DNA of 64,000 nt from Alkalimarinus sediminis (GCF_026427595.1 NZ_CP101527.1:939001-1003000), one strand, 5' to 3'; counted from the first letter of the stretch, positions 1 to 64,000 are shown. Numbers and translations are program-made. The notes: a model not told the origin generated them from the sequence alone.

Positions 1-1236
<1,236 letters not shown>

Positions 1237-1289
1237 TGATGGGGCTGCTCAAAATCCTGACTGATTTTTAAAAGATCTGCTATTTTATT

Positions 1290-1323
1290 ACGGGGATGAA
1301 GCGTGATTGCTTCACCCCGTTTT
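1290..1323 (+). terminator. Imperfect hairpin between guaB and guaA
   Basis: The arms acgggg-a-tgaagc and gcttcaccccgt pair except for one bulged A, with a six-base loop, and are followed by a short T-rich stretch. It could be an attenuator or partial terminator inside the guaBA operon. Confidence 0.5.
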
Positions 1324-1351
1324 GCGTTTACTCTAGAGTGGTTAACTCCCT

Positions 1352-2929
1352 ATGACTCAAAATATTCACGCTCACCGCATATTAATTCTGGACTTTGGTT
1401 CTCAATACACACAGTTGATAGCAAGACGCGTACGAGAGATCGGCGTGTATTGTGAAATTCGCGCTTTTGATATGACTGAAAGCGAGATTACTGAATTTAA
1501 CCCCAAAGGGATTATTTTGGCGGGTGGGCCTGAGTCGGTAACAGGAGACTCAACCCCTCGAGCACCTGAGTGTGTATTCTCAATGGGCGTACCGGTATTG
1601 GGTATTTGCTATGGGATGCAAACCATGGCTGAGCAACTAGGGGGCAAAGTTGCAAGTTCAGAGCAACGCGAATTTGGCTATGCACAGGTGAAGGTTCAGT
1701 CTGACAATGACTTGTTATTAGGTATTAAAGATCATGTTAATGAGCAAGGTGACTCATTGCTTGATGTTTGGATGAGTCATGGCGATAAGGTCGTTACTCT
1801 ACCAGAAGGCTTTGAGTTGATGGCGTCGACAGAGAGTGCACCGATAGCAGGTATGTTCCATCGCGAGAAGCAGTTTTACGGTGTGCAGTTTCACCCAGAA
1901 GTCACCCACACTCTGCAGGGTGGGAGAATGCTAGAGCACTTTATCCTCTCGATTTCGGGTTGTGAAGCGCTTTGGACGCCTAGCCATATAGCGGAAGATG
2001 CGATTAAAACGATCCGCGAACAGGTCGGCAATGATCATGTACTTCTCGGCTTGTCGGGTGGTGTTGACTCATCTGTAGTGGCGGCACTGCTTCACAAGGC
2101 GATTGGTGATCAACTGACCTGTGTGTTTGTTGATAACGGGCTACTTCGTTTAAACGAAGGTGATCAGGTTATGGATATGTTCGCCAAGAATATGGGCGTT
2201 AAGGTGATAAGGGCGGATGAATCTGAATTGTTCCTGTCGCGCCTTAAAGATGTATCAGACCCTGAAGCAAAACGTAAGGTGATTGGTAATACGTTTATTG
2301 AAGTTTTCGATAAAGAATCAGCAAAGATTGAGAACGTACAATGGTTAGCGCAAGGTACTATCTATCCAGATGTTATTGAGTCTGCAGCCTCTAAAACGGG
2401 TAAGGCGCATGTCATAAAGTCGCACCATAATGTGGGTGGCTTACCAGAAGATATGAAGTTGAAACTTGTGGAGCCATTGCGTGAACTGTTTAAGGATGAA
2501 GTGCGAAAACTTGGTCTGGAGTTAGGTCTGCCTTACGATATGGTCTACCGTCACCCATTCCCTGGACCGGGTTTAGGGGTTCGTATTCTCGGTGAAGTTA
2601 AGAAAGAGTATGCTGATATTTTGCGCAGAGCTGATGCAATCTTTATTGAGGAGCTGCACCGAGCAGACTTTTATCATAAAACTAGTCAGGCGTTTGCAGT
2701 GTTCTTGCCTGTTAAATCGGTCGGTGTGGTCGGAGATGCTCGTCGCTATGAATATGTTATAGCGTTGCGTGCCGTTGAAACGATCGACTTTATGACTGCA
2801 CGATGGGCGCATTTGCCTTACGAGCTACTGGAGTTGGTTTCTAATAGGATTATTAATGAAATATCAGGTGTTTCGCGAGTGACCTATGATATCTCATCTA
2901 AGCCGCCTGCTACGATTGAGTGGGAATAA
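1352..2929 (+). CDS. guaA: GMP synthase (glutamine-hydrolysing)
   Basis: Converts XMP to GMP with ATP and glutamine. The length of 525 aa is typical. The N-terminal class I glutamine amidotransferase domain (about residues 8-200) has its nucleophile Cys86 in GICYGMQ and the His-Glu pair in FHPEVTH. The ATP-pyrophosphatase domain begins with the PP-loop LSGGVDSS near residue 230. The C-terminal dimerisation domain ends in PATIEWE, as in the E. coli enzyme. The ATG start has only a weak ribosome binding site, consistent with expression together with guaB. Confidence 0.99.
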
Positions 2930-3004
2930 ACACTCAATCCTCTGACAACCTCGTGAACAAGGTTAATTGCGAAGCAGGAGGAAGCTCCCTGGGTATCTGG
3001 GGGG

Positions 3005-3042
3005 CTATGTTTTGGCTGAGCAACTATGTTTTGGCTGAGCAA
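3005..3042. repeat. 19-bp perfect tandem duplication
   Basis: The unit ctatgttttggctgagcaa occurs twice back to back (3005-3023 and 3024-3042) in the guaA-tadA spacer, directly before a palindromic REP-like element. Confidence 0.9.
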
Positions 3043-3047
3043 TAGTA

Positions 3048-3074
3048 ATGGATTCCCGCCTGCGCGGGAATGAC
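3048..3074. repeat. REP-like palindromic repeat, copy 1
   Basis: The arms attcccgc and gcgggaat pair perfectly around a four-base loop (3052-3071), flanked by atgg and gac. A related copy in opposite orientation lies at 32157-32181, so this is a dispersed palindromic repeat and not a dedicated guaA terminator. Confidence 0.75.
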
Positions 3075-3128
3075 TGTTGTGTAGAGTGCCATTGGTCTAC
3101 AGCGTAGATTGTAAAAAAAGGTGAATCA

Positions 3129-3635
3129 TTGAGTTTGGCACTTTCAGAAGACGAACGATGGATGCATTATGCTCTTAAACTGGCTCAAAAAGCTTATGAG
3201 CAAGGTGAAGTGCCTGTTGGTGCTGTGATCGTTCGTGATGGAAAGGTCATAGGTGAGGGGTGGAATCGCCCCATTACTGAACATGACCCGACTGCTCATG
3301 CTGAAATTGTTGCGCTTAGAGATGCAGGTGTTAGAGAACAAAACTACCGTCTATCGGGTAGTGTGCTATATGTAACAATTGAACCTTGCACCATGTGTGT
3401 CGGGGCTATTATTCATGGCCGTGTTGATCGGGTTGTTTTCGGTGCCACAGAACCTAAAGCGGGCGCAGTAGTGAGCCAAAATAATCTGCTTAGTCATCAT
3501 TCTGTCAACACTAGGGTCAGCCACCTCGGTGGTGTCTGCGAAGAAGAGTGCAGGTCACTCATCAGTGAGTTTTTTGCGCAACGAAGAGCGCAAAAGAAGC
3601 GAGAAAGGGCAGCGATCGAGTCTAACGGTAAATAA
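3129..3635 (+). CDS. tadA: tRNA-specific adenosine deaminase
   Basis: Deaminates A34 to inosine in tRNA-Arg(ACG). The cytidine/deoxycytidylate deaminase fold is clear: HAE at residues 57-59 holds the first zinc ligand and the proton-shuttling Glu, and PCTMC (Cys87, Cys90) supplies the other two ligands. The length of 168 aa is normal. The start is TTG, chosen because aggtga sits five bases upstream. An in-frame ATG at 3162 would cut into the conserved first helix. galE follows after 25 bases. Confidence 0.95.
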   Translation: MSLALSEDERWMHYALKLAQKAYEQGEVPVGAVIVRDGKVIGEGWNRPITEHDPTAHAEIVALRDAGVREQNYRLSGSVLYVTIEPCTMCVGAIIHGRVDRVVFGATEPKAGAVVSQNNLLSHHSVNTRVSHLGGVCEEECRSLISEFFAQRRAQKKRERAAIESNGK

Positions 3636-3660
3636 CAAGTCATAATAAGGGATTAAAAAT

Positions 3661-4647
3661 ATGAAAGTATTGGTTACGGGTGGTGCAGGCTATATCGGCA
3701 GTCATGTGGTCCGTCAGTTAGGCGAAGCCGGGCATGATATTGTGGTATACGATAATTTGTCTACCGGGTATGAGTGGGCCGTTACTTTTGGGGAGTTAGT
3801 GGTAGGGGATCTTGCTGATACTGACGCGTTAGACCAATTATTTTCAAAACACAGGTTTGAAGCAGTGTTACACTTTGCTGCTCACATTGTGGTACCTGAG
3901 TCTGTAGAGAATCCACTCAAATATTACCGTAATAACACTCGTAACACGCTTAATTTATTGGGCGCAATCGAGAAGCATAAAGTCCCCTATATGGTATTTT
4001 CTTCAACGGCTGCCGTATATGGCATGCCAGAAGAGAAAGTGCTAACCGAAGATATGCCATTGGCACCTATCAACCCGTATGGCGCGTCTAAGATGATGAG
4101 CGAGCAGATGATTAGAGATCTCTCATCAGCGTCAAACCTCAAGCATGTTATTTTGCGTTACTTTAATGTGGCGGGTGCCAATCTCGAGGGGCGGTTGGGT
4201 CAAGCAACGCCAGAGGCGACTCATCTTATCAAGGTGGCGTGTGAATGTGCTCGGGGCGTAAGAGAGGGGATGAAAGTATTTGGCACTGACTATGACACCC
4301 GCGATGGCACGTGTATTAGAGATTACATTCACGTAGAAGATTTAGCTAAAGCGCATGTTATGGCGTTGTCGTATATGGCAGAAGGTGGTGAGTCTGACGT
4401 GCTAAATTGCGGGTATGGCAGTGGCTTCACGGTAAACGAAGTTATCCGTGTCGTAAAAGAAAGTTCAGGTGTTGATTTTAATGTTGAAGAGGTCGGACGC
4501 CGAGCGGGTGACCCCGATGCATTGATGGCCGACAACAGCAAAATAAAGCAAGTGCTTGGCTGGGAGCCGGATCATAATGATCTAGAGGTTATCGTTAAGT
4601 CAGCATTGAATTGGGAAGGTTTGTGGCAGGAGAAAAAGGGAGCTTAA
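3661..4647 (+). CDS. galE: UDP-glucose 4-epimerase
   Basis: Interconverts UDP-glucose and UDP-galactose using bound NAD. It is an extended SDR protein of 328 aa, with the Rossmann glycine motif GGAGYIG at residues 7-13, SSTAAVYG with the catalytic Ser/Thr, and the YGASK active-site Tyr-Lys pair. An aaggga ribosome binding site lies about 8-10 bases before the ATG. It is followed 62 bases later by ugd, and galU is 34 kb away, so nucleotide-sugar supply for surface polysaccharide is the probable role. Other sugar epimerase specificities cannot be fully excluded. Confidence 0.92.
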   Translation: MKVLVTGGAGYIGSHVVRQLGEAGHDIVVYDNLSTGYEWAVTFGELVVGDLADTDALDQLFSKHRFEAVLHFAAHIVVPESVENPLKYYRNNTRNTLNLLGAIEKHKVPYMVFSSTAAVYGMPEEKVLTEDMPLAPINPYGASKMMSEQMIRDLSSASNLKHVILRYFNVAGANLEGRLGQATPEATHLIKVACECARGVREGMKVFGTDYDTRDGTCIRDYIHVEDLAKAHVMALSYMAEGGESDVLNCGYGSGFTVNEVIRVVKESSGVDFNVEEVGRRAGDPDALMADNSKIKQVLGWEPDHNDLEVIVKSALNWEGLWQEKKGA

Positions 4648-4709
4648 TTGACTCTCTTGTTTGCTCGCTATTACAGGTTTAATTATTTTTGAATGCATAA
4701 GGGATTTTG

Positions 4710-6050
4710 ATGAAAATTACGATTTTTGGTACGGGTTATGTTGGTCTGGTAACAGGCGCATGTTTGGCAGATGTAGGCCATGATATTTTATGCATGGATG
4801 TCGATGCGAATAAGATTGCAAACCTTGAAAATGGCATCATCCCTATCTATGAGCCAGGGCTTGAGTCGATCGTTGAGTCAAACGTAAAGTCGGGAAGACT
4901 TAAATTTACTACTGATGTTGAAAGAGCGGTTGATCATGGTGAGCTGCAGTTTATTGCAGTGGGCACACCTCCAGATGAGGATGGTTCTGCTGACTTACAA
5001 TATGTTTTAGCGGTTGCTAAGAGCATTGGTCAGCATATGAATAGCTACAAAGTGGTTATCGATAAGTCTACTGTGCCAGTAGGAACAGCTGATAAAGTGA
5101 ATGCAATGATTGCAGAGCAATTGGCCTCAAGGGGTGAGCAGATTGACTTTGATGTAGTCTCAAACCCAGAGTTTCTTAAAGAGGGTGCAGCCGTTAATGA
5201 CTTTATGAAACCAGATCGAATTGTTGTAGGTGCTGAAGGTGATAGCGCTAAAGAGATGATTCGTGAGGCTTACGCGCCATTTAACCGAAATCATGATCGT
5301 ATGGTCTTTATGGATATACGGTCAGCAGAGTTAACAAAGTATGCGGCAAATGCCATGTTGGCAACCAAAATTAGTTTTATGAATGAAATGGCTAATTTGG
5401 CTGAGCGTTTAGGTGCAGATATCGAGCAGGTGCGTAAGGGGATTGGTTCTGACCCGCGTATCGGCTATCACTTTATATACCCTGGTTGTGGTTATGGTGG
5501 TTCTTGCTTCCCTAAAGATGTTCAGGCACTTGCTCGTACAGCCGGCCAGGTTGGGTATGAGTCTGTGTTGTTAAATGCGGTTGAAGCGGTTAACTACGCT
5601 CAGAAAAGTGTGCTTTTTGATAAAATTAAGCACTACTTTAATGGTGATCTCGCAGGTAAAACGATTGCTTTGTGGGGGTTGTCGTTCAAGCCAAATACAG
5701 ACGATATGAGAGAGGCCTCTAGTCGAGTATTGATGGAGTCTTTGTGGGCAGAAGGTGCCAAGGTTCAAGCATTTGACCCAGAAGCAATGGAGGAGACGCA
5801 GCGAATTTACGGTGACCAAGACGGCTTGGTGTTATGCGGCACCAAAGAACAAGCGATCAAAGGTGCTGACGCATTGGCGATTGTAACTGAGTGGAAAGAG
5901 TTCCGTTCACCTGACTTTGAGTTGATTAAAGACTCGCTGGCAGAACCTGTGATATTTGATGGTCGTAACTTGTACGAGCCAGTATTGGTAGAGCGTAAGG
6001 GTTTCACTTACTATGCTATTGGTCGTGGCAAGAATCAGTTTCAATCATAG
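4710..6050 (+). CDS. ugd: UDP-glucose 6-dehydrogenase
   Basis: Makes UDP-glucuronate from UDP-glucose with two NAD+. The protein has 446 aa. It begins with the Rossmann motif [10 protein letters not shown], has the central helix linker, and places the catalytic Cys266 in GGSCFPKD. The C-terminal UDP-binding domain contains the motif [15 protein letters not shown]. The ATG at 4710 is chosen over the preceding in-frame TTG because aaggga lies five to six bases upstream. Its product is the substrate of the UDP-GlcA epimerase-like gene at 29921. A strong terminator follows. Confidence 0.97.
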
Positions 6051-6110
6051 CGATTGATTAATGCTGTGTGATAATCTGCGGATAATCGCATAGCGTAAGA
6101 TCGATGAAGA

Positions 6111-6144
6111 AGAGCTGACCAACTGGTCGGCTCTTTCTATTTTT
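6111..6144 (+). terminator. Rho-independent terminator of galE-ugd
   Basis: An 11-bp stem (agagctgacca with tggtcggctct, one G-T pair) has a two-base formal loop and is followed by ttctattttt. Confidence 0.75.
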
Positions 6145-6189
6145 AGCTAGGCTTTTGAGGTTACGGTGTAGGTATTGGGAATAGCAGTT

Positions 6190-6615
6190 ATGAATGAGCA
6201 ATGTTTTACATTGGATGAGCGTTTGAGTAATGATACGGTGAAGTTGGCGTCTTGGCCGCTATCTGAAGTGCTACTCATGAATGATCGTCAGTATCCTTGG
6301 GTTATTCTGGTGCCAAGGTGTGCAGGTGTAACCGAGATATACCAGTTGTCTGAGGCTGACCAACTGCAGCTTCTGTATGAGTCGAGTTATTTGGGGCAAC
6401 AGTTAATGTCAGCTTACATGGGCGATAAGTTGAATGTAGCTGCTTTAGGGAATGTCGTTAAGCAGTTGCACCTGCATCATGTGGTTCGCTTTGAGGGTGA
6501 TATATCATGGCCTGGGCCAATATGGGGTAAGCACCCTGTTGTACAATACACCGATGAGGAGTTGGATCAGCAGCTAGAAAAGCTTCAAAAGATAGCAAAC
6601 AAACGCTGGGATTAA
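6190..6615 (+). CDS. HIT-family (histidine triad) protein
   Basis: A small protein of 142 aa resembling histidine-triad nucleotide hydrolases/transferases. The triad region reads LHLHHVVRF near residue 95, followed by a WPGPIWG segment typical of a gammaproteobacterial HIT subgroup. The N-terminal part (WPLSEVLLMNDRQYPWVILVP) matches the usual HIT core strand pattern. The exact substrate is unknown. The ATG at 6190 is preferred to an in-frame TTG at 6175 because of a ggga about ten bases upstream. It is convergent with fabR. Confidence 0.85.
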   Translation: MNEQCFTLDERLSNDTVKLASWPLSEVLLMNDRQYPWVILVPRCAGVTEIYQLSEADQLQLLYESSYLGQQLMSAYMGDKLNVAALGNVVKQLHLHHVVRFEGDISWPGPIWGKHPVVQYTDEELDQQLEKLQKIANKRWD

Positions 6616-6663
6616 GCTCCTAGCGCCTGCTATATGTGATGCCATGTGGCGAATTATTGATAG

Positions 6664-6681
6664 CGTTATTGCGCAATAACG
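6664..6681. terminator. 18-bp perfect palindrome between convergent genes
   Basis: cgttattgcgcaataacg is fully self-complementary and lies between the stops of the HIT gene and fabR. It has no clear T-run on either strand, so terminator function is uncertain. Confidence 0.4.
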
Positions 6682-6687
6682 GAATGA

Positions 6688-7329
6688 TTAGGATTCCTTC
6701 GCTGCTTTTTGGTTTTCTCTGGTAATGATTTCAGCTCCTCGAAGAATAATGCGGAGCTCTTTTTTAAGGCGCTCTTTTAATTCAGCCTTCTCTTTTGGAG
6801 TGCAATCCAATGCCTCAGAGCCTTGGTTAAATACCACTGTTACCATGGCTTCTGCAACTAATTGAGGGTCATCAATTGGCCTATTTTTCAGTTCGCCTGC
6901 TCGCCTTAAATCTTCAGAAAGCTCTGTTGAAAAATGGTCTATTTCTGCTTTGATTGCAGTTCTAAACTGCTTTGAAAGCCCCGTTCTTTCTCTTAGCAAT
7001 AGCCGAAAGTGGTTAGTGTTTGAGGCTAGGTACTCCATGAATGTATCTATGGATGTACTTACAGAGCTAGAGCTGCTGTTTTTTTCTATTCTTTTTCGAG
7101 CTTGACGCATCAACTGTCTTAATGCCAAACCTGCTTCATCGACCAGAGCGAGTCCAAGTTCGTCAAGTTCATTAAAGTGTCTATAAAATGAGGTGGGGGC
7201 AATACCCGCTTCGCGAGCGACCTCTCTTAAACTTAAATTGGCAAATCCTCGGTCAGCGGTTAGCTGATTCAGAGCTGCGTCCATTAATGCTCTGCGAGTT
7301 TTTTGTTTTTGTTCGGCTCTTACAGACAC
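6688..7329 (-). CDS. fabR: TetR-type repressor of unsaturated fatty acid synthesis
   Basis: From memory it closely resembles E. coli FabR: the N-terminus [19 protein letters not shown], the helix-turn-helix [19 protein letters not shown] and the following [10 protein letters not shown] all match that family. FabR represses fabA/fabB-type genes in response to acyl-ACP or acyl-CoA pools. Here 213 aa are predicted from a GTG start at 7329, because ggggtaaggcga lies just upstream and the start then coincides with that of FabR. A TTG at 7371 would add 14 residues. The Hpt/HD-GYP gene is upstream on the same strand. Confidence 0.88.
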
Positions 7330-7472
7330 TCGCCTTACCCCTGTTGTTATCCTGATTAGACTAAAAGACAAAATTAAATAGTATAAAACGCGTGATAATA
7401 ATACAGATAATTATTAGCGATTGGCACTATAATGTTAACTGCTGGCGTATATTGTGATCTATTGGCGCTATC

Positions 7473-8630
7473 TTAAGCGTTGGTAGTATTGTATGAGCGT
7501 AGTTTTTGCGCGAATTGATTAAATATCTCAACCCATTCAGAAGAAAACTGAGTGTCAGAGTATCGGTTTATTTCGAGAACCGCTCTGATAAAAGGTCGCT
7601 TAACCATTTCGATATGTGCTCTCTCATGCATGATGGCGTCGAATGTATCAACAATGGCGATGATTTTGGCACCATCAGTAATCTCCTCTTCTACGAGTTT
7701 ATTGGGGTAGCCATTGCCGTTCATATGCTCGTGATGCTGGAGAACTATCTCAGCAGCGTCTTGCCACTTGTGCATTTTACTGAGTAGCTCGTAAGCGGTG
7801 ATGGGGTGTTGGTGTATCTGCTCCTTTTCCTCGGTTGAGTAGGGTGTGTTTTTGTGTAGTGTTTCTGTGGGTAAAAAGCACATGCCAAAGTCGTGCATAA
7901 GGGTCGCCGCAGCTAGCTGAGCAGGGTCTGTTCGATTGCCTGAGAGTTTATTCATACCTAATGTTAGAAGTAGTTGCCGCTCGGCTTTGCCATACCAATA
8001 GGGTGAGCGTCGTTCGAACGGTGAAACCAAGGCGATCATTAGGTTGATATCGTCAGAGGGCTCAACACCATAGCGTTGAAGTACCTTTAGAAGGTTCTGC
8101 TCTCCTGAAGGTCTCTTTTTTTCAGGCTTGTAGGTTGGCGGTGCTTCGTCTTCAGTAATGACTGTCTCAGGTGCTAGTGTATTGATGGTTGCATTGATAG
8201 CTTGTTGAAGAGTGGCGGGGTCAGCGGTAACAATGCCCGTGATACTGTCTCGTATCTGTTGCACTGCTAGGGCTGTGAGCTCAGTCTTGTCTTGCCCGGT
8301 CAGCTCATCAATCACACTTTTTACATGGTCTATTGATAGCAGAATAACATCACTCAAACTGGCTGAGAAACTCAAAGAACCTTCTCTGATTTTGGCCAGC
8401 AGATCTTCGACGCTTTGCAGTAGTGGGAGCAGTGGCTGCAAGCCTACAAATGATAGATTCCCTTTAACTGTATGTATGGCACGAAATATTAAGTTGATGA
8501 GCTCTTGGTTTGTGGGGTTGTTTTCTAGTTCTACCAACTTGATTTCACACAACTCATAAGCATCATAGAATTCATTGGCGAAATCGTTAATAACGTCTTC
8601 TGTTGCCTCAGTGCTAATTTGTAGTGTCAT
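7473..8630 (-). CDS. Hpt domain fused to an HD-GYP domain protein
   Basis: 385 aa. Residues 1-115 form a histidine phosphotransfer domain with the phospho-accepting His53 in FRAIHTVKGN. A linker rich in T/P follows (about 130-180), and the C-terminal half is an HD-GYP fold. Its motifs are MHDFGMCFLP, IHQHP, LQHHEHMNGNGYP and VDTFDAI. Metal-ligand His/Asp positions are kept and GYP is intact, but the canonical HDxGK lysine is Met and the usual DG before xGYP is NG. Canonical HD-GYP proteins hydrolyse cyclic di-GMP, so this one may be an active variant or a non-catalytic output. No partner histidine kinase is in the window. Confidence 0.85.
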   Translation of the reverse strand: MTLQISTEATEDVINDFANEFYDAYELCEIKLVELENNPTNQELINLIFRAIHTVKGNLSFVGLQPLLPLLQSVEDLLAKIREGSLSFSASLSDVILLSIDHVKSVIDELTGQDKTELTALAVQQIRDSITGIVTADPATLQQAINATINTLAPETVITEDEAPPTYKPEKKRPSGEQNLLKVLQRYGVEPSDDINLMIALVSPFERRSPYWYGKAERQLLLTLGMNKLSGNRTDPAQLAAATLMHDFGMCFLPTETLHKNTPYSTEEKEQIHQHPITAYELLSKMHKWQDAAEIVLQHHEHMNGNGYPNKLVEEEITDGAKIIAIVDTFDAIMHERAHIEMVKRPFIRAVLEINRYSDTQFSSEWVEIFNQFAQKLRSYNTTNA

Positions 8631-8856
8631 AATATTAATTCAAGTTATTGTTTTAATGTAATAATTTTTATGGTGCAAATCTATTTTACAAGCGTTGTTA
8701 AAGGCCTTTTTAAATAGTCTAGCAGATCTTATAGTAAGGCTATCGGCTAGTGATGCAGCTAATTTAGGGTAGTTAATAAACTAGACCTGATTTTGCTAAA
8801 AAATAAGTCTATAATACCGCGTTTTTGTTTTGGATCGGTGTCGAGAGGTGTGTTAA

Positions 8857-9090
8857 ATGCCAATCTATGAATATGCATGCAAAGCGTGCGGGTTTGAGAA
8901 GGATGTATTGCAAAAGTTGAGCGATAGTCCACTGACGCAGTGCCCATCTTGTGAAGAGCAAACGTTTTCCAAGCGAATCTCAGCAGCAGGCTTTAGATTA
9001 AAAGGGTCTGGCTGGTATGAAACAGACTTTAAGACGGGTAAGAAAAAGAATCTTGCACAAGATAGCAAGTCTAGCGCAGATGCGGGCTAG
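8857..9090 (+). CDS. FmdB-family zinc-ribbon protein
   Basis: A 77-aa protein with two CxxC pairs (Cys8/Cys11 in CKAC and CPSC near residue 30) forming one zinc ribbon, then GFRLKGSGWYETDF, which is characteristic of the FmdB/CxxC-CxxC-SSSS regulatory family. The molecular role is not established. gagaggtg lies upstream of the ATG. It sits 87 bases before aspS, an arrangement common in gammaproteobacteria as I recall. The C-terminal tail is Ser/Ala-rich and probably disordered. Confidence 0.9.
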   Translation: MPIYEYACKACGFEKDVLQKLSDSPLTQCPSCEEQTFSKRISAAGFRLKGSGWYETDFKTGKKKNLAQDSKSSADAG

Positions 9091-9177
9091 GCCCATTTAA
9101 AACAGTTTATTTATATGAATGCTATTTTAACAGCCATTTATAACAACTATACAATCAGAAATTACGGGTATTGATCT

Positions 9178-10953
9178 ATGCGCAGTCATTATTGCGGAGC
9201 TATTAACGAATCACATATTGACCAGGAAGTTACTCTTTATGGTTGGGTTCATCGTCGTAGAGATCACGGTGGTGTGATCTTTTTGGATCTGCGTGATCGT
9301 GAAGGTATGGCACAAGTGGTTGTTGATCCTGACACAGAAGAGGCTTTTGCAAAAGCTGAGAGTGTGCGTAGTGAATTCGTAATCGCGATTAAAGGGCGTA
9401 TTCGCAGACGCCCTGAAGGTACTATCAATAAAGATATGCCTACCGGCGCTGTAGAAGTTTTAGGTAAAGAACTCACAATTTTAAATGCATCAGCGACACC
9501 ACCATTTCAGTTAGATGGCTATGTTGATGTAGGTGAAGATACGCGCCTGAAGAATCGATTCCTTGATTTGCGTCGCCCAGAAATGCTTAACAAATTGCGT
9601 TTCCGCTCTAAGGTCACTAGCTATATTCGTAACTTCCTGGATGGTCAGGACTTTATGGATGTTGAAACACCAATTCTTACTCGTGCTACCCCAGAGGGCG
9701 CGCGGGATTATTTGGTTCCTAGTCGAACCCAACCGGGTAACTTTTTTGCGCTGCCTCAGTCGCCTCAGTTATTTAAACAGATGTTGATGGTGTCTGGTGT
9801 TGACCGTTATTACCAAATTGCCAAGTGCTTCCGAGATGAAGACCTTCGTGCAGATCGCCAGCCTGAATTTACTCAGGTAGATATTGAGTGTTCATTTGTT
9901 GATGAAAACACGCTCATGAACATCATGGAACAGATGGTCCGTGAGATGTTTCATGATCTATTAAATGTAGAGTTCTCATCCTTCCCTAGAATTCCATACT
10001 CAGAAGCAATGGCGAAATACGGTAGCGACAAGCCGGATTTACGAATTCCGCTTGAGTTTACCGATGTGGCAGATTTGGTCGCACCTGTAGACTTTAAAGT
10101 GTTTGCAGGTCCAGCTAAAGACCCTAAAGGGCGTGTTGTTGCGTTGCGTGTACCCGGTGGAGCAGGAATATCGCGTAAGCAGATTGATGATTACACCAAG
10201 TTTGTGGGTATTTATGGCGCTAAAGGGCTGGCGTGGATAAAGGTTAACGAACTCGAGAAGGGTGCAGAGGGGCTTCAGTCTCCGATTGTTAAGTTCTTGG
10301 GTGATGATGTTGCCATGCAAATTATGTCACGTCTTGGGGCTCAAAACGGCGATATCGTATTCTTTGGCGCTGATAAGGCGAAAATTGTTAACGAGGCAAT
10401 TGGTGCACTTCGCGTTAAGCTAGGTGAAGACCTTGATATGTTCACTTGTAAGTGGGCGCCTTGCTGGGTTGTAGATTTCCCAATGTTTGAAGAGACTAGT
10501 GACGGCGGCTTAACAGCAATACATCACCCGTTTACCTCCCCAGCTTGTACGCCAGAAGAGTTAAAGGCGTCGCCTGAGAGTGCTTTATCGCAAGCTTATG
10601 ACATGGTTCTTAACGGAACTGAGTTAGGTGGTGGTTCTATCCGTATTCATGACGGCGAGATGCAAAAGACCGTATTTGGTATTTTGGGTATTGATGATGC
10701 AGAGGCTCAAGAGAAGTTTGGCTTCTTGCTTGATGCACTGAAGTACGGCTGTCCTCCTCATGGTGGTTTGGCGTTTGGTCTAGACCGTCTGGTTATGTTG
10801 ATGACTGATTCACAGTCTATCCGCGAAGTAATTGCCTTCCCGAAAAACCAGAGTGCAACTTGTATGCTGACTCAGGCGCCGGGAGAGGTTGATAGTAAGC
10901 AACTTAGAGAGCTTAATATTAATATTCGTAAGTCTGCGAAAGAAGAGAGTTAA
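9178..10953 (+). CDS. aspS: Aspartyl-tRNA synthetase
   Basis: Class II aminoacyl-tRNA synthetase of 591 aa, the normal bacterial length. It starts with the OB-fold anticodon-binding domain ([21 protein letters not shown]). The catalytic core has motif 2 around [16 protein letters not shown], the bacterial GAD insertion lies in the middle, and motif 3 is [12 protein letters not shown] near the C-terminus. Whether it is discriminating or also charges tRNA-Asn cannot be decided here, as gatCAB is not in the window. ruvC follows after two hairpins. Confidence 0.98.
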
Positions 10954-11031
10954 CGAGTCAGGCTGTTTAGGTTTCTAACGATGGAGACTTAAACAGTTTT
11001 TGACAGGTTAACTGTCAGTAATACAATATCC

Positions 11032-11053
11032 GCCGTTTTGCATGCAAAGCGGC
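11032..11053. terminator. 22-bp near-perfect palindrome after aspS
   Basis: gccgttttgca pairs with tgcaaagcggc except for one G-T pair and is followed by tttt. It lies 78 bases after the aspS stop and precedes a second, stronger hairpin. Confidence 0.4.
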
Positions 11054-11060
11054 TTTTGAA

Positions 11061-11106
11061 GGGCGGTCTATTGGTGTAGCATAACAACCATTGACCGCCT
11101 TTTTTC
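11061..11106 (+). terminator. Terminator between aspS and ruvC
   Basis: The arms gggcggtc and gaccgcct close a long loop and are followed by a run of T residues at 11100-11106. Confidence 0.65.
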
Positions 11107-11155
11107 TATCTAAACTGTTATTTTATCAGTACTTACAGGCTACCTTGGCAGATAC

Positions 11156-11674
11156 ATGGCTATTATTTTGGGAATTGACCCCGGATCACGAGTAACGGGT
11201 TACGGCGTTATAAACTTCGTTCAAGGCCGCTCAGAGTACATATCGAGTGGCTGCATCCGAATGCAGGGAGCCTCCTTGCCAGAAAAACTAAAGCAAATCT
11301 TTTCTGGAGTTTCTGAGATAATTGAACGGTGGTCGCCTCAAGAGTTTGCGATTGAAGAAGTTTTTATGGCTCGCAATGCAGATTCAGCGTTGAAACTAGG
11401 GCAAGCTCGAGGCGCTGCTATAGTTGCGGCCGTTATGCAAGGATTGCCAGTGTCAGAGTATGCGGCTCGCAAAGTAAAGCAAGCGGTGGTGGGTAATGGG
11501 GGGGCAGAGAAAGCTCAGGTTCAGCATATGGTTCAGTCCTTGTTGTCGTTGCCAGGTAAGCCACAGTCTGATGCCGCCGATGCTTTAGCGATAGCCCTTT
11601 GTCATGCTCATACATGTCAAGGGCTGATAAGGGTGGCAGGTTCCACCTCAAGCCGACGAGGGAGAATTCGCTAA
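11156..11674 (+). CDS. ruvC: Crossover junction endodeoxyribonuclease RuvC
   Basis: Cuts Holliday junctions symmetrically in a dimer loaded by RuvAB. The length of 172 aa is typical. The RNase H-like active site is visible: Asp8 in [13 protein letters not shown], Glu in IEEVFMARN, and the C-terminal Asp pair in [14 protein letters not shown]. ruvA and ruvB follow on the same strand, giving the complete ruvCAB cluster. Confidence 0.97.
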
Positions 11675-11757
11675 CGATTATTCAGTCGTGCTTAGGCTCG
11701 CCGTAGCTGTCTGGGCTATTAAATATAATTCAAACAATAATTATTGAGGATTTACAC

Positions 11758-12372
11758 TTGATCGGTCGTATTAGAGGCAGGTTAGTTGAAAAGCAACCAT
11801 CACTTTTGTTGGTTGATGTGCAAGGTGTTGGTTATGAGATTGAAGTACCCTTTACCACTTCTTTTGCACTATCTGAAATAAATCAGGATATCATTCTGCA
11901 TACGCATCTTGTTGTTCGAGAAGATGCCCAGCTCCTTTATGGTTTTTCTGCTGTTAAAGATCGTGACCTGTTTCGTTTGTTAATAAAAATTAATGGTGTC
12001 GGGCCTAAGCTTGCGCTTACAATCCTATCAGGTCTAGATTCGACTCAGTTGGCACGATGTGTCCGAGATGATGACTCCGCGACGTTAGTTAAGTTGCCAG
12101 GTGTTGGTAAAAAAACCGCAGAAAGATTGCTGATTGAGCTTCGTGATAAATTAAAAGATTGGGGATTACCTGATCACGATCTGTTGGCTGGCGAAGAGTC
12201 CGCCCCTGCAAAAAGTGCATCAAGCGTGATTGAAGAGGCAGAGTCGGCATTAATTGCATTGGGCTATAAGCCTCAAGAGGCAACGAAAGCGGTCAATGCG
12301 GTTAAGGTAGACGGCTTGAGCAGCGAAGAGTTGATACGTTTGGCACTTAAAGGCATGGTAAGAGGTAATTAA
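11758..12372 (+). CDS. ruvA: Holliday junction branch migration protein RuvA
   Basis: Tetrameric junction-recognition subunit that loads the RuvB motor. It has 204 aa, with an N-terminal OB fold ([14 protein letters not shown]), a central helix-hairpin-helix domain ([28 protein letters not shown]), an acidic linker, and the C-terminal RuvB-binding three-helix domain. It starts with TTG, supported by ttgagga eight bases upstream and by the invariant MIGRI N-terminus. The stop overlaps the ruvB ATG by one base (taatg), indicating translational coupling. Confidence 0.97.
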
Positions 12373-13388
12373 TGATAGAAGAAGACCGCTTAGTCTCTGC
12401 CACTGCAGTTCAGTCACGTTCCGAAGAGGGGCAAGACAGAGCCATACGCCCAACTCGATTAGCAGACTACATTGGTCAGCCTGCTGTATCTGAACAGATG
12501 GAGATCTTTATCGGCGCTGCGAATGCCAGGGGTGAGGCGCTTGATCATGTACTGATTTTTGGTCCTCCTGGGTTAGGTAAAACAACGTTGGCAAATATTA
12601 TTGCCAACGAAATGGACGGAACGATTAAAACAACCTCTGGTCCTGTGCTTGAAAAAGCAGGTGACCTGGCAGCAATACTCACCAGTCTAGAAGAAGGCGA
12701 TGTGCTGTTTATTGATGAGATTCACCGTCTAAATGCATCAATTGAGGAGCTGCTTTATCCGGCGATGGAAGACTATCAGCTGGATATAATGATTGGAGAA
12801 GGCCCCGCTGCGCGATCTATAAAGCTTGAATTACCACCTTTTACACTGGTGGGTGCGACCACGAGGGCAGGCCTACTGACCTCACCGCTGCGAGATCGTT
12901 TTGGGATTGTGCAGCGGTTAGAGTTTTATAATACCGCTGATTTAACCGGTATCGTTATGCGCTCTGCAAAGATGCTAGGGTTATCAATCGAACCAGAAGG
13001 CGCTCATGAAGTTGCAAAACGCTCCCGTGGTACCCCGCGAATAGCCAACCGATTACTCAAGCGTGTAAGAGATTATGCGCAGGTGAAGTCAAATGGCCTG
13101 ATTAATCAGCAAGTGGCAGACAGTGCATTAAACCTGTTAAAGGTTGATAGCCAAGGGCTCGATCATATGGACCGCCGTTTATTGGTGACCATGATGGAGC
13201 AGTTTGAAGGTGGGCCGGTTGGTGTCGAAAGTATGGCAGCAGCCATTAGTGAAGAACGAGGCACCATTGAAGATGTGCTTGAGCCTTATTTAATCCAACA
13301 GGGGTATATTATTCGTACTCCTAGAGGTCGCATGGTAACCAAAAGTGCCTGGCTTCACTTTGGGCTAACGGCACCCAGTAATATTTAG
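12372..13388 (+). CDS. ruvB: Holliday junction branch migration DNA helicase RuvB
   Basis: AAA+ ATPase of 338 aa that drives branch migration. Walker A is GPPGLGKTT and Walker B DEIHR. The sensor region [18 protein letters not shown] follows, and the C-terminal winged helix ends in [13 protein letters not shown]. The N-terminal [11 protein letters not shown] is the usual RuvB signature. The start overlaps the ruvA stop. Confidence 0.98.
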
Positions 13389-13426
13389 TGGCTGTATGCT
13401 CACACAGGAATAGGAAAGTGACTGAT

Positions 13427-13837
13427 ATGGAAACGCAAGCCCCCTCATGTTTTAACCTTCCTATTAGAGTGTATATCGAAGACACCGATGCAGGAGGCAT
13501 TGTTTTCTATGCTAACTACCTTAAGTTTATGGAGCGGGCGCGCACAGAATATATTCGAAGCCTCGGTGTAGAACTGCGGGCGGGAATGCAACAGAATATA
13601 AGTTATGTTGTTCATAGCCTAGAGGTTAAATACCATAAGCCTGCAAAGCTCGATGATTTGGTGACGGTTACAGCAGTTGTTGCGAAAGTGGGTAAAACCT
13701 ATCTGATTTTTGATCAGCAGGTGGTTGCTGAAAATAAGGCTGTTTTGGTGTCCGCGCAAGTCAAGGTTGCCTGCGTATCACTAGACACTGGAAAGCCAAG
13801 GGCGATCGATACTGGTTTAATTAACGCCATACGTTAA
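13427..13837 (+). CDS. ybgC: Tol-Pal system acyl-CoA thioesterase YbgC
   Basis: Hotdog-fold thioesterase of the 4-hydroxybenzoyl-CoA family, first gene of the tol-pal cluster. The catalytic Asp lies in YIEDTDAGGIVFYANYLKF, and the following MERARTEYIRSLG matches YbgC. The ATG at 13427 gives 136 aa and has aggaaa about ten bases upstream. A longer reading from GTG at 13388 overlaps the ruvB stop but adds a non-conserved basic leader. It probably acts on acyl-CoA or acyl-ACP at the inner membrane. Confidence 0.93.
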   Translation: METQAPSCFNLPIRVYIEDTDAGGIVFYANYLKFMERARTEYIRSLGVELRAGMQQNISYVVHSLEVKYHKPAKLDDLVTVTAVVAKVGKTYLIFDQQVVAENKAVLVSAQVKVACVSLDTGKPRAIDTGLINAIR

Positions 13838-13906
13838 GTGATGGTTTAGGTTAAGTCATAGTTAGGTAAGTCACATCAATTATTATTGTTTATTTGGAGA
13901 AGTTGG

Positions 13907-14581
13907 GTGGAAGAACAGTTATCTATATGGAGTTTAGTGGCGGAGGCCAGTTTTATTGTCCAGTTTGTGATGTTTTTGCTCCTTGCAGCATCTGTATTGT
14001 CTTGGATGATTATTTTTCAGCGTGCAACCCTATTTAAACAGGCTAAGAAAGCGAGAATAGTGTTTGAAGAGCGTTTTTGGTCAGGGATGGATTTGAATCA
14101 GCTCTATCAAGAGCTTAATTCGGCTGAGCACTCTCAAGGCGGCTTAGAAAATATATTTAAAGCCGGTTTTAATGAGTTTACGCGGTTACGCCAACAAGGT
14201 AGCGTCGACTCAGATGCAATTATGGAGGGTACCCAGCGAGCTATGAGAGTTGCTGTTTCGCGAGAGGCAGACTATCTCGATTCGCACTTGCCATTCTTAG
14301 CAACGGTTGGTTCGACCAGTCCTTACATTGGCCTGTTTGGAACGGTCTGGGGGATCATGAACTCTTTTCGAGGTTTGGCTCAAGTGCAGCAGGCAACGCT
14401 AGCCACTGTTGCTCCTGGTATATCTGAGGCTCTAGTTGCTACGGCTATGGGGTTATTTGCGGCAATTCCTGCAGTTATTGCCTATAACCGTTATTCAGCC
14501 CAAGCAGACGCGTTAGTGGGCTCTTACGAAACGTTTGCAGAAGAGTTTTCTAGCATCTTGCATCGTACGGTTCATGCATAA
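13907..14581 (+). CDS. tolQ: Tol-Pal proton channel subunit TolQ
   Basis: Inner-membrane subunit of the TolQR proton-driven motor, which energises TolA. Three membrane helices are visible: one near the N-terminus (FIVQFVMFLLLAASVLSWMI), and two after the large cytoplasmic loop (PYIGLFGTVWGIM and ATAMGLFAAIPAVIAY). The GTG start at 13907 is chosen because ggaga lies six bases upstream; a TTG at 13886 would add seven residues. tolR follows after 33 bases. Confidence 0.95.
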   Translation: MEEQLSIWSLVAEASFIVQFVMFLLLAASVLSWMIIFQRATLFKQAKKARIVFEERFWSGMDLNQLYQELNSAEHSQGGLENIFKAGFNEFTRLRQQGSVDSDAIMEGTQRAMRVAVSREADYLDSHLPFLATVGSTSPYIGLFGTVWGIMNSFRGLAQVQQATLATVAPGISEALVATAMGLFAAIPAVIAYNRYSAQADALVGSYETFAEEFSSILHRTVHA

Positions 14582-14614
14582 ACCCACTAAGTCTACTTAT
14601 TAAACAGGTGTTAA

Positions 14615-15031
14615 ATGGCTAGATCATCCAGAAAGCCAATGTCTGATATCAATGTGGTGCCTTATATCGACGTTATGTTGGTGTTGCTGATTATTTTTAT
14701 GGTAACGGCACCAATGCTTACTCAAGGGGTTAAGGTAGATCTACCTCAGGTTGAGTCTGACCCCGTAAATATGCAAGAAGATCAAGAACCACTAATTATA
14801 ACAGTGGACTCAAATGCTGCTTATTACCTTGAAATAGGAGATCAAACTGGTAAGCCTATGGAGTTAGCAACGCTGCAAGAGCGGGTTTCACTCATTTTGC
14901 AGCAAAACCCTAAAGTCAGTGTGTTGGTGCGAGGCGATCGCCATGTTGAGTATGGGGTTGTTGTTGATCTGATGAGTGTGTTGCAGCAGTCAGGTGCCGA
15001 TGGCGTCGGTTTGGTGACTGAAAATCCATGA
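14615..15031 (+). CDS. tolR: Tol-Pal proton channel subunit TolR
   Basis: ExbD/TolR family, 138 aa. A short cytoplasmic N-terminus leads to one membrane helix with the essential Asp in NVVPYIDVMLVLLIIFMVTAP, followed by a periplasmic domain. The ATG has an aggtg ribosome binding site. Its stop overlaps the tolA start (atga), so the two are translationally coupled. Confidence 0.97.
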   Translation: MARSSRKPMSDINVVPYIDVMLVLLIIFMVTAPMLTQGVKVDLPQVESDPVNMQEDQEPLIITVDSNAAYYLEIGDQTGKPMELATLQERVSLILQQNPKVSVLVRGDRHVEYGVVVDLMSVLQQSGADGVGLVTENP

Positions 15032-16059
15032 GCAAAAAACGTACTACACAGCCTATGGTTGGCATTTTTAAGCGTGGACTACTGTTTGTTAAAAATTTTT
15101 GGGCGTCGCTTGATAGTAGTTATCGACGATCAATCGTATATGCGTTGGCGCTTCATGGGGCTGTATTGATTCTGTTGGGGTCCGAGTGGAGTTCTAAGCC
15201 AGATGTTAAGCCAGTTGTTGCTCCTCGTCATATCAATGCTGTGGTACTGAATGCCTCAGACATAGACGCGTTAACTAAAAAAGAGGCCGATAAGAAAAAA
15301 AAACAGCTGGAACAAAAGAGACAGCAAGATGAAAAACTAAGAAAAGAGCGTGAAAAGAAGAAAGCGCTTGAGAAAAAGAAGCAAGCAGAGCAGCAGAAAA
15401 AGCGTGAAGCCGACAAGAAAAAAGCGCTAGAGAAAAAAAAGGCACTTGAAAAGAAGAAAAAAGAAGAGGCACGAAAAAAAGCACTGTTGAAGAAAAAAGA
15501 AGAAGAAAAAAAGCGTAAAGAAAAGCAGCTACAGGAAGAAAAAAAGAAAAAAGAGGCTGAACAAAAGCGAATTAAAGAGCAAAAGCTGAAAGAAGAGAAG
15601 CTTCGACAGCAGGTCTTGGAGCGCGAACGTCAAGAAGCCCAACTGCAAGAGATGATGCTAAAAGCTGAGCAGGCCAGGCAGCAGGAGTTAGAGCAGCGGC
15701 TAAGAGAGCAGCAGATAGAAGCTGATAGGCTATATCAAGAACAGTTAAAAGCTGACCAAATTGCAGAAATGAGTGAAGTGGATCGCTTTATTGCTTTAAT
15801 TCGAGCTAAAATTACTCGCAGCTGGCACAAGCCTCCTGGTGCAAAAGCAGGCACCACCGTAGTATTGCAGTTGCATCTGTTTCCAACAGGTGAGTTAAGT
15901 CGCGCCGAGATTTTAAGAAGTAGCGGTAATTCAGTATTTGATAGCTCCGCTTTGACTGCGGCTAAGTCGATTGCCAAATATCCAGTCCCGACCGATAACG
16001 GTGTGTTTGAGAGGCATTTCAGGCGTTTTAGTATGTCATTTAGTCATCAGGAAGATTAG
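15028..16059 (+). CDS. tolA: Tol-Pal envelope-spanning protein TolA
   Basis: 343 aa. One N-terminal membrane helix (about residues 36-52) is followed by a very long Lys/Glu/Gln-rich helix (about 85-245) that spans the periplasm, and by a C-terminal globular domain ([18 protein letters not shown] to the end) that contacts Pal and TolB. The A-rich coding of the helix creates long open frames on the other strand, which are not genes. Overlap with tolR and the two-base gap to tolB fit the standard operon. Confidence 0.96.
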
Positions 16060-16061
16060 TT

Positions 16062-17369
16062 TTGCAAAAACAACATATTTATTTAACTCTTTTATTATCA
16101 ATTATTTTTATAGCTCCTAGAGTTTCGATGGCAGAATTGATGATCGAAATAACTCAGGGGGCTGACTCTGCGATTCCAATTGCGATAGTGCCGTTTTCAA
16201 ACAACAGTACAAAACCAATACCTGAAGATATCCGTAAAATTATCGCGGACGACCTGCAACGAAGCGGTGAGTTTGAGCCATTAGCGACTAATCGAATGCT
16301 TAGTTTGCCGACCAGCGCCAAAGAAGTTTACTACCGAGATTGGCGGTTATTGAAGCAAAACTATTTGTTAATAGGCAATATTGAGTACTCAGATTATACA
16401 AAAGCATACAAAATCCAGTATCAGCTTTTTGATGTTAATCAGCAGAAGCGTATTGTAGGTGAAGTGGTCTCCGGTGGTGAAAAGAGCCTTAGAGATTTAG
16501 CTCACCATATAAGTGATGCGATATATGAAGCCGTTACCGGAATTAGAGGGGCATTTTCCACTAGAATCTCTTATATCACTCACCAGATAGGTGCGAATGG
16601 TAAACCGGAATATAGGTTACAGGTGGCAGATGCCGATGGCCGTCGCTCGTTTACCTTGCTTAAAACATCTGAGCCAATCCTGTCGACAGCGTGGTCTCCA
16701 GATGGAAAGAAGCTCGCCTATGTCTCTTTTGAAAGTGGCAGACCTGCTGTTTATACTCATGTAATAGCAACAGGCAAACGGCAAAAGGTTGCAGCTTATA
16801 AAGGGTTGAACGGGGCCCCAGCTTGGTCTCCTGACGGGAAGTCTCTTGCACTAACATTGTCGAAAGATGGTAATGCTGAAATTTACCGTCTCGAATTGGC
16901 GAGCAACAAGCTAACCCGTTATACGCGACACTATTCTATCGACACTGAAGCTAGTTGGTCTCCTGATGGGCAGCAGATTGTATTTACCAGTGATAGAAGC
17001 GGTAGCCCTCAAGTCTATCGAATGAATATCTATGACCAGGACCCTGAGCGACTCACGTTCAAAGGGCGATATAATGCTCGCCCTCGGTTTAGCGAAGATG
17101 GTAAGAGTATTTTTTATGTGCATCAGTCTCAGGGTTCTTTTAATATAGCGACATTAAATCTTGAAACGGGAAGCGAGTTAACCCTCACTGATACCTCTTT
17201 AGATGAGTCACCTAGCTTGGCGCCAAACGACAGAATGTTGATTTATTCGACACAACAAGGTAGAAAGGGCGTATTAGCGGTGGTTTCAGTGGATGGTCGG
17301 TCAAAATACTTACTACCTGCAGAGTTTGGTGATGTAAGAGAACCCGCATGGTCACCATTTTTGAAGTAA
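16062..17369 (+). CDS. tolB: Tol-Pal periplasmic beta-propeller TolB
   Basis: 435 aa. A hydrophobic signal peptide ends near MAEL, then an N-terminal domain ([12 protein letters not shown]) and a six-bladed propeller with repeated WSPDGK(K/S/Q) motifs. It binds Pal and TolA in the periplasm. The TTG start is supported by aggaag seven bases upstream, inside the end of tolA. Confidence 0.97.
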
Positions 17370-17414
17370 AACGTTATTAGATTTAGAATAGGGTACTGAC
17401 TAGCTAATTAAGTG

Positions 17415-17503
17415 TTTGTATTGAATAGTTTGTACTAAAAAGTTTGTACAAAAAATTTGTAGTGAACGGTTCGTATTAAGCGGTTTGTACCAAATAACTT
17501 GTT
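17415..17503. repeat. Degenerate 14-bp tandem repeat in the tolB-pal spacer
   Basis: The hexamer tttgta or a close variant starts at 17415, 17429, 17443, 17456, 17470, 17484 and 17498, a spacing of 14 bases with one of 13. The consensus is roughly gtttgtannnaaaa. Seven diverged units fill most of the spacer before pal. Confidence 0.8.
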
Positions 17504-17563
17504 CGTTGAACTTTAATGTTTCAAGTTAATATTTTTTTGTTCAGTCATAATTAAGGAAATATA

Positions 17564-18139
17564 ATGAAAGCGATATCAACTAAGCACGCTCTAGCTCTTG
17601 TATTGTCAGCCTCTGTGTTGGCTGGTTGTGCATCTAACAGTACTACTGATGATGCTGCTACTTCTGGAGCAGATGTTACTCCAGTGGATCAATCAGGTGG
17701 TGTTGAAGTTAGCGCGCCAGGTGAAGGCGGATCATTGACTACTGAAGAGATGGCTGCTCAGCAAGCTGAAATGGAGCGTCAAGCTAAAGAAAAAGAAGAA
17801 GCGGTACTACGTGAAATCCGCACATTCTACTTTGACTTTGATAAGTCTGCTGTTAGACCAGAGTCTCGTGCAGCTTTGATGGCTCATGCAGCGTTCTTGT
17901 CAGCAAACCCAAATGTAAATGTTACTCTTGAAGGTCACTCAGATGAGCGTGGTACTAAAGAGTACAACTTAGCACTAGGTGAGCGTCGTGCTCAATCTGT
18001 GGAGCGTTTTCTTGTTGTTAACGGTGTAGCGCGTACACAGATTGAAGTAGTTAGCTACGGTGAAGAAAAGCCTGCAGCAACTGGTCAAAACGAAGCTGAT
18101 TGGGCTAAGAATCGTCGCGTTTATATTGAATATAAGTAA
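17564..18139 (+). CDS. pal: Peptidoglycan-associated lipoprotein Pal
   Basis: Outer-membrane lipoprotein of 191 aa that binds peptidoglycan and completes the Tol-Pal bridge. The lipobox SVLAGC places the lipidated Cys at residue 22. A low-complexity acidic linker follows, then an OmpA-like domain: [38 protein letters not shown] and the Arg of NRRVYIEYK. An aagga ribosome binding site precedes the ATG. Confidence 0.98.
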
Positions 18140-18160
18140 GATGAGTTCTAAACAAATATC

Positions 18161-19024
18161 ATGAAGAGATTATTTTCTCTTGTGTTTGTGCTGTCTTTTA
18201 TAGACAGCACATTCGCACAGTCAACCCCCGCATTTCAGACCTCTACTGCCCAAACAACGGCTATATCCACCTCAAAACCTTCTACTGCTAATGTTAAATA
18301 CAGCCCAACTGCCGAATTACTTTTTATGGTGGAGCAGTTGCAGCAAGAAGTTCAAGACCTAAGGGGTGTAGTTGAGCGGCAAGAGCATCAAATTAAACAA
18401 CTAAAGCAACAGAGTCGAGATAGGTATCACGACCTTGATCAGCGTCTGCTAAAGCTTAAAGAGAGCTCAGAATCTTCAGCAAACACAATATCGCCTAGTA
18501 CAGGGGCCGCTTCGCCCACTTCAGTTAGTTTACCTCAAGGTGCTGCAGTTCAGGCTACAACCGTGACTGGAGCTGCTTCTGCGACTGGAAGTACGGCGGG
18601 AGCAGGGGCAACGAGTGCTGCGGCACTGACTAAAGCCAAAACTGAGCCCTCGGCCAAGCAGCAGCGAGAGTATCAGCAGGCCTTCGACCTGATTAAGCAG
18701 AAAAAGTATGATCAGGCAGTAGATGGTTTACATAAATTTATAGCGCTTTACCCTGATAGCGACCTAGCGGGTAATGCATACTACTGGCTAGGCGAAGTCT
18801 ATTTAGTTATGCCAAAATTTGAGCAGGCAAGACAGGCATTTACGGTAGTGATAGGAAGCTTTCCTGAGCATCGTAAGGCTGCTGATGCAATGTTTAAATT
18901 AGGTGTTACTTATCACCGTTTAGACAAGCTAGAAGACGCAAAATTCTATCTGTCAGAAGTGGTAAAACGCTACCCAGAGAGCTCTGCTGCGAAGTTGTCG
19001 AAAGAATACGTTTCGAAACTGTAA
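18161..19024 (+). CDS. cpoB: Cell division coordinator CpoB (YbgF)
   Basis: Periplasmic protein of 287 aa that links Tol-Pal energisation with peptidoglycan synthesis at division. A signal peptide (residues 1-19, cleaved after TFA) is followed by a trimerising coiled coil (LMVEQLQQEVQDLRG, about 58-110), a Ser/Thr/Ala-rich linker, and a C-terminal TPR array (YQQAFDLIKQKKYDQAV, YYWLGEVYLVMPKFEQA, FKLGVTYHRL). It is the last gene of the tol-pal cluster. Confidence 0.95.
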   Translation: MKRLFSLVFVLSFIDSTFAQSTPAFQTSTAQTTAISTSKPSTANVKYSPTAELLFMVEQLQQEVQDLRGVVERQEHQIKQLKQQSRDRYHDLDQRLLKLKESSESSANTISPSTGAASPTSVSLPQGAAVQATTVTGAASATGSTAGAGATSAAALTKAKTEPSAKQQREYQQAFDLIKQKKYDQAVDGLHKFIALYPDSDLAGNAYYWLGEVYLVMPKFEQARQAFTVVIGSFPEHRKAADAMFKLGVTYHRLDKLEDAKFYLSEVVKRYPESSAAKLSKEYVSKL

Positions 19025-19130
19025 TGGTTTGTGAGCCGTTCGACGATAAGAAAATTTTAATTAGTTGCATAAAAAATTTAAATTTGGGCTTGTTATTCCC
19101 ACAAAAAACAGTACTATATGCGCCTCGTTT

Positions 19131-19206
19131 GGGTCGTTAGCTCAGTTGGTAGAGCAGTTGGCTTTTAACCAATTGGTCGGGCGTTCGAGTCGCCCACGAC
19201 CCACCA
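19131..19206 (+). tRNA. tRNA-Lys (UUU)
   Basis: 76 nt including the encoded CCA. The acceptor arms gggtcgt and acgaccc pair, and the anticodon loop ttttaac gives anticodon TTT. It is identical to the copy at 19305. Confidence 0.97.
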
Positions 19207-19304
19207 CTTATTTTAAGTTTAGATAAGCGATTGGTGGTTTAAATCAAACGAAACATGTTAAACGCAAGTTTAACGATGAGAACCAATCATTATCAAACCA
19301 GTTC

Positions 19305-19380
19305 GGGTCGTTAGCTCAGTTGGTAGAGCAGTTGGCTTTTAACCAATTGGTCGGGCGTTCGAGTCGCCCACGACCCACCA
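19305..19380 (+). tRNA. tRNA-Lys (UUU), second identical copy
   Basis: Base-for-base the same as the upstream tRNA-Lys, with anticodon TTT and encoded CCA. A 98-base spacer separates the copies, and a terminator follows directly. Confidence 0.97.
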
Positions 19381-19386
19381 AGCATA

Positions 19387-19415
19387 AAAGGGAGCCCATA
19401 AGGCTCCCTTTTTTC
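19387..19415 (+). terminator. Rho-independent terminator of the tRNA-Lys pair
   Basis: gggagcc and ggctccc form a perfect stem around cataa, followed by six T residues. The flanking aaaa and tttt extend the stem. Confidence 0.88.
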
Positions 19416-19542
19416 GTTTCACAGAATAGAATCTGATAAAATATCTGGCAGGATACATATAATCTATATTCGGCGTCGTACTTTTAAGTAGACCGCTCAA
19501 GATGCTAATTAGCTGCTAATTGGGCATTAATAGGTTTAAACG

Positions 19543-19566
19543 GATAGACAGATCGACAGATTGATA
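19543..19566. repeat. 8-bp tandem repeat before nadA
   Basis: gatagaca, gatcgaca and gattgata follow each other directly. A loose 10-11 bp repeat (gctaattagctgctaatt) lies just upstream at about 19504-19530. Confidence 0.55.
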
Positions 19567-19586
19567 GCATTTTAGGTGAATCGCTA

Positions 19587-20651
19587 ATGAGTAGAGCAAC
19601 GGATAGTATTCTTGTACAAGAGCATTTCGCACATGAGCACGAAGCACTAGAGTTAAGTGCTGAAGAGCGAGAGGCATATAAAGCCAAAATTAAAGCCTTG
19701 TTAGTTCGAGAAAATGCAGTATTGGTTGCTCATTATTATACAAGTGCAATCTTGCAGGAGTTGGCAGAAGAGACTGGTGGTTGTGTATCTGACTCGTTAG
19801 AGATGGCTCGTTTTGGTAATCAACATCCGGCTTCTACGCTCGTGGTAGCTGGTGTGAAATTCATGGGAGAGACAGCAAAAATACTCAACCCAGAAAAACG
19901 CGTCTTAATGCCAACCCTTGAGGCAACCTGTTCACTGGATATAGGCTGCAATGCAGAAGAGTTTTCCGCTTTTTGTGATCAACACTCAGATCGAACGGTT
20001 GTGGTTTATGCCAACACTTCGGCCGCGGTAAAGGCTAGAGCTGATTGGGTGGTAACATCGAGTATTGCCCTTGATGTTGTAGAGCACCTGGATAAACAAG
20101 GTGAGAAAGTGCTCTGGGCGCCAGATAAGTATTTAGGTGGTTATGTTAAAAAAACCACCGGCGCGGATGTATTGTTGTGGGATGGTTCTTGTATTGTGCA
20201 TGAAGAGTTCAAAGCAAAGGGAATTTTGGATCTAAAGCACCTTTATCCAGATGCTGCAGTGCTTGTCCATCCAGAGTCTCCTGAATCTGTGGTAGACATT
20301 GCTGACGTAGTGGGCTCAACGTCGCAATTAATTCAGGCCGCCGAAAAAATGGATAACAAAGAGTTTATCGTGGCGACTGATAGCGGTATTTTTTACAAGA
20401 TGCAGCAGCTAGCGCCCAATAAAACGTTTATAGAGGCGCCTACAGCAGGAACAGGAGCTACTTGTCGAAGTTGTGCACACTGCCCCTGGATGGCTATGAA
20501 CGGGTTAGAGAATCTTGCAGAAGTGCTTGAAACAGGCGATCAGGAAGTGTTTGTTGATGATGCACTAAGAGAAAAGGCGCTTATCCCGCTGAGACGTATG
20601 CTGGATTTCTCCGCTAAAAAGAAGCATGCAAAGTCTTCTGTTGTCGCCTAA
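19587..20651 (+). CDS. nadA: Quinolinate synthase A
   Basis: [4Fe-4S] enzyme that condenses iminoaspartate with dihydroxyacetone phosphate to quinolinate in NAD synthesis. The protein has 354 aa. [13 protein letters not shown] near the N-terminus and Cys residues in [21 protein letters not shown] and [16 protein letters not shown] include the three cluster ligands. aggtga lies seven bases before the ATG. nadB and nadC are not in the window. The nadA and bepA ends share one hairpin. Confidence 0.97.
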
Positions 20652-20741
20652 GCGATCGTGTGCTCTAAAGTCTATTTTGAATACAGCTTAAAGACGCCTG
20701 CTTGTATAGGGTGTACTGTCTAAAAGCTGCAAACACCTCTT

Positions 20742-20776
20742 CAAAGAAGGGTATTAAAAGTTAATTCCCTTCTTTG
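20742..20776. terminator. 16-bp hairpin at the nadA/bepA convergent junction
   Basis: caaagaagggtattaa pairs with ttaattcccttctttg across a three-base loop with one mismatch. The stop codon of bepA (complement at 20754) and its last codons lie inside the hairpin, so one structure probably ends both transcripts. Confidence 0.6.
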
Positions 20777-22214
20777 CTCTGTATAAATCATCGATTCTCT
20801 GTTGTATTGTGGCGGTGATTTGTGTGTTGCCATAACTCTTTTTGAGCGCTTGTTGAAGTTGCAACAGCGCGTCATCAATTTCGCCGATGAGATAGAAAAA
20901 CTCCGCTCTTGATTTATGTAACTGCACGATATTCCCAGCCTCACCGTTTACCTCTGCCAAGGTGTACCATATTTTAGGTTCATTTGGGTGGCTTCTTGTG
21001 AGTTTCAATAACAGCGACTCGGCTTCTAAAAGGTCATTTATCTGGCCTCTTTTAGCCACTTGCTTAGACAGCTCCCAAGTGATTGCATAGTTGCCCGGGT
21101 TGCGACTTAGATGCTTTCTTAAAAGTGCGATACTGTCATCTAGGTTGCCAAGTTTTGCTATGACCTCTGCCTTGGTCACTATGAAAATAATTCTGTCAGG
21201 ATATTCTGTTAGGAGTGAGTCTATAATACTTAGTGCTTGATCTGGTTTATTGGATTTATTAAGAGCGATAGCGAGCCCGTATCGAGTCGCGACCTTATTA
21301 AGCGTGTTTCCCTCATCGACTGCCGATTTAAAATACCGGACTGCAGAGTCGTTTGACTCTGAAAAGTGAAGCAGTATGCGGCTTCGGATTAAATGAAACT
21401 CAAGATCTTCTTTATAAGCTTTAACTGGGTATTGTTCTGCACGGTTTCGAGAGTCGGATATACGCGACTCTGTAACTGGGTGGGTTGAGAGGTATTCGGG
21501 AGGTCTATTCCCGTATAGGCGAGCTTCCCGTAGCATTCTCTCGAACATGGCGGGCATTGCTTTTGGGTCCATGTCGGAATCATATAGGGTTTGAATTCCT
21601 ATACGGTCAGCTTCTTGTTCGTTTTGCCGTGAATAGCTGAGTTGCGATTGAATGGCTAGCGCTTGTGTGCCCGCTAAGGCTGCTATGCCAGCATCTGAGC
21701 CTGTGGTTGCAGCGATAATAACACTAGCCAAAAGTCCTGCTAACGCTAATGGTGTTGTTTTTTGCTGCCGCTCAAGGCTGCGAGCATAATGGCGTTGGCT
21801 CAAGTGAGCTATTTCGTGGGCAATAACCGATGCAAACTGTTGCTCTGAGCCAGAGTGTATAAACAAGCCGGAATTGATACCCATCACTCCGCCGGGAACG
21901 GCGAAGGCGTTCATAGTGGGGCTATCAACAATGACTAATTTAAGGTCTCGTTCAACGAGTTCTGAATTGGGTGCTAATCTAAATACCAGGCTTGTCAGGT
22001 AGCTTTCTGTCAGAGGGTCGTGAAAAGTCTTTACTTGTCTGCGAAGTGAGCGGAGCCACGCGCTTCCTAGGGCTTTCTCTTGCTGAAGTGAGATAAAGCC
22101 AGATGTAGAATCGCCTAGCGTTGGCAAGTCGTTTGAGGCGGCAGTAGTAAGGGGTGCTTGAAGACAGGCTGAGCACAGTAGCAGTAGCCTAATGACAGAA
22201 AACCATTTATTCAT
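20754..22214 (-). CDS. bepA: M48 metalloprotease and chaperone BepA-like
   Basis: 486 aa. A signal peptide (residues 1-26) is followed by an M48 protease domain with zinc motif HEIAHLSQRH near residue 140 and the third ligand in QEADRIG. A C-terminal TPR superhelix follows (repeats such as TRYGLAIALNKSNKPDQAL and IWYTLAEVNGEAGN). BepA works in the periplasm on LptD and other outer-membrane proteins. tusA is divergent and perM lies beyond it; E. coli also keeps bepA and perM together. The last codons form a hairpin with the spacer. Confidence 0.93.
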   Translation of the reverse strand: MNKWFSVIRLLLLCSACLQAPLTTAASNDLPTLGDSTSGFISLQQEKALGSAWLRSLRRQVKTFHDPLTESYLTSLVFRLAPNSELVERDLKLVIVDSPTMNAFAVPGGVMGINSGLFIHSGSEQQFASVIAHEIAHLSQRHYARSLERQQKTTPLALAGLLASVIIAATTGSDAGIAALAGTQALAIQSQLSYSRQNEQEADRIGIQTLYDSDMDPKAMPAMFERMLREARLYGNRPPEYLSTHPVTESRISDSRNRAEQYPVKAYKEDLEFHLIRSRILLHFSESNDSAVRYFKSAVDEGNTLNKVATRYGLAIALNKSNKPDQALSIIDSLLTEYPDRIIFIVTKAEVIAKLGNLDDSIALLRKHLSRNPGNYAITWELSKQVAKRGQINDLLEAESLLLKLTRSHPNEPKIWYTLAEVNGEAGNIVQLHKSRAEFFYLIGEIDDALLQLQQALKKSYGNTQITATIQQRIDDLYRAKKGINF

Positions 22215-22478
22215 TAAAAACGCAGCCTAAAAAGATGTAAAACCGTCTGAAGTAACAAAAGTAAACTGTTATCCATTTAACTTCAAGGCAGATTCAGTAG
22301 GATAATTGGGATTAGGGCACCATATCTTTTACTAGTTAAGTTACAATTGACGATTAGCAGTAAATTTTGGTGATTATTGTCATAACCTATTGGTTATCGG
22401 TATATTTCGCATAAATGATTCGTCTGCTTGGCGGGTCCAGATAATAATAGTTATACGTCGCTAGGGTAATAATTAAAA

Positions 22479-22736
22479 ATGGCGGTTGTTAAGAATGCAG
22501 ATAAAAAAATGGCAGATCAGGTCTTAGATGTTACGGGTCTTAACTGCCCTATGCCACTGTTAAAGGCTAAGCAGGCGTTGAATAAACTGAGTGCAGGGCA
22601 GACGCTACTCGTTAAAGCAACAGACCCGGGGTCGGTTAGAGATTTTAAATCATTTACCGAGTTGAGTACTCATCAGCTGCTAGAAAGCTACGAAGAAAAT
22701 GATTGTTTTTGTTATCTGATATTAAAAAACGATTAA
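22479..22736 (+). CDS. TusA-family sulfur carrier protein
   Basis: 85 aa with the diagnostic GLNCPMPLLKAK motif; Cys23 would carry a persulfide. The two-layer fold continues through the DPGSVRDF motif. TusA-like proteins pass sulfur to tRNA 2-thiolation or other acceptors, and the partner is not evident here. The start could be the ATG at 22479 or at 22509, neither with a strong ribosome binding site. The gene is divergent from bepA and 124 bases upstream of perM. Confidence 0.85.
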   Translation: MAVVKNADKKMADQVLDVTGLNCPMPLLKAKQALNKLSAGQTLLVKATDPGSVRDFKSFTELSTHQLLESYEENDCFCYLILKND

Positions 22737-22860
22737 CTGTCGTTGGGTTCGGTAGCCTTGTCCGGCCTTTAGCGTTGACTGGGTTTGCGGCGTCGTTGGA
22801 TTAGGCAATGCTTTCAGCATTGTATAAAAGAAATATTTTAGGCCATTCAAAGGAGCCTGG

Positions 22861-23910
22861 ATGTTAAACATAGTTCGTTCGTGGGTAGAGAAGTATTTTT
22901 CAGATGAAGAGGCTGTGGTTCTTTTTATTCTGTTGATTGCTGGTTTAGCGGTTATTGTTTTAGTGGGGGGGATGCTTGCCCCAGTAATTGCGAGTATGGT
23001 ACTCGCTTTCATTCTACAAGGGTTAGTAAGCAAGCTGGTCTCTCGCGGTGTGAATGAGATGGCGTCTATTATGGCCGTCTATCTGCTATTTATCGGTCTG
23101 TTTTTCGCCTTCCTATTTTTCCTGTTACCGTTGGTATTGGGGCAGGTGACGGCACTAGTTAAGGAGTTTCCGAGAATGTTCTCGGAGCTACAAAGTTATA
23201 TCAAGCTATTACCCCAAGAGTACCCATCACTTTTAAGTGAGGGAACGGTCAATAATCTATTTAATCAGGCAACTTCAGAGGCGGCAAAATTTGGCCAGTG
23301 GGTTGTTTCATTTTCTATTGAGAGCTTTCCGGTATTTGTAACGGTTTTAATTTATATCGTACTTGTTCCAATACTCGTTTTTTTCTTTCTAAAAGATCGC
23401 AAGCTGATTCTCCATTCGTTAGCAGGTCTTTTGCCAAGAGAGAAGAGACTAATGACTCGAGTGTGGCATGAGATGAATATGCAGTTTGCTAACTACATTC
23501 GCGGTAAAGTGGTAGAAATTCTAATTGTGGGTGTCGTCACTTACATCGCGTTTGTTGTGATGGGCTTAAACTATGCGGTGTTACTCGGCATATTGGTCGG
23601 TTTGTCAGTGTTAGTGCCGTATATAGGTGCCACAATTGTGACCATACCTGTGGCGATGATTGCCCTATTTCAGTGGGGGTGGGGGACAGACTTTTTCTAC
23701 CTTATGATCGTTTATGGCATTATTCAGGCATTAGATGGTAATGTTTTGGTGCCACTGTTATTTTCTGAGGTGGTTAACTTACACCCAGTGGTTATTATCG
23801 TGGCTGTTCTGTTTTTTGGGGGTATCTGGGGGTTATGGGGGGTGTTTTTCGCTATTCCGCTAGCAACCTTACTAAAAGCCGTCTTTTCTGCCTGGCCGGT
23901 CGCTAAGTAG
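22861..23910 (+). CDS. perM: AI-2E family transporter (PerM-type permease)
   Basis: Inner-membrane protein of 349 aa with about eight predicted helices: two near the N-terminus, a pair starting at ILFIGLFFAFL-like sequence, and a C-terminal block with VLVPYIGATIVTIPV and ALDGNVLVPLLFSE. These are hallmarks of the AI-2E/PerM family. Transported substrates vary and cannot be inferred. aaaggag lies seven bases before the ATG. Proximity to bepA matches E. coli perM-bepA. Confidence 0.88.
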   Translation: MLNIVRSWVEKYFSDEEAVVLFILLIAGLAVIVLVGGMLAPVIASMVLAFILQGLVSKLVSRGVNEMASIMAVYLLFIGLFFAFLFFLLPLVLGQVTALVKEFPRMFSELQSYIKLLPQEYPSLLSEGTVNNLFNQATSEAAKFGQWVVSFSIESFPVFVTVLIYIVLVPILVFFFLKDRKLILHSLAGLLPREKRLMTRVWHEMNMQFANYIRGKVVEILIVGVVTYIAFVVMGLNYAVLLGILVGLSVLVPYIGATIVTIPVAMIALFQWGWGTDFFYLMIVYGIIQALDGNVLVPLLFSEVVNLHPVVIIVAVLFFGGIWGLWGVFFAIPLATLLKAVFSAWPVAK

Positions 23911-23944
23911 TCTAATACGTTTAAGGTGTTCTGAAGTGAAAGCG

Positions 23945-23987
23945 CTCATGAACCTCTGCTTGTCCCTAGGCAGAGGTGCAAATGAGA
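23945..23987. terminator. Hairpin between convergent perM and the chalcone-isomerase-like gene
   Basis: cctctgc and gcagagg pair around tgtccctag-type loop sequence, and ctcat/atgag extend the stem on the outside. There is no long T-run. Confidence 0.45.
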
Positions 23988-23992
23988 TGATG

Positions 23993-24565
23993 TTAGTAGC
24001 CTAGAATATCTTGTTTAAAGTCATTGCCCACTGGGTTTTCACCAACCCATACTGACAGAAGAGCGTCAGCAAATTGCTTTCCTGGGACTGTCCCTTTGTT
24101 GTTGCCGCCAATGATTACTCGAGTCCCCTCACCGGGGATGTAATCAATACTTACTTCGTCACCGCGTTTAAGCTTACCCTCAAACATGGATAAAAATTGA
24201 TTAATGTTCGGTTCCAGTGTCTCTTGCTCTTCACGACTAATATTTAACACTAGGGCATCTTTGAGCGCCTGTGCAATTTTTCGTGCGGTTACTTTGCGCA
24301 GTAGAACGTGAAACAGCATGCGTCTATGCTCATCGGTTTCTAGGATTTTATTTTCATCATGCGAAGGGGTTTCAAGATATAGGCCTCCTACATAGGTGTT
24401 AATTACCATGTAGGTTTTTCTTAAAGATGCACCATTGAGGCTTAATTCGGCGCCTGAATCGTCTACTTTGATAATCTCTTCCAGCTTAACATCGCTAATG
24501 CTTCTAGCGTGGGCATGCAGGGGGAGAAGCGTTAGGATCAACAAAAAACTACTTAATGCTCTCAT
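23993..24565 (-). CDS. Chalcone isomerase-like periplasmic protein
   Basis: 190 aa with a clear signal peptide cut after AHA near residue 20. The remainder fits the bacterial chalcone-isomerase-like family: an early GxxLR segment (LNGASLRKTYMVINTYVGGLYLE), a central HVLLRKVTARKIAQAL, and a late GKQFADALLSVWVGENPV. Members have been seen in many marine gammaproteobacteria and need not have isomerase activity. The role is unknown. It is transcribed alone, with a 290-base spacer before bcp. Confidence 0.78.
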   Translation of the reverse strand: MRALSSFLLILTLLPLHAHARSISDVKLEEIIKVDDSGAELSLNGASLRKTYMVINTYVGGLYLETPSHDENKILETDEHRRMLFHVLLRKVTARKIAQALKDALVLNISREEQETLEPNINQFLSMFEGKLKRGDEVSIDYIPGEGTRVIIGGNNKGTVPGKQFADALLSVWVGENPVGNDFKQDILGY

Positions 24566-24855
24566 GGATAAACTTCCTTTTGTTTTTGTTGTGTAAGGCG
24601 AAATTGGCAGGTAAATGTTTGTGTGTTCATGTGTCTATTTTTTATTTTATGTGAAATATGGCTAGATGTACCCCATTATTGTGGTAATAGAGGCATCGTT
24701 TGGCTGAATTGTGAGCACTTTCAACAAAACTAGGTGATCTGATCGAGCGTTGAAGGAGAGTTGACAAAGATTAACAATTGTAAAGCTGTAGGAGGTGAGC
24801 GCTACATGGGCTAAGTAGCACTCTTGCGGAGCGGTATTTTAGTTCTGGTGCGGGA

Positions 24856-25323
24856 TTAAAGCTCTTGAACTGAAGCGAGAACCTCTTCAACATGACCCTT
24901 AACTTTTACTTTTCGCCACTCTTTTTGAAGTACACCTTTAGCATCAATTAAAAAAGTGCTCCGTTCAATTCCCATATACTCTTTGCCGTAAAGCTTTTTA
25001 AGTTTTATGACATCAAATAATTTGCATAGAGTTTCATCTGGATCAGAGATGAGTTCAAAGGGGAATTCATGCTTATTCTTAAAGTTTGTATGTACTTTAA
25101 GGCTGTCTCTCGATACGCCGAAAATCACTGTATTAGCTGCAGAAAATTGCTCTGCATGATCACGAAAGTCCTGTCCTTCGGTAGTGCACCCGGGCGTGTT
25201 ATCTTTCGGGTAAAAGTAAATAACAACATTTTTGCCGAGTAGTGTGCTAGGTGACACGGTTGTATCGTTGGTGGCTAATGACTCGAACGGTGGAATAACT
25301 GAACCGACTTCTATTGATGACAT
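24856..25323 (-). CDS. bcp: Thioredoxin-dependent peroxiredoxin (BCP type)
   Basis: 155 aa peroxiredoxin that reduces hydroperoxides. The peroxidatic Cys46 lies in PKDNTPGCTTEGQDFRD. The second Cys found five residues later in many BCP/PrxQ proteins is absent, so this is the one-Cys or atypical form. The ATG at 25323 matches the family N-terminus; a TTG four codons upstream is possible. gcvR is 55 bases upstream on the same strand, an order also seen in E. coli (gcvR-bcp). Confidence 0.94.
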   Translation of the reverse strand: MSSIEVGSVIPPFESLATNDTTVSPSTLLGKNVVIYFYPKDNTPGCTTEGQDFRDHAEQFSAANTVIFGVSRDSLKVHTNFKNKHEFPFELISDPDETLCKLFDVIKLKKLYGKEYMGIERSTFLIDAKGVLQKEWRKVKVKGHVEEVLASVQEL

Positions 25324-25378
25324 AAGTAATACCAATATAGTTTTAGTTTGTTGCTTTTAAATTCTATTACAGTTGTTG

Positions 25379-25927
25379 CTAGCTGTTTCGTGCTGGCTCT
25401 ATGGCGGCGTCAAGGTTTAACTCATCACAGAACACCATAAACTCTTCTCTAAGTGTCGCAAGATGAGTGTCAGATGGAATTGTAATAGACATGTTTAAAT
25501 TGAACATCTGGGTACCAGTATGAGGAGCGCTATATGTACCTGTTTGTAAATCGTCGATATTAATATTTTGTTTAGAAAAGAAATTCGCTATTTCGTGCAC
25601 GATGCCTGGGTTATCCAAGGCAACCACATTTGCGGTATAGCAAATGGCCGCTTTGGGTTGGCGAGGCTGAGTGTGCTTAACGATAGTCGTGAGGTCTAAC
25701 TTTTTTGCGAGGGCTGGGATAACGTTTTCAAGCTTTGCAATATCATTCCATGAGCCGGAAACCATCATGATAACGGCAAATTCCCCTCCTAGAACGGTCA
25801 TTCGACTATCAATTATATTGCAGTGGTTATCTGAACTAGCTTTTGCAAGCTCATTTACAATACCAGGGCGATCACCACCAATCGCAGAAATGACTAAATG
25901 ATTTTCTTTATTGGGTGTTGTGCTCAT
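25379..25927 (-). CDS. gcvR: Glycine cleavage system transcriptional repressor
   Basis: 182 aa with two ACT domains (about residues 8-80, starting HLVISAIGGDRPGIVNELAK, and 92-172, with VALDNPGIVHEIANFF). GcvR binds glycine and antagonises the activator GcvA in E. coli. There is no DNA-binding domain, as expected. It is co-transcribed with bcp and divergent from dapA. Confidence 0.9.
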   Translation of the reverse strand: MSTTPNKENHLVISAIGGDRPGIVNELAKASSDNHCNIIDSRMTVLGGEFAVIMMVSGSWNDIAKLENVIPALAKKLDLTTIVKHTQPRQPKAAICYTANVVALDNPGIVHEIANFFSKQNINIDDLQTGTYSAPHTGTQMFNLNMSITIPSDTHLATLREEFMVFCDELNLDAAIEPARNS

Positions 25928-26298
25928 GTAAACGGTCCGATTTCCAAAAGTTAGTGTAACTAAAGTGTGGCAGTGCTTTTATTAATTTTAAGCAATTCCA
26001 TGTTATTAGTAATAAAATTGGTGTGTTAGCGAATTTTATATATGTTCTGCTTAGTATAGTTAGCTGTCAACCCCAGTAAAGCAATATGGCGAGGTTCAGG
26101 TAATTTACTGTTATCAAGCGCTGCACTTAGGCATTTTTCGTCGGATAAAATTGCAAGAACGTTACTTCAGATGAATTATATTGCCAATAATCTAGTTTAG
26201 AGGCGTTAATTATCTCATCAACCCTTGTTTAACACGGGGGTCGCGATTAACATATCCCTTTTTTACTTTGCACTAATTCCCCCTGCATGGAGAGATGT
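25928..26298. other. Divergent gcvR/dapA control region
   Basis: 371 bases without a gene, AT-rich. A small dyad ttagt-gta-actaa at 25951-25963 sits 24 bases before the gcvR start and could be an operator. The dapA ribosome binding site ggagag lies at about 26289. No riboswitch-like structure was recognised. Confidence 0.5.
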
Positions 26299-27174
26299 AT
26301 GATTTCTGGCAGCCTTGTCGCGCTAGCAACCCCAATGAATCCTGATGGAACACTTGATTGGGAACGATTAGATGGGCTTGTAGATTTCCACGTGAAAAAC
26401 GGTACCGATGCGATTGTTGCTGTTGGTACAACAGGGGAGTCAGCAACGTTAAACCCTGATGAGCACTGTGCGGTGATACGCCGTGTTGTTGAACGGGTAG
26501 ATGGCCGCATTGCGGTTATTGCAGGTACCGGCGCAAACTCTACAACTGAAGCCATAGACCTTACCAAAGAAGCAAAGAACATCGGTGTTGATGCTTGTTT
26601 GTTGGTCACGCCATACTACAATAAGCCGACCCAGGAGGGATTGTACCTTCATTATAAAACGGTTGCTGAAGCTGTAGATGTTGATCAGATTCTGTACAAT
26701 GTGCCAGGTAGAACGGCAGTTGATATGCTTAACGACACTGTTGTTCGCCTCGCAGATATCCCTAATATCACAGGTGTTAAAGATGCTACCGGTGATCTGG
26801 CACGAGGAAAGGAACTCATTCAGCTTGTGGGTGACCGAATGGCGGTTTACTCAGGTGATGATGCAACGGCTGTTGAGCTTATTTTGCTAGGCGCAAAAGG
26901 TAATATTTCTGTTACAGCCAATGTCTTACCAAAAGATATGGCGGATATGTGTCGTTTAGCATTAGAAGGTAATGCTGAAGATGCTAGAAAAATAGACCAG
27001 CGATTAGCCGCCCTCAACAACAAACTGTTTGTTGAAGCCAACCCTATTCCCGTTAAATGGGCTTTACAGCAGTTAGGGTTAATTCAAGAAGGCATCAGGC
27101 TTCCATTAACGCCGTTGAGTGAAATGTATCATCAAGATGTACTTGCAGCTTTAAAAGGCGCCGGTGCTTTGTGA
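26299..27174 (+). CDS. dapA: 4-hydroxy-tetrahydrodipicolinate synthase
   Basis: First committed step of lysine and diaminopimelate synthesis, condensing pyruvate with aspartate semialdehyde. The protein has 291 aa. The Schiff-base Lys161 lies in ITGVKDATGD, Tyr133 in YNVPGRT, and GTTGESATL is the usual N-terminal motif. The ATG at 26299 (MISGSLVALATPM) is preferred over the one at 26287 because ggagag lies just upstream and the family starts there. bamC follows, as in E. coli (dapA-bamC). Confidence 0.97.
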   Translation: MISGSLVALATPMNPDGTLDWERLDGLVDFHVKNGTDAIVAVGTTGESATLNPDEHCAVIRRVVERVDGRIAVIAGTGANSTTEAIDLTKEAKNIGVDACLLVTPYYNKPTQEGLYLHYKTVAEAVDVDQILYNVPGRTAVDMLNDTVVRLADIPNITGVKDATGDLARGKELIQLVGDRMAVYSGDDATAVELILLGAKGNISVTANVLPKDMADMCRLALEGNAEDARKIDQRLAALNNKLFVEANPIPVKWALQQLGLIQEGIRLPLTPLSEMYHQDVLAALKGAGAL

Positions 27175-27237
27175 TTTTCAAAAGAAACTATTTTTTGAAA
27201 AGTCGATAAATCAGCCCGTAAACATATAGTGTATTTA

Positions 27238-28293
27238 ATGAGCTTAATCAGATTAACAGCAGTTACGTTGGTACTATCAACGTTAGCTGCCTGTGGTGTA
27301 GTGCGTGATAGATCCAATGATTATATTAATGCAGAGCGCGGCGACGCGATTGTAGTACCTGATTGGTATCGCAGTAGTGCTATAGAGTCACGTTATCCTA
27401 TACCGCCCATCGATAAGCGCACTAGCCTTCCTGAGCAGTATGTATTGCCGACCCCACCCGATGCGACTATCACTATCTTGACCGAGAACTATGTCATTGA
27501 AAAGCTTGATAGTCAGTCTTGGTTGTTAGTCAATGAAACCCCAGGCCGTATATGGCCGTCTCTTGATCAGTTCTGGGAAGAGAATGGTGTTAGAGTTGAA
27601 TATGAAAACCCCCGTCTAGGGTTGATGCAGACTGAAGTGCTAGGTTCAACCCTATTATCCAAGCAGCTACTTTCACGAATTAACTTAGGTGGCGCTACAG
27701 CAGATCGTCCGCTCTTAATTCAAGCTAAACTTGGACAAGGGGTTAAGCGAAACACCACTGAGCTGCAAGTTAGAGTGTTAGATGTTAAAAGTGGTCCACA
27801 AGATTTCAAAATATGGTCAGGGCAACCAAATCGTAGAGTGGCAGAAGAGAAGCTACTCGAGATTATTAGCTCGTATCTTGAAAATAACCAGTCCTATAGA
27901 AGCTACTCATTGCTCGCTAATGACATTGGTGGCACATCGAAAGTGTCGTTGATATCAGGTCAAAATGAACGTCCTTACCTGAAACTTGATCTCGCCTTTG
28001 ATCGAGCATGGAGTTCTGCAACTAAAGGGTTGCGTGGTGCTAATATTAAGGTTGTTGACCGGGATAGAAGTGGCGGTCTTTTTTATATTGACTATGGCCG
28101 AGAAGAAGAGAGTGAAGGTTGGTTTTCGAGTCTGTTCTCAGGTGATGACAGCGACAGGCCTGAATACAACTATATTCTTAGGTTAGAAGAGGTTGAAGGT
28201 GCTTATCGGCTAACGGTTGATAAAACTGATGGTGATATCACTCGCCTAGAAGAGATGGAGATTCTTAACTTACTGCTCGATAATATATCTTAG
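27238..28293 (+). CDS. bamC: Outer membrane protein assembly factor BamC
   Basis: Lipoprotein of the BAM complex, 351 aa. The lipobox LSTLAAC puts the lipidated Cys at residue 19. Two helix-grip domains follow (about 90-205 and 220-345), the second ending in LLLDNIS. An alternative GTG start three codons upstream is possible. The order dapA-bamC-purC matches E. coli and supports the assignment despite low sequence conservation of the family. Confidence 0.9.
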   Translation: MSLIRLTAVTLVLSTLAACGVVRDRSNDYINAERGDAIVVPDWYRSSAIESRYPIPPIDKRTSLPEQYVLPTPPDATITILTENYVIEKLDSQSWLLVNETPGRIWPSLDQFWEENGVRVEYENPRLGLMQTEVLGSTLLSKQLLSRINLGGATADRPLLIQAKLGQGVKRNTTELQVRVLDVKSGPQDFKIWSGQPNRRVAEEKLLEIISSYLENNQSYRSYSLLANDIGGTSKVSLISGQNERPYLKLDLAFDRAWSSATKGLRGANIKVVDRDRSGGLFYIDYGREEESEGWFSSLFSGDDSDRPEYNYILRLEEVEGAYRLTVDKTDGDITRLEEMEILNLLLDNIS

Positions 28294-28314
28294 TTAAGAG
28301 CTAATATTACATTT

Positions 28315-28332
28315 AGGAGGCGTTGCGTCCTC
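28315..28332 (+). terminator. Weak hairpin between bamC and purC
   Basis: aggagg and cctcct pair around a loop of six bases, followed by ttaataata. It lacks a proper T-run and could equally sequester aggagg. Confidence 0.3.
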
Positions 28333-28372
28333 CTTAATAATACTGATTTTAAATACTTTGAGGCTAACTCCG

Positions 28373-29083
28373 ATGGAAAAACGTGAAGAACTCTTTGCTG
28401 GCAAAGCTAAGTCTGTTTACAAAACTGACAGTCCAGACCGTTTTGTGTTGCTATTCAGGGATGACACTTCAGCGTTTGATGGCGAGAAAATTGACCAGTT
28501 AAACCGCAAAGGTATGGTTAATAACAAATTCAACGCTTTTATAATGACAAAGCTTGAAGAAGCCGGAATACCGACACATTTCGATCGCCTGTTATCTGAC
28601 CAAGAGTGCCTGGTTAAAAAACTGGATATGATACCGGTAGAGTGTGTGGTGAGAAATATCGCAGCAGGTAGTCTGTGTCGTCGTTTGGGTGTAGAAGAAG
28701 GTGTCGATTTAAACCCTCCTACGTTTGAACTATTCCTCAAGAATGATGCGCTTCATGATCCCATGATCAACGAATATCACTGCCAATCATTTGGTTGGGC
28801 AACCGAAGAGCAGTTGAAAGAGATGAAACGCCTTACTTTTGAGGTGAATACTGTATTGAAGGCACTGTTTGATGATGCGGGTATGCTTTTAATAGATTAC
28901 AAGCTTGAGTTTGGCGTTTGTGAAGGCAAAATCGTACTGGGTGATGAGTTTAGTCCTGATGGATGTAGAATTTGGGATAAAGAAACACGTAACAAAATGG
29001 ACAAAGATCGTTTTCGTCAAGGCTTAGGCAACGTAATCGAAACCTACGAAGAAGTAGGGCGACGCTTAGGTGTAGAGTTTTAA
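28373..29083 (+). CDS. purC: Phosphoribosylaminoimidazole-succinocarboxamide synthase
   Basis: ATP-dependent SAICAR synthetase of purine synthesis, 236 aa like E. coli PurC. Motifs are GKAKSVY near the N-terminus, [28 protein letters not shown], and [14 protein letters not shown]. The ATG at 28373 with gagg nine bases upstream is chosen over a TTG five codons earlier. Confidence 0.97.
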
Positions 29084-29123
29084 GATAGATGACTATCGAA
29101 CAATAATAAATTGGGAGAAAGGA

Positions 29124-29870
29124 ATGAAATTGTTAAAAACAGGAGTTTCGGTATTAGCCGCTTCGCTATTATCCGTATCTGCTAATGCTGATGTATTAGG
29201 TTTGTCTGCATCATTGGCCTATTGGTCTCCAGATACATCGGGGACTATTCAGTCAGGTGGCGATAAAATTGATGTTGATAAGGATCTTGGTTTAGGTCGT
29301 GATGATTCAGCCATATTTATCGCAACATTCGAGCACCCAGTGCCGATTATTCCTAACTTTCGTTTTCAGTATTCAGATGTGGATCAGGTCACTTATGGCT
29401 CAGTCGACAACGTAGATTTTAAAGGTCAAAACTTTGATGGTGCAGTTCAGACTAGTCTGGACTTAACCAACTATGATTTTACGCTCTATTATGAAGTGCT
29501 GGATAACTGGGTAAACCTCGATCTTGGTTTAACCGCAAAAGTATTTGATGGTTCTCTTATACTAAGAGAGCAAAATGCAAATCCTGTGGCAGCGTATAGT
29601 AAGACAGATATTGATGACATAATTCCAATGTTATACGGCAGTGCAATATTTGAGTTGCCGATTACCTCATTGTCTGTTGGCGCAGAGGGCAGCGCAATCT
29701 CAATAGGAAGTGATACGGCTTACGACTTAGTTGCGATGATTAGATTTCGCGCTAGTTTTTTTGGTGTTGAAGCAGGCTATAGAGCAATGGGCTTAGATGG
29801 AAAGGTTAATGGTATCAATGTTGACGCTAGATCAGATGGCCCTTACCTCAGCGCTCTACTAATGTTCTAG
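29124..29870 (+). CDS. Outer membrane beta-barrel protein (TIGR04219-like)
   Basis: 248 aa. A signal peptide is cleaved after ANA near residue 22, then alternating strands end in a terminal Phe (LSALLMF), the signature of an outer-membrane barrel. LGLSASLAYWSPDTSG at the mature N-terminus and PNFRFQYSDVD resemble the TIGR04219 family as I recall it. The function is unknown. A gggagaaagg ribosome binding region precedes the ATG. Confidence 0.82.
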   Translation: MKLLKTGVSVLAASLLSVSANADVLGLSASLAYWSPDTSGTIQSGGDKIDVDKDLGLGRDDSAIFIATFEHPVPIIPNFRFQYSDVDQVTYGSVDNVDFKGQNFDGAVQTSLDLTNYDFTLYYEVLDNWVNLDLGLTAKVFDGSLILREQNANPVAAYSKTDIDDIIPMLYGSAIFELPITSLSVGAEGSAISIGSDTAYDLVAMIRFRASFFGVEAGYRAMGLDGKVNGINVDARSDGPYLSALLMF

Positions 29871-29920
29871 TAGGCCGATAGAGTCAGAAATAAACTTATA
29901 GCAGTACAAAGGAGTATCTA

Positions 29921-30928
29921 GTGAGAGTTCTTGTTACAGGGACAGCCGGCTTTATAGGGTCTACGTTAGCGATTCAATTGCTTGAGCGTGGTGATGAGGT
30001 TATCGGTGTTGATAATCTTAATGATTACTATGAAGTAGCCTTAAAAGAAGCTCGGCTGGCAAGGTTAACAGTCTACCCTAATTTCACCGATATACGTTTA
30101 TCGGTGGAAGATAGGGCAGGGATGGAAGAACTTTTCGAAAAATATAAGCCTCAGCGTGTTGTTCACTTGGCGGCACAAGCAGGAGTTCGATACTCGCTCG
30201 AAAATCCTCATGCATACATAGACTCAAATATTGTTGGGTTTATGAATATACTTGAGGGTTGTAGGCACCATAAAGTAGAAAATCTGGTTTATGCTTCCAG
30301 TAGTTCTGTTTATGGCGCTAATGAATCAATGCCTTTTTCTGTGCATGATAATGTAGACCATCCAGTCAGTCTTTATGCTGCGACTAAAAAGACCAACGAA
30401 CTCATGGCTCACACATACAGCCATTTGTATGGTGTGCCGACGACAGGCCTTCGCTTCTTTACGGTCTATGGCCCTTGGGGGCGGCCTGACATGGCACTGT
30501 TCTTATTTACCAAAAGCATATTAGACGGCAAGCCTATAGATGTTTTCAATTACGGTAATCACAGGCGCGATTTCACCTATATTGATGATATCGTAGAAGG
30601 GGTTATTCGTACTTTAGATCAAATCGCGACCCCCAATACCGAATGGGATGGCCAGAATCCAGACCCGGGTACTAGTAAGGCGCCTTACCGAATTTACAAT
30701 ATCGGCAGTAATAACCCTTGCGAGCTTCTTCGATATATTGAAGTGATAGAAGAGTGCTTAGGTAAGAAAGCTGAAAAGAACTTGCTACCATTACAGCCTG
30801 GTGATGTGCCAGATACCTACGCTAACGTAGACGACCTTATTAAAGATGTTGATTACAAACCCTCGACACCATTAGAAGAGGGGATTGCGAAGTTTGTTGC
30901 CTGGTATCGTGAGTACTATAAAGTTTAA
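29921..30928 (+). CDS. UDP-glucuronate 4-epimerase-like NAD-dependent epimerase
   Basis: Extended SDR of 335 aa. It has GTAGFIGS near the N-terminus, then [17 protein letters not shown], which is typical of UDP-GlcA 4-epimerases. The catalytic Tyr-Lys lies in [20 protein letters not shown], followed by [16 protein letters not shown]. It would turn the UDP-glucuronate made by Ugd into UDP-galacturonate for a surface glycan. The start is GTG with aaaggag seven bases upstream. No glycosyltransferase cluster is adjacent. Confidence 0.88.
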
Positions 30929-30935
30929 GTATGAA

Positions 30936-30980
30936 ATGTGGTTGGTTAGCGGTTTAATAGAGCCCGTTAGCCAACCACAT
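30936..30980. terminator. 17-bp hairpin between convergent epimerase and radical SAM genes
   Basis: atgtggttggttagcgg pairs with ccgttagccaaccacat with two mismatches and an 11-base loop. The right arm encodes the last residues and the stop of the radical SAM protein. Confidence 0.6.
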
Positions 30981-31617
30981 CTAACGTACGCTTTCTAAAC
31001 TTAACCCCTAGATTATTTGCCAGTTTCTCGCAGGCAACGACATCAACCCCTTCTAAGCCGTCAATTGCTGTTGCTGTTACATCGTCAATATACTTAGGTG
31101 CTTCAGCTACAAAATCCATCATGCCTTGCCACGAATTCTCTAACCCCGGCTTGCAGTGAATATTATAGACATCCTCTGTTTGTGCATTCATAGAGATAGA
31201 AAGACTATCAACACAGGTAGCAAGCTCCGGCAATACATTTCGTTTATGCGCCATATTTGCAAGCCCATCGGTATTAACACGCACTTTACCGCCTTTACTT
31301 TTAACCCAAAGAGCCACCTCAATTAACTCTTTAAGGCGTAGTGTTGGTTCACCAAAGCCGCAGAAGACTATCTCGTCATAAGGCGTTGGGTCTTTTATTT
31401 CATCAATCACTTCTTGAGCAGACGGTTTATGGTCCAGAGCCAGATCATAATCATGCACCTGCCAACTGCCATTAAACTTGGGGCAAAATGCACATTTGAG
31501 AGTGCAACGGTTGTTCAAGTTAATGTAGAGAGAATCTCGAATCGGGTAAACGATAGTGGAGTGTTCGTTCATAATGTTAATACAGGCATCAAGAGGGAAG
31601 ATTTTTATTTTATCCAC
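30967..31617 (-). CDS. Radical SAM protein (TatD-linked type)
   Basis: 216 aa. The cluster motif CTLKCAFC at about residues 39-46 binds a [4Fe-4S] cluster and S-adenosylmethionine; GFGEPTLR is the GGE-like SAM motif. Short radical SAM proteins with this layout are often annotated as TatD-associated, but no tatD is in the window. The substrate is unknown. The GTG start at 31617 overlaps the stop of an SDR remnant (tagtg), which supports this start through former translational coupling. An internal ATG at 31572 is an alternative. Confidence 0.82.
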   Translation of the reverse strand: MDKIKIFPLDACINIMNEHSTIVYPIRDSLYINLNNRCTLKCAFCPKFNGSWQVHDYDLALDHKPSAQEVIDEIKDPTPYDEIVFCGFGEPTLRLKELIEVALWVKSKGGKVRVNTDGLANMAHKRNVLPELATCVDSLSISMNAQTEDVYNIHCKPGLENSWQGMMDFVAEAPKYIDDVTATAIDGLEGVDVVACEKLANNLGVKFRKRTLDVVG

Positions 31618-31683
31618 TAAACATACCCTGACATTTGACCCCCATCAATAGCAATGGTCCCACTGTTAATGCATATAGAAGAT
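31617..31683 (-). pseudogene. C-terminal remnant of a short-chain dehydrogenase
   Basis: On the minus strand, the last codons before the radical SAM start read INSGTIAIDGGQMSGYV and stop. SGTIAIDGG is the C-terminal signature of SDR proteins (G-x-DGG). The frame meets a stop about 21 codons upstream and no SDR body exists, so only the tail survives, in front of tRNA-Val. Confidence 0.6.
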
Positions 31684-31755
31684 TAGTGGCATAAAGCAGA
31701 ATATTCCTCTTGATCAAGGAAAGTAACTTTGTTACATTACGCCCCGCTGAACAAT

Positions 31756-31832
<77 letters not shown>

Positions 31833-31862
31833 AGCAGCATAAATCAGTCGTTTACAGCACTC

Positions 31863-31983
31863 GCTGAACGGCTTTTTTTATGTCAGAATGGTTTGGTTAG
31901 TAAGCAATTTGCAAACACAGGCTCAGCAATAAATAAAGATATAAAGCTGGCGTAGCTCAGTTGGTAGAGCAGCGCACTTGTAA
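31863..31983. repeat. Direct repeat copy A, ending inside intact tRNA-Thr
   Basis: About 120 bases from gctgaacggc to cttgtaa reappear with roughly a dozen differences at 33629-33747. The copies bracket the Fic gene. Copy A covers the tRNA-Val/tRNA-Thr spacer and the 5' half of tRNA-Thr. Confidence 0.85.
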
Positions 31984-32021
31984 TGCGCAGGTCACAGGTT
32001 CGACTCCTGCCGCCAGCTCCA
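31946..32021 (+). tRNA. tRNA-Thr (UGU)
   Basis: 76 nt with encoded CCA. gctggcg pairs with cgccagc, and the anticodon loop cttgtaa gives TGT. Its 5' half is duplicated as a remnant at 33710. Confidence 0.96.
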
Positions 32022-32156
32022 TTTTTCTAAATGTTCTCTTGATTAAGCCCATCGTTTTGCGTTCAGTACAATATAAGAAACTATCCGCCTCTAACGCAAT
32101 CAGCTGACAATCCCATATACAACCGTCATCCCCGCGCTCATCCGTTATTCCCCCTT

Positions 32157-32181
32157 CATTCTCGCGAAGGCGGGAATCCAT
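32157..32181. repeat. REP-like palindromic repeat, copy 2
   Basis: The arms attctcgc and gcgggaat around gaag match copy 1 at 3048 in reverse orientation with one arm mismatch. A further fragment gtcatccccgcg lies 25-30 bases upstream. Confidence 0.7.
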
Positions 32182-32332
32182 TGATTTGCTTGCCGAGCAA
32201 TATGCTCGTTTAGGTTTCGCATAAACCAACTGATACTGAAAAGTTGTTATGATGGGTGTCTTGTTAATTGGTTGTTAATTGGTTGATTGCTTGAGTTTTT
32301 GATAATGGGTCAGTAAACCTTTTGTCTGGAAC

Positions 32333-32398
32333 GTGAGCCGAATAAAGACTATTATTGGCTCATATGGTGAGCTGAATAATAAGGCTAATCGGCTCATA
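32333..32398. promoter_or_regulatory. Two tandem imperfect dyads upstream of fic
   Basis: Two 32-bp units (32333-32364, 32367-32398), each from gtgagcYgaata to ggctcata and each partly self-complementary (tgagcc against ggctca). They end 60 bases before the fic ATG and could be operator sites. Confidence 0.5.
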
Positions 32399-32458
32399 GT
32401 AGATAAATGGGCGATGTGAACTTAATTATTGCAGACAGAGATATAGGTCAAAATAGAT

Positions 32459-33586
32459 ATGTGGATTTGGCAACACGACGATTGGCCCAACTTTACATGG
32501 GATAACGATGCACTCGCACCATTGCTTCGTGATGTTACCCAGTTGCAGGGGCGCTTACTCGGCAAGATAGATAACCTCGGGTCTGAGCAAAGCTTAGAGT
32601 CTGCATTGGACGCACAACTTCAGAACATCGTTCAGTCCTCAGCAATTGAGGGAGAGGCATTGAATGTTGAATCAGTTCGTTCGTCTCTTGCTCAGAGGTT
32701 GGGTGTGAAAGAGGCTGGATTGAGTGAAACTACTGCTCAAACGGAAGGTCTAGCAGATTTACTGCTTGATGCGACTCAAAACCATTCAGAAGATTTAACA
32801 TTAGACCGGCTATTTAAGTGGCATCGATACTTATTTCCTGAAGATAAAGATAGTTCAATCTCTTTTGATAGTATCAATGTTGGAGAGTTACGTGGTGACG
32901 AGCCTATGCAAGTTGTCTCGGGACCTCACCATAAACGAACGGTACATTTTGAAGCCCCTGCAAGAAAAGGTTTGGAAACCCAGATAGATGACTTCTTGAC
33001 CTGGCTTTCGGAAAGTCGCACGGATACGCTCTTAGATCCATTGCTTCGAGCGGGCTTAGCACACTTCTGGTTTGTCACCTTGCATCCATTTGATGATGGG
33101 AATGGTCGATTAGCGCGTGCTGTCAGTGATTATGTACTGGCACAGGGAGAGCAACAATCCATTCGCTATTACGCAATGGCGGCTAGCATCATGGATAATC
33201 GTAAGTCGTACTATGGCATTCTAGAGTCAACGCAAAAGAGCGGGGTGGATATCACCGCCTGGATGAATTGGTTTTTAGAAATCCTAAAAGAAACTTTCGA
33301 TTCTGCTCTGTCCAAGATAGACCTTGTGTTACAGAAGGCTAGATTCTGGCAGGTCCACGGGCAAGATGGGTTGAAACCGGAGCAGGTAAAAGTACTTAAC
33401 CGGTTGTTGGATGTTGGCCCGGGTGGTTTTGAAGGAGGCTTAAGTGCAAAGAAGTATCAGAGTCTGGCGAAAGTAAGCAAAGCAACTGCTACGCGACACA
33501 TTACGGCGTTATTGGAAAAAGGCTGTATTGTTAAGCTTGAAGGTGGTGGCCGCAGCACGAAATACGATGTTAACTGGCGTGCCTAG
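32459..33586 (+). CDS. Fic family protein with N-terminal DUF4172-like region and C-terminal HTH
   Basis: 375 aa. The N-terminus MWIWQHDDWPNFTWD resembles DUF4172. The inhibitory-helix motif SSAIEGE (Glu64) precedes the Fic core, marking a class with an intramolecular N-terminal inhibitor. The Fic active site HPFDDGNGRLARA has its catalytic His209. The C-terminal 70 residues look like a winged helix (KYQSLAKVSKATATRHI). Fic enzymes usually transfer AMP to protein hydroxyls; the target is unknown. Flanking duplicated tRNA-Thr segments suggest an acquired or rearranged segment. Confidence 0.9.
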   Translation: MWIWQHDDWPNFTWDNDALAPLLRDVTQLQGRLLGKIDNLGSEQSLESALDAQLQNIVQSSAIEGEALNVESVRSSLAQRLGVKEAGLSETTAQTEGLADLLLDATQNHSEDLTLDRLFKWHRYLFPEDKDSSISFDSINVGELRGDEPMQVVSGPHHKRTVHFEAPARKGLETQIDDFLTWLSESRTDTLLDPLLRAGLAHFWFVTLHPFDDGNGRLARAVSDYVLAQGEQQSIRYYAMAASIMDNRKSYYGILESTQKSGVDITAWMNWFLEILKETFDSALSKIDLVLQKARFWQVHGQDGLKPEQVKVLNRLLDVGPGGFEGGLSAKKYQSLAKVSKATATRHITALLEKGCIVKLEGGGRSTKYDVNWRA

Positions 33587-33628
33587 CTCAATCATCGGGC
33601 TATTCTAGTGTGCAGGGATATTATCCAA

Positions 33629-33747
33629 GTTGAACGGCTTTTTTATGTCTGAATGATTTAGTTTGTAATCAATTTGCAAACACAGGCTAAGCAATAAACA
33701 AAGTATAAAGCTAGCTTAGCTCAGTTGGCAGAGCAGCGCACTTGTAA
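33629..33747. repeat. Direct repeat copy B, ending in a tRNA-Thr remnant
   Basis: Matches 31863-31983 over about 119 bases with scattered substitutions and two single-base gaps. Identity stops right after the anticodon loop (cttgtaa). Confidence 0.85.
33710..33747 (+). pseudogene. tRNA-Thr fragment (5' half)
   Basis: Carries the acceptor 5' strand (mutated to gctagct), D arm and anticodon arm up to cttgtaa, then diverges. The T arm and 3' acceptor strand are absent, so no functional tRNA is possible. Confidence 0.85.
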
Positions 33748-33890
33748 GCTGAAAGAATGTCCATAATTAACGTCCTTTTTTGTTAGCAATTTAAGTTTAG
33801 TGTATATCAGTCGAGTCGTTATGTTTAATTTTCTACGCGTCAGGTCGTATCGCATAGAGGTATCTACAAACCGTCTTACAATAACAATCA

Positions 33891-34694
33891 CTAACGAGTA
33901 GTATCAACAGATACGTCATTAACCGCCAAATTGCCACGTTCAAAACCTAAAGATTGCTGGTCTTGTAGGCAGTCTATAAAGTGTTGAATGGTATTAATGT
34001 CTCGTTTGCCTATTTTGAGGCGGTTTCCGCAATTCCCTTCGGCGGTATATATCTGTTGATTGTCGGGTGAGACACCGATAACAAAGCCTGTATGGCCTTT
34101 GCCTCCTGACTTTAGTTGAATAAACACATCACCTGGTTTTGGTTGGGGCGTTTCTAGACCTAAGCGGCTAGCGGCTCGCCACATTTTTTGTACGCCCAGA
34201 TGATGTTTACCGTTGATCGGATATTTGCCGAGTACCGTTTTTAATACCCATGAGACAAACGCACAGCACCAGGGCTGGCCGATTACGCCTGTTTTGCCCC
34301 AGTAACCATCAATATCTTTACTGCGGTTGGAACCGTCGGGTACTTCAAACACAGGTTTAGAGTGCTCTTCATGTACTACGTTAATAATCTGCTGTCGTTT
34401 TTGCGTTAAACCGTTTGGTGTTGTGATACCAAAGTGGTTTCGCTGTGCTTCGCCGCTAGGGTTTTCCAATGCCCACCAGGTACTTTTACCGACAATGCCG
34501 TCTACTTGTAATGGTTGTCCGTTAGGTCCTATATGCTGAAGTTGAAATAGCTCAACATTTTCATGGGTTATGTCGTCAAATAATCCATGTGAGGAGATTC
34601 GGTCTGAAAAATAACCGTGTGAAGATAATAGATGCTGCAAGGTGACAACATCTTTGTCGGGGCTAGGGCGTTTAAGTTGGCTATGCTTACTCAT
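33891..34694 (-). CDS. Peptidoglycan-binding and CHAP-type amidase-like protein
   Basis: About 267 aa. The N-terminal third (VVTLQHLLSSHGYF to VDGIVGKSTWWAL) is a PG_binding_1 repeat. The C-terminal part is CHAP/NlpC-like: Cys in QPWCCAFVSWVL, then PGDVFIQLKSGGKGHTGFVIG with the His, and YTAEGNCGN. The proteins named TIGR02594 look similar as I recall. There is no signal peptide, so export would need another route. Several Met codons crowd the start; the ATG at 34694 has ggtgat upstream. The PhoD-like gene precedes it by 42 bases on the same strand. Confidence 0.82.
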   Translation of the reverse strand: MSKHSQLKRPSPDKDVVTLQHLLSSHGYFSDRISSHGLFDDITHENVELFQLQHIGPNGQPLQVDGIVGKSTWWALENPSGEAQRNHFGITTPNGLTQKRQQIINVVHEEHSKPVFEVPDGSNRSKDIDGYWGKTGVIGQPWCCAFVSWVLKTVLGKYPINGKHHLGVQKMWRAASRLGLETPQPKPGDVFIQLKSGGKGHTGFVIGVSPDNQQIYTAEGNCGNRLKIGKRDINTIQHFIDCLQDQQSLGFERGNLAVNDVSVDTTR

Positions 34695-34736
34695 TAACAT
34701 CACCATTGGGTTGGGAGAGGAGGTCTTTACGACCGT

Positions 34737-36674
34737 TTAACTTGATGTCATTTTATATGTACCGGTTAAACTTGATCCGATCGCACCGTGGACAGTTTGG
34801 CTAGTATGGCTTTCTTCGTCATATATTTCGCCTATGCTGTTGTGAGTAATAACCGCCAATCCATCGTTGCTGGTGATCGGTTCTATATCCAACTTTATCG
34901 TTGATGATAGCGGTAATGTTCTGATAACTCCAAAACTGTCATCGAGTTTCTTTTTGCCTTTTTGCTTTAGATGAAAGCCCTGCATGTTATCTCGAGGTAC
35001 GCCGTAGTTTTTTGAATCGAGTTTCTTCTGGCAGAACATAAAGTCCCACGCTGCGCTTCGATTGCGAAGTGCGCTGCAGGTGAACTGCTGAATAATCGTC
35101 TCTCCAGAATGGTGCTTTAGCCTGCCTTTGAAAGCATATGAGTGGTGAACGTCACCTGATAGAATGACACAGCGTTTTAGCTTGAAGTGTTCGCATAGTG
35201 TCTCAAGCAGTTTATTGAACGTCTTTTCGTCTCCACGCCAAAATTCTGCATCGACTGTGCTGATTTTTCCAACCTTAGTCATGAGTTGCTGTATCCACTC
35301 TAGAAACTCTTGCCCGAGTACCGGTGATGGTGAAATTAAAATAAGCTCTGAAGGGGTGTTAGCGTCTTGCCATAATTGACTAAATGCAGAAAAGCTATTG
35401 TTATTCATCAGACCAGATACTTTGCCATTACCCCTGTGATGCCGGCTTGTGCGGGTATCAAGACCAATGACGGCAGGAGTTGTAGGAACTGAAAAGTTCC
35501 ACTGATGAAAATTCAAGAGCTGGCTCTCAAAAGCCTTACTAACACCTTCTGGTGGGTTACGAAGGTTATCTAAATAACATTGAATGGTGTCTATAAATGA
35601 GCTGTCGTATGCATCGGGGTTATTCCCCCAGCCTTGGCATAGAAAAAATGCAGCTAAGCCGTTGCTCACTACTCTGCGTGTAAGGTTGTCTTTGTGAACC
35701 GTATCTTGCCAGTGGTGGTTGATATTCCAGTCGTCGGTTATGTCGTGGTCGTCGAACATCATATAAGTAGGGATGTTCGCGAGTAGGCGCCTGATACGAT
35801 GACCCGCAATCCCCAATTCCTCATAAACTGCATTATTCCAGTTCTCAGGGTTCCAGCAGAGTAGGTGAAGTCCGAAGTATTCAGAGAAAGAAATTAAGTG
35901 ATTATCTGCTTCACCCGATGTGAATGTTTTTGTATAGCGGTAGCCGACTCTTTCTCCCTTTCTAAAGCGCGCATAGGACTTTTTTCTAAATAGGTTCACT
36001 CGTTTACCATGAGCGAGGTGGTCTTTTATTTTATCCATCCAGGGTGCTTGCTCTTCCCCAGTTTTTAAGGTCGAGCCTATCAGCAGGTTTAGCTGAGATA
36101 ACGTGGTGTTACTAACATCATCGGCGTAAATTTGGTCGCCAGTTAAGAATAAGCATGCAGGGCGCTTAGAAAGTGCGTCATTGGAGCTCTGTTGTAATAA
36201 CTGCTCACCTTTTGAGAAACTTTCTAGGCCTTCACCGTGTAGTTTGAAACATGAACCATGAAGGTAGCGCTTTAACTTAGACGGTATGTAAAACGAAGGT
36301 AAGGGCAGACCGTTAAGGTTGATGTATGCATTGGTTGTGAGGTCATCGTATTCGGGGTTTACCAAGCCCATCTTACTTAAATTATTCTTTTCAGACGGGT
36401 TACCAAAATAAATATCGTAGAATAGGCGGGTGTCAGTTGGCAGTTCTTGGTCATTTTTGATTTGAATTAGGTGAACGGCGCACTGCTTCGAAACTTTGAT
36501 CTGTTGGTGCCCGTTATGGCCGTTGTTGTTGGCGATCTCTACCAACGAATTGTCAACTTCTTGGTATACCACTCCGGTTACTGCAATCGCTTGGTTGGTT
36601 ACGAGCCAAATGCAGGCTCGGTGTTTATCTGTGCGACGGAGAATTGGCCCAGCGAGTATCTTTAAATCACCCAT
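34737..36674 (-). CDS. PhoD-like phosphatase family protein
   Basis: 645 aa, resembling alkaline phosphatase D-type metallophosphoesterases. Metal-binding motifs run in order: CLFLTGDQIYADD (about 170), MMFDDHDITDDWN (about 305) and ILSGDVHHSYAF (about 505). There is no signal peptide or Tat motif at the N-terminus (MGDLKILAGPIL), so unlike classical PhoD it appears cytoplasmic. The substrate is unknown. It forms a likely two-gene operon with the CHAP protein. Confidence 0.85.
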   Translation of the reverse strand: MGDLKILAGPILRRTDKHRACIWLVTNQAIAVTGVVYQEVDNSLVEIANNNGHNGHQQIKVSKQCAVHLIQIKNDQELPTDTRLFYDIYFGNPSEKNNLSKMGLVNPEYDDLTTNAYINLNGLPLPSFYIPSKLKRYLHGSCFKLHGEGLESFSKGEQLLQQSSNDALSKRPACLFLTGDQIYADDVSNTTLSQLNLLIGSTLKTGEEQAPWMDKIKDHLAHGKRVNLFRKKSYARFRKGERVGYRYTKTFTSGEADNHLISFSEYFGLHLLCWNPENWNNAVYEELGIAGHRIRRLLANIPTYMMFDDHDITDDWNINHHWQDTVHKDNLTRRVVSNGLAAFFLCQGWGNNPDAYDSSFIDTIQCYLDNLRNPPEGVSKAFESQLLNFHQWNFSVPTTPAVIGLDTRTSRHHRGNGKVSGLMNNNSFSAFSQLWQDANTPSELILISPSPVLGQEFLEWIQQLMTKVGKISTVDAEFWRGDEKTFNKLLETLCEHFKLKRCVILSGDVHHSYAFKGRLKHHSGETIIQQFTCSALRNRSAAWDFMFCQKKLDSKNYGVPRDNMQGFHLKQKGKKKLDDSFGVIRTLPLSSTIKLDIEPITSNDGLAVITHNSIGEIYDEESHTSQTVHGAIGSSLTGTYKMTSS

Positions 36675-36855
36675 GTGTTGCTTCCTTGTTATCCCTGAAT
36701 TAACTGCTTTCAGTCTAGCAAAAAAGTGGAGGTAAAAAATACTGTTGCTGCTAACTAGGCTAATCTCAACATGGTCACTAGAATGGTGCTTTAGAGGTAT
36801 TCATAATCTATTGATGTTTGATATGATTAACGTTGATCTATCTGGAAGGCAGTCT

Positions 36856-37272
36856 ATGAAGTATCTTAGTAAATTTCACAAACGTCTAAAGCAGTTACGA
36901 GAAGATAAACATCTTACAGAGGATGATATTAGTGTTATCTGTCAGGTAGATGTCTCTGTTGTGAAAGCATGGGAGTCTCAGCAAGGTGACAAGCGGTGTT
37001 TTCCTACGATAGATAACCTTATTGATCTTTGCTTGAAAACCGGCACACCTCTCGAAGCACTGCTGGAATTAAAGTATGAACATGATGATGACGAGCAGCT
37101 TGAATTGCCAGGCTTAGCGTTTATAGATGAGCATGACGTAAATCTATCTTTAGATCACCTTCAAAAAGAGATCGAAAAACTGTTGCCCACTGATGATGAG
37201 TTAGAGTTGCTAAAGCGTTATCGGCGCAGCGATGAAGAGAATAAAAAGCTGATTCTACAGTTAATGACCTAG
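36856..37272 (+). CDS. Small helix-turn-helix (XRE-like) protein
   Basis: 138 aa. The N-terminal helix-turn-helix reads FHKRLKQLREDKHLTEDDIS, then VSVVKAWESQQ, as in Cro/CI-type regulators. An acidic middle (YEHDDDEQLELPG) leads to a C-terminal helix (LLPTDDELELLKRYRRSDEENKK). The ATG at 36856 with ggaagg six bases upstream is preferred over a longer frame from 36745. The target is unknown. Its stop lies inside a hairpin shared with the convergent gene. Confidence 0.75.
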   Translation: MKYLSKFHKRLKQLREDKHLTEDDISVICQVDVSVVKAWESQQGDKRCFPTIDNLIDLCLKTGTPLEALLELKYEHDDDEQLELPGLAFIDEHDVNLSLDHLQKEIEKLLPTDDELELLKRYRRSDEENKKLILQLMT

Positions 37273-37289
37273 GCTTGTTTACCTAGGTC
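37266..37289. terminator. Hairpin at the convergent junction, overlapping a stop codon
   Basis: gacctagg and cctaggtc pair perfectly around eight bases. The tag stop of the HTH gene lies in the left arm. Confidence 0.5.
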
Positions 37290-37315
37290 TTACGTTTAAC
37301 GTTAATCGACGAAAA

Positions 37316-37585
37316 TTACTCTAAGCCAAACGCACTATAGTCAGTCGATTCATGATCAATTTTATCGTACTGCTCTAATGCTCTTACCACTTTTGCGTGT
37401 TCGGTCGGCGACTGGCCTGAGCGTAAATATAACTTGGTTGCTTCTATCACCCTCTCCATTTTCTTGAGCCGGTAGTGATGATTTAACAACGATTTGGCTA
37501 TAAAGTCAGGGTCCTTTCCCTGTTCCCGCATCTCTATTGCTTGTTTCAATGCTTGTTTTAATTCTACTTCGGTGGGTGTTCCCAT
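37316..37585 (-). CDS. Unknown small protein
   Basis: 89 aa, mostly helical and charged (VELKQALKQAIEMREQGKDPDFIAKSLLNHHYRLKKMERVIEATKLYL). No family is recognised. It has a strong gagagg ribosome binding site before the ATG, so translation is likely. There is no signal peptide or membrane segment. Confidence 0.7.
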   Translation of the reverse strand: MGTPTEVELKQALKQAIEMREQGKDPDFIAKSLLNHHYRLKKMERVIEATKLYLRSGQSPTEHAKVVRALEQYDKIDHESTDYSAFGLE

Positions 37586-37696
37586 AAGCCTCTCGCTTTA
37601 TTGCTGTTATATGGTAAAAATGAGTCCCAGATGTGCAGGCAACACTCTGTTTAGCCTCTTATTGAGGTGGGTCTCATTATTAATAATAGACTGATT

Positions 37697-38218
37697 TTAT
37701 AGATTTTTTAATATTAATGCTGAAGATATAAAACGATTGGTGTCGGTATGGGGGCGTACACGGTTGCGTTCGATGGTAGTTAACGTTAGTAAAGTATCAT
37801 CACCCAAAAATAGCGCACCATTCAGTAATACGCTTTCGTTTTCCATAAACAGTTGGGCAGAAAACTTGGCGCTGCTGTCGGTAACCGAGTAGTTAAGGAT
37901 GATAAGGCTATTACCACCTAGGCTCTCGATGTGATGGGTCATTTTCATTTCTAACCAATCTGACTTTTTGGCGTGTGACTCTGGTTGTTCGCTTTTGCAG
38001 TCTGCTCTCATAAAAGTATTAGGCAGGTAGAGCTGGGCTGAGTATGTTGATTCATCTTTAGCGAGCACACCGATACTTTGCGGAAACTGAGGGAATATTA
38101 CTTTATGCTCGCATGCAGGCGGATTGAACAAGAAACCATTGGTATAGAATGACGCCTCACCCGGTGTTATAGGTGAGAACATAAATGAAGACACTAACCC
38201 TACGAGTGAATACCACAT
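37697..38218 (-). CDS. Unknown exported protein
   Basis: 173 aa with a short hydrophobic signal-like N-terminus (MWYSLVGLVSSFMFSPITPGEA). The body is predicted mostly beta, with phrases such as SLIILNYSVTDSSAKFSAQLFM. An excellent ggagg ribosome binding site lies about nine bases before the ATG. No family is recognised. It contains two Cys in the putative mature part (ACEH, ADCKS), which may form a disulfide. Confidence 0.7.
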   Translation of the reverse strand: MWYSLVGLVSSFMFSPITPGEASFYTNGFLFNPPACEHKVIFPQFPQSIGVLAKDESTYSAQLYLPNTFMRADCKSEQPESHAKKSDWLEMKMTHHIESLGGNSLIILNYSVTDSSAKFSAQLFMENESVLLNGALFLGDDTLLTLTTIERNRVRPHTDTNRFISSALILKNL

Positions 38219-38518
38219 CGACCTGTCCTCCTTACGGTGTTAATTTAATAGTAGTTGAAGGATCAACAGAGAGGATGATTATTCTGGTCTAAGTAACAAA
38301 ATGGTCTATAAATCAGATTTTGACAATCATTTTCATATTAATGGAATATTTGGCTTTAGCTAGGCCGCAAAGGGAAGAGAAATAGTGGGTCTTGATATAC
38401 AAAATGTTTGAATTAGGTTGAACGCTGCTAGTTAATAGAAGTGCGAGAAGGGCATGTACTTGAGGGTCTTGCTCGGCAGAAGAGGGATAGGTGGAGATAA
38501 AATCTCCACCTAAATGTG
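38219..38518. other. Spacer between the unknown exported gene and galU
   Basis: 300 bases, with the promoter side of the exported gene on the left and the galU 3' hairpin at 38490-38510 on the right. Nothing else was recognised. Confidence 0.5.
38490..38510 (-). terminator. Perfect hairpin after galU
   Basis: ggtggagat and atctccacc pair around aaa, eight bases beyond the galU stop. It is not followed by a clean T-run on the minus strand. Confidence 0.45.
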
Positions 38519-39352
38519 TTAGCTCTTTTTGTAAATGTTTTCGTAAACGTGGTTGGTGGCTTCAACAAAACCATCAATGCTGCCACAGTCAAAGCGTTTT
38601 CCTTTGAACTTATATGCCAGTACACAGCCGTTTCTGGCTTGTGTCATTAGTGCGTCAGTAATTTGTACTTCGCCATTTTTACCAGGGGGTGTATTTTCAA
38701 TGATGTCGAAAATATCTGGGGTGAGAATGTATCGACCAATAATAGCCAGGTTTGATGGTGCATCTTTAGGGTCAGGTTTTTCGACCATGTCGGTAATGCG
38801 GTAAAGGCCTTCTTTCATGCATTCGCCAGCAATAACCCCGTACTTATTGGTTTCTTCTGGTGGTACTTCTTGAATAGCGACAATGCTGCAGCGAAATTGA
38901 TTATAGAGTTTTGCCATCTGGGTCATGACTTCGTCTTCGCCAGGGTCTACAACGCAGAGGTCATCGGCTAGCACTACTCCAAATGGGTTTTCACCAACGA
39001 GGTTGCGGCCTGTAAGAATAGCGTGGCCAAGCCCCTTCATTTCGCGCTGGCGCGTAAATGAGAATTGGTTGTTTTCGATTAAGTGACGAATAGAGGTAAG
39101 CAGGTCTTCTTTTCCGCTGCCCTGAATCTGGTGTTCAAGCTCGTAACTAATATCAAAATGATCTTCAATGGCGCGCTTGCCTCGACCCGTAACGAAACCA
39201 ATGTTATGCATACCTGCCGCTACTGCTTCTTCAACGCCATACTGAACTAGAGGCTTGTTAACAACTGGTAGAATTTCTTTAGGCATTGCTTTAGTGGCGG
39301 GTAAAAATCGGGTTCCGTACCCGGCAACGGGAAATAGGCAATTTTTAATCAT
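38519..39352 (-). CDS. galU: UTP-glucose-1-phosphate uridylyltransferase
   Basis: Makes UDP-glucose, the common precursor for GalE and Ugd. It has 277 aa. The nucleotide-binding N-terminus reads FPVAGYGTRFLPATKAMPKE, later motifs are VLADDLCVVDPGEDE and VEKPDPKDAPSNLAIIGRY, and the end is KGKRFDCGSIDGFVEA. It is monocistronic by context. Confidence 0.97.
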   Translation of the reverse strand: MIKNCLFPVAGYGTRFLPATKAMPKEILPVVNKPLVQYGVEEAVAAGMHNIGFVTGRGKRAIEDHFDISYELEHQIQGSGKEDLLTSIRHLIENNQFSFTRQREMKGLGHAILTGRNLVGENPFGVVLADDLCVVDPGEDEVMTQMAKLYNQFRCSIVAIQEVPPEETNKYGVIAGECMKEGLYRITDMVEKPDPKDAPSNLAIIGRYILTPDIFDIIENTPPGKNGEVQITDALMTQARNGCVLAYKFKGKRFDCGSIDGFVEATNHVYENIYKKS

Positions 39353-39554
39353 ACTTAACGTCCTGTCGGTGCGTTTGTCTCAATATACTAAAATAATATA
39401 CAGCACATATTATGCCATTACGAATTGCGAATGACTGAATAAGGCTATAGCGCGTTGCGAGGTATTGTAATTCAGTTAACCTGCAATGTTTAGGTTAGAG
39501 ATGGTTTTATTATGTAAACGCATGACTAGTGCTTAGCTTGCGTTACGTTAGATA

Positions 39555-39578
39555 CAAAAAAGGAGGCCTGAGCCTCCT
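39555..39578 (-). terminator. Rho-independent terminator of nrdJa-nrdJb
   Basis: Read on the minus strand, aggaggc and gcctcct form a perfect 7-bp stem with a four-base loop, followed by a T-run (A-run at 39556-39561 on the plus strand). Confidence 0.85.
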
Positions 39579-39626
39579 GTTCCAATGCAAGGTGCTTGTG
39601 AGAAACCTTGCGTTGAATACTTGTAC

Positions 39627-39650
39627 CTATTGCTATTGCTATTGCTATTG
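39627..39650. repeat. (ctattg)4 hexanucleotide microsatellite
   Basis: Four perfect copies of ctattg, 13 bases beyond the nrdJb stop on the minus strand, between stop codon and terminator. Confidence 0.9.
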
Positions 39651-39663
39651 CGCTATCAGCAGG

Positions 39664-40350
39664 TTAACCACACTTGCTGTCGCCGCAGTTAAGGCAGGTC
39701 TTACAACCGTCCATTACAATCACTGCTTTCGTTGAGCACTTTTTACAAACGGTTGCATTAGCAGGGAAGGCGGTATCAGAATTGATGGCACTATTTGAAT
39801 GTGCAGCTTCAAAGGCTGCTCGTTTTTCAGCCAAGATCTGCTTGGTATGGTCGCTGAGCTCTTCGGTTTCAATAAGGCCGATTGCTTTCATATGCTTTTC
39901 TATAACAGCACCAATTTCTGCTACCAAAGAGGGCATAAATACACCGCCTTTCTTATAATAGCCGCCATTTGGGTCATAAACCGATGACAGCTCTTCAACC
40001 AAGAAGGTGATATCACCGCCTTTTCTGAATACTGCTGATATAACGCGTGTTAAACCGATAACCCACTGGTAATGTTCCATCGACTTTGAGTTAATGAATA
40101 CTTCGTATGGGCGTCGAACTTCGTGATCAGTGTCTTCGTTGAGCAGAATATCATTGATAGTAATATAAAGCGCATGCTCAGAAACAGGGGGCTTTATCTT
40201 ATAGGTTGACCCTAATAAAAACTCTGGGCGTGCTATGTTTTCATTCATCTCAATCGGAGCGAATGTGTTTTCGGTAGAGGCTTCTGGTGCAGCGGCTTCA
40301 GCTTTTTTAACTTGGTAGCCGACAATTTTCTTTTCTATTTTGACGGTCAT
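39664..40350 (-). CDS. nrdJb: Adenosylcobalamin-dependent ribonucleotide reductase, small chain NrdJb
   Basis: 229 aa. It matches the second part of split class II reductases as known in Pseudomonas. A central region (ITINDILLNEDTDHEVRRPYEVFINSKSMEHYQWV, here paraphrased by its ends ITINDILL and EHYQWV) continues the reductase fold, and the C-terminal Cys-rich tail (CKKCS, GCKTCLNC, SKCG) is the redox and zinc-like module. The ATG at 40350 is chosen over a TTG two codons upstream. nrdJa lies 91 bases upstream. Confidence 0.9.
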   Translation of the reverse strand: MTVKIEKKIVGYQVKKAEAAAPEASTENTFAPIEMNENIARPEFLLGSTYKIKPPVSEHALYITINDILLNEDTDHEVRRPYEVFINSKSMEHYQWVIGLTRVISAVFRKGGDITFLVEELSSVYDPNGGYYKKGGVFMPSLVAEIGAVIEKHMKAIGLIETEELSDHTKQILAEKRAAFEAAHSNSAINSDTAFPANATVCKKCSTKAVIVMDGCKTCLNCGDSKCG

Positions 40351-40441
40351 GATCAAATGCCTGTTATCTGTATTGTTACTGAGATCAATCTAACTGACCC
40401 TATGAGATGCCAAGGGTCAGTGTTTGTAGTTAGGGTGACTA

Positions 40442-42580
40442 TTAATACTTGCCGTAAGTGCCTTCTTTTAGAGCATCAAACAAATTGGCTGCAGAATGAA
40501 CTTCACCGTCGTACTCAATCTCTTCGTTTCCTTTTACACTTACCTTACTGCCATCGTCCAGTGTAAATTCGTATGTTGTATTTTCTAAGTCTTGTTCTTT
40601 AACCAAAACCCCTTGGAATGCTTCAGGATTAAAGCGGAATGTAGTACACCCTTTTAGTCCTTTCTCATAAGCATACATGTAGATTTCTTTGAAGTCCTGA
40701 TATGGGAATTCTGTTGGTACGTTCGCGGTTTTAGATATAGATGAATCAACCCATAGTTGTGCCGCAGCCTGAATATCAACATGCTGAGTGGGTGTTACCT
40801 CATCAGCTGAGATGAAATATTCAGGTAGTTTTGAGTCTGCATCTTCGCTGTAAGGCATCGCCTTGTGGTTAACCAAGTGGCGGTACGCTAGTAGCTCGTA
40901 TGAGAATACATCAACTTTCTCTTTGGTTTTTTTGCCTTCACGAATAATATTTCGCGAATAGTGGTGTGCGAAGCTTGGCTCTACGCCGTTACTCACGTTA
41001 TTTGCCAAAGATAATGAAATGGTACCTGTTGGTGCAATAGAGGTGTGGTGAGTAAAACGCGCCCCTTTATCAGCAATCTTTTCAATAAGCTCTGGTTCAA
41101 ACTGAGCAATGCGTTGCATGTAACGGCTATATTTGGCGTGCAGAACTTTACCTTTAACTGTATCACCGGCTTTGAACCCGTCCTCTTTCATTTCAGGGCG
41201 TTTGTTCAGCATCTCTTCGGTTACAGTGAATGTCTCTTCCATGATAGGTGCTGGGCCTTTCTCTTTTGCTAGAGATAGGGCTTGTCTCCAACCCTCAAGG
41301 GCCATTTCACGGTTAACTTCTTCAGTAAACTTAATTGATGCCTCACCACCGTATGGCATTTTTAGCATGGTGAGGGTAGAGCCCAAACCTAAGATGCCCA
41401 TTCCATGACGACGTTTGTTAAGAATTTCGTTACGCTGTCCTTCAAGAGGTAGACCGTTGATTTCGACAACGTTATCTAACATGCGCGTAAATATAGCGAC
41501 CACTTTACGATACTTATCAAAGTTAAAGGTTGCCTGATCTGTAAATGGTTTTTCAACGAACTTAGTTAAGTTTACTGAGCCTAGTAAGCAGCTACCGTAA
41601 GGAGGCAGTGGCTGCTCTCCACAAGGGTTTGTAGCGCGGATGTTTTCACAGAACCAGTTGTTGTTCATCTCGTTAACTTTGTCGATCAGGATGAACCCTG
41701 GCTCGGCAAAATCATAGGTGGATGTCATGATACTGTCCCAGATGAAACGAGCTTTAACAGTACTGTATATACGACATGCAACCAAACCTTCAGCATTGGT
41801 TACGTATTGATCTTTAACTGGAAATTCACGGTAGGTGAATTTGCTAGTGTCAGTGGCATCCAGGCCGTCTTCATCTAGCTCTTCTTGTGTAACGGGGAAG
41901 GAGAGCTTCCAGTCGGCATCTTCTTTTACAGCTTTGATGAAGTCTTCTGTGATAAGAAGAGATAAGTTGAACTGACGAAGACGACCGTCTTCACGCTTGG
42001 CTCTAATAAAGTCGAGAACATCAGGGTGGTGGACATCAAATGTTGCCATTTGGGCTCCACGTCTGCCCCCAGCAGATGATACCGTGAAGCACATCTTGTC
42101 AAAGATATCCATAAATGACAGTGGCCCAGAAGTGGTAGCGCCTGCTCCGGCTACATAGGCACCTTTAGGGCGCAGAGTAGAAAACTCATATCCGATACCG
42201 CAACCCGCTTTTAGTGTAAGGCCTGCTTCGTGGTTCTTGAACAGAATATCGTCCATTGAGTCATTAACGATACCTGAAACAGTACAGTTGATGGTTGAAG
42301 TAGCCGGCTTGTGGTCGCCTGCGCCGGCATTCGACATAATTCGGCCGGCAGGAATTGCACCGTGCTCTAAAGCCCATACAAAGTCTTTGTGTACTTTATC
42401 TCTGTTCTTTTTGTTCTCTACTTCTGCTAGTGCTTTTGCAACGCGAGAGTATGTTTCATTAATGTTGCTATCAACCGGGTCACCATTTTTGGTTTTAAGC
42501 TGGTATTTAGTGCTCCAGATATCCAGCGAGGCGTCTTGCATTGGGATGGGTGTGGTGATTGGTTCAACTTTCGCGTTCAT
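40442..42580 (-). CDS. nrdJa: Adenosylcobalamin-dependent ribonucleotide reductase, large chain NrdJa
   Basis: 712 aa catalytic chain that reduces ribonucleotides with a B12-derived radical. The catalytic-loop NPCGEQPLPPYGSCLLGSVNL holds the thiyl-forming Cys. TINCTVSG carries an active-site Cys, and SIAPTGTISLSLANNVSNG is the phosphate-binding region. The lack of a fused C-terminal tail is explained by the separate NrdJb. Class II enzymes work with or without oxygen but need cobalamin. A NrdR-box-like site lies upstream. Confidence 0.93.
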   Translation of the reverse strand: MNAKVEPITTPIPMQDASLDIWSTKYQLKTKNGDPVDSNINETYSRVAKALAEVENKKNRDKVHKDFVWALEHGAIPAGRIMSNAGAGDHKPATSTINCTVSGIVNDSMDDILFKNHEAGLTLKAGCGIGYEFSTLRPKGAYVAGAGATTSGPLSFMDIFDKMCFTVSSAGGRRGAQMATFDVHHPDVLDFIRAKREDGRLRQFNLSLLITEDFIKAVKEDADWKLSFPVTQEELDEDGLDATDTSKFTYREFPVKDQYVTNAEGLVACRIYSTVKARFIWDSIMTSTYDFAEPGFILIDKVNEMNNNWFCENIRATNPCGEQPLPPYGSCLLGSVNLTKFVEKPFTDQATFNFDKYRKVVAIFTRMLDNVVEINGLPLEGQRNEILNKRRHGMGILGLGSTLTMLKMPYGGEASIKFTEEVNREMALEGWRQALSLAKEKGPAPIMEETFTVTEEMLNKRPEMKEDGFKAGDTVKGKVLHAKYSRYMQRIAQFEPELIEKIADKGARFTHHTSIAPTGTISLSLANNVSNGVEPSFAHHYSRNIIREGKKTKEKVDVFSYELLAYRHLVNHKAMPYSEDADSKLPEYFISADEVTPTQHVDIQAAAQLWVDSSISKTANVPTEFPYQDFKEIYMYAYEKGLKGCTTFRFNPEAFQGVLVKEQDLENTTYEFTLDDGSKVSVKGNEEIEYDGEVHSAANLFDALKEGTYGKY

Positions 42581-43236
42581 TTCAGCCCTCTAGCGACAAA
42601 ATAGTCAAATATTGGAGGCTCTATATATAGTGTTAGTTGTTACTAACAGGCGAGCCCTTATTTATTGGTTCTTTGTATATTTGATGACGTAAATATAAAA
42701 AATAGATTGTTTTTTAAAGCGAATTAGGAGTTTGTTCTTTTTATTGGTTAATAATTGGATAAAACCCAATATATCCGCCTTGATGGTGATGAGTATAACA
42801 TCATATTGTGCTTTGTGAAGTTGGATTTTTCATATTTTTAGTGTCCGATATCGCACATATTTCCGTAAAAAAGATAGGCCATTGTTGGCAACGCCTGAGT
42901 TTAAAAGGCTTAAAGCCGGTCTCGTTGAATATTTAATCAGTGAAACTGAAATACTAGATATAGTGTTTTTTTATTACTTACTCACAACCAAGCAGGTTTA
43001 GCTATTTTTATGGCGCAAGCGTCATAAATAGACCCTAAATGTGTACAGGTGCACAAAAATGAGTGTAGATGATCGTTTAATAATCATAAAAATAGGGTAT
43101 TCTTTTATTTGATCTTCGAATACGAACAAATATGTTCAAACTAGATTAAAAAGATCAGATTTAGTAAACAATAAAAAACTACTTGAGACATCCGAGTTAG
43201 AAACAACAAAAATAATAGAATATAAGGGCAATAATA
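42581..43236. other. Long AT-rich divergent spacer
   Basis: 656 bases between nrdJa and the phospholipase-like gene. It contains the NrdR-box-like site at 42620-42633. No cobalamin riboswitch hallmark was recognised. Open frames here are short and lack ribosome binding sites. Confidence 0.55.
42620..42633 (-). promoter_or_regulatory. Putative NrdR box upstream of nrdJa
   Basis: On the minus strand acactatatataga resembles the NrdR consensus acaCwAtATaTwGtgt. It lies about 40 bases before the nrdJa ATG. A clear second box at the usual 31-32 base spacing was not seen. Confidence 0.5.
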
Positions 43237-44259
43237 ATGAACAAGAATGCGATAGCTGCGTTAACCGTATCAGCAATGATGCTACCCTCCATAGATGCTT
43301 ATGCCTGGAAACAAGAAACACACCGACAGATAGTCGTCGATGCGGTTAACTATATGCAGGCTAATCCAGACACAACAGAATATAACCGCTTGGCAGCGGT
43401 AGCGACAGCTTCTGGTTATACGGTTGATCAGTTTGCGTTAGTGCTAGGGCAGGGTGCTTATGATGTTGATGATTTTGAAGATACGTTTATCTGCGGTGCA
43501 GTAACAGGTGACTGTCAGTTGGCACCTGTATGGGGAGCTGGGGCATCTATTGTTAAGTACACTTCATATTGGCACTTTCAGAATCACACACAAGGTGGTG
43601 ATGCTCATGGTAATGATCTGGGTGGTTACAATTATGACAAGCTTACGGTCTGGGGGACGGTTGATAATCTAGCTGCGACCTGGCTTCATGGCGACCATAT
43701 TGATGATGGTCGCGGTGGCATGCGGGGTTGGTTCTGGCGTGAAAATAGTAAATATGACACTTATGGTATTACTGAGAAGAACTATCGACATGAAGGCAGT
43801 TCGTCTAAATCGATGTACAAAGATTTTGAAAAAATGCCGTTTCAGCCAATCGATAATCTAGGTCAATATTGGTATGAGCAATTCAGTCTGCGACCTACTG
43901 CACAGGTGCTAGGGTTTGTGCTTCACACGACTGATTTGCTTCAGCCCCATCATACTTGGACTACCTCTGACCTTAACCATTCAGGTTGGGAGTCCTGGGT
44001 TGCGGACTACTATTTTAGTGAAAACCTTAATGACTTTAATAAAGTAAAGACTGCAATGAATAGCTTTACGCCTATTCCTGAAGGCTCAAATGATATTCGT
44101 CCGTTACTAACAGAGGGGGGCGCTTTCTCTTACTCAAATGGTGGGATTGTATTAAGTAGTCAAAACCATAGTGACCGTGTTCAAGTAGCAGAGCAGACTA
44201 TCCCCCACGCCATTGCGATGGTTGTTCATATCTTAAACCATGCAGCAAAACGATTTTAA
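43237..44259 (+). CDS. Secreted zinc phospholipase C / P1 nuclease-like protein
   Basis: 340 aa. The signal peptide ends at DAYA, which leaves Trp as the first mature residue followed by KQETH. An N-terminal Trp and an early His as metal ligands are hallmarks of the zinc phospholipase C/P1 nuclease fold. Further candidate ligands are SYWHFQNHT, WLHGDHIDD, LHTTDLLQPHH and the late NHAAKRF region. It may be a phospholipase or another phosphoesterase. The following gene is a parvulin that could help fold it. Confidence 0.75.
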   Translation: MNKNAIAALTVSAMMLPSIDAYAWKQETHRQIVVDAVNYMQANPDTTEYNRLAAVATASGYTVDQFALVLGQGAYDVDDFEDTFICGAVTGDCQLAPVWGAGASIVKYTSYWHFQNHTQGGDAHGNDLGGYNYDKLTVWGTVDNLAATWLHGDHIDDGRGGMRGWFWRENSKYDTYGITEKNYRHEGSSSKSMYKDFEKMPFQPIDNLGQYWYEQFSLRPTAQVLGFVLHTTDLLQPHHTWTTSDLNHSGWESWVADYYFSENLNDFNKVKTAMNSFTPIPEGSNDIRPLLTEGGAFSYSNGGIVLSSQNHSDRVQVAEQTIPHAIAMVVHILNHAAKRF

Positions 44260-44306
44260 TGGCGGTTTTTAATACCGGTTAATAGTAATCGTTTTGTATA
44301 AGCGTC

Positions 44307-44331
44307 GCCCGATATCTAGGACGTATCGGGC
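44307..44331 (+). terminator. Hairpin after the phospholipase-like gene
   Basis: gcccgat and atcgggc form a perfect 7-bp stem with an 11-base loop, followed by attaattatt. The T content is low for a terminator. Confidence 0.45.
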
Positions 44332-44401
44332 ATTAATTATTGGTAGTCAGGTTGCGTGTCTATTGTAGATGTAAGTAACTTGACCTGATCTGAGAGCAGT
44401 T

Positions 44402-45772
44402 ATGAATCTATCACTGGTTTTTAGAGTCTTTGGCTTTATCGCCCTTTCTTTTTACTCGCTCATAATAGTAGCTGCGATTGAAAAGCCAGTTGCAGGTATT
44501 GCGACCATTGATGACCCCACAATAGTTGCTAGTGTTGATGGTTATCAGTTTCCTACTGTCAGTGTCGACTTGCTATACCAGAGTGTTTCTCAAGGTAAGC
44601 GTCCGATGCGGTACGGCGATCTGGTTAATGGACTTATCGAGAATAGGTTATTAGCTGAATATGCAGAAAGCGAGTTGGGTATTGAGGCCTTGATGCGCAA
44701 TAACCCTGTTGGGTTTCCTATCGAGATCTATTTGGATGATCAATACATCGGTCTGGTTCAAACCGCCTTTCAAGCGCCTTTAGCTGAGTTTATAAAGGTG
44801 AATATTGGTGATACTCCAGAGTCCATTATCACGTCATATATCGAAAATAATAAACAGCCACTCACAGATATTCTGGAAACAAAAAAACGCATGGAGTATC
44901 GGCTTACAGAGTCAGAAAAAGCGGCGGCAGAAAAGTTGGTTGTTGCAGAATACACCTTGCCTGATCAGGTCAGTCAGTCGATATCGTTATTGGATATATA
45001 TGCACGCCAGAATATACAGGGGCGAATTAAGTTGCATCAGTTTGATTTTGCCTTTATCTCTGGGCAGATTAATCAGCTTGTCTCTTCGGCAACGGTTAAG
45101 TGGTGGGCTAAACACCATTCTGGTCTGTCAGATCGTGATATTGAGGTACTGCAGCAGTTTATAAAAGACAGACACTATAAATCGAGAGTAATAGCTCATT
45201 ATGGGGTAAGCGAAGATATACATGATGATAACCCAGCACTTGATGAAGCATTTAAAAATGTAACAGACGGGGAAATCAAACAATATTATAAAGCCAATAA
45301 AGAGAAGTTTAGGCGCATCGAGTATGTTGAAGCTAGGCATATTCGACTTTTGGACTTTGAAACTGCAGGAGATGTGAAGTTAGCGCTTGATCAGGGTATG
45401 CCTTTTTCTGAGGCAGCTGAAAAATTCTCAATAGCTGATTCCAAAAATGCCAAGCCTGCAGGCAGCTTAGGTCGCGTGACTGCTGAAAAAGGTGGCAGTG
45501 GCTGGGCTAAAAGTGCCGTATTTGCGCTAAAAGAAGGCGTCGTATCGAGACCTATTCGATCGCCACAGGCTGATGGCAAAACGGTCTACTGGGAAATATT
45601 CTTAGTCGACAAACGCAAAGAGGGCTATTTTGATGTTGATAGCGAGACCGTGCGATATTTAGCCGGTAAAGAAGTGGCTAGAAGCAACCTTGAAAAACGG
45701 TTTAGGTCGGTCAGAATGCAACTATTCGAGCAGGCAGACTTGAAAATTAACACTCAATTGATAAACCGTTGA
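44402..45772 (+). CDS. Parvulin-type peptidyl-prolyl isomerase
   Basis: 456 aa. The hydrophobic N-terminus (residues 8-28) is a signal or anchor. A long N-terminal region (about 45-300) resembles the chaperone part of SurA/PrsA-like proteins (VASVDGYQF, DLVNGLIENRLLAEYA, VTDGEIKQYYKANKEKF). The parvulin domain covers about 305-410 (VEARHIRL, GMPFSEAAEKFSIADS, AGSLGRV, AVFALKEGVVSRPI). It probably acts in the periplasm on exported clients such as the neighbouring phospholipase-like protein. Confidence 0.85.
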   Translation: MNLSLVFRVFGFIALSFYSLIIVAAIEKPVAGIATIDDPTIVASVDGYQFPTVSVDLLYQSVSQGKRPMRYGDLVNGLIENRLLAEYAESELGIEALMRNNPVGFPIEIYLDDQYIGLVQTAFQAPLAEFIKVNIGDTPESIITSYIENNKQPLTDILETKKRMEYRLTESEKAAAEKLVVAEYTLPDQVSQSISLLDIYARQNIQGRIKLHQFDFAFISGQINQLVSSATVKWWAKHHSGLSDRDIEVLQQFIKDRHYKSRVIAHYGVSEDIHDDNPALDEAFKNVTDGEIKQYYKANKEKFRRIEYVEARHIRLLDFETAGDVKLALDQGMPFSEAAEKFSIADSKNAKPAGSLGRVTAEKGGSGWAKSAVFALKEGVVSRPIRSPQADGKTVYWEIFLVDKRKEGYFDVDSETVRYLAGKEVARSNLEKRFRSVRMQLFEQADLKINTQLINR

Positions 45773-45807
45773 GGTTTTGAGTAGCAGAGATGGGTTGATC
45801 TGTCGTT

Positions 45808-45858
45808 GTTACTGCGGGTTGGTGGTTACTGCGGGTTGGTAGTTACTGCGGGTTGGTA
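45808..45858. repeat. 17-bp tandem repeat, three units
   Basis: gttactgcgggttggtg at 45808-45824, then gttactgcgggttggta at 45825-45841 and 45842-45858, followed by a partial gttgcg. It occupies half of the parvulin to anchored-protein spacer. Confidence 0.92.
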
Positions 45859-45884
45859 GTTGCGACAGGGTTGATTTGGTGTGA

Positions 45885-46493
45885 ATGTTGAAAATGAAAA
45901 TATCTAATTTGTTGTTGATCGCCTTATTGGGCGTATGTGCAATAGCATTGGGCTTGGCGTTAGGTTACGTCAGCTCGGCGCAGACAGATAGGAGTGCCCA
46001 ATCTGCAGAGACAGAGCACGATAACTCTGTCACTCAGACAACAGCTATCAATCGAGAGCAATCATCTTCTGATGCGCTCAAACGACAGACGGCCAATATG
46101 AGTGAAAGTAACGTTACTCTAGATAATCTTGAACCAGATGAAACGCATTACCTGTTCGATCAGGCTGCTATTGACTCTATGGCTGATGCTCGCATAAATG
46201 GTGATGATAGAGCGCCTCCAATCGGTAAGAGTGTTGAGCCTCAACAGCCAACGGCCCAAGAACTGGAAAGCCCTGAGCTATATCTTGAATATGAGTCTAG
46301 GCATGAGAAAAAAATCTATAAAGCATACATCGATGCGGCAGATACCAAAATTGAGATGTTAGAGGCTCAGATTGCGCTAGCAAAAGAGCAGGGGCTTTCG
46401 AAAGAAGAGATAGCAGTGGGAGTTGAAAAAGTTACGCGAATAAGGAGTATGAGGGAGCAGTTGTTAGTCGAAAATCCAGAACTCAAAGAGTAA
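45885..46493 (+). CDS. Unknown anchored helical protein
   Basis: 202 aa. One N-terminal hydrophobic helix (about residues 7-27, LLLIALLGVCAIALGLALGY) anchors the protein. A polar low-complexity stretch follows (about 30-80), then a helical, charged C-terminal half (YESRHEKKIYKAYIDAADTKIEMLEAQIALAKEQ) that looks like a coiled coil. No family is recognised. Position after the parvulin suggests a shared periplasmic function. Confidence 0.7.
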   Translation: MLKMKISNLLLIALLGVCAIALGLALGYVSSAQTDRSAQSAETEHDNSVTQTTAINREQSSSDALKRQTANMSESNVTLDNLEPDETHYLFDQAAIDSMADARINGDDRAPPIGKSVEPQQPTAQELESPELYLEYESRHEKKIYKAYIDAADTKIEMLEAQIALAKEQGLSKEEIAVGVEKVTRIRSMREQLLVENPELKE

Positions 46494-46538
46494 ACGGAAA
46501 GCAGAGAGTAGACTGAAAACAAAGAGTAGACTGAAAAA
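46485..46538. repeat. 18-bp tandem repeat, three units, starting in the coding end
   Basis: aaagagtaaacggaaagc (46485-46502), agagagtagactgaaaac (46503-46520) and aaagagtagactgaaaaa (46521-46538). The first unit contains the last two codons and the stop of the anchored-protein gene; the later units repeat the stop. Confidence 0.88.
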
Positions 46539-46871
46539 CTGTTAAACAAAAAAAGTGCTGTTCCATCAGCACCTTAAGTAGATTACTTCTCAGCTCGGAG
46601 ATTCAAATGAAAAGCCTGATTAATTGCTTCATTAGTTATTATAGAGTGCGAGCCTGTTGTTATTAGAATATTTTACGCTTAGTGTCGTCGGCTTTAAAAC
46701 GGGCTCTAGTAATTCTTATTAATTCTAATGAGTTACTTCTAGTCGATCATAAACTCGCTTAAATTAGTGAGCTAACTTTCTGGTTTTAAACAGACTGATA
46801 TTGATCAAACATTACCGCTTAAAATTATATATACTCTGTGCGTTATCCATAGAATTTGTCGAGTCAGCTGT
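46494..46871. other. Spacer before the zinc-ribbon gene
   Basis: 378 bases. It begins with the 18-bp repeats and holds a stem gtgctg/cagcac (46555-46572) with an A-run on its left, which would terminate minus-strand transcripts. The rest is AT-rich without a recognised gene. Confidence 0.5.
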
Positions 46872-47075
46872 ATGAGTGAACGTAGTTGTCCAAACTGTCA
46901 TGCTCCCCTAGAGCAACCGCTAGCTAAAGGTGCCGCGCCCATGTGCCAGCGTTGCGGCATGGCTGTTCCGCCTGCCAGAGATGGCTACATCGGAGGCCTG
47001 CGCATGCATTTTAGTACTGCAGTAATACTGGTTTCTATCTTCTGTATCTTTATGATGTTTTGGCTTCCTCGATAG
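46872..47075 (+). CDS. Small zinc-ribbon membrane protein
   Basis: 67 aa. Two CxxC pairs (CPNC and CQRC) make a zinc ribbon, followed by one membrane helix (about residues 47-65, TAVILVSIFCIFMMFWL). The function is unknown. The end overlaps the start of the glycosyltransferase gene by 16 bases in another frame, which suggests coupling. Confidence 0.72.
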   Translation: MSERSCPNCHAPLEQPLAKGAAPMCQRCGMAVPPARDGYIGGLRMHFSTAVILVSIFCIFMMFWLPR

Positions 47076-48211
47076 AATCGCCTCAGCCAAAGGTGGCTAA
47101 AGGATTGTTGATCTCTGCTTATGATGCAGGTAGTCATCTCTATTGGCGTAAAGGGTTAGAGCAGCAGTTGGGGGAATATGACTGGACTGTCATAACCTTG
47201 CCTGCCAGATTTTTTAGTTGGCGTATAAGAGGCAACCCCATCAGTTTATTGGCGGAGTATAGTGTCGATCTGTCTGCTGATTACGATTTTATTGTCGCAA
47301 CCTCGATGGTTGATCTTGCAACCCTAAAAGGTATCGTTCCTTCATTAGCGAAAACCCCTTCGCTAATATACTTCCACGAAAATCAATTTGAATACCCTAA
47401 GAGACAGCATCAGCCTGCTAGTATTGAGCCTCAAATGGTTAATTTATACTCCGCGATGGCAGCTAGCGCAGTGGTGTTTAATTCAGAGTTTAATCGAGAT
47501 TCGTTTTTTGCAGGTATAGACCGTTTAATGGAGAAGTTACCAGATTACACTGCGACTCATCTGTCTAAGAAGTTGGCAGCTAAGTCGTCAGTCATTCCAG
47601 TGCCTGTAAATGATGATTGGTTTGATATAGCGCGCTTTGACAAAGAACAGACTAACCTCTCTAGCGATGGCCAGCCTGTAAAGATACTCTGGAATCACCG
47701 CTGGGAATACGATAAAGGCCCAGATAGGCTGTTAGCTTTTCTTAACGCACTGAAGTCTCGAGATATTCTGTATGAAATAAATATTGTGGGTGAAGCATTT
47801 CGGAAGATTCCAGGTGAGTTTAACACGATAGAGCAGAACTTTGCCGATAACATCAACGCTTTTGGTTTTATTCCTGATGCCCAACACTATAAAACACTAC
47901 TGAGCCAGTGTGATATCGTCTTATCAACCGCTATACATGAGTTTCAGGGGGTTGCTGTGATGGAGGCCGTATCTGCTGGCTGCTTGCCACTTGTGCCTGA
48001 TCGGCTTTCTTACCAAGCACTAATCCCTGAAAAATATCGTTATTGTTCAAATATAGAATCCCCGGAATTTGAGGCCAATGCTGCTGTTGAGCGATTGCTT
48101 GAAGTGACCAGTCATACCGATACAACTATTAGGGCGAGCTTTAAACAGTATGGTTGGTCTTCATTGGTTGAACGGTATCGCCACGAAATCAATCGTCTCA
48201 TAGCACGCTAG
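47060..48211 (+). CDS. DUF3524 glycosyltransferase (queuosine-tRNA mannosyltransferase-like)
   Basis: 383 aa in the GT-B fold. The N-terminal domain has LISAYDAGSHLYWRKGL and later YFHENQFEYPKR, both characteristic of the DUF3524/GTDC1 family. The C-terminal GT4-type half has ILWNHRWEYDKGPDRLL and the nucleotide-sugar region STAIHEFQGVAVMEAVSAGC. The human homologue attaches mannose to queuosine in tRNA-Asp as I recall; the bacterial role is inferred. The TTG start overlaps the upstream gene; a GTG at 47093 is an alternative. Confidence 0.82.
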   Translation: MASSIESPQPKVAKGLLISAYDAGSHLYWRKGLEQQLGEYDWTVITLPARFFSWRIRGNPISLLAEYSVDLSADYDFIVATSMVDLATLKGIVPSLAKTPSLIYFHENQFEYPKRQHQPASIEPQMVNLYSAMAASAVVFNSEFNRDSFFAGIDRLMEKLPDYTATHLSKKLAAKSSVIPVPVNDDWFDIARFDKEQTNLSSDGQPVKILWNHRWEYDKGPDRLLAFLNALKSRDILYEINIVGEAFRKIPGEFNTIEQNFADNINAFGFIPDAQHYKTLLSQCDIVLSTAIHEFQGVAVMEAVSAGCLPLVPDRLSYQALIPEKYRYCSNIESPEFEANAAVERLLEVTSHTDTTIRASFKQYGWSSLVERYRHEINRLIAR

Positions 48212-48442
48212 TGTTTTTAGTGTTATTTCAGAGCACAGGGTTGCTACTAATGACTCTTCAGCAGATTACTGCTAACCAGTTGAAAAAGTGAATGAAAATC
48301 TCACTCTAATTGACTATGCTTATTTATCTATAATCACTCCAAAACGTCGAGAGCATTGTGAGGCCATAGATCATGAATGCAGGCTGCGATAGTTGATGAC
48401 GGTTTTGCTTATCTTATTTTAAAAGGTGGATGGATTCCAATT

Positions 48443-49507
48443 ATGTACTTTCAACGAATTATACCGTTAGCGATTAGCTTGATATTGATAGGCTGTGGCA
48501 AAGAGGATGTTGAGGCGACCAAAGAGATTATTCAACCTGCCAAGGTGATGATCATCGAGGGTTTAAGTAATGAAGTCAATCGGCAACTGCCCGGTACTGT
48601 GAGAGCCTCACAGCGCGTTAATTTGTCATTTCAAGTGCCAGGTTTGCTGAAATTTTTTCCTCTAAAAGAGGGGCAGCAGGTTGAAAAAGGAGAGGTATTG
48701 GGGCGGCTTGATGAACGTGATTTTCGCAGCAACTTAACCGCAGCTCAAGCTGATTTAACCAGAACAGAGGCAAACTTTAAGCGCGCAGAAGAGTTGTTAG
48801 TTAAAAAGTTTATTTCTCAGGCTGAATACGACAAATTAAAAGCAGAGCTTGATGTTGCTCGATCGAACACCGAGAAAGCTCAGAAAGCGTTAGATGATAC
48901 TGAGTTGAAGGCTCCATTCTCTGGTACTGTGGCAAAACGTTATGTTGACAACTTTCAAGATGTGCAGGCAAAAGAGCCGGTGATCAGCCTGCAAGATAAT
49001 AGTCAGCTAGAGGTGGTGGTTAATGTATCGGAGTCACTCGTTTCCCGAAGGAGCGGAGAGGCAGATTCTCTAAATGTCCGTGCTAAATTTGAAGCCTTTC
49101 CAGATGAACGATTTGATCTGTATGTAAAAGAGTTTTCAACAGAAGCAGATTCAAAAACCCAAACCTTTGAAATTGTATTAGGGATGAAAGACACCAAAGG
49201 CATTCAGCTGTTACCGGGTATGACAGCAAAGGTGTTTGCGACAAGAGTTAACACAAAAGAGGCCTCCGACATCTATACCCTGCCTCTTCATGCGGTGATC
49301 GCAGACGCTGATAACAATGCCTTTGTGTGGGTAGTTAACCAGGCAGACAATAGCGTTACTAAAAAGCCCGTAACAATGGGTGCTCTAAAAGGCACGAGCG
49401 AGATTGAAGTAACAGGTGTTGAGCTTAACGATATGGTCGTGATAGGTGGCGTGACCAAAATGCGCGAAGGCAAAATCATCAGACCCATCGAGAAGGTAGA
49501 GTACTAA
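48443..49507 (+). CDS. RND efflux periplasmic adaptor (membrane fusion) lipoprotein
   Basis: About 354 aa. The lipobox LILIGC near residue 17 indicates a lipoprotein anchored in the inner membrane. The barrel-sandwich domain (VPGLLKFFPLKEGQQVEKGEVLGRLD by its ends VPGLLKF and GRLDERDF) and a helical hairpin with LTAAQADLTRTEANFKRAEEL follow, then beta-barrel and membrane-proximal domains. A longer frame begins at 48377. The stop overlaps the pump ATG by one base. Confidence 0.93.
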   Translation: MYFQRIIPLAISLILIGCGKEDVEATKEIIQPAKVMIIEGLSNEVNRQLPGTVRASQRVNLSFQVPGLLKFFPLKEGQQVEKGEVLGRLDERDFRSNLTAAQADLTRTEANFKRAEELLVKKFISQAEYDKLKAELDVARSNTEKAQKALDDTELKAPFSGTVAKRYVDNFQDVQAKEPVISLQDNSQLEVVVNVSESLVSRRSGEADSLNVRAKFEAFPDERFDLYVKEFSTEADSKTQTFEIVLGMKDTKGIQLLPGMTAKVFATRVNTKEASDIYTLPLHAVIADADNNAFVWVVNQADNSVTKKPVTMGALKGTSEIEVTGVELNDMVVIGGVTKMREGKIIRPIEKVEY

Positions 49508-52500
49508 TGAACCTTGCTGAATGGAGTATTCGAAACAGAGTTATTACCTGGACTATTACCATTATTCTTGCTGTGGTAGGGGCTATTGCATTTGAAAATT
49601 TGAGTCGGCTTGAAGATCCTGAATTTACCATCAAAGAAGCGGTTGTTATGACGCCATATCCTGGAGCGTCTGCTGCAGAAGTCGAGGAGGAGGTTACAGA
49701 CCTAATAGAGCGTGCCGCTCAAGAAATGGGACAGTTGGATCGCGTTGAGTCTAAATCATCACGAGGGCTTTCAATCGTTAAAGTTGTGATGAAAGACAAA
49801 TACGATGCAAAGGGGCTCCCCCAGGTTTGGGATGAATTGCGCAGGAAGATAAATGATAATCAGAGAAAGCTGCCTCCAGGAGCAGGCCCCTCTATCGTCA
49901 ATGATGACTTTGGTGATGTCTATGGCGTTTTTGTTGCCTTAACAGGGGATGGATATACAAACCCTGAACTGTACGAGCTTGCAAAATATCTTCGTCGGGA
50001 GTTATTAACGGTTAAGGATGTTAAAAAAATAGCATTCTATGGGGTACAGCAAGAAGTCATCTATATAGAAATGCTGCGGGAGAAAATGTCAGATTTGGGT
50101 GTTTCACCCGATGACATCTATCATGCGCTAGGCTCCAAAAACACGGCCGTAAGCTCTGGCTATATCACAGTTGGCCCAGACCGAATTGCGCTTAACCCGA
50201 CTGGCGAGTTTCAGTCTGAACAAGAGTTTGGTGACCTGCTTATCCGCTCTCGACAAAGTGATAATAAAAGCCAGGTATTCTTGCGTGATGTCGCCAAGAT
50301 CGTCAGAGGATTCAAAGACCCGACCGACACGGTATTACGCTATGATGGCAAGGAAGCAGTTGGGTTGGCTATTTCTACTGCAATGGGTGGCAATGTCGTA
50401 GAGATGGGAGAAGGGCTCAAGGAAAAGCTTGAATTAATTAAGCCCAATATACCGCTCGGGATAGATGTAAACCCCATATCCATCCAATTTGATACAGTTA
50501 CCGAAGCAATTAATGGTTTCTTGATAAACCTGATAGAAGCTGTTGTTATCGTTATTTTCATATTGCTGCTGTTTATGGGGTTAAGGAGTGGCCTTGTTAT
50601 CGGCGCCGTACTCGTGGTGACGATCATGGGTACGTTTATCTTTATGAGTATGCTCAATATTACACTTGAGCGCATCTCATTGGGTGCATTGATCATTGCA
50701 TTAGGTATGTTGGTGGATAATGCCATTGTGGTGACTGACGGTATGCGTATTAGAATCAACAAGGGCGAAAATGCGCTTAAAGCGGCATCTGCTGTTGTTG
50801 GCCAGACCTCTATACCTCTGTTAGGTGCGACCGCTATTGCAATTACCGCATTTGCCGCCATTGGTACTAATGATGATAGTACTGGTGAATACACCCGCTC
50901 GCTATTCACCGTTATACTCATATCGCTCTCTATGAGTTGGGTGACGGCGGTGACGATTACACCGTTACTGTGCGAACATTTCTTAAAACCAGTCAAACAG
51001 CAGCCTGGTGAAGAGAAAGACCCATACGATAGCCCATTCTATAGAGGGTACCGCACTTTTCTTGCTCGCTGCATACAGTTTAGATGGGTAACTATTGGGG
51101 TTATTATTGCGGTCTTTGCTGCATCTTTGTATGGCTTTGGTCTTCTTAAAAATAGCTTCTTTCCTGACTCAACTCGTCCACAATTTTATGTCGACCTCTG
51201 GTTCCCCGAAGGTACAGAGATAGAAGAAACAGTCAGAAGAGTGGCCCGTGTTGAAGAAAAACTCAAAGATTACGACCCCGTTACGCATATAACGTCGCAA
51301 ATAGGCGGGGGAGAGATACGATTCCTTCTGACTTATACGCCAGAATACAACTACCCTAGCTTTGCCCGCATTATTGTTGATATTGATGACTTCAAGAAGA
51401 TGCCCGAGTTGACCGCCCAACTACAACAAGACCTTGAAGAGTTTGTACCAGAGGCCAATGTTAATGTGAGACTCTTTGTTAATGGTCCTGCGACAGGGGG
51501 TAAGATTCAATTGAGAATTCTTGGTCCAGATGCCAGTGAACTTAGACGTTTGGCGGACAAGGCGTTAGATGAAATTGAGGCTGACCCCGACGCTAAAGCG
51601 GTCAGAAATGAGTGGCGAAGCAAGGTAAAAGTCTTACGCCCTCAGTTTTCCGAGTCGCCAGCCTCTATTGCAGGGATTGAGAGGCCAGATGTAGCGACTG
51701 CGTTCAAATACTCCGTCGAAGGCGTTAATGCAGGTGTCTATCGTGAACGTGATGAATTATTACCGATCATTGCTCGAGCACCGAAAGAGGAGCGAGTAGA
51801 CCTTGAGAGCCTTGACCAAGTGAGAGTGTGGAGCCCAGCAGCGCAACAGATGATTCCTGTTGGTCAGGTGATGTCACGATTTGAAACTGATTTTGAAGAC
51901 CCTCATATTTGGCGATGGAATCGAGTGTCTATGATTCGTATCCATGTAGATCAGCGAACCGGCTTGCCGAGTGAGTTGTTTGCTCGTATTAAGCCAAAGG
52001 TTGAGCAGGCTATTGGTGTAGATCTCGCTCAATATAATGGCGCGAAACCGCTCAGGGAGGGCGAAACGTTTAATGCTAACACCATTCCCGTGCGATGGAA
52101 TGATCAGATCCCGATAGCAGGTATGCCAGGTTACTATATGGCTTGGGGTGGTGAAGGCGAATCTTCCGTAAAAGCATCTGGTCAAATAGCAGCAGCTTTA
52201 CCGATCTTTTTTGGCCTCATGATATTTATCGTGATATGCCTGTTTAACTCGATTAAGAAAACGCTGGTTATCTGGTTAACAGTGCCGTTAGCGGTTATTG
52301 GCGTAACGGTGGGCTTACTGATATTTGATCAACCGTTTGGCTTCATGTCGCTGTTAGGGTTTATGAGCTTGGCAGGCATGTTGATTAAAAATGCGATCGT
52401 GTTGGTGGACCAGGTTGATGTAGAGTTGGAAGAAGGTAAAGCGCCATATCAGGCGATTCTTGACTCAGGTGTTAGTCGATTGATCCCGGTTGCAATGGCC

Positions 52501-52659
52501 GCATTAACCACTATTTTGGGAATGGTGCCACTGTTGGGTGACGCATTCTTTATCGCAATGGCTGTTACTATTATGTTTGGTTTGCTATTTGCGTCAGTTT
52601 TAACGTTGATTATTGTGCCTGTGTTTTATGCCACAATATTTCGAATTAAAGCGGACTAA
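49507..52659 (+). CDS. RND efflux pump, AcrB/HAE-like inner membrane subunit
   Basis: 1050 aa with 12 predicted membrane helices and two large periplasmic loops. TM4 reads GMLVDNAIVV, so the usual Asp-Asp proton relay is Asp-Asn, while the TM10 Lys is kept in GMLIKNAIVLVDQV. The N-terminus MNLAEWSIRNRVITW is typical of this clade. The operon supplies adaptor plus pump, and no outer-membrane TolC-like factor is adjacent, so it presumably uses one encoded elsewhere. Substrates are unknown. Confidence 0.95.
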   Translation: MNLAEWSIRNRVITWTITIILAVVGAIAFENLSRLEDPEFTIKEAVVMTPYPGASAAEVEEEVTDLIERAAQEMGQLDRVESKSSRGLSIVKVVMKDKYDAKGLPQVWDELRRKINDNQRKLPPGAGPSIVNDDFGDVYGVFVALTGDGYTNPELYELAKYLRRELLTVKDVKKIAFYGVQQEVIYIEMLREKMSDLGVSPDDIYHALGSKNTAVSSGYITVGPDRIALNPTGEFQSEQEFGDLLIRSRQSDNKSQVFLRDVAKIVRGFKDPTDTVLRYDGKEAVGLAISTAMGGNVVEMGEGLKEKLELIKPNIPLGIDVNPISIQFDTVTEAINGFLINLIEAVVIVIFILLLFMGLRSGLVIGAVLVVTIMGTFIFMSMLNITLERISLGALIIALGMLVDNAIVVTDGMRIRINKGENALKAASAVVGQTSIPLLGATAIAITAFAAIGTNDDSTGEYTRSLFTVILISLSMSWVTAVTITPLLCEHFLKPVKQQPGEEKDPYDSPFYRGYRTFLARCIQFRWVTIGVIIAVFAASLYGFGLLKNSFFPDSTRPQFYVDLWFPEGTEIEETVRRVARVEEKLKDYDPVTHITSQIGGGEIRFLLTYTPEYNYPSFARIIVDIDDFKKMPELTAQLQQDLEEFVPEANVNVRLFVNGPATGGKIQLRILGPDASELRRLADKALDEIEADPDAKAVRNEWRSKVKVLRPQFSESPASIAGIERPDVATAFKYSVEGVNAGVYRERDELLPIIARAPKEERVDLESLDQVRVWSPAAQQMIPVGQVMSRFETDFEDPHIWRWNRVSMIRIHVDQRTGLPSELFARIKPKVEQAIGVDLAQYNGAKPLREGETFNANTIPVRWNDQIPIAGMPGYYMAWGGEGESSVKASGQIAAALPIFFGLMIFIVICLFNSIKKTLVIWLTVPLAVIGVTVGLLIFDQPFGFMSLLGFMSLAGMLIKNAIVLVDQVDVELEEGKAPYQAILDSGVSRLIPVAMAALTTILGMVPLLGDAFFIAMAVTIMFGLLFASVLTLIIVPVFYATIFRIKAD

Positions 52660-52685
52660 TCAGGCTATTGATTAATGTAAAACCG

Positions 52686-52723
52686 CCAGCACTGCAGCCA
52701 AATAAGCAGTAGTGCTGGTTTTC
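52686..52723 (+). terminator. Terminator of the RND operon
   Basis: ccagcact and agtgctgg form the base of the stem, with gc pairs further in, and ttttcttgt follows. Confidence 0.65.
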
Positions 52724-52786
52724 TTGTACTAATAACGTCACTGCCTTGTTAGGTGCATACCCCTCAAGTTGATACCGGTTAGTAAT

Positions 52787-53533
52787 CTATTTGCTCTTTC
52801 CTGTCCGACTATCTGAAATATAAAGCCCCACGAACCTTGCCATAACAATCGCAAGATAAAGCTGCCCTATGACTGTCTGAGCAGAGACCCAAGCTCTTGC
52901 AATAGGGTGGACAGGGGTGATGTCACCATAGCCAAGGGTGGTCATGGTCACAAAGCTAAAGTATGAGAATATGGTGATAGGGTCATTCTCTGGGAGAACG
53001 CTTTCTTGAAGCGTTGCAGAGAACGTAAACGCGTTTTCCAGGGTGTTGTAGGTGGTGATGTAAATGAATGACCAAATAATCGCGATAAAAAAGTAGAGGC
53101 ATACAGCTGCGTAAATCACGTTGATCGAGACCGTCTTGCTTCGTGCCAGAAAGCGCCCTAAAAATACACATATATAGGCAAAAAAAGCGATGTATGAGAG
53201 TGTTGCGGTTAGAGAGTTAAGGTACTTCTCATCAAAATAGTAGAGGGTATTAATGACCAACACCGGTAAAAGTATCAATAGGCCTATAATAAAAAAACGA
53301 CGATTGTCAGTAACCAGATAAAGAGATGTTAAAAATATTGTCGAAATAAAAGGGTTGAGCAGTAAACCTTCAAAATGAAGGAGTGAATACTCCCTGAGAT
53401 ACGGCGGCACAATCAGCATAATTAATAAACTGATTAGTAATAGTAAAAAGCTATGTTTAGGTACTTTAGGTAGTTTCATAGGTTTAATCATAGGTGAAAT
53501 GTAGGGCTGCGCGCCTCTTAATGACCAGTGCAT
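52787..53533 (-). CDS. Potassium channel-like protein
   Basis: 248 aa. Several hydrophobic helices fill residues 25-160, then the pore unit: outer helix, pore loop with selectivity filter TLGYGDITP near residue 207, and the inner helix (VIGQLYLAIVMARFVGLYI). Only one pore per chain, so a tetramer is expected. There is no RCK or cyclic-nucleotide domain. The start could be any of three Met codons within the first 19 residues. Confidence 0.88.
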   Translation of the reverse strand: MHWSLRGAQPYISPMIKPMKLPKVPKHSFLLLLISLLIMLIVPPYLREYSLLHFEGLLLNPFISTIFLTSLYLVTDNRRFFIIGLLILLPVLVINTLYYFDEKYLNSLTATLSYIAFFAYICVFLGRFLARSKTVSINVIYAAVCLYFFIAIIWSFIYITTYNTLENAFTFSATLQESVLPENDPITIFSYFSFVTMTTLGYGDITPVHPIARAWVSAQTVIGQLYLAIVMARFVGLYISDSRTGKSK

Positions 53534-53693
53534 TGACGCTTAAAAAACACTCTTGGGCAAGTAAGTGGGCTCTGAGGCTATTTTTCTAAGTAAAGGCACA
53601 TAATTACGAAATTTATCCTACATTTCTTAGTTTTGACTGGCAAGTTCTGCAAATATGACCTAACTATTAAAGTAGGTTCCCGCGGAGATGCTG

Positions 53694-53966
53694 ATGAAAC
53701 AGTTATTGCTTAATCAAACCTGTGTTTTTCACCTGACTAGAATGGCATTTCGAGTTCAGAACAAGTATAAAAAACGCTATCACCTTACCGACGAAGATGA
53801 CCTGCTTGCGTTGATTCATTTTGTCGACAATAGTAAAGATATTGAGCTACGACGTAGCTTTATGTTGTTCTATATCAACTGCCCAGATGCCATAAAAGAT
53901 TATCTTGAGAGTCATCATGATATCCAGTCACCGATCGAATGCTATCAGTCGCTAGGTAGTCTTTAG
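53694..53966 (+). CDS. Unknown small protein
   Basis: About 90 aa from the ATG at 53694, which has ggag eight bases upstream. Basic N-terminal half (FRVQNKYKKRYHLTDEDDLLALIHFVD) and a helical C-terminus. No family is recognised, and there is no membrane helix or signal. It is divergent from the K+ channel gene. Confidence 0.68.
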   Translation: MKQLLLNQTCVFHLTRMAFRVQNKYKKRYHLTDEDDLLALIHFVDNSKDIELRRSFMLFYINCPDAIKDYLESHHDIQSPIECYQSLGSL

Positions 53967-54032
53967 TCGAAAGAGCTTTTCTGGTGACGCAAAGTGGATA
54001 CACACGTTTGATAGTCTCAGAAAGGTTGATAT

Positions 54033-54503
54033 ATGGAAGGCTTTATAGCTGCAAGGGTTATACATGTACTAAGTGTAGTGTTTTGGATTGGCGGTGTTGC
54101 GATGGTAACAACGATTCTGTTGCCTTCGGTTCGTCAATTTAAAACAGCAGAGGAGCGAGTGGCTTTTTTTGAGCAAGTAGAGGGGCGGTTTGCTCTTCAA
54201 TCTCGTGTGACGACTGTGCTGGCTGGGTTATCTGGCTTTTATCTGGTTCATGTATTGGATGCATGGAGTCGGTTTGGTCAGATTGAATACTGGTGGATGA
54301 CCATGATGGTGGTTGTATGGTTGATATTTACCTTAATGCTGTTTGTACTGGAACCTCTCATTCTACATAAACTCTTTATCCGCAAGGCTAAAGCTCAGCC
54401 AGAAAAGACGTTCTCAACTATTCAAAATATGCACTGGTTATTATTGACCGTAAGTTTAGTAACAGTGGCCGGTGCGGTTGCGGGTAGTCATGGTTGGATT
54501 TAG
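54033..54503 (+). CDS. Four-helix membrane protein, CopD-like
   Basis: 156 aa with four predicted membrane helices. The first contains RVIHVLSVVFWIGGV, matching the His-containing first helix of the CopD/DUF2269-type proteins, and the last ends in GAVAGSHGW. His residues in helices 1, 2 and 4 could bind heme or copper. No copper-resistance genes are nearby, so the function is open. Confidence 0.75.
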   Translation: MEGFIAARVIHVLSVVFWIGGVAMVTTILLPSVRQFKTAEERVAFFEQVEGRFALQSRVTTVLAGLSGFYLVHVLDAWSRFGQIEYWWMTMMVVVWLIFTLMLFVLEPLILHKLFIRKAKAQPEKTFSTIQNMHWLLLTVSLVTVAGAVAGSHGWI

Positions 54504-54579
54504 ATGCTAGGTTTTTAGGAACAGGTTTTATTTTATTAGCTTGCACCTGATCTAATCTCTATTGCTGCGCAGGTGAAGC

Positions 54580-54595
54580 GGTGCGCAAGCGCACC
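54580..54595. terminator. Hairpin between the CopD-like and FHA genes
   Basis: ggtgcgc and gcgcacc pair perfectly around two bases, between two convergent genes. Confidence 0.45.
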
Positions 54596-54678
54596 TTATA
54601 TTATTCTAGTCAAATAACAACTGTCTGCATTTTGTACTTTGCATCTAAGATTGATGGTCGTCACTCATCTTCTATTTT

Positions 54679-55575
54679 CTATTTAAGAAGAAATATAGCA
54701 ACCAGTAATGTAACCGCAAACCCGGCTATAGCAAACCACCAGTAGCGGTGGTTTTTCTTGGCTGAACCAGGCTCTTCTATCCAGGGTTGTTTGCCGTTAG
54801 ATGCCAAAGGGTGCTTTTTGATAGCGGCCTTAGTCGGTGCTTTTCGCTCTTTCGCGGCTTTTGATTGTTGTTGGTTAGGTTGTTGGTTAGGTTGTCGGGT
54901 AGCTGCTGCTTTTTTGGCTGGTGTAGCGGTTCGAATAATGGTTTTGTTTGGGTCTTCTGCAGGGCCTATTACTTCAAATGTAATGACATCAAGTTTGATT
55001 TTATCCCCAGACTTAGCATAGCTCTCTGTTATTCGCTTGCCGTTTAAATAGGTGCCATTACTTGAGTCTAGGTCTCTCACTAACAGCTTACCGCCTTTGA
55101 CCTCTACTTCTGCATGGTGTCTCGACAGGTGCTCGACTGGGATACTGATATCGCAGTTGGAATCTCGTCCTAACGAGACCTTTTGGTTAACCGTAAATAC
55201 CTCGTTTTCCATCCAGCTCGCGGTTGATTTTAATTTCCATTCTGGCGACTTACCCGGCTTTAAACCAATAGCAGATTGATACTGGGTTGAGTGTGGGTCG
55301 ATTACATCAAGCTGAACATTGCCCAATTGGATGACATCGCCCGCTTTTAGCGTTGCTTCGCTTAGTAATTTTTCATCATTTATTGTGCATGAGCCTGCAG
55401 GGTCTTTGTTTACAAGTGTTGTTTGATTGTTTGCAGTTCTAATTTCTAGGTGAACATCAGAGATGTCGGCTTCATTGATCACTAAACTATTTTCAGGCGA
55501 GCGCCCAATGGTGAATAGCGGATCAACCAACCATATGGCTTCTTGCCGTCTATCTCTAAATTGAAGTTTAAGCAT
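54679..55575 (-). CDS. Tail-anchored protein with two FHA domains
   Basis: 298 aa. FHA domain 1 (about residues 15-85) has FTIGRSPENSLV and ISDVHLEIR. FHA domain 2 (about 120-195) has SLGRDSNCDISIP, LSRHHAEV and DLDSSNGTYLNGKRI, the complete phosphothreonine-binding signature. A basic, Gln/Pro/Lys-rich linker follows (about 205-270), then one membrane helix at the extreme C-terminus (WWFAIAGFAVTLLVAIFLL). The ATG at 55575 has aagg eight bases upstream. It is divergent from the PP2C-kinase pair and probably reads phosphorylation by that kinase. Confidence 0.88.
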   Translation of the reverse strand: MLKLQFRDRRQEAIWLVDPLFTIGRSPENSLVINEADISDVHLEIRTANNQTTLVNKDPAGSCTINDEKLLSEATLKAGDVIQLGNVQLDVIDPHSTQYQSAIGLKPGKSPEWKLKSTASWMENEVFTVNQKVSLGRDSNCDISIPVEHLSRHHAEVEVKGGKLLVRDLDSSNGTYLNGKRITESYAKSGDKIKLDVITFEVIGPAEDPNKTIIRTATPAKKAAATRQPNQQPNQQQSKAAKERKAPTKAAIKKHPLASNGKQPWIEEPGSAKKNHRYWWFAIAGFAVTLLVAIFLLK

Positions 55576-55658
55576 GTTAAAAACCTTGAAGTTCAAAACG
55601 ATGAAATTGAGCGTATTGCTAATGAGTATAGCGTGTAACCGCTAATTGTGAGCCGTTA

Positions 55659-55690
55659 TTAGGTTTCATTTGTAAATAAATGAAACCTAA
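55659..55690. promoter_or_regulatory. 13-bp perfect inverted repeat in the FHA/PP2C divergent region
   Basis: ttaggtttcattt and aaatgaaacctaa are perfectly complementary around gtaaat. It lies 84 bases before the FHA start and 108 bases before the PP2C start, so it may be an operator serving both promoters. Confidence 0.55.
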
Positions 55691-55696
55691 CGATAT

Positions 55697-55727
55697 TTGA
55701 TGTTAAGCGTTTTTTTTAACCTATACT
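55697..55727 (+). promoter_or_regulatory. Possible sigma-70 promoter for the PP2C-kinase operon
   Basis: ttgatg and tatact are spaced 19 bases apart, which is longer than optimal. It lies just downstream of the inverted repeat. Confidence 0.3.
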
Positions 55728-55798
55728 GAAGTAAGGGCGACTTATTCTCGCTGGAGCCTTGCTGATGAGATTTAACTTTAATATGCAATTCGGTACTG

Positions 55799-56668
55799 AT
55801 GACTATGTTTAAATCGGCGGCTAAGTCGCATATAGGGCATGTGAGGTCCTGCAACGAAGATAGTTTTATAGAAAACCCAAAGATAGGGCTTTGGCTCGTA
55901 GCCGATGGTGTTGGGGGGAATACTCACGGAGACTTTGCCAGCCAGTTGGTTTCGCAAACAATAGAGAGAAAGATTCGTCTAGGCAGCACCTTAAAAGAAG
56001 CAGTAGAAGAAGCGCACTTAATCGTTATTAAGTTGGGGCGAGACAAACCTGAAGTTTCAGGAATGGCATCGACGGTTGTTGCGGCACATTTTAAAGGAAC
56101 TCAGTTTGAAATTTGTTGGGTCGGTGATAGTCGGGCTTATCTAGTGAGCCAAAACGATGAAATGACTCAGTTGACCGTCGATCATAATCACGCTCAGGTT
56201 TTAGTAGACTCGGGTGAAATAAGTCTAGAAGAAGCCCAGCAACACCCCTCTCAGCGAGTACTAATGCATGCAGTGGGAATAAGTGATAAAGAGTGGAAAG
56301 TAGATCAGTGTGAAGGCGAACTTCGACCTGGAGAAAGATTGCTGCTCTGCAGCGACGGGCTGACCGGTGAGTTGAAGGATGGCGATATTCTGGCATTGTT
56401 GGGTGAGGATAAACCGTTAACAGTAATAGTCGATGAGTTGATAGAAGGCGCACTAGATAGTGGCGGCAGCGATAATATTACATTAACGTTGATTGAACTT
56501 GACCGTCACGGGGTTAAGGCAAGCCAACAACATAAACTGAATCAGCTAGAAGAGGCAGATGAACAGCTGCCTCTCGCTCAGTCAGGGTCGAAAACAGCGA
56601 TCTCATATATAGCTTTGGGTGTTGTGGCTGCTCTTGTGGTGGTGGCGACTGCGGTGTGGGTGGCATAA
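55799..56668 (+). CDS. Tail-anchored PP2C-type protein phosphatase
   Basis: 289 aa. All core metal and phosphate motifs of the PPM family are present in order: RSCNEDSF, VADGVGGN, WVGDSRAYL, CSDGLTGEL and GSDNITLTLIEL. A short linker leads to one membrane helix at the extreme C-terminus (ISYIALGVVAALVVVATAVWV), so the catalytic domain faces the cytoplasm. It ends two bases before the kinase ATG and is its natural antagonist. Confidence 0.95.
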   Translation: MTMFKSAAKSHIGHVRSCNEDSFIENPKIGLWLVADGVGGNTHGDFASQLVSQTIERKIRLGSTLKEAVEEAHLIVIKLGRDKPEVSGMASTVVAAHFKGTQFEICWVGDSRAYLVSQNDEMTQLTVDHNHAQVLVDSGEISLEEAQQHPSQRVLMHAVGISDKEWKVDQCEGELRPGERLLLCSDGLTGELKDGDILALLGEDKPLTVIVDELIEGALDSGGSDNITLTLIELDRHGVKASQQHKLNQLEEADEQLPLAQSGSKTAISYIALGVVAALVVVATAVWVA

Positions 56669-56670
56669 AG

Positions 56671-58395
56671 ATGGCTGATGGACGTTATAAATACCTTGAG
56701 GTGATCGGCGAAGGCGGTATGGCGACGGTTTACCGGGGTGTGCAAAACTCGTTAAATCGCCAAGTGGCTATAAAAGTACTCTCTGCGGATTTATCTGACA
56801 ACCCGTCTATTATCAAACGTTTTAAGCGAGAGTCATTGATTATTGCAGGGCTTAATCACCCCAATATCATACATGTGATTGATAAAGGTACTACCAGCTC
56901 GGGCCGCCCTGTATTTGTAATGGAGTATGTCGAAGGGCAGACATTGAGTGATGTGATCTACCAGAACGCGCTGACCTTCAATCGAAAAATTGATCTCCTG
57001 ATTCAAGTTTGTAAAGGGCTAGCCTATGCCCACAAGTTAGGGGTTATTCATCGGGACATCAAACCTGCCAATATACTGGTGGACCATGAAGGGAATGCTC
57101 GTTTGCTAGACTTTGGTATTGCGTCATTTTTTAAGGATAAGCAAGCCAGCGACGAAAACGAAACCAAGCTCGTAATGGGGACCGAAGCCTATATGGCACC
57201 GGAGCAGCATCAGGGAATCTCAGAGACCTCAGAGTTAAGTGATATTTACTCTCTCGGTGTTGTTATTTATGAACTCCTCAGTGGGCAGCTACCAAGTACC
57301 CCAATAAAGCCATTAACAGCCCTTGTAACGGATGTGACTGAAGAACTGAATGCTTTGGTGATGCAATGCCTTTCGATGCACAGAGAAGACAGACCAGCCT
57401 CGGTAGAAGATGTAAAGAACATTATCTTACGGGTAATGCAGGGGCAGCACCTAGGGCAGGCACAGCAAGATCGTGCAGGGGAAGGGCTGGCAGCGATTAA
57501 AAAGCGGTTTGGTTTGTTGGATGTTATTCGTGATGACCGGCATGGTGCTGTGTATCTATACGAAGAGAAGTCATCTAATAACCTGTTAGTTATCAAAAAG
57601 AAGGTTGGTAAGTCATCCGGTCTCAAAGAGGCTAAAATACTGAGTCAGCTTAAACACCCAAACATCGCCAATATCCACGGTACATCGAATAAAGAGCATG
57701 TGTTTATTATTGTTATGGAGTATGTAGCGGGTGGCTCACTTCAAGATCGATTGATTGAACCGATGCCGATGGCGACGTTCTTACCTTTAGCTAACCAAAT
57801 ATGTGATGGCTTAACCTTTGCTCATAGAAATCGTGTGATTCATGGTAATTTAAGGCCTAGTAATATTTTACTAACCTCCGATTTACAACCAAGGCTGTCT
57901 GATTTTGGTTTGGATGAACACTATCGTATTGAGGCAGATAAAAAGAACTGGTATCGGCCTGAAGGAAAAGAAAGCAATGAATTGACCGATATATTTGCTT
58001 TAGGGGCTATTTTCTTTCATGCATTAACTGGCGCGCCTCCCGAGTTTAAAACGGGAGGATTGGTACGCACTGCAATATTTGAGGCATTGGATGGTGAGCT
58101 TCAGGCGCTGTTATTAAGAATGCTTGAGAAAGACCCACTGCAAAGACCTCAGAGCGTTGAAGCGGTGCAATCTGAGTTGTACTTGTTGGTTCAAGACCAA
58201 AAAACGGTAATTAAGCCTGCTAACAAGCGAAAAGGAGTAGGTAAGGGAAGCGACAACCACTCTCGAACACATGCTTGGCCACGGTTAACGGTGATTCTCG
58301 CTACTATAGCAGCCTTGTCAGTGAGCCTTAATGTTATTCTCTTAACCGGCTCGGATGAAATGGTTATAGCAATGATTGCTTCAATATTTAACTGA
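56671..58395 (+). CDS. Tail-anchored Ser/Thr kinase with a C-terminal pseudokinase domain
   Basis: 574 aa. Kinase domain 1 (about residues 8-265) has the Gly loop GEGGMATVY, Lys35 in VAIKVL, HRDIKPAN (127-134), DFG at 147-149 and APEQ, so it should be active. Kinase-like domain 2 (about 280-510) lacks a Gly loop, keeps Lys309 in VIKKK and DFG at 411-413, but reads HGNLRPSN at 391-398, so the catalytic Asp is Asn393. One membrane helix (about 540-560) sits near the C-terminus with a 14-residue tail. No PASTA or other extracellular sensor is present. Confidence 0.93.
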   Translation: MADGRYKYLEVIGEGGMATVYRGVQNSLNRQVAIKVLSADLSDNPSIIKRFKRESLIIAGLNHPNIIHVIDKGTTSSGRPVFVMEYVEGQTLSDVIYQNALTFNRKIDLLIQVCKGLAYAHKLGVIHRDIKPANILVDHEGNARLLDFGIASFFKDKQASDENETKLVMGTEAYMAPEQHQGISETSELSDIYSLGVVIYELLSGQLPSTPIKPLTALVTDVTEELNALVMQCLSMHREDRPASVEDVKNIILRVMQGQHLGQAQQDRAGEGLAAIKKRFGLLDVIRDDRHGAVYLYEEKSSNNLLVIKKKVGKSSGLKEAKILSQLKHPNIANIHGTSNKEHVFIIVMEYVAGGSLQDRLIEPMPMATFLPLANQICDGLTFAHRNRVIHGNLRPSNILLTSDLQPRLSDFGLDEHYRIEADKKNWYRPEGKESNELTDIFALGAIFFHALTGAPPEFKTGGLVRTAIFEALDGELQALLLRMLEKDPLQRPQSVEAVQSELYLLVQDQKTVIKPANKRKGVGKGSDNHSRTHAWPRLTVILATIAALSVSLNVILLTGSDEMVIAMIASIFN

Positions 58396-59182
58396 GTAGA
58401 AGACCATCATCGGATAGCTTCTCCCCCCGGTTTTGCTCAAATAAGTTCAAAAGGTCAGGCACATCAAGACCTTCTCTTTCGGGGTTTGCAATATCAAAGG
58501 CGACTTTACCTTCGTGCAGCATGACCGTCCTAGAGCCTACATCTAATGCTTGCCGCATACTATGCGTCACCATGATAGCGGTTAATTGATGTTGTTCGAT
58601 AATAGCTTCGGTCAGATCTAGCACAAATTTGGCTGTTTTCGGGTCAAGCGCCGCCGTGTGCTCATCAAGCAGAAGAATTTCAGAGGGTTTAAGTGTCGCC
58701 ATTAAAAGGCTAATAGCTTGCCTTTGTCCTCCTGATAGCAAACCCATTTTGTCTTGCAGTCGCTGCTCTAAGCCGAGATTAAGGTAGCGTAGTTGGTCTC
58801 GAAAAAACTCCACATACTCTTTTTTATTCGCAAGCCCCAAACCTCGTCTTTTGCCTCGCTTAATCGCCAGTGCCAAGTTCTCTTCTATGGTGAGGTTTTC
58901 ACATGTTCCGGCTAAAGGGTCCTGAAAGACTCGAGAAACCAGGTGTGCGCGTTTGTGAGTGGGTAAGTGGGTGACTGTTTGATCTGCAATAGTAATACGG
59001 CCACTATCCACTGCGGTCTCGCCGCTGAGGGCGTTTAGAAAAGTAGACTTACCAGCGCCATTGCTACCAATTACAGTCACAAACTCGCCTTTCGGCACCT
59101 TTAACGAGAGCCCTCTTAATGCTTTATTTTCAAGTGGGGTGCCTTTGCCAAAGGTAACACGAAGATTTTCAATGCTGATCAT
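58388..59182 (-). CDS. ABC transporter ATP-binding protein (TrpZ-like)
   Basis: 264 aa. Walker A GSNGAGKST, signature LSGGQRQAI and Walker B ILLLDEHTAALDP are present. The DEHTAALDP variant and genome order match the importer family of predicted tryptophan or related transporters. The start overlaps the permease stop by four bases. The end overlaps the convergent kinase gene by eight bases. Confidence 0.92.
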   Translation of the reverse strand: MISIENLRVTFGKGTPLENKALRGLSLKVPKGEFVTVIGSNGAGKSTFLNALSGETAVDSGRITIADQTVTHLPTHKRAHLVSRVFQDPLAGTCENLTIEENLALAIKRGKRRGLGLANKKEYVEFFRDQLRYLNLGLEQRLQDKMGLLSGGQRQAISLLMATLKPSEILLLDEHTAALDPKTAKFVLDLTEAIIEQHQLTAIMVTHSMRQALDVGSRTVMLHEGKVAFDIANPEREGLDVPDLLNLFEQNRGEKLSDDGLLLS

Positions 59183-60075
59183 GCTGCACCTTTGCCAGAG
59201 GAATTAAACGAAGATTTAAAACGAGGAAGCACTATCGCCATTGCTACCAGTGCTGCCGTTACCAGGTTTAGATCTTGTGCTTGCAGGCCAATAAAGTCCG
59301 CATTGAGAGCCAACGCAATTGCGAGTCGATAGAGTACTGCACCCACTAAACAGGCAATAACTGCTAGCAATAGCGTTCTGGTCGACAATAGCGCTTCGCC
59401 CCCAATAACAGAAGCGAGCCCTATCACAATGACTCCAACACCCATAGTAACATCAGCGGCTCCTTGGCTCTGTGCGAACAGAGAGCCAGCAAGTGCTACA
59501 AGACCGTTAGAGACAGCCATCCCCAGAATTATCATGGCTGAAGTAGAGATGCCTTGTGCGCGAGCCATTCGAGCATTAGCGCCAGTTGCTCTCATGGCAA
59601 GACCTGTTTCTGATTTTAAGAAATAAACCAGGGCAATCAGCACGAGGACAACAATAACAAAAAAGGCGAGGGGTGTAGTGACATAATAGGGTAGATCAAT
59701 CAGCTCTAATGGTGAGAGGATTGTTGTTTCACCTAGCAGTGCGATATTAGGTCGCCCCATGATGCGTAAGTTGATCGAATATAGCGCAATCATTGTCAGT
59801 ATTGACGCTAACAGGTTTAGAATTTGCAATCTCACATTCATCCATGCCGTCAGAACCCCAGCCATGCAGCCTGCGAAAACGGCTGCTAGGGTGGCAAGCC
59901 ATGGATTTATACCATTAATTATTAACACTGCAGAGACCGCTGCACCTAATGGGAAGCTGCCATCGACGGTCAAGTCTGGAAAGTCCAATACTCGAAAGGA
60001 TAGATAAACACCAAATGCCACTAGCGCAAAAATTAGGCCTGTTTCTACTGCTCCAAGAAACGCGATTTGACTCAC
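59179..60075 (-). CDS. ABC transporter permease (BPD_transp_2 type)
   Basis: 298 aa with about eight hydrophobic helices. LVAFGVYLSFRVLDFPDLTVDGSFPLGAAV (seen by its parts SFRVLDFPDLT and DGSFPLG) is the N-terminal signature of this permease subgroup, and GLAMRATGANARMARAQGIS marks the coupling-helix region. It forms the channel of the importer together with the ATPase and binding protein. Confidence 0.92.
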   Translation of the reverse strand: MSQIAFLGAVETGLIFALVAFGVYLSFRVLDFPDLTVDGSFPLGAAVSAVLIINGINPWLATLAAVFAGCMAGVLTAWMNVRLQILNLLASILTMIALYSINLRIMGRPNIALLGETTILSPLELIDLPYYVTTPLAFFVIVVLVLIALVYFLKSETGLAMRATGANARMARAQGISTSAMIILGMAVSNGLVALAGSLFAQSQGAADVTMGVGVIVIGLASVIGGEALLSTRTLLLAVIACLVGAVLYRLAIALALNADFIGLQAQDLNLVTAALVAMAIVLPRFKSSFNSSGKGAA

Positions 60076-60265
60076 ACATTACCTCTTAATAGTCGGTTAA
60101 TCTTTGTAAAAAACGAAGAGCGATGAGCTAGCGTTGTCATTAATAGTAATTGTCATTAGCAATAGTCGTCACTAGCAATAGTTGACGCCTGATTTAGGTA
60201 GATCGGCCGTTATTCAAACAGGCGACTAGCGTAAACAACTTAGCGCCAGTCGCGTTTGACAAATA
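60076..60265. other. Spacer within the ABC operon
   Basis: 190 bases between binding protein and permease. Loose 16-bp repeats (tgtcattaatagtaat, tgtcattagcaatag, cgtcactagcaatag) occupy 60135-60181. No gene was seen. Confidence 0.5.
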
Positions 60266-61225
60266 TCACTTAATCACTTCTTTTGCTTCTTCAAGTATAC
60301 CTGTTGGAAGTTCAAGCCCCATGCGCTCTGCTGCGCCAGGGTTGATATAGAGTTCCATCTTCTCAACGCCCTGTACCGGTATATCGCCGGGCTTTTTGCC
60401 ATTGAGAATAAGTGCGACCATGGCCCCAGTTTGACGGCCTACATCATAGTAGTTAAAACCGAGTGCGGCAATGGCGCCTCGCTTAACGGTGTCGGTGTCT
60501 GCAGCGATCACGGGTAGGTTGTTTTGCTCGCCTACTTTAATCACGGCTTCTGCAGCCGAAATTACGGTGTTATCTGTCGGCAGATAGATGGCATCGACCT
60601 TACCTACTAGTGATCTTGCAGCAGTGAGAACATCGGAAGATTTGGTCGCGGCTGCTTTTATTACTTTAATATCCAGTTCTGGTGCTGTTTGTTCAACCAG
60701 CTCAACAATCGTCACTGAGTTGGCCTCACCTGGGTTGTAGATAGTGCCAACTGTTTTAATGCCGGGTACTAAACGCTTGACCAGTTCTAAATGCTTTTTA
60801 ACTGGCAGCATGTCGGTGGTACCGGTAATGTTTTTGCCTGGTTTATCAAGGTTTTTAACGAGTTTAGCGCCAACCGGGTCGGTTACAGCTGAAAATACAA
60901 TGGCGGTATTACGAGCAGCTGCTGCAGCGGTTTGAGCTGAAGGCGTCGCTATCGCTACAATGACATCAGGGCTTTCACCGGCAAACTTTCTCGCGATCTG
61001 TGCGGCTGTTGTCGGGTTACCTTGCGCACTTTCATACTGCCATTTAAGGTTTTCCCCCTCAACAAAACCTTGCTCAATAAGCTCTTCTTTAACACCTAAG
61101 CGAACTGAATCGAGCGCAGGGTGCTCAACAATCTGTGTGATCGCAACAGACTTTTCCTCTGCGGTTACGGAAAACGATGCAGAGCACGCGAGCATGAATG
61201 CCACGAGTTTCATTGGCTTGAACAT
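60266..61225 (-). CDS. ABC transporter substrate-binding protein (TrpX-like)
   Basis: 319 aa. A signal peptide is cleaved after VTA near residue 22. The mature start EEKSVAITQIVEHPALDSVRLG by its parts (VAITQIVEHPALD) and VIVAIATPSAQTAAAA, VGTIYNPGEANS are typical of the ABC_sub_bind family. It is the first gene of the operon. Amino-acid or nucleoside-type ligands are both seen in relatives, so the ligand is open. A 19-bp tandem repeat sits 24 bases upstream of the start. Confidence 0.9.
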   Translation of the reverse strand: MFKPMKLVAFMLACSASFSVTAEEKSVAITQIVEHPALDSVRLGVKEELIEQGFVEGENLKWQYESAQGNPTTAAQIARKFAGESPDVIVAIATPSAQTAAAAARNTAIVFSAVTDPVGAKLVKNLDKPGKNITGTTDMLPVKKHLELVKRLVPGIKTVGTIYNPGEANSVTIVELVEQTAPELDIKVIKAAATKSSDVLTAARSLVGKVDAIYLPTDNTVISAAEAVIKVGEQNNLPVIAADTDTVKRGAIAALGFNYYDVGRQTGAMVALILNGKKPGDIPVQGVEKMELYINPGAAERMGLELPTGILEEAKEVIK

Positions 61226-61249
61226 GAAGACCTCTCAAAATGATGATTA

Positions 61250-61338
61250 AGTGACGATAGTGTAATTAAGTAATGATAGTGTAATTAAGTAATGATAGTG
61301 TAATTAAGTAATGACGGCGTAATTAAGTGATAACCGTG
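61250..61338. repeat. 19-bp tandem repeat upstream of the ABC operon
   Basis: Four full units: 61250-61268, 61269-61287, 61288-61306 and 61307-61325. Units 2 and 3 are identical (agtaatgatagtgtaatta); the outer ones differ by two to three bases. A partial fifth unit follows to about 61338. Confidence 0.92.
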
Positions 61339-61346
61339 TATCTCTG

Positions 61347-61760
61347 TTATTGGCCACGTTTATACTTCTTACGTCGACTTATGCCTATAAAGCCACGGTA
61401 GAGAGTATATCCGAACCCTAATAAAAATAACGCAGCGATGACCATGAGCGTAATATTTACAGAGATTTTGTCGGTCGTATTAAACTGAAAAGAGGTGAGT
61501 ACCTTAGATAGGTGCTGAATAAACAGGTAGACCGAAAGTATTCCCCCCATGATCGCTGAAATGAGCTGACTAGAGATAATAACCAGCGATGGAATCGTCG
61601 CTTGATGATTACATTGGTCGCATTCGAAAAGGTCTGTGTATTCTGGCTCACCTTCTTGGATGAGTGGCTGCATTCTGCCTTGTCGACATTTCGTGCAGAT
61701 AAAGGCCGAACTGGACCTTCTGTTGCTTTTGCGTACTAGCTGAGGTTCGCCGTGTTCCAT
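61347..61760 (-). CDS. Zinc-ribbon protein with two membrane helices
   Basis: 137 aa. CTKC and CDQC pairs (about residues 22-25 and 47-50) form a zinc ribbon. Two membrane helices follow (about 59-81 and 102-121), and the tail is strongly basic (SRRKKYKRG). The function is unknown. The gene is upstream of the ABC operon on the same strand, separated by the repeat block. Confidence 0.75.
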   Translation of the reverse strand: MEHGEPQLVRKSNRRSSSAFICTKCRQGRMQPLIQEGEPEYTDLFECDQCNHQATIPSLVIISSQLISAIMGGILSVYLFIQHLSKVLTSFQFNTTDKISVNITLMVIAALFLLGFGYTLYRGFIGISRRKKYKRGQ

Positions 61761-62120
61761 TCACTACTTCCACTTTGAGTTGGGAGTTGGTCTATTTTTG
61801 TTATTTAAGATCTATTTAATAGTCGTTTTATTAAATAATTCGCTTCTATATGAGCCGTTTCTGAATGGAAGGCTCCATTCTTTTTTTGCAAAGGATGGAA
61901 TCTTCCTTGTTCAGCTAAATAGTGTCAAGTATATCGACAGTTTAATCAGCTTAATAGGGCGAAAAGAGCTGATATATTCTTGCTTGTTAACCCTTTAGAG
62001 GGAATTTTATATTGGGCCCTAAACGCTATTTTCATAGTCCAAAGTCTACTATACAGGTTTGTAGATGTTTTTTAGCATGATGGTCTAAATTAAAAAAAAC
62101 ATTGTTAGTAGAGTATCCAG
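61761..62120. other. Spacer with an orphan terminator
   Basis: 360 bases. A strong plus-strand terminator at 61863-61887 has no recognised gene upstream. A weaker stem cccttta-type (ccct/aggg, 61991-62002) follows. A 72-codon frame covering this terminator has no ribosome binding site and is not called. Confidence 0.55.
61863..61887 (+). terminator. Orphan Rho-independent terminator
   Basis: gaatgga and tccattc form a perfect 7-bp stem around aggc, followed by seven T residues. The nearest upstream plus-strand gene ends over 3 kb away. Confidence 0.75.
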
Positions 62121-62567
62121 ATGGACTTAGTAAAAGCGCTTCAACAGACATTTGATGACAACATTCCTTTGGTGGCTGCATTAGGAGCTAAAGTGGCCTC
62201 CTATGATGGTGAAACACTGGTAGTTGATATGCCATTAGCTCCCAATGTTAATCATAAGAACACGGCTTTCGGTGGTAGTTTATATTGCGCAGGGGTCCTG
62301 TCTGCATGGGGGCTACTCTACCTGAAGCTACAAGAGGTTCAGGAGGAGGGTGTGATTGTCATATTTGATGGGCGTGTTCACTATCACCAACCAGTTACTC
62401 AGACGTTTAAGTCAACCTGTGTGATGCCAGATGCAGCTGCGTGGGAAAAATTCATTAAGGTCTATCGCCGAATGGGTAAATCACGCCTTAAATTAGAGTC
62501 TGAAATTGTATGCGAGGGTGATAACTGTGCGAGCTTTTATGGCGAGTTTGTAGTGCAAAAAGCTTGA
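62121..62567 (+). CDS. YiiD_C-type putative thioesterase
   Basis: 148 aa hotdog-fold protein. VDMPLAPNVNHKNTAFGGSLY (its ends VDMPLAPN and NTAFGGSLY) is the signature of the YiiD C-terminal thioesterase family, with the hotdog helix following (LSAWGLLYLKL). The substrate is unknown. It is convergent with the permease gene. Confidence 0.87.
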   Translation: MDLVKALQQTFDDNIPLVAALGAKVASYDGETLVVDMPLAPNVNHKNTAFGGSLYCAGVLSAWGLLYLKLQEVQEEGVIVIFDGRVHYHQPVTQTFKSTCVMPDAAAWEKFIKVYRRMGKSRLKLESEIVCEGDNCASFYGEFVVQKA

Positions 62568-62602
62568 TCGTTAGCTTTCTCCAACGCCAAAACAACTCGT
62601 TG

Positions 62603-64000
62603 CTAATGCCTTGTGCGAGTGGAGGAAATAGACTTACTTAAAAATATTACCGGCACAATACCCACTAATACGATGATGAGTGATGCCAGTGCGCTTTGTT
62701 CCAGAAGTTCATCAGAGGCTAATTGGTAAACATGGGTTGCCAGGGTTTCAAAATTAAAAGGCCTTAATATCAGTGTGGCCGGTAGTTCTTTCATACAGTC
62801 AACAAACACCACTAGAGCCGCGGTCAGGACACCACCTCTTATAATCGGGAGATGAACGCGTATCAGGGTGCTGATATTATTACGACCTAAAGAGCGTGAA
62901 GCCATGTCCATACTAGGGGTGACTTTTGCGAGACTTGATTCCACTGACCCAGCCGATACCGCAAGAAAACGTACAGTATAAGCAAAAATAATGGCAAAAG
63001 TGGTGCCACTCAATAACAGGCCTGTTGAGACTCCAAAATGCTGTCGTAAGAAATCATCAAGCGTGTTATCGAATGCTGCAAAGGGCACAATTATTCCGAC
63101 TGCTAAGACTGCTCCTGGCATTGCGTAGCCGAGTCCTGAAAAGCGAACCAGTAAGCTGGTAACACCTTCTGAATTTAAGCGTTTACTATACGCTAGGGTA
63201 ATACCAATAATGACGGTAGATAGTGCGGCAATAACCGAAAGAGAGAAACTGTTAACGGCATATTGGACAAACTTGCTTGTCCAGCTGACCTCAAAGTAGA
63301 GGTAAGCGTAGTAACTCAGCACACAGAAAGGGATAAGAAATCCGGCTACCACAGGTAGTAAACAGAAGAATGTTGCCGCAGCGGCTTTGAAGCCTCGTAA
63401 CTGAAACTGCTCAAGGGATTGCCCTTGGTTTTTTGACTCAAACTGCTTCTGTTTGCGGCGTGAAAACCTCTCCATGTAGATAAGCGTTACTACAAAAATC
63501 AGCATTAAGCTGGCGATCTGTGCCGCGCCGCCTAAGTTGCCCATATTTAGCCATGTATCATAAAGCCCTGCTGTTAATGTTTTAACGGCAAAAAAATCAA
63601 CGGTTCCAAAATCGTTTAGTGTTTCCATTAACGCGAGGGATAAGCCAACTGCAATTGCGGGGCGTGCGACAGGAAGGGAGACTCTCAAGAAACTTTGTAG
63701 TGGGTTATGACCCAGGTTTCGGCTAACTGAAAACAGCGACATTGACTGTTCTAAAAACGCTGCTCGGCTCATCAAGTAAACATAAGGGTAGAGGACCAAT
63801 GCCATCATAGTGATAGCGCCACCCATGCTTCGAATTTCAGGAAACCAGTAATCTTGGTATGAACTCCAACCAAAAAGGCCTCGCAGTGTGCCCTGAACGA
63901 CTCCTGCATACTCTAGTAAGTCGGTATAAACATAAGCTATCACATATGCGGGTACTGCAAATGGCAGAAGCAGTGCCCACTCAAGCATCTTTCTACCCGG
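62603..64000 (-). CDS. Iron ABC transporter permease FbpB-like (5' end outside window)
   Basis: 465 residues are visible and the frame is open to the window edge (PGRK precedes the first Met), so the N-terminus is missing. About eleven membrane helices remain. Two permease modules each show an EAA-like loop (SRNLGHNPLQSFLRVSLP and SRSLGRNNISTLIRVHLP), as in fused ferric iron permeases. AMPAYV-type sequence PFAVPAYVIAYVYTDLLEY is typical of FbpB. The binding protein and ATPase would lie outside. Confidence 0.9.
   Translation of the reverse strand, partial: PGRKMLEWALLLPFAVPAYVIAYVYTDLLEYAGVVQGTLRGLFGWSSYQDYWFPEIRSMGGAITMMALVLYPYVYLMSRAAFLEQSMSLFSVSRNLGHNPLQSFLRVSLPVARPAIAVGLSLALMETLNDFGTVDFFAVKTLTAGLYDTWLNMGNLGGAAQIASLMLIFVVTLIYMERFSRRKQKQFESKNQGQSLEQFQLRGFKAAAATFFCLLPVVAGFLIPFCVLSYYAYLYFEVSWTSKFVQYAVNSFSLSVIAALSTVIIGITLAYSKRLNSEGVTSLLVRFSGLGYAMPGAVLAVGIIVPFAAFDNTLDDFLRQHFGVSTGLLLSGTTFAIIFAYTVRFLAVSAGSVESSLAKVTPSMDMASRSLGRNNISTLIRVHLPIIRGGVLTAALVVFVDCMKELPATLILRPFNFETLATHVYQLASDELLEQSALASLIIVLVGIVPVIFLSKSISSTRTRH

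Follow-up and report, generated by a model that had tools for sequence, protein, structure and literature searches.

The window analysed is a stretch of 64,000 nucleotides, positions 939001-1003000 of the Alkalimarinus sediminis genome (G000), which is a single contig of 4.23 Mb. It carries a cassette of three genes whose neighbours within the window are transporter genes and a channel gene. On the minus strand lies the gene for a double-FHA protein of 298 aa (54679..55575), a putative tail-anchored reader identified by two Pfam FHA matches, by the whole-genome FHA matches and by a 19-sequence alignment; its start is more likely the ATG at 55575 than a TTG upstream. An intergenic region (55576..55798, not assigned to a strand) separates it from two divergent plus-strand genes, which encode a PP2C-type phosphatase of 289 aa (55799..56668; PP2C_2, E=8.9e-15) and a Ser/Thr kinase of 574 aa (56671..58395). 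The ATG of the kinase gene, at 56671, is 2 bases past the stop codon of the PP2C gene, a spacing that is consistent with translational coupling. In a promoter scan of the intergenic region the matches fell below those of shuffled sequences and no enrichment was observed. The three genes are thus real as the initial annotation had described them, a minus-strand double-FHA gene divergent from a plus-strand PP2C-kinase pair.

The third protein had been described simply as a kinase. A Ser/Thr kinase is indeed present, but Pfam and an alignment of 21 copies reveal a tandem in which it is followed by an invariant pseudokinase domain. Domain 1 (56686..57396, plus strand) contains GEGGMATV, VAIK, HRDIKPAN, DFG and APE, and by these motifs appears to be an active-type kinase. 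Domain 2 (57496..58194, plus strand) is the second of two Pfam Pkinase stretches in the 574 aa, with an own-genome match at window positions 57544-58176; this second domain had been overlooked earlier. It can be seen that domain 2 reads HGNLRPSN where domain 1 reads HRDIKPAN, the HGN (57841..57849, plus strand) replacing the catalytic HRD, and that the Gly-rich loop is gone while β3 Lys, αC Glu and DFG are retained. These retained elements and HGN are identical in all 21 aligned copies, and HGN is likewise present in five more distant tandem-kinase copies. Loss of at least one of β3 Lys, HRD Asp and DFG Asp is the general criterion for a pseudokinase, and here the HRD Asp is changed to Asn in 21/21. 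Domain 2 is therefore described as a conserved, apparently dead pseudokinase, which nevertheless looks nucleotide-competent.

In the domain tree, all domain-1 sequences formed one clade (support 97/97) and all domain-2 sequences another (100/99), which indicates that the tandem is older than the split of the lineages and that an old fusion has been inherited as a unit. For the pair L083/L084, where synonymous sites are unsaturated, dN/dS was 0.034 for the pseudokinase and 0.022 for domain 1, so the sequences indicate strong purifying selection on the pseudokinase domain. A second candidate phospho-motif, DQKTVIKP in the kinase linker, is kept in several genera and was set aside because it is lost in others.

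The two FHA domains of the reader differ in conservation. FHA1 (55321..55512, minus strand) is degenerate, since the Arg and Ser of the phosphothreonine site are not conserved among homologues, a feature overlooked previously. In FHA2 (54991..55179, minus strand) the phosphothreonine-binding residues are invariant (G136 R137 ... S151 R152 H154 ... N173 G174 T175). A few residues past FHA2, the motif D-P-N-K-T212-I-I-R215 (54931..54954, minus strand), a proposed phosphothreonine switch, opens an otherwise unconserved linker; most of this linker (210-273) is modelled by AlphaFold2 with very low confidence (pLDDT <50), and it is expected to be disordered. The motif T-x-[VI]-R, here called TxPhiR and usually preceded by K or R, occurs in 22/25 family members, including those of the sister cassettes described below; one carrier of the tandem kinase, L094, does not have it.

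Membrane topology was predicted from hydropathy (Kyte-Doolittle, 19-residue window) and from AlphaFold2 models. A single hydrophobic segment was found in the FHA protein, at 279-297 of 298 (54685..54741, minus strand), and in PP2C, at 271-289 of 289 (56609..56665, plus strand), while the kinase has one at 539-557 of 574 (58285..58341, plus strand) with a weaker overlapping one at 555-573. AlphaFold2 places C-terminal helices at 279-297 of the FHA protein and at 538-559 of the kinase. The predictions thus give a single C-terminal helix, a short tail and a protein bulk lying N-terminal to it, as in tail-anchored proteins, and the catalytic domains would face the cytoplasm. No domain was found beyond the anchor of any of the three proteins, which bears out the claim that none has an extracytoplasmic part, at least for the tandem-kinase form. 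It had also been stated that the only clear helix lies within about 15 residues of the C-terminus in each; this holds for the FHA protein and PP2C and is slightly exceeded by the kinase, with 17 residues behind its anchor.

The anchors are kept in 19/19 FHA homologues and in 16/17 PP2C homologues by hydropathy, G013 being the one PP2C without it, and two other PP2C proteins seen in the same genome, their sequences read by eye, have no C-terminal hydrophobic stretch. This recurrence, and the absence from the other PP2Cs, suggests that the anchors are more than chance. The kinase anchor is clear in the genera g1, g4, g10, g6, g27 and g36, the genus of the present cassette among them. In g5 it is mostly weak and followed by a conserved tail of ~40 residues, and in G064, G075, G187 and G303 it is missing; tethering of the kinase is thus not essential to the family. 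That all three proteins are tail-anchored is accordingly near-universal as regards FHA and PP2C but does not extend to the kinase of every relative.

To see how the cassette is distributed, 78 related genomes, one per species, were searched, and the tandem kinase was found in 20 of them; among the named genomes of the collection the closest is L009, a MAG of an uncultured Oleiphilus, at 61% identity. The order FHA<- ->PP2C->kinase was observed at 16 of the 20 loci, so the divergent arrangement is a conserved one. The remaining four, in which PP2C is not beside the kinase, comprise one FHA<- ->kinase locus without PP2C, one convergent kinase and FHA pair and two kinases standing alone; both of these last genomes have a tail-anchored double-FHA gene elsewhere, unlinked. 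All tandem-kinase genomes (20/20) encode the FHA protein, against 5/58 of the others (Fisher p=2.7e-14, kinship uncorrected). In G002, of the same genus, an anchored PP2C stays at the syntenic place while FHA and kinase are both absent, which shows that the latter two can be lost within a genus. Flanking genes are shared only in g1, g4 and g10 (an ABC permease and binding protein, and a zinc-ribbon membrane protein) and, as a Wadjet-like operon, within g5, and no common neighbour that would name a target was found among the relatives' flanks. In a class sample of 369 genomes, at least five, all gammaproteobacteria, carry a tandem kinase with no adjoining FHA or PP2C of the cassette type, which suggests that the pseudokinase is not tied to this cassette alone; the FHA search outside the order in these class genomes gave at least one weak match.

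A comparison within the family bears on the input. In three genomes with the FHA protein and no tandem kinase (G049, G063 and G074), the same divergent cassette was found with anchored FHA and PP2C. These sister cassettes (L155, L156 and L157) share with the present one the gene order, the tail anchors of FHA and PP2C and the TxPhiR linker motif. Their kinases, in contrast, have one kinase domain, a membrane segment and a large domain of the FGE type (sulfatase-modifying factor; a PEGA domain was also found in one), where the present kinase has a pseudokinase and a bare anchor; the FGE-type domain presumably lies in the periplasm. In the tree, tandem and FGE-type kinases are not closely joined. 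The earlier claim that no external sensor exists is therefore correct for the tandem-kinase form and does not apply to the sister cassettes. The difference in the C-terminal half of the kinase is the best available evidence for a cytoplasmic or membrane input, and we infer that the present cassette receives its input in one of these two places.

Preferably, then, the cassette is read as a stand-alone, membrane-tethered Ser/Thr kinase/phosphatase/FHA switch, and we consider this reading probable. It starts from an apparently active-type kinase joined to an invariant pseudokinase, from the predicted C-terminal helices and from the FHA protein, which was present in every searched relative that has the kinase. 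As regulator, or as the source of a cytoplasmic input, the invariant pseudokinase is the strongest candidate: it would respond to bound nucleotide or to a partner protein, regulate domain 1 allosterically and stand in for the periplasmic sensor that the sister cassettes have on their kinase. The kinase, if domain 1 is active and domain 2 is not, would phosphorylate the K/R-T-x-V/I-R motif at Thr212 and might also phosphorylate itself. FHA2 would then bind the phosphothreonine in cis or in trans, so that a membrane complex forms or is released, and PP2C would reset the switch. Confinement of all three proteins to the plane of the inner membrane might favour their meeting each other and membrane-associated targets. 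That Thr212 is the kinase site and FHA2 the reader is probable by analogy, because FHA proteins are phosphorylated by their cognate kinase elsewhere (Fha1 by PpkA, PMC3953482).

A more specific version of this switch borrows from the JAK kinases. The HGN pseudokinase would bind nucleotide, replace the periplasmic sensor and gate the kinase, so that the trio answers a cytoplasmic signal, for instance nucleotide state or a partner protein. We offer this version only tentatively.

An ordinary housekeeping pair of the PknB/Stp1 type, which would control the envelope or division and in which the pseudokinase would be a passive leftover or a mere scaffold, seems rather doubtful. Foldseek returned kinase folds only, with domain 1 dominating and PknB kinase domains as best matches, and the best NCBIfam matches are PknB_PASTA (NF033483) and Stp1, each under its cut-off (371.6 against 450 for the kinase, 198.7 against 230 for PP2C). 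However, PASTA is absent from the Pfam scan of the kinase, the genes beside the cassette include none for division or murein, and kinase and FHA are losable within the genus. Moreover, retention of HGN, β3 Lys and DFG in 21/21 copies under strong purifying selection is not what is expected of a leftover.

PpkA/PppA/Fha sets control type VI secretion (T6SS) in P. aeruginosa, Serratia and Agrobacterium (PMC3953482), and on this precedent the cassette might be a detached T6SS regulator that acts in trans. The genome does have one T6SS, divided between two loci (684-702 kb and 2276-2289 kb; Tss gene names were assigned by eye from translations), and VipB was found in 15/20 cassette-bearing relatives. 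Against this, the cassette lies at 0.99 Mb, whereas the two T6SS loci lie at 0.69 Mb and 2.28 Mb, and an FHA protein, a PP2C and a kinase are already encoded within the first of these (684-702 kb). A third set lies at 2.49 Mb; it comprises an FHA protein, PP2C and a kinase whose hydrophobic segments are N-terminal. No Tss genes were found in the flanks of the 20 cassette-bearing relatives, where the sole match to a T6SS profile was that of TagH to the FHA domain of a PP2C-FHA pair. VipB is missing in five carriers, including G021 (98% complete), G031 (97%) and G009 (94%), and it is present in 33/58 non-carriers, giving no significant association with the cassette (p=0.19, kinship uncorrected). 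The FHA protein itself scored 62.8 bits against TagH TIGR03354, about half the cut-off of 120.25. Linkage to T6SS was therefore rejected on three grounds, the cassette's own genome, the relatives' flanks and VipB genome-wide. A T6SS role is unlikely, and control in trans by a detached regulator seems quite improbable. The initial annotation had seen no secretion gene in this window, which is correct, although a T6SS with its own FHA, PP2C and kinase exists outside it. Its expectation that no secretion cluster is linked in relatives held in the 20 flanks and, for some carriers, across the whole genome. Together with the conserved divergent order, the absence of T6SS genes from the 20 flanks upholds its proposal of a self-contained, membrane-tethered module; overall, its interpretation holds in part.

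That the cassette takes part in phage or plasmid defence is highly improbable: in g5 the FHA gene is followed, on its own strand, by JetABC/MksBEF-like (Wadjet-like) genes, identified by eye, and PADLOC kinase models match, but that operon link is confined to one genus, the PADLOC matches are generic kinase-domain ones to both domains (beyond them, there is one weak PP2C match to a candidate model), and no defence genes were recognised in the window neighbourhood.

With PpkA-PppA-Fha, the present cassette has in common FHA, PP2C and a Ser/Thr kinase, and in those sets the kinase phosphorylates FHA or a partner on Thr (PMC3953482). It differs in being unlinked to T6SS genes, in the tail anchors of all three proteins, in an FHA protein below the TagH cut-off and in a kinase that carries a pseudokinase as its second domain and has little or nothing in the periplasm; not every FHA/PP2C/kinase trio should be taken as a T6SS regulator. 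EssB/YukC of type VIIb secretion, also a bacterial pseudokinase, is likewise anchored in the membrane and belongs to a system that has FHA domains; however, all its catalytic motifs are degraded, no active kinase is linked and it is dedicated to T7SSb (PMC12599244). The mycobacterial MviN/FhaA/PknB system also unites a pseudokinase, an FHA reader and an active kinase in a membrane-associated complex, but MviN, of family ActPs3, binds neither ATP nor Mg and is a separate protein from the kinase (PMC3601408, PMC12599244). Little is known of most bacterial pseudokinases; in those studied best, every catalytic motif is degraded and the active kinase is separate. O'Boyle et al. 2025 describe the bacterial pseudokinase families ActPs1-3, GLW, CP1, DYD and DLHK: ActPs2 combines HRD D-to-N with β3 K-to-R and, in most cases, a deleted DFG; HRD reads GLW in the GLW family; the HRD Asp survives in DLHK; ActPs3 (MviN) lost all; and CP1, with variable motifs, is cytosolic and COG3899-linked (PMC12599244). 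Compared by motif description with the signatures just listed, the combination of HGN, β3 KK and DFG matched none.

In domain architecture the protein resembles JAK, where the JH2 pseudokinase regulates the neighbouring kinase: both are tandems of kinase and pseudokinase, with the catalytic Asp changed to Asn and β3 Lys kept, and JAK2 JH2, with this same change, keeps low activity (PMC4718504). JAK differs in its pseudokinase-kinase order, its tyrosine specificity and its eukaryotic origin, and the likeness is likely convergent. Plants too have tandem kinase-pseudokinases. The present system packages a fused kinase-pseudokinase with a phosphatase and a reader, offers Thr212 as a concrete candidate phosphosite and, in its FGE-type and pseudokinase forms, provides a compact natural experiment in how a kinase gains a cytoplasmic input. 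Taken together, bacterial FHA/PP2C/kinase signalling is known, and what appears to be new, judged against open-access papers, is the fusion of an active-type kinase to an invariant HGN pseudokinase that follows it.

The T6SS genes of Alkalimarinus sediminis are divided between two far-apart loci, at 684-702 kb and 2276-2289 kb (L104, L101). One of them carries ClpV together with TssA-C and TssE-G, and the other carries TagH, TssJ-M, a PP2C, a kinase and Hcp.

The third PP2C/kinase/FHA set of the same genome lies at 8200-10912 of locus L103 (2.49 Mb); its kinase has several hydrophobic segments, which are N-terminal, and its PP2C is without a tail anchor. In G001, a genome of the same genus, a second pair of PP2C and double-FHA proteins was found at 4223-6354 of locus L160. 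Both proteins have a hydrophobic C-terminal end, and no kinase gene is adjacent to the pair. In genome G294, the copy of the tandem kinase at 7995-9736 of locus L114 contains a frame break inside domain 1, reflecting either decay or an assembly error.

Near the cassette in genera g1, g4 and g10 lies the gene of a zinc-ribbon-like protein of 137 aa (window 61347-61760), which has two hydrophobic stretches and no match in Pfam or NCBIfam. In every genome of genus g5 examined (L083-L086, L089, L091, L092), the FHA gene is followed, in the same orientation, by an operon that resembles the Wadjet/MksBEF systems and whose genes were named by eye as JetA, JetB and a JetC-type SMC.
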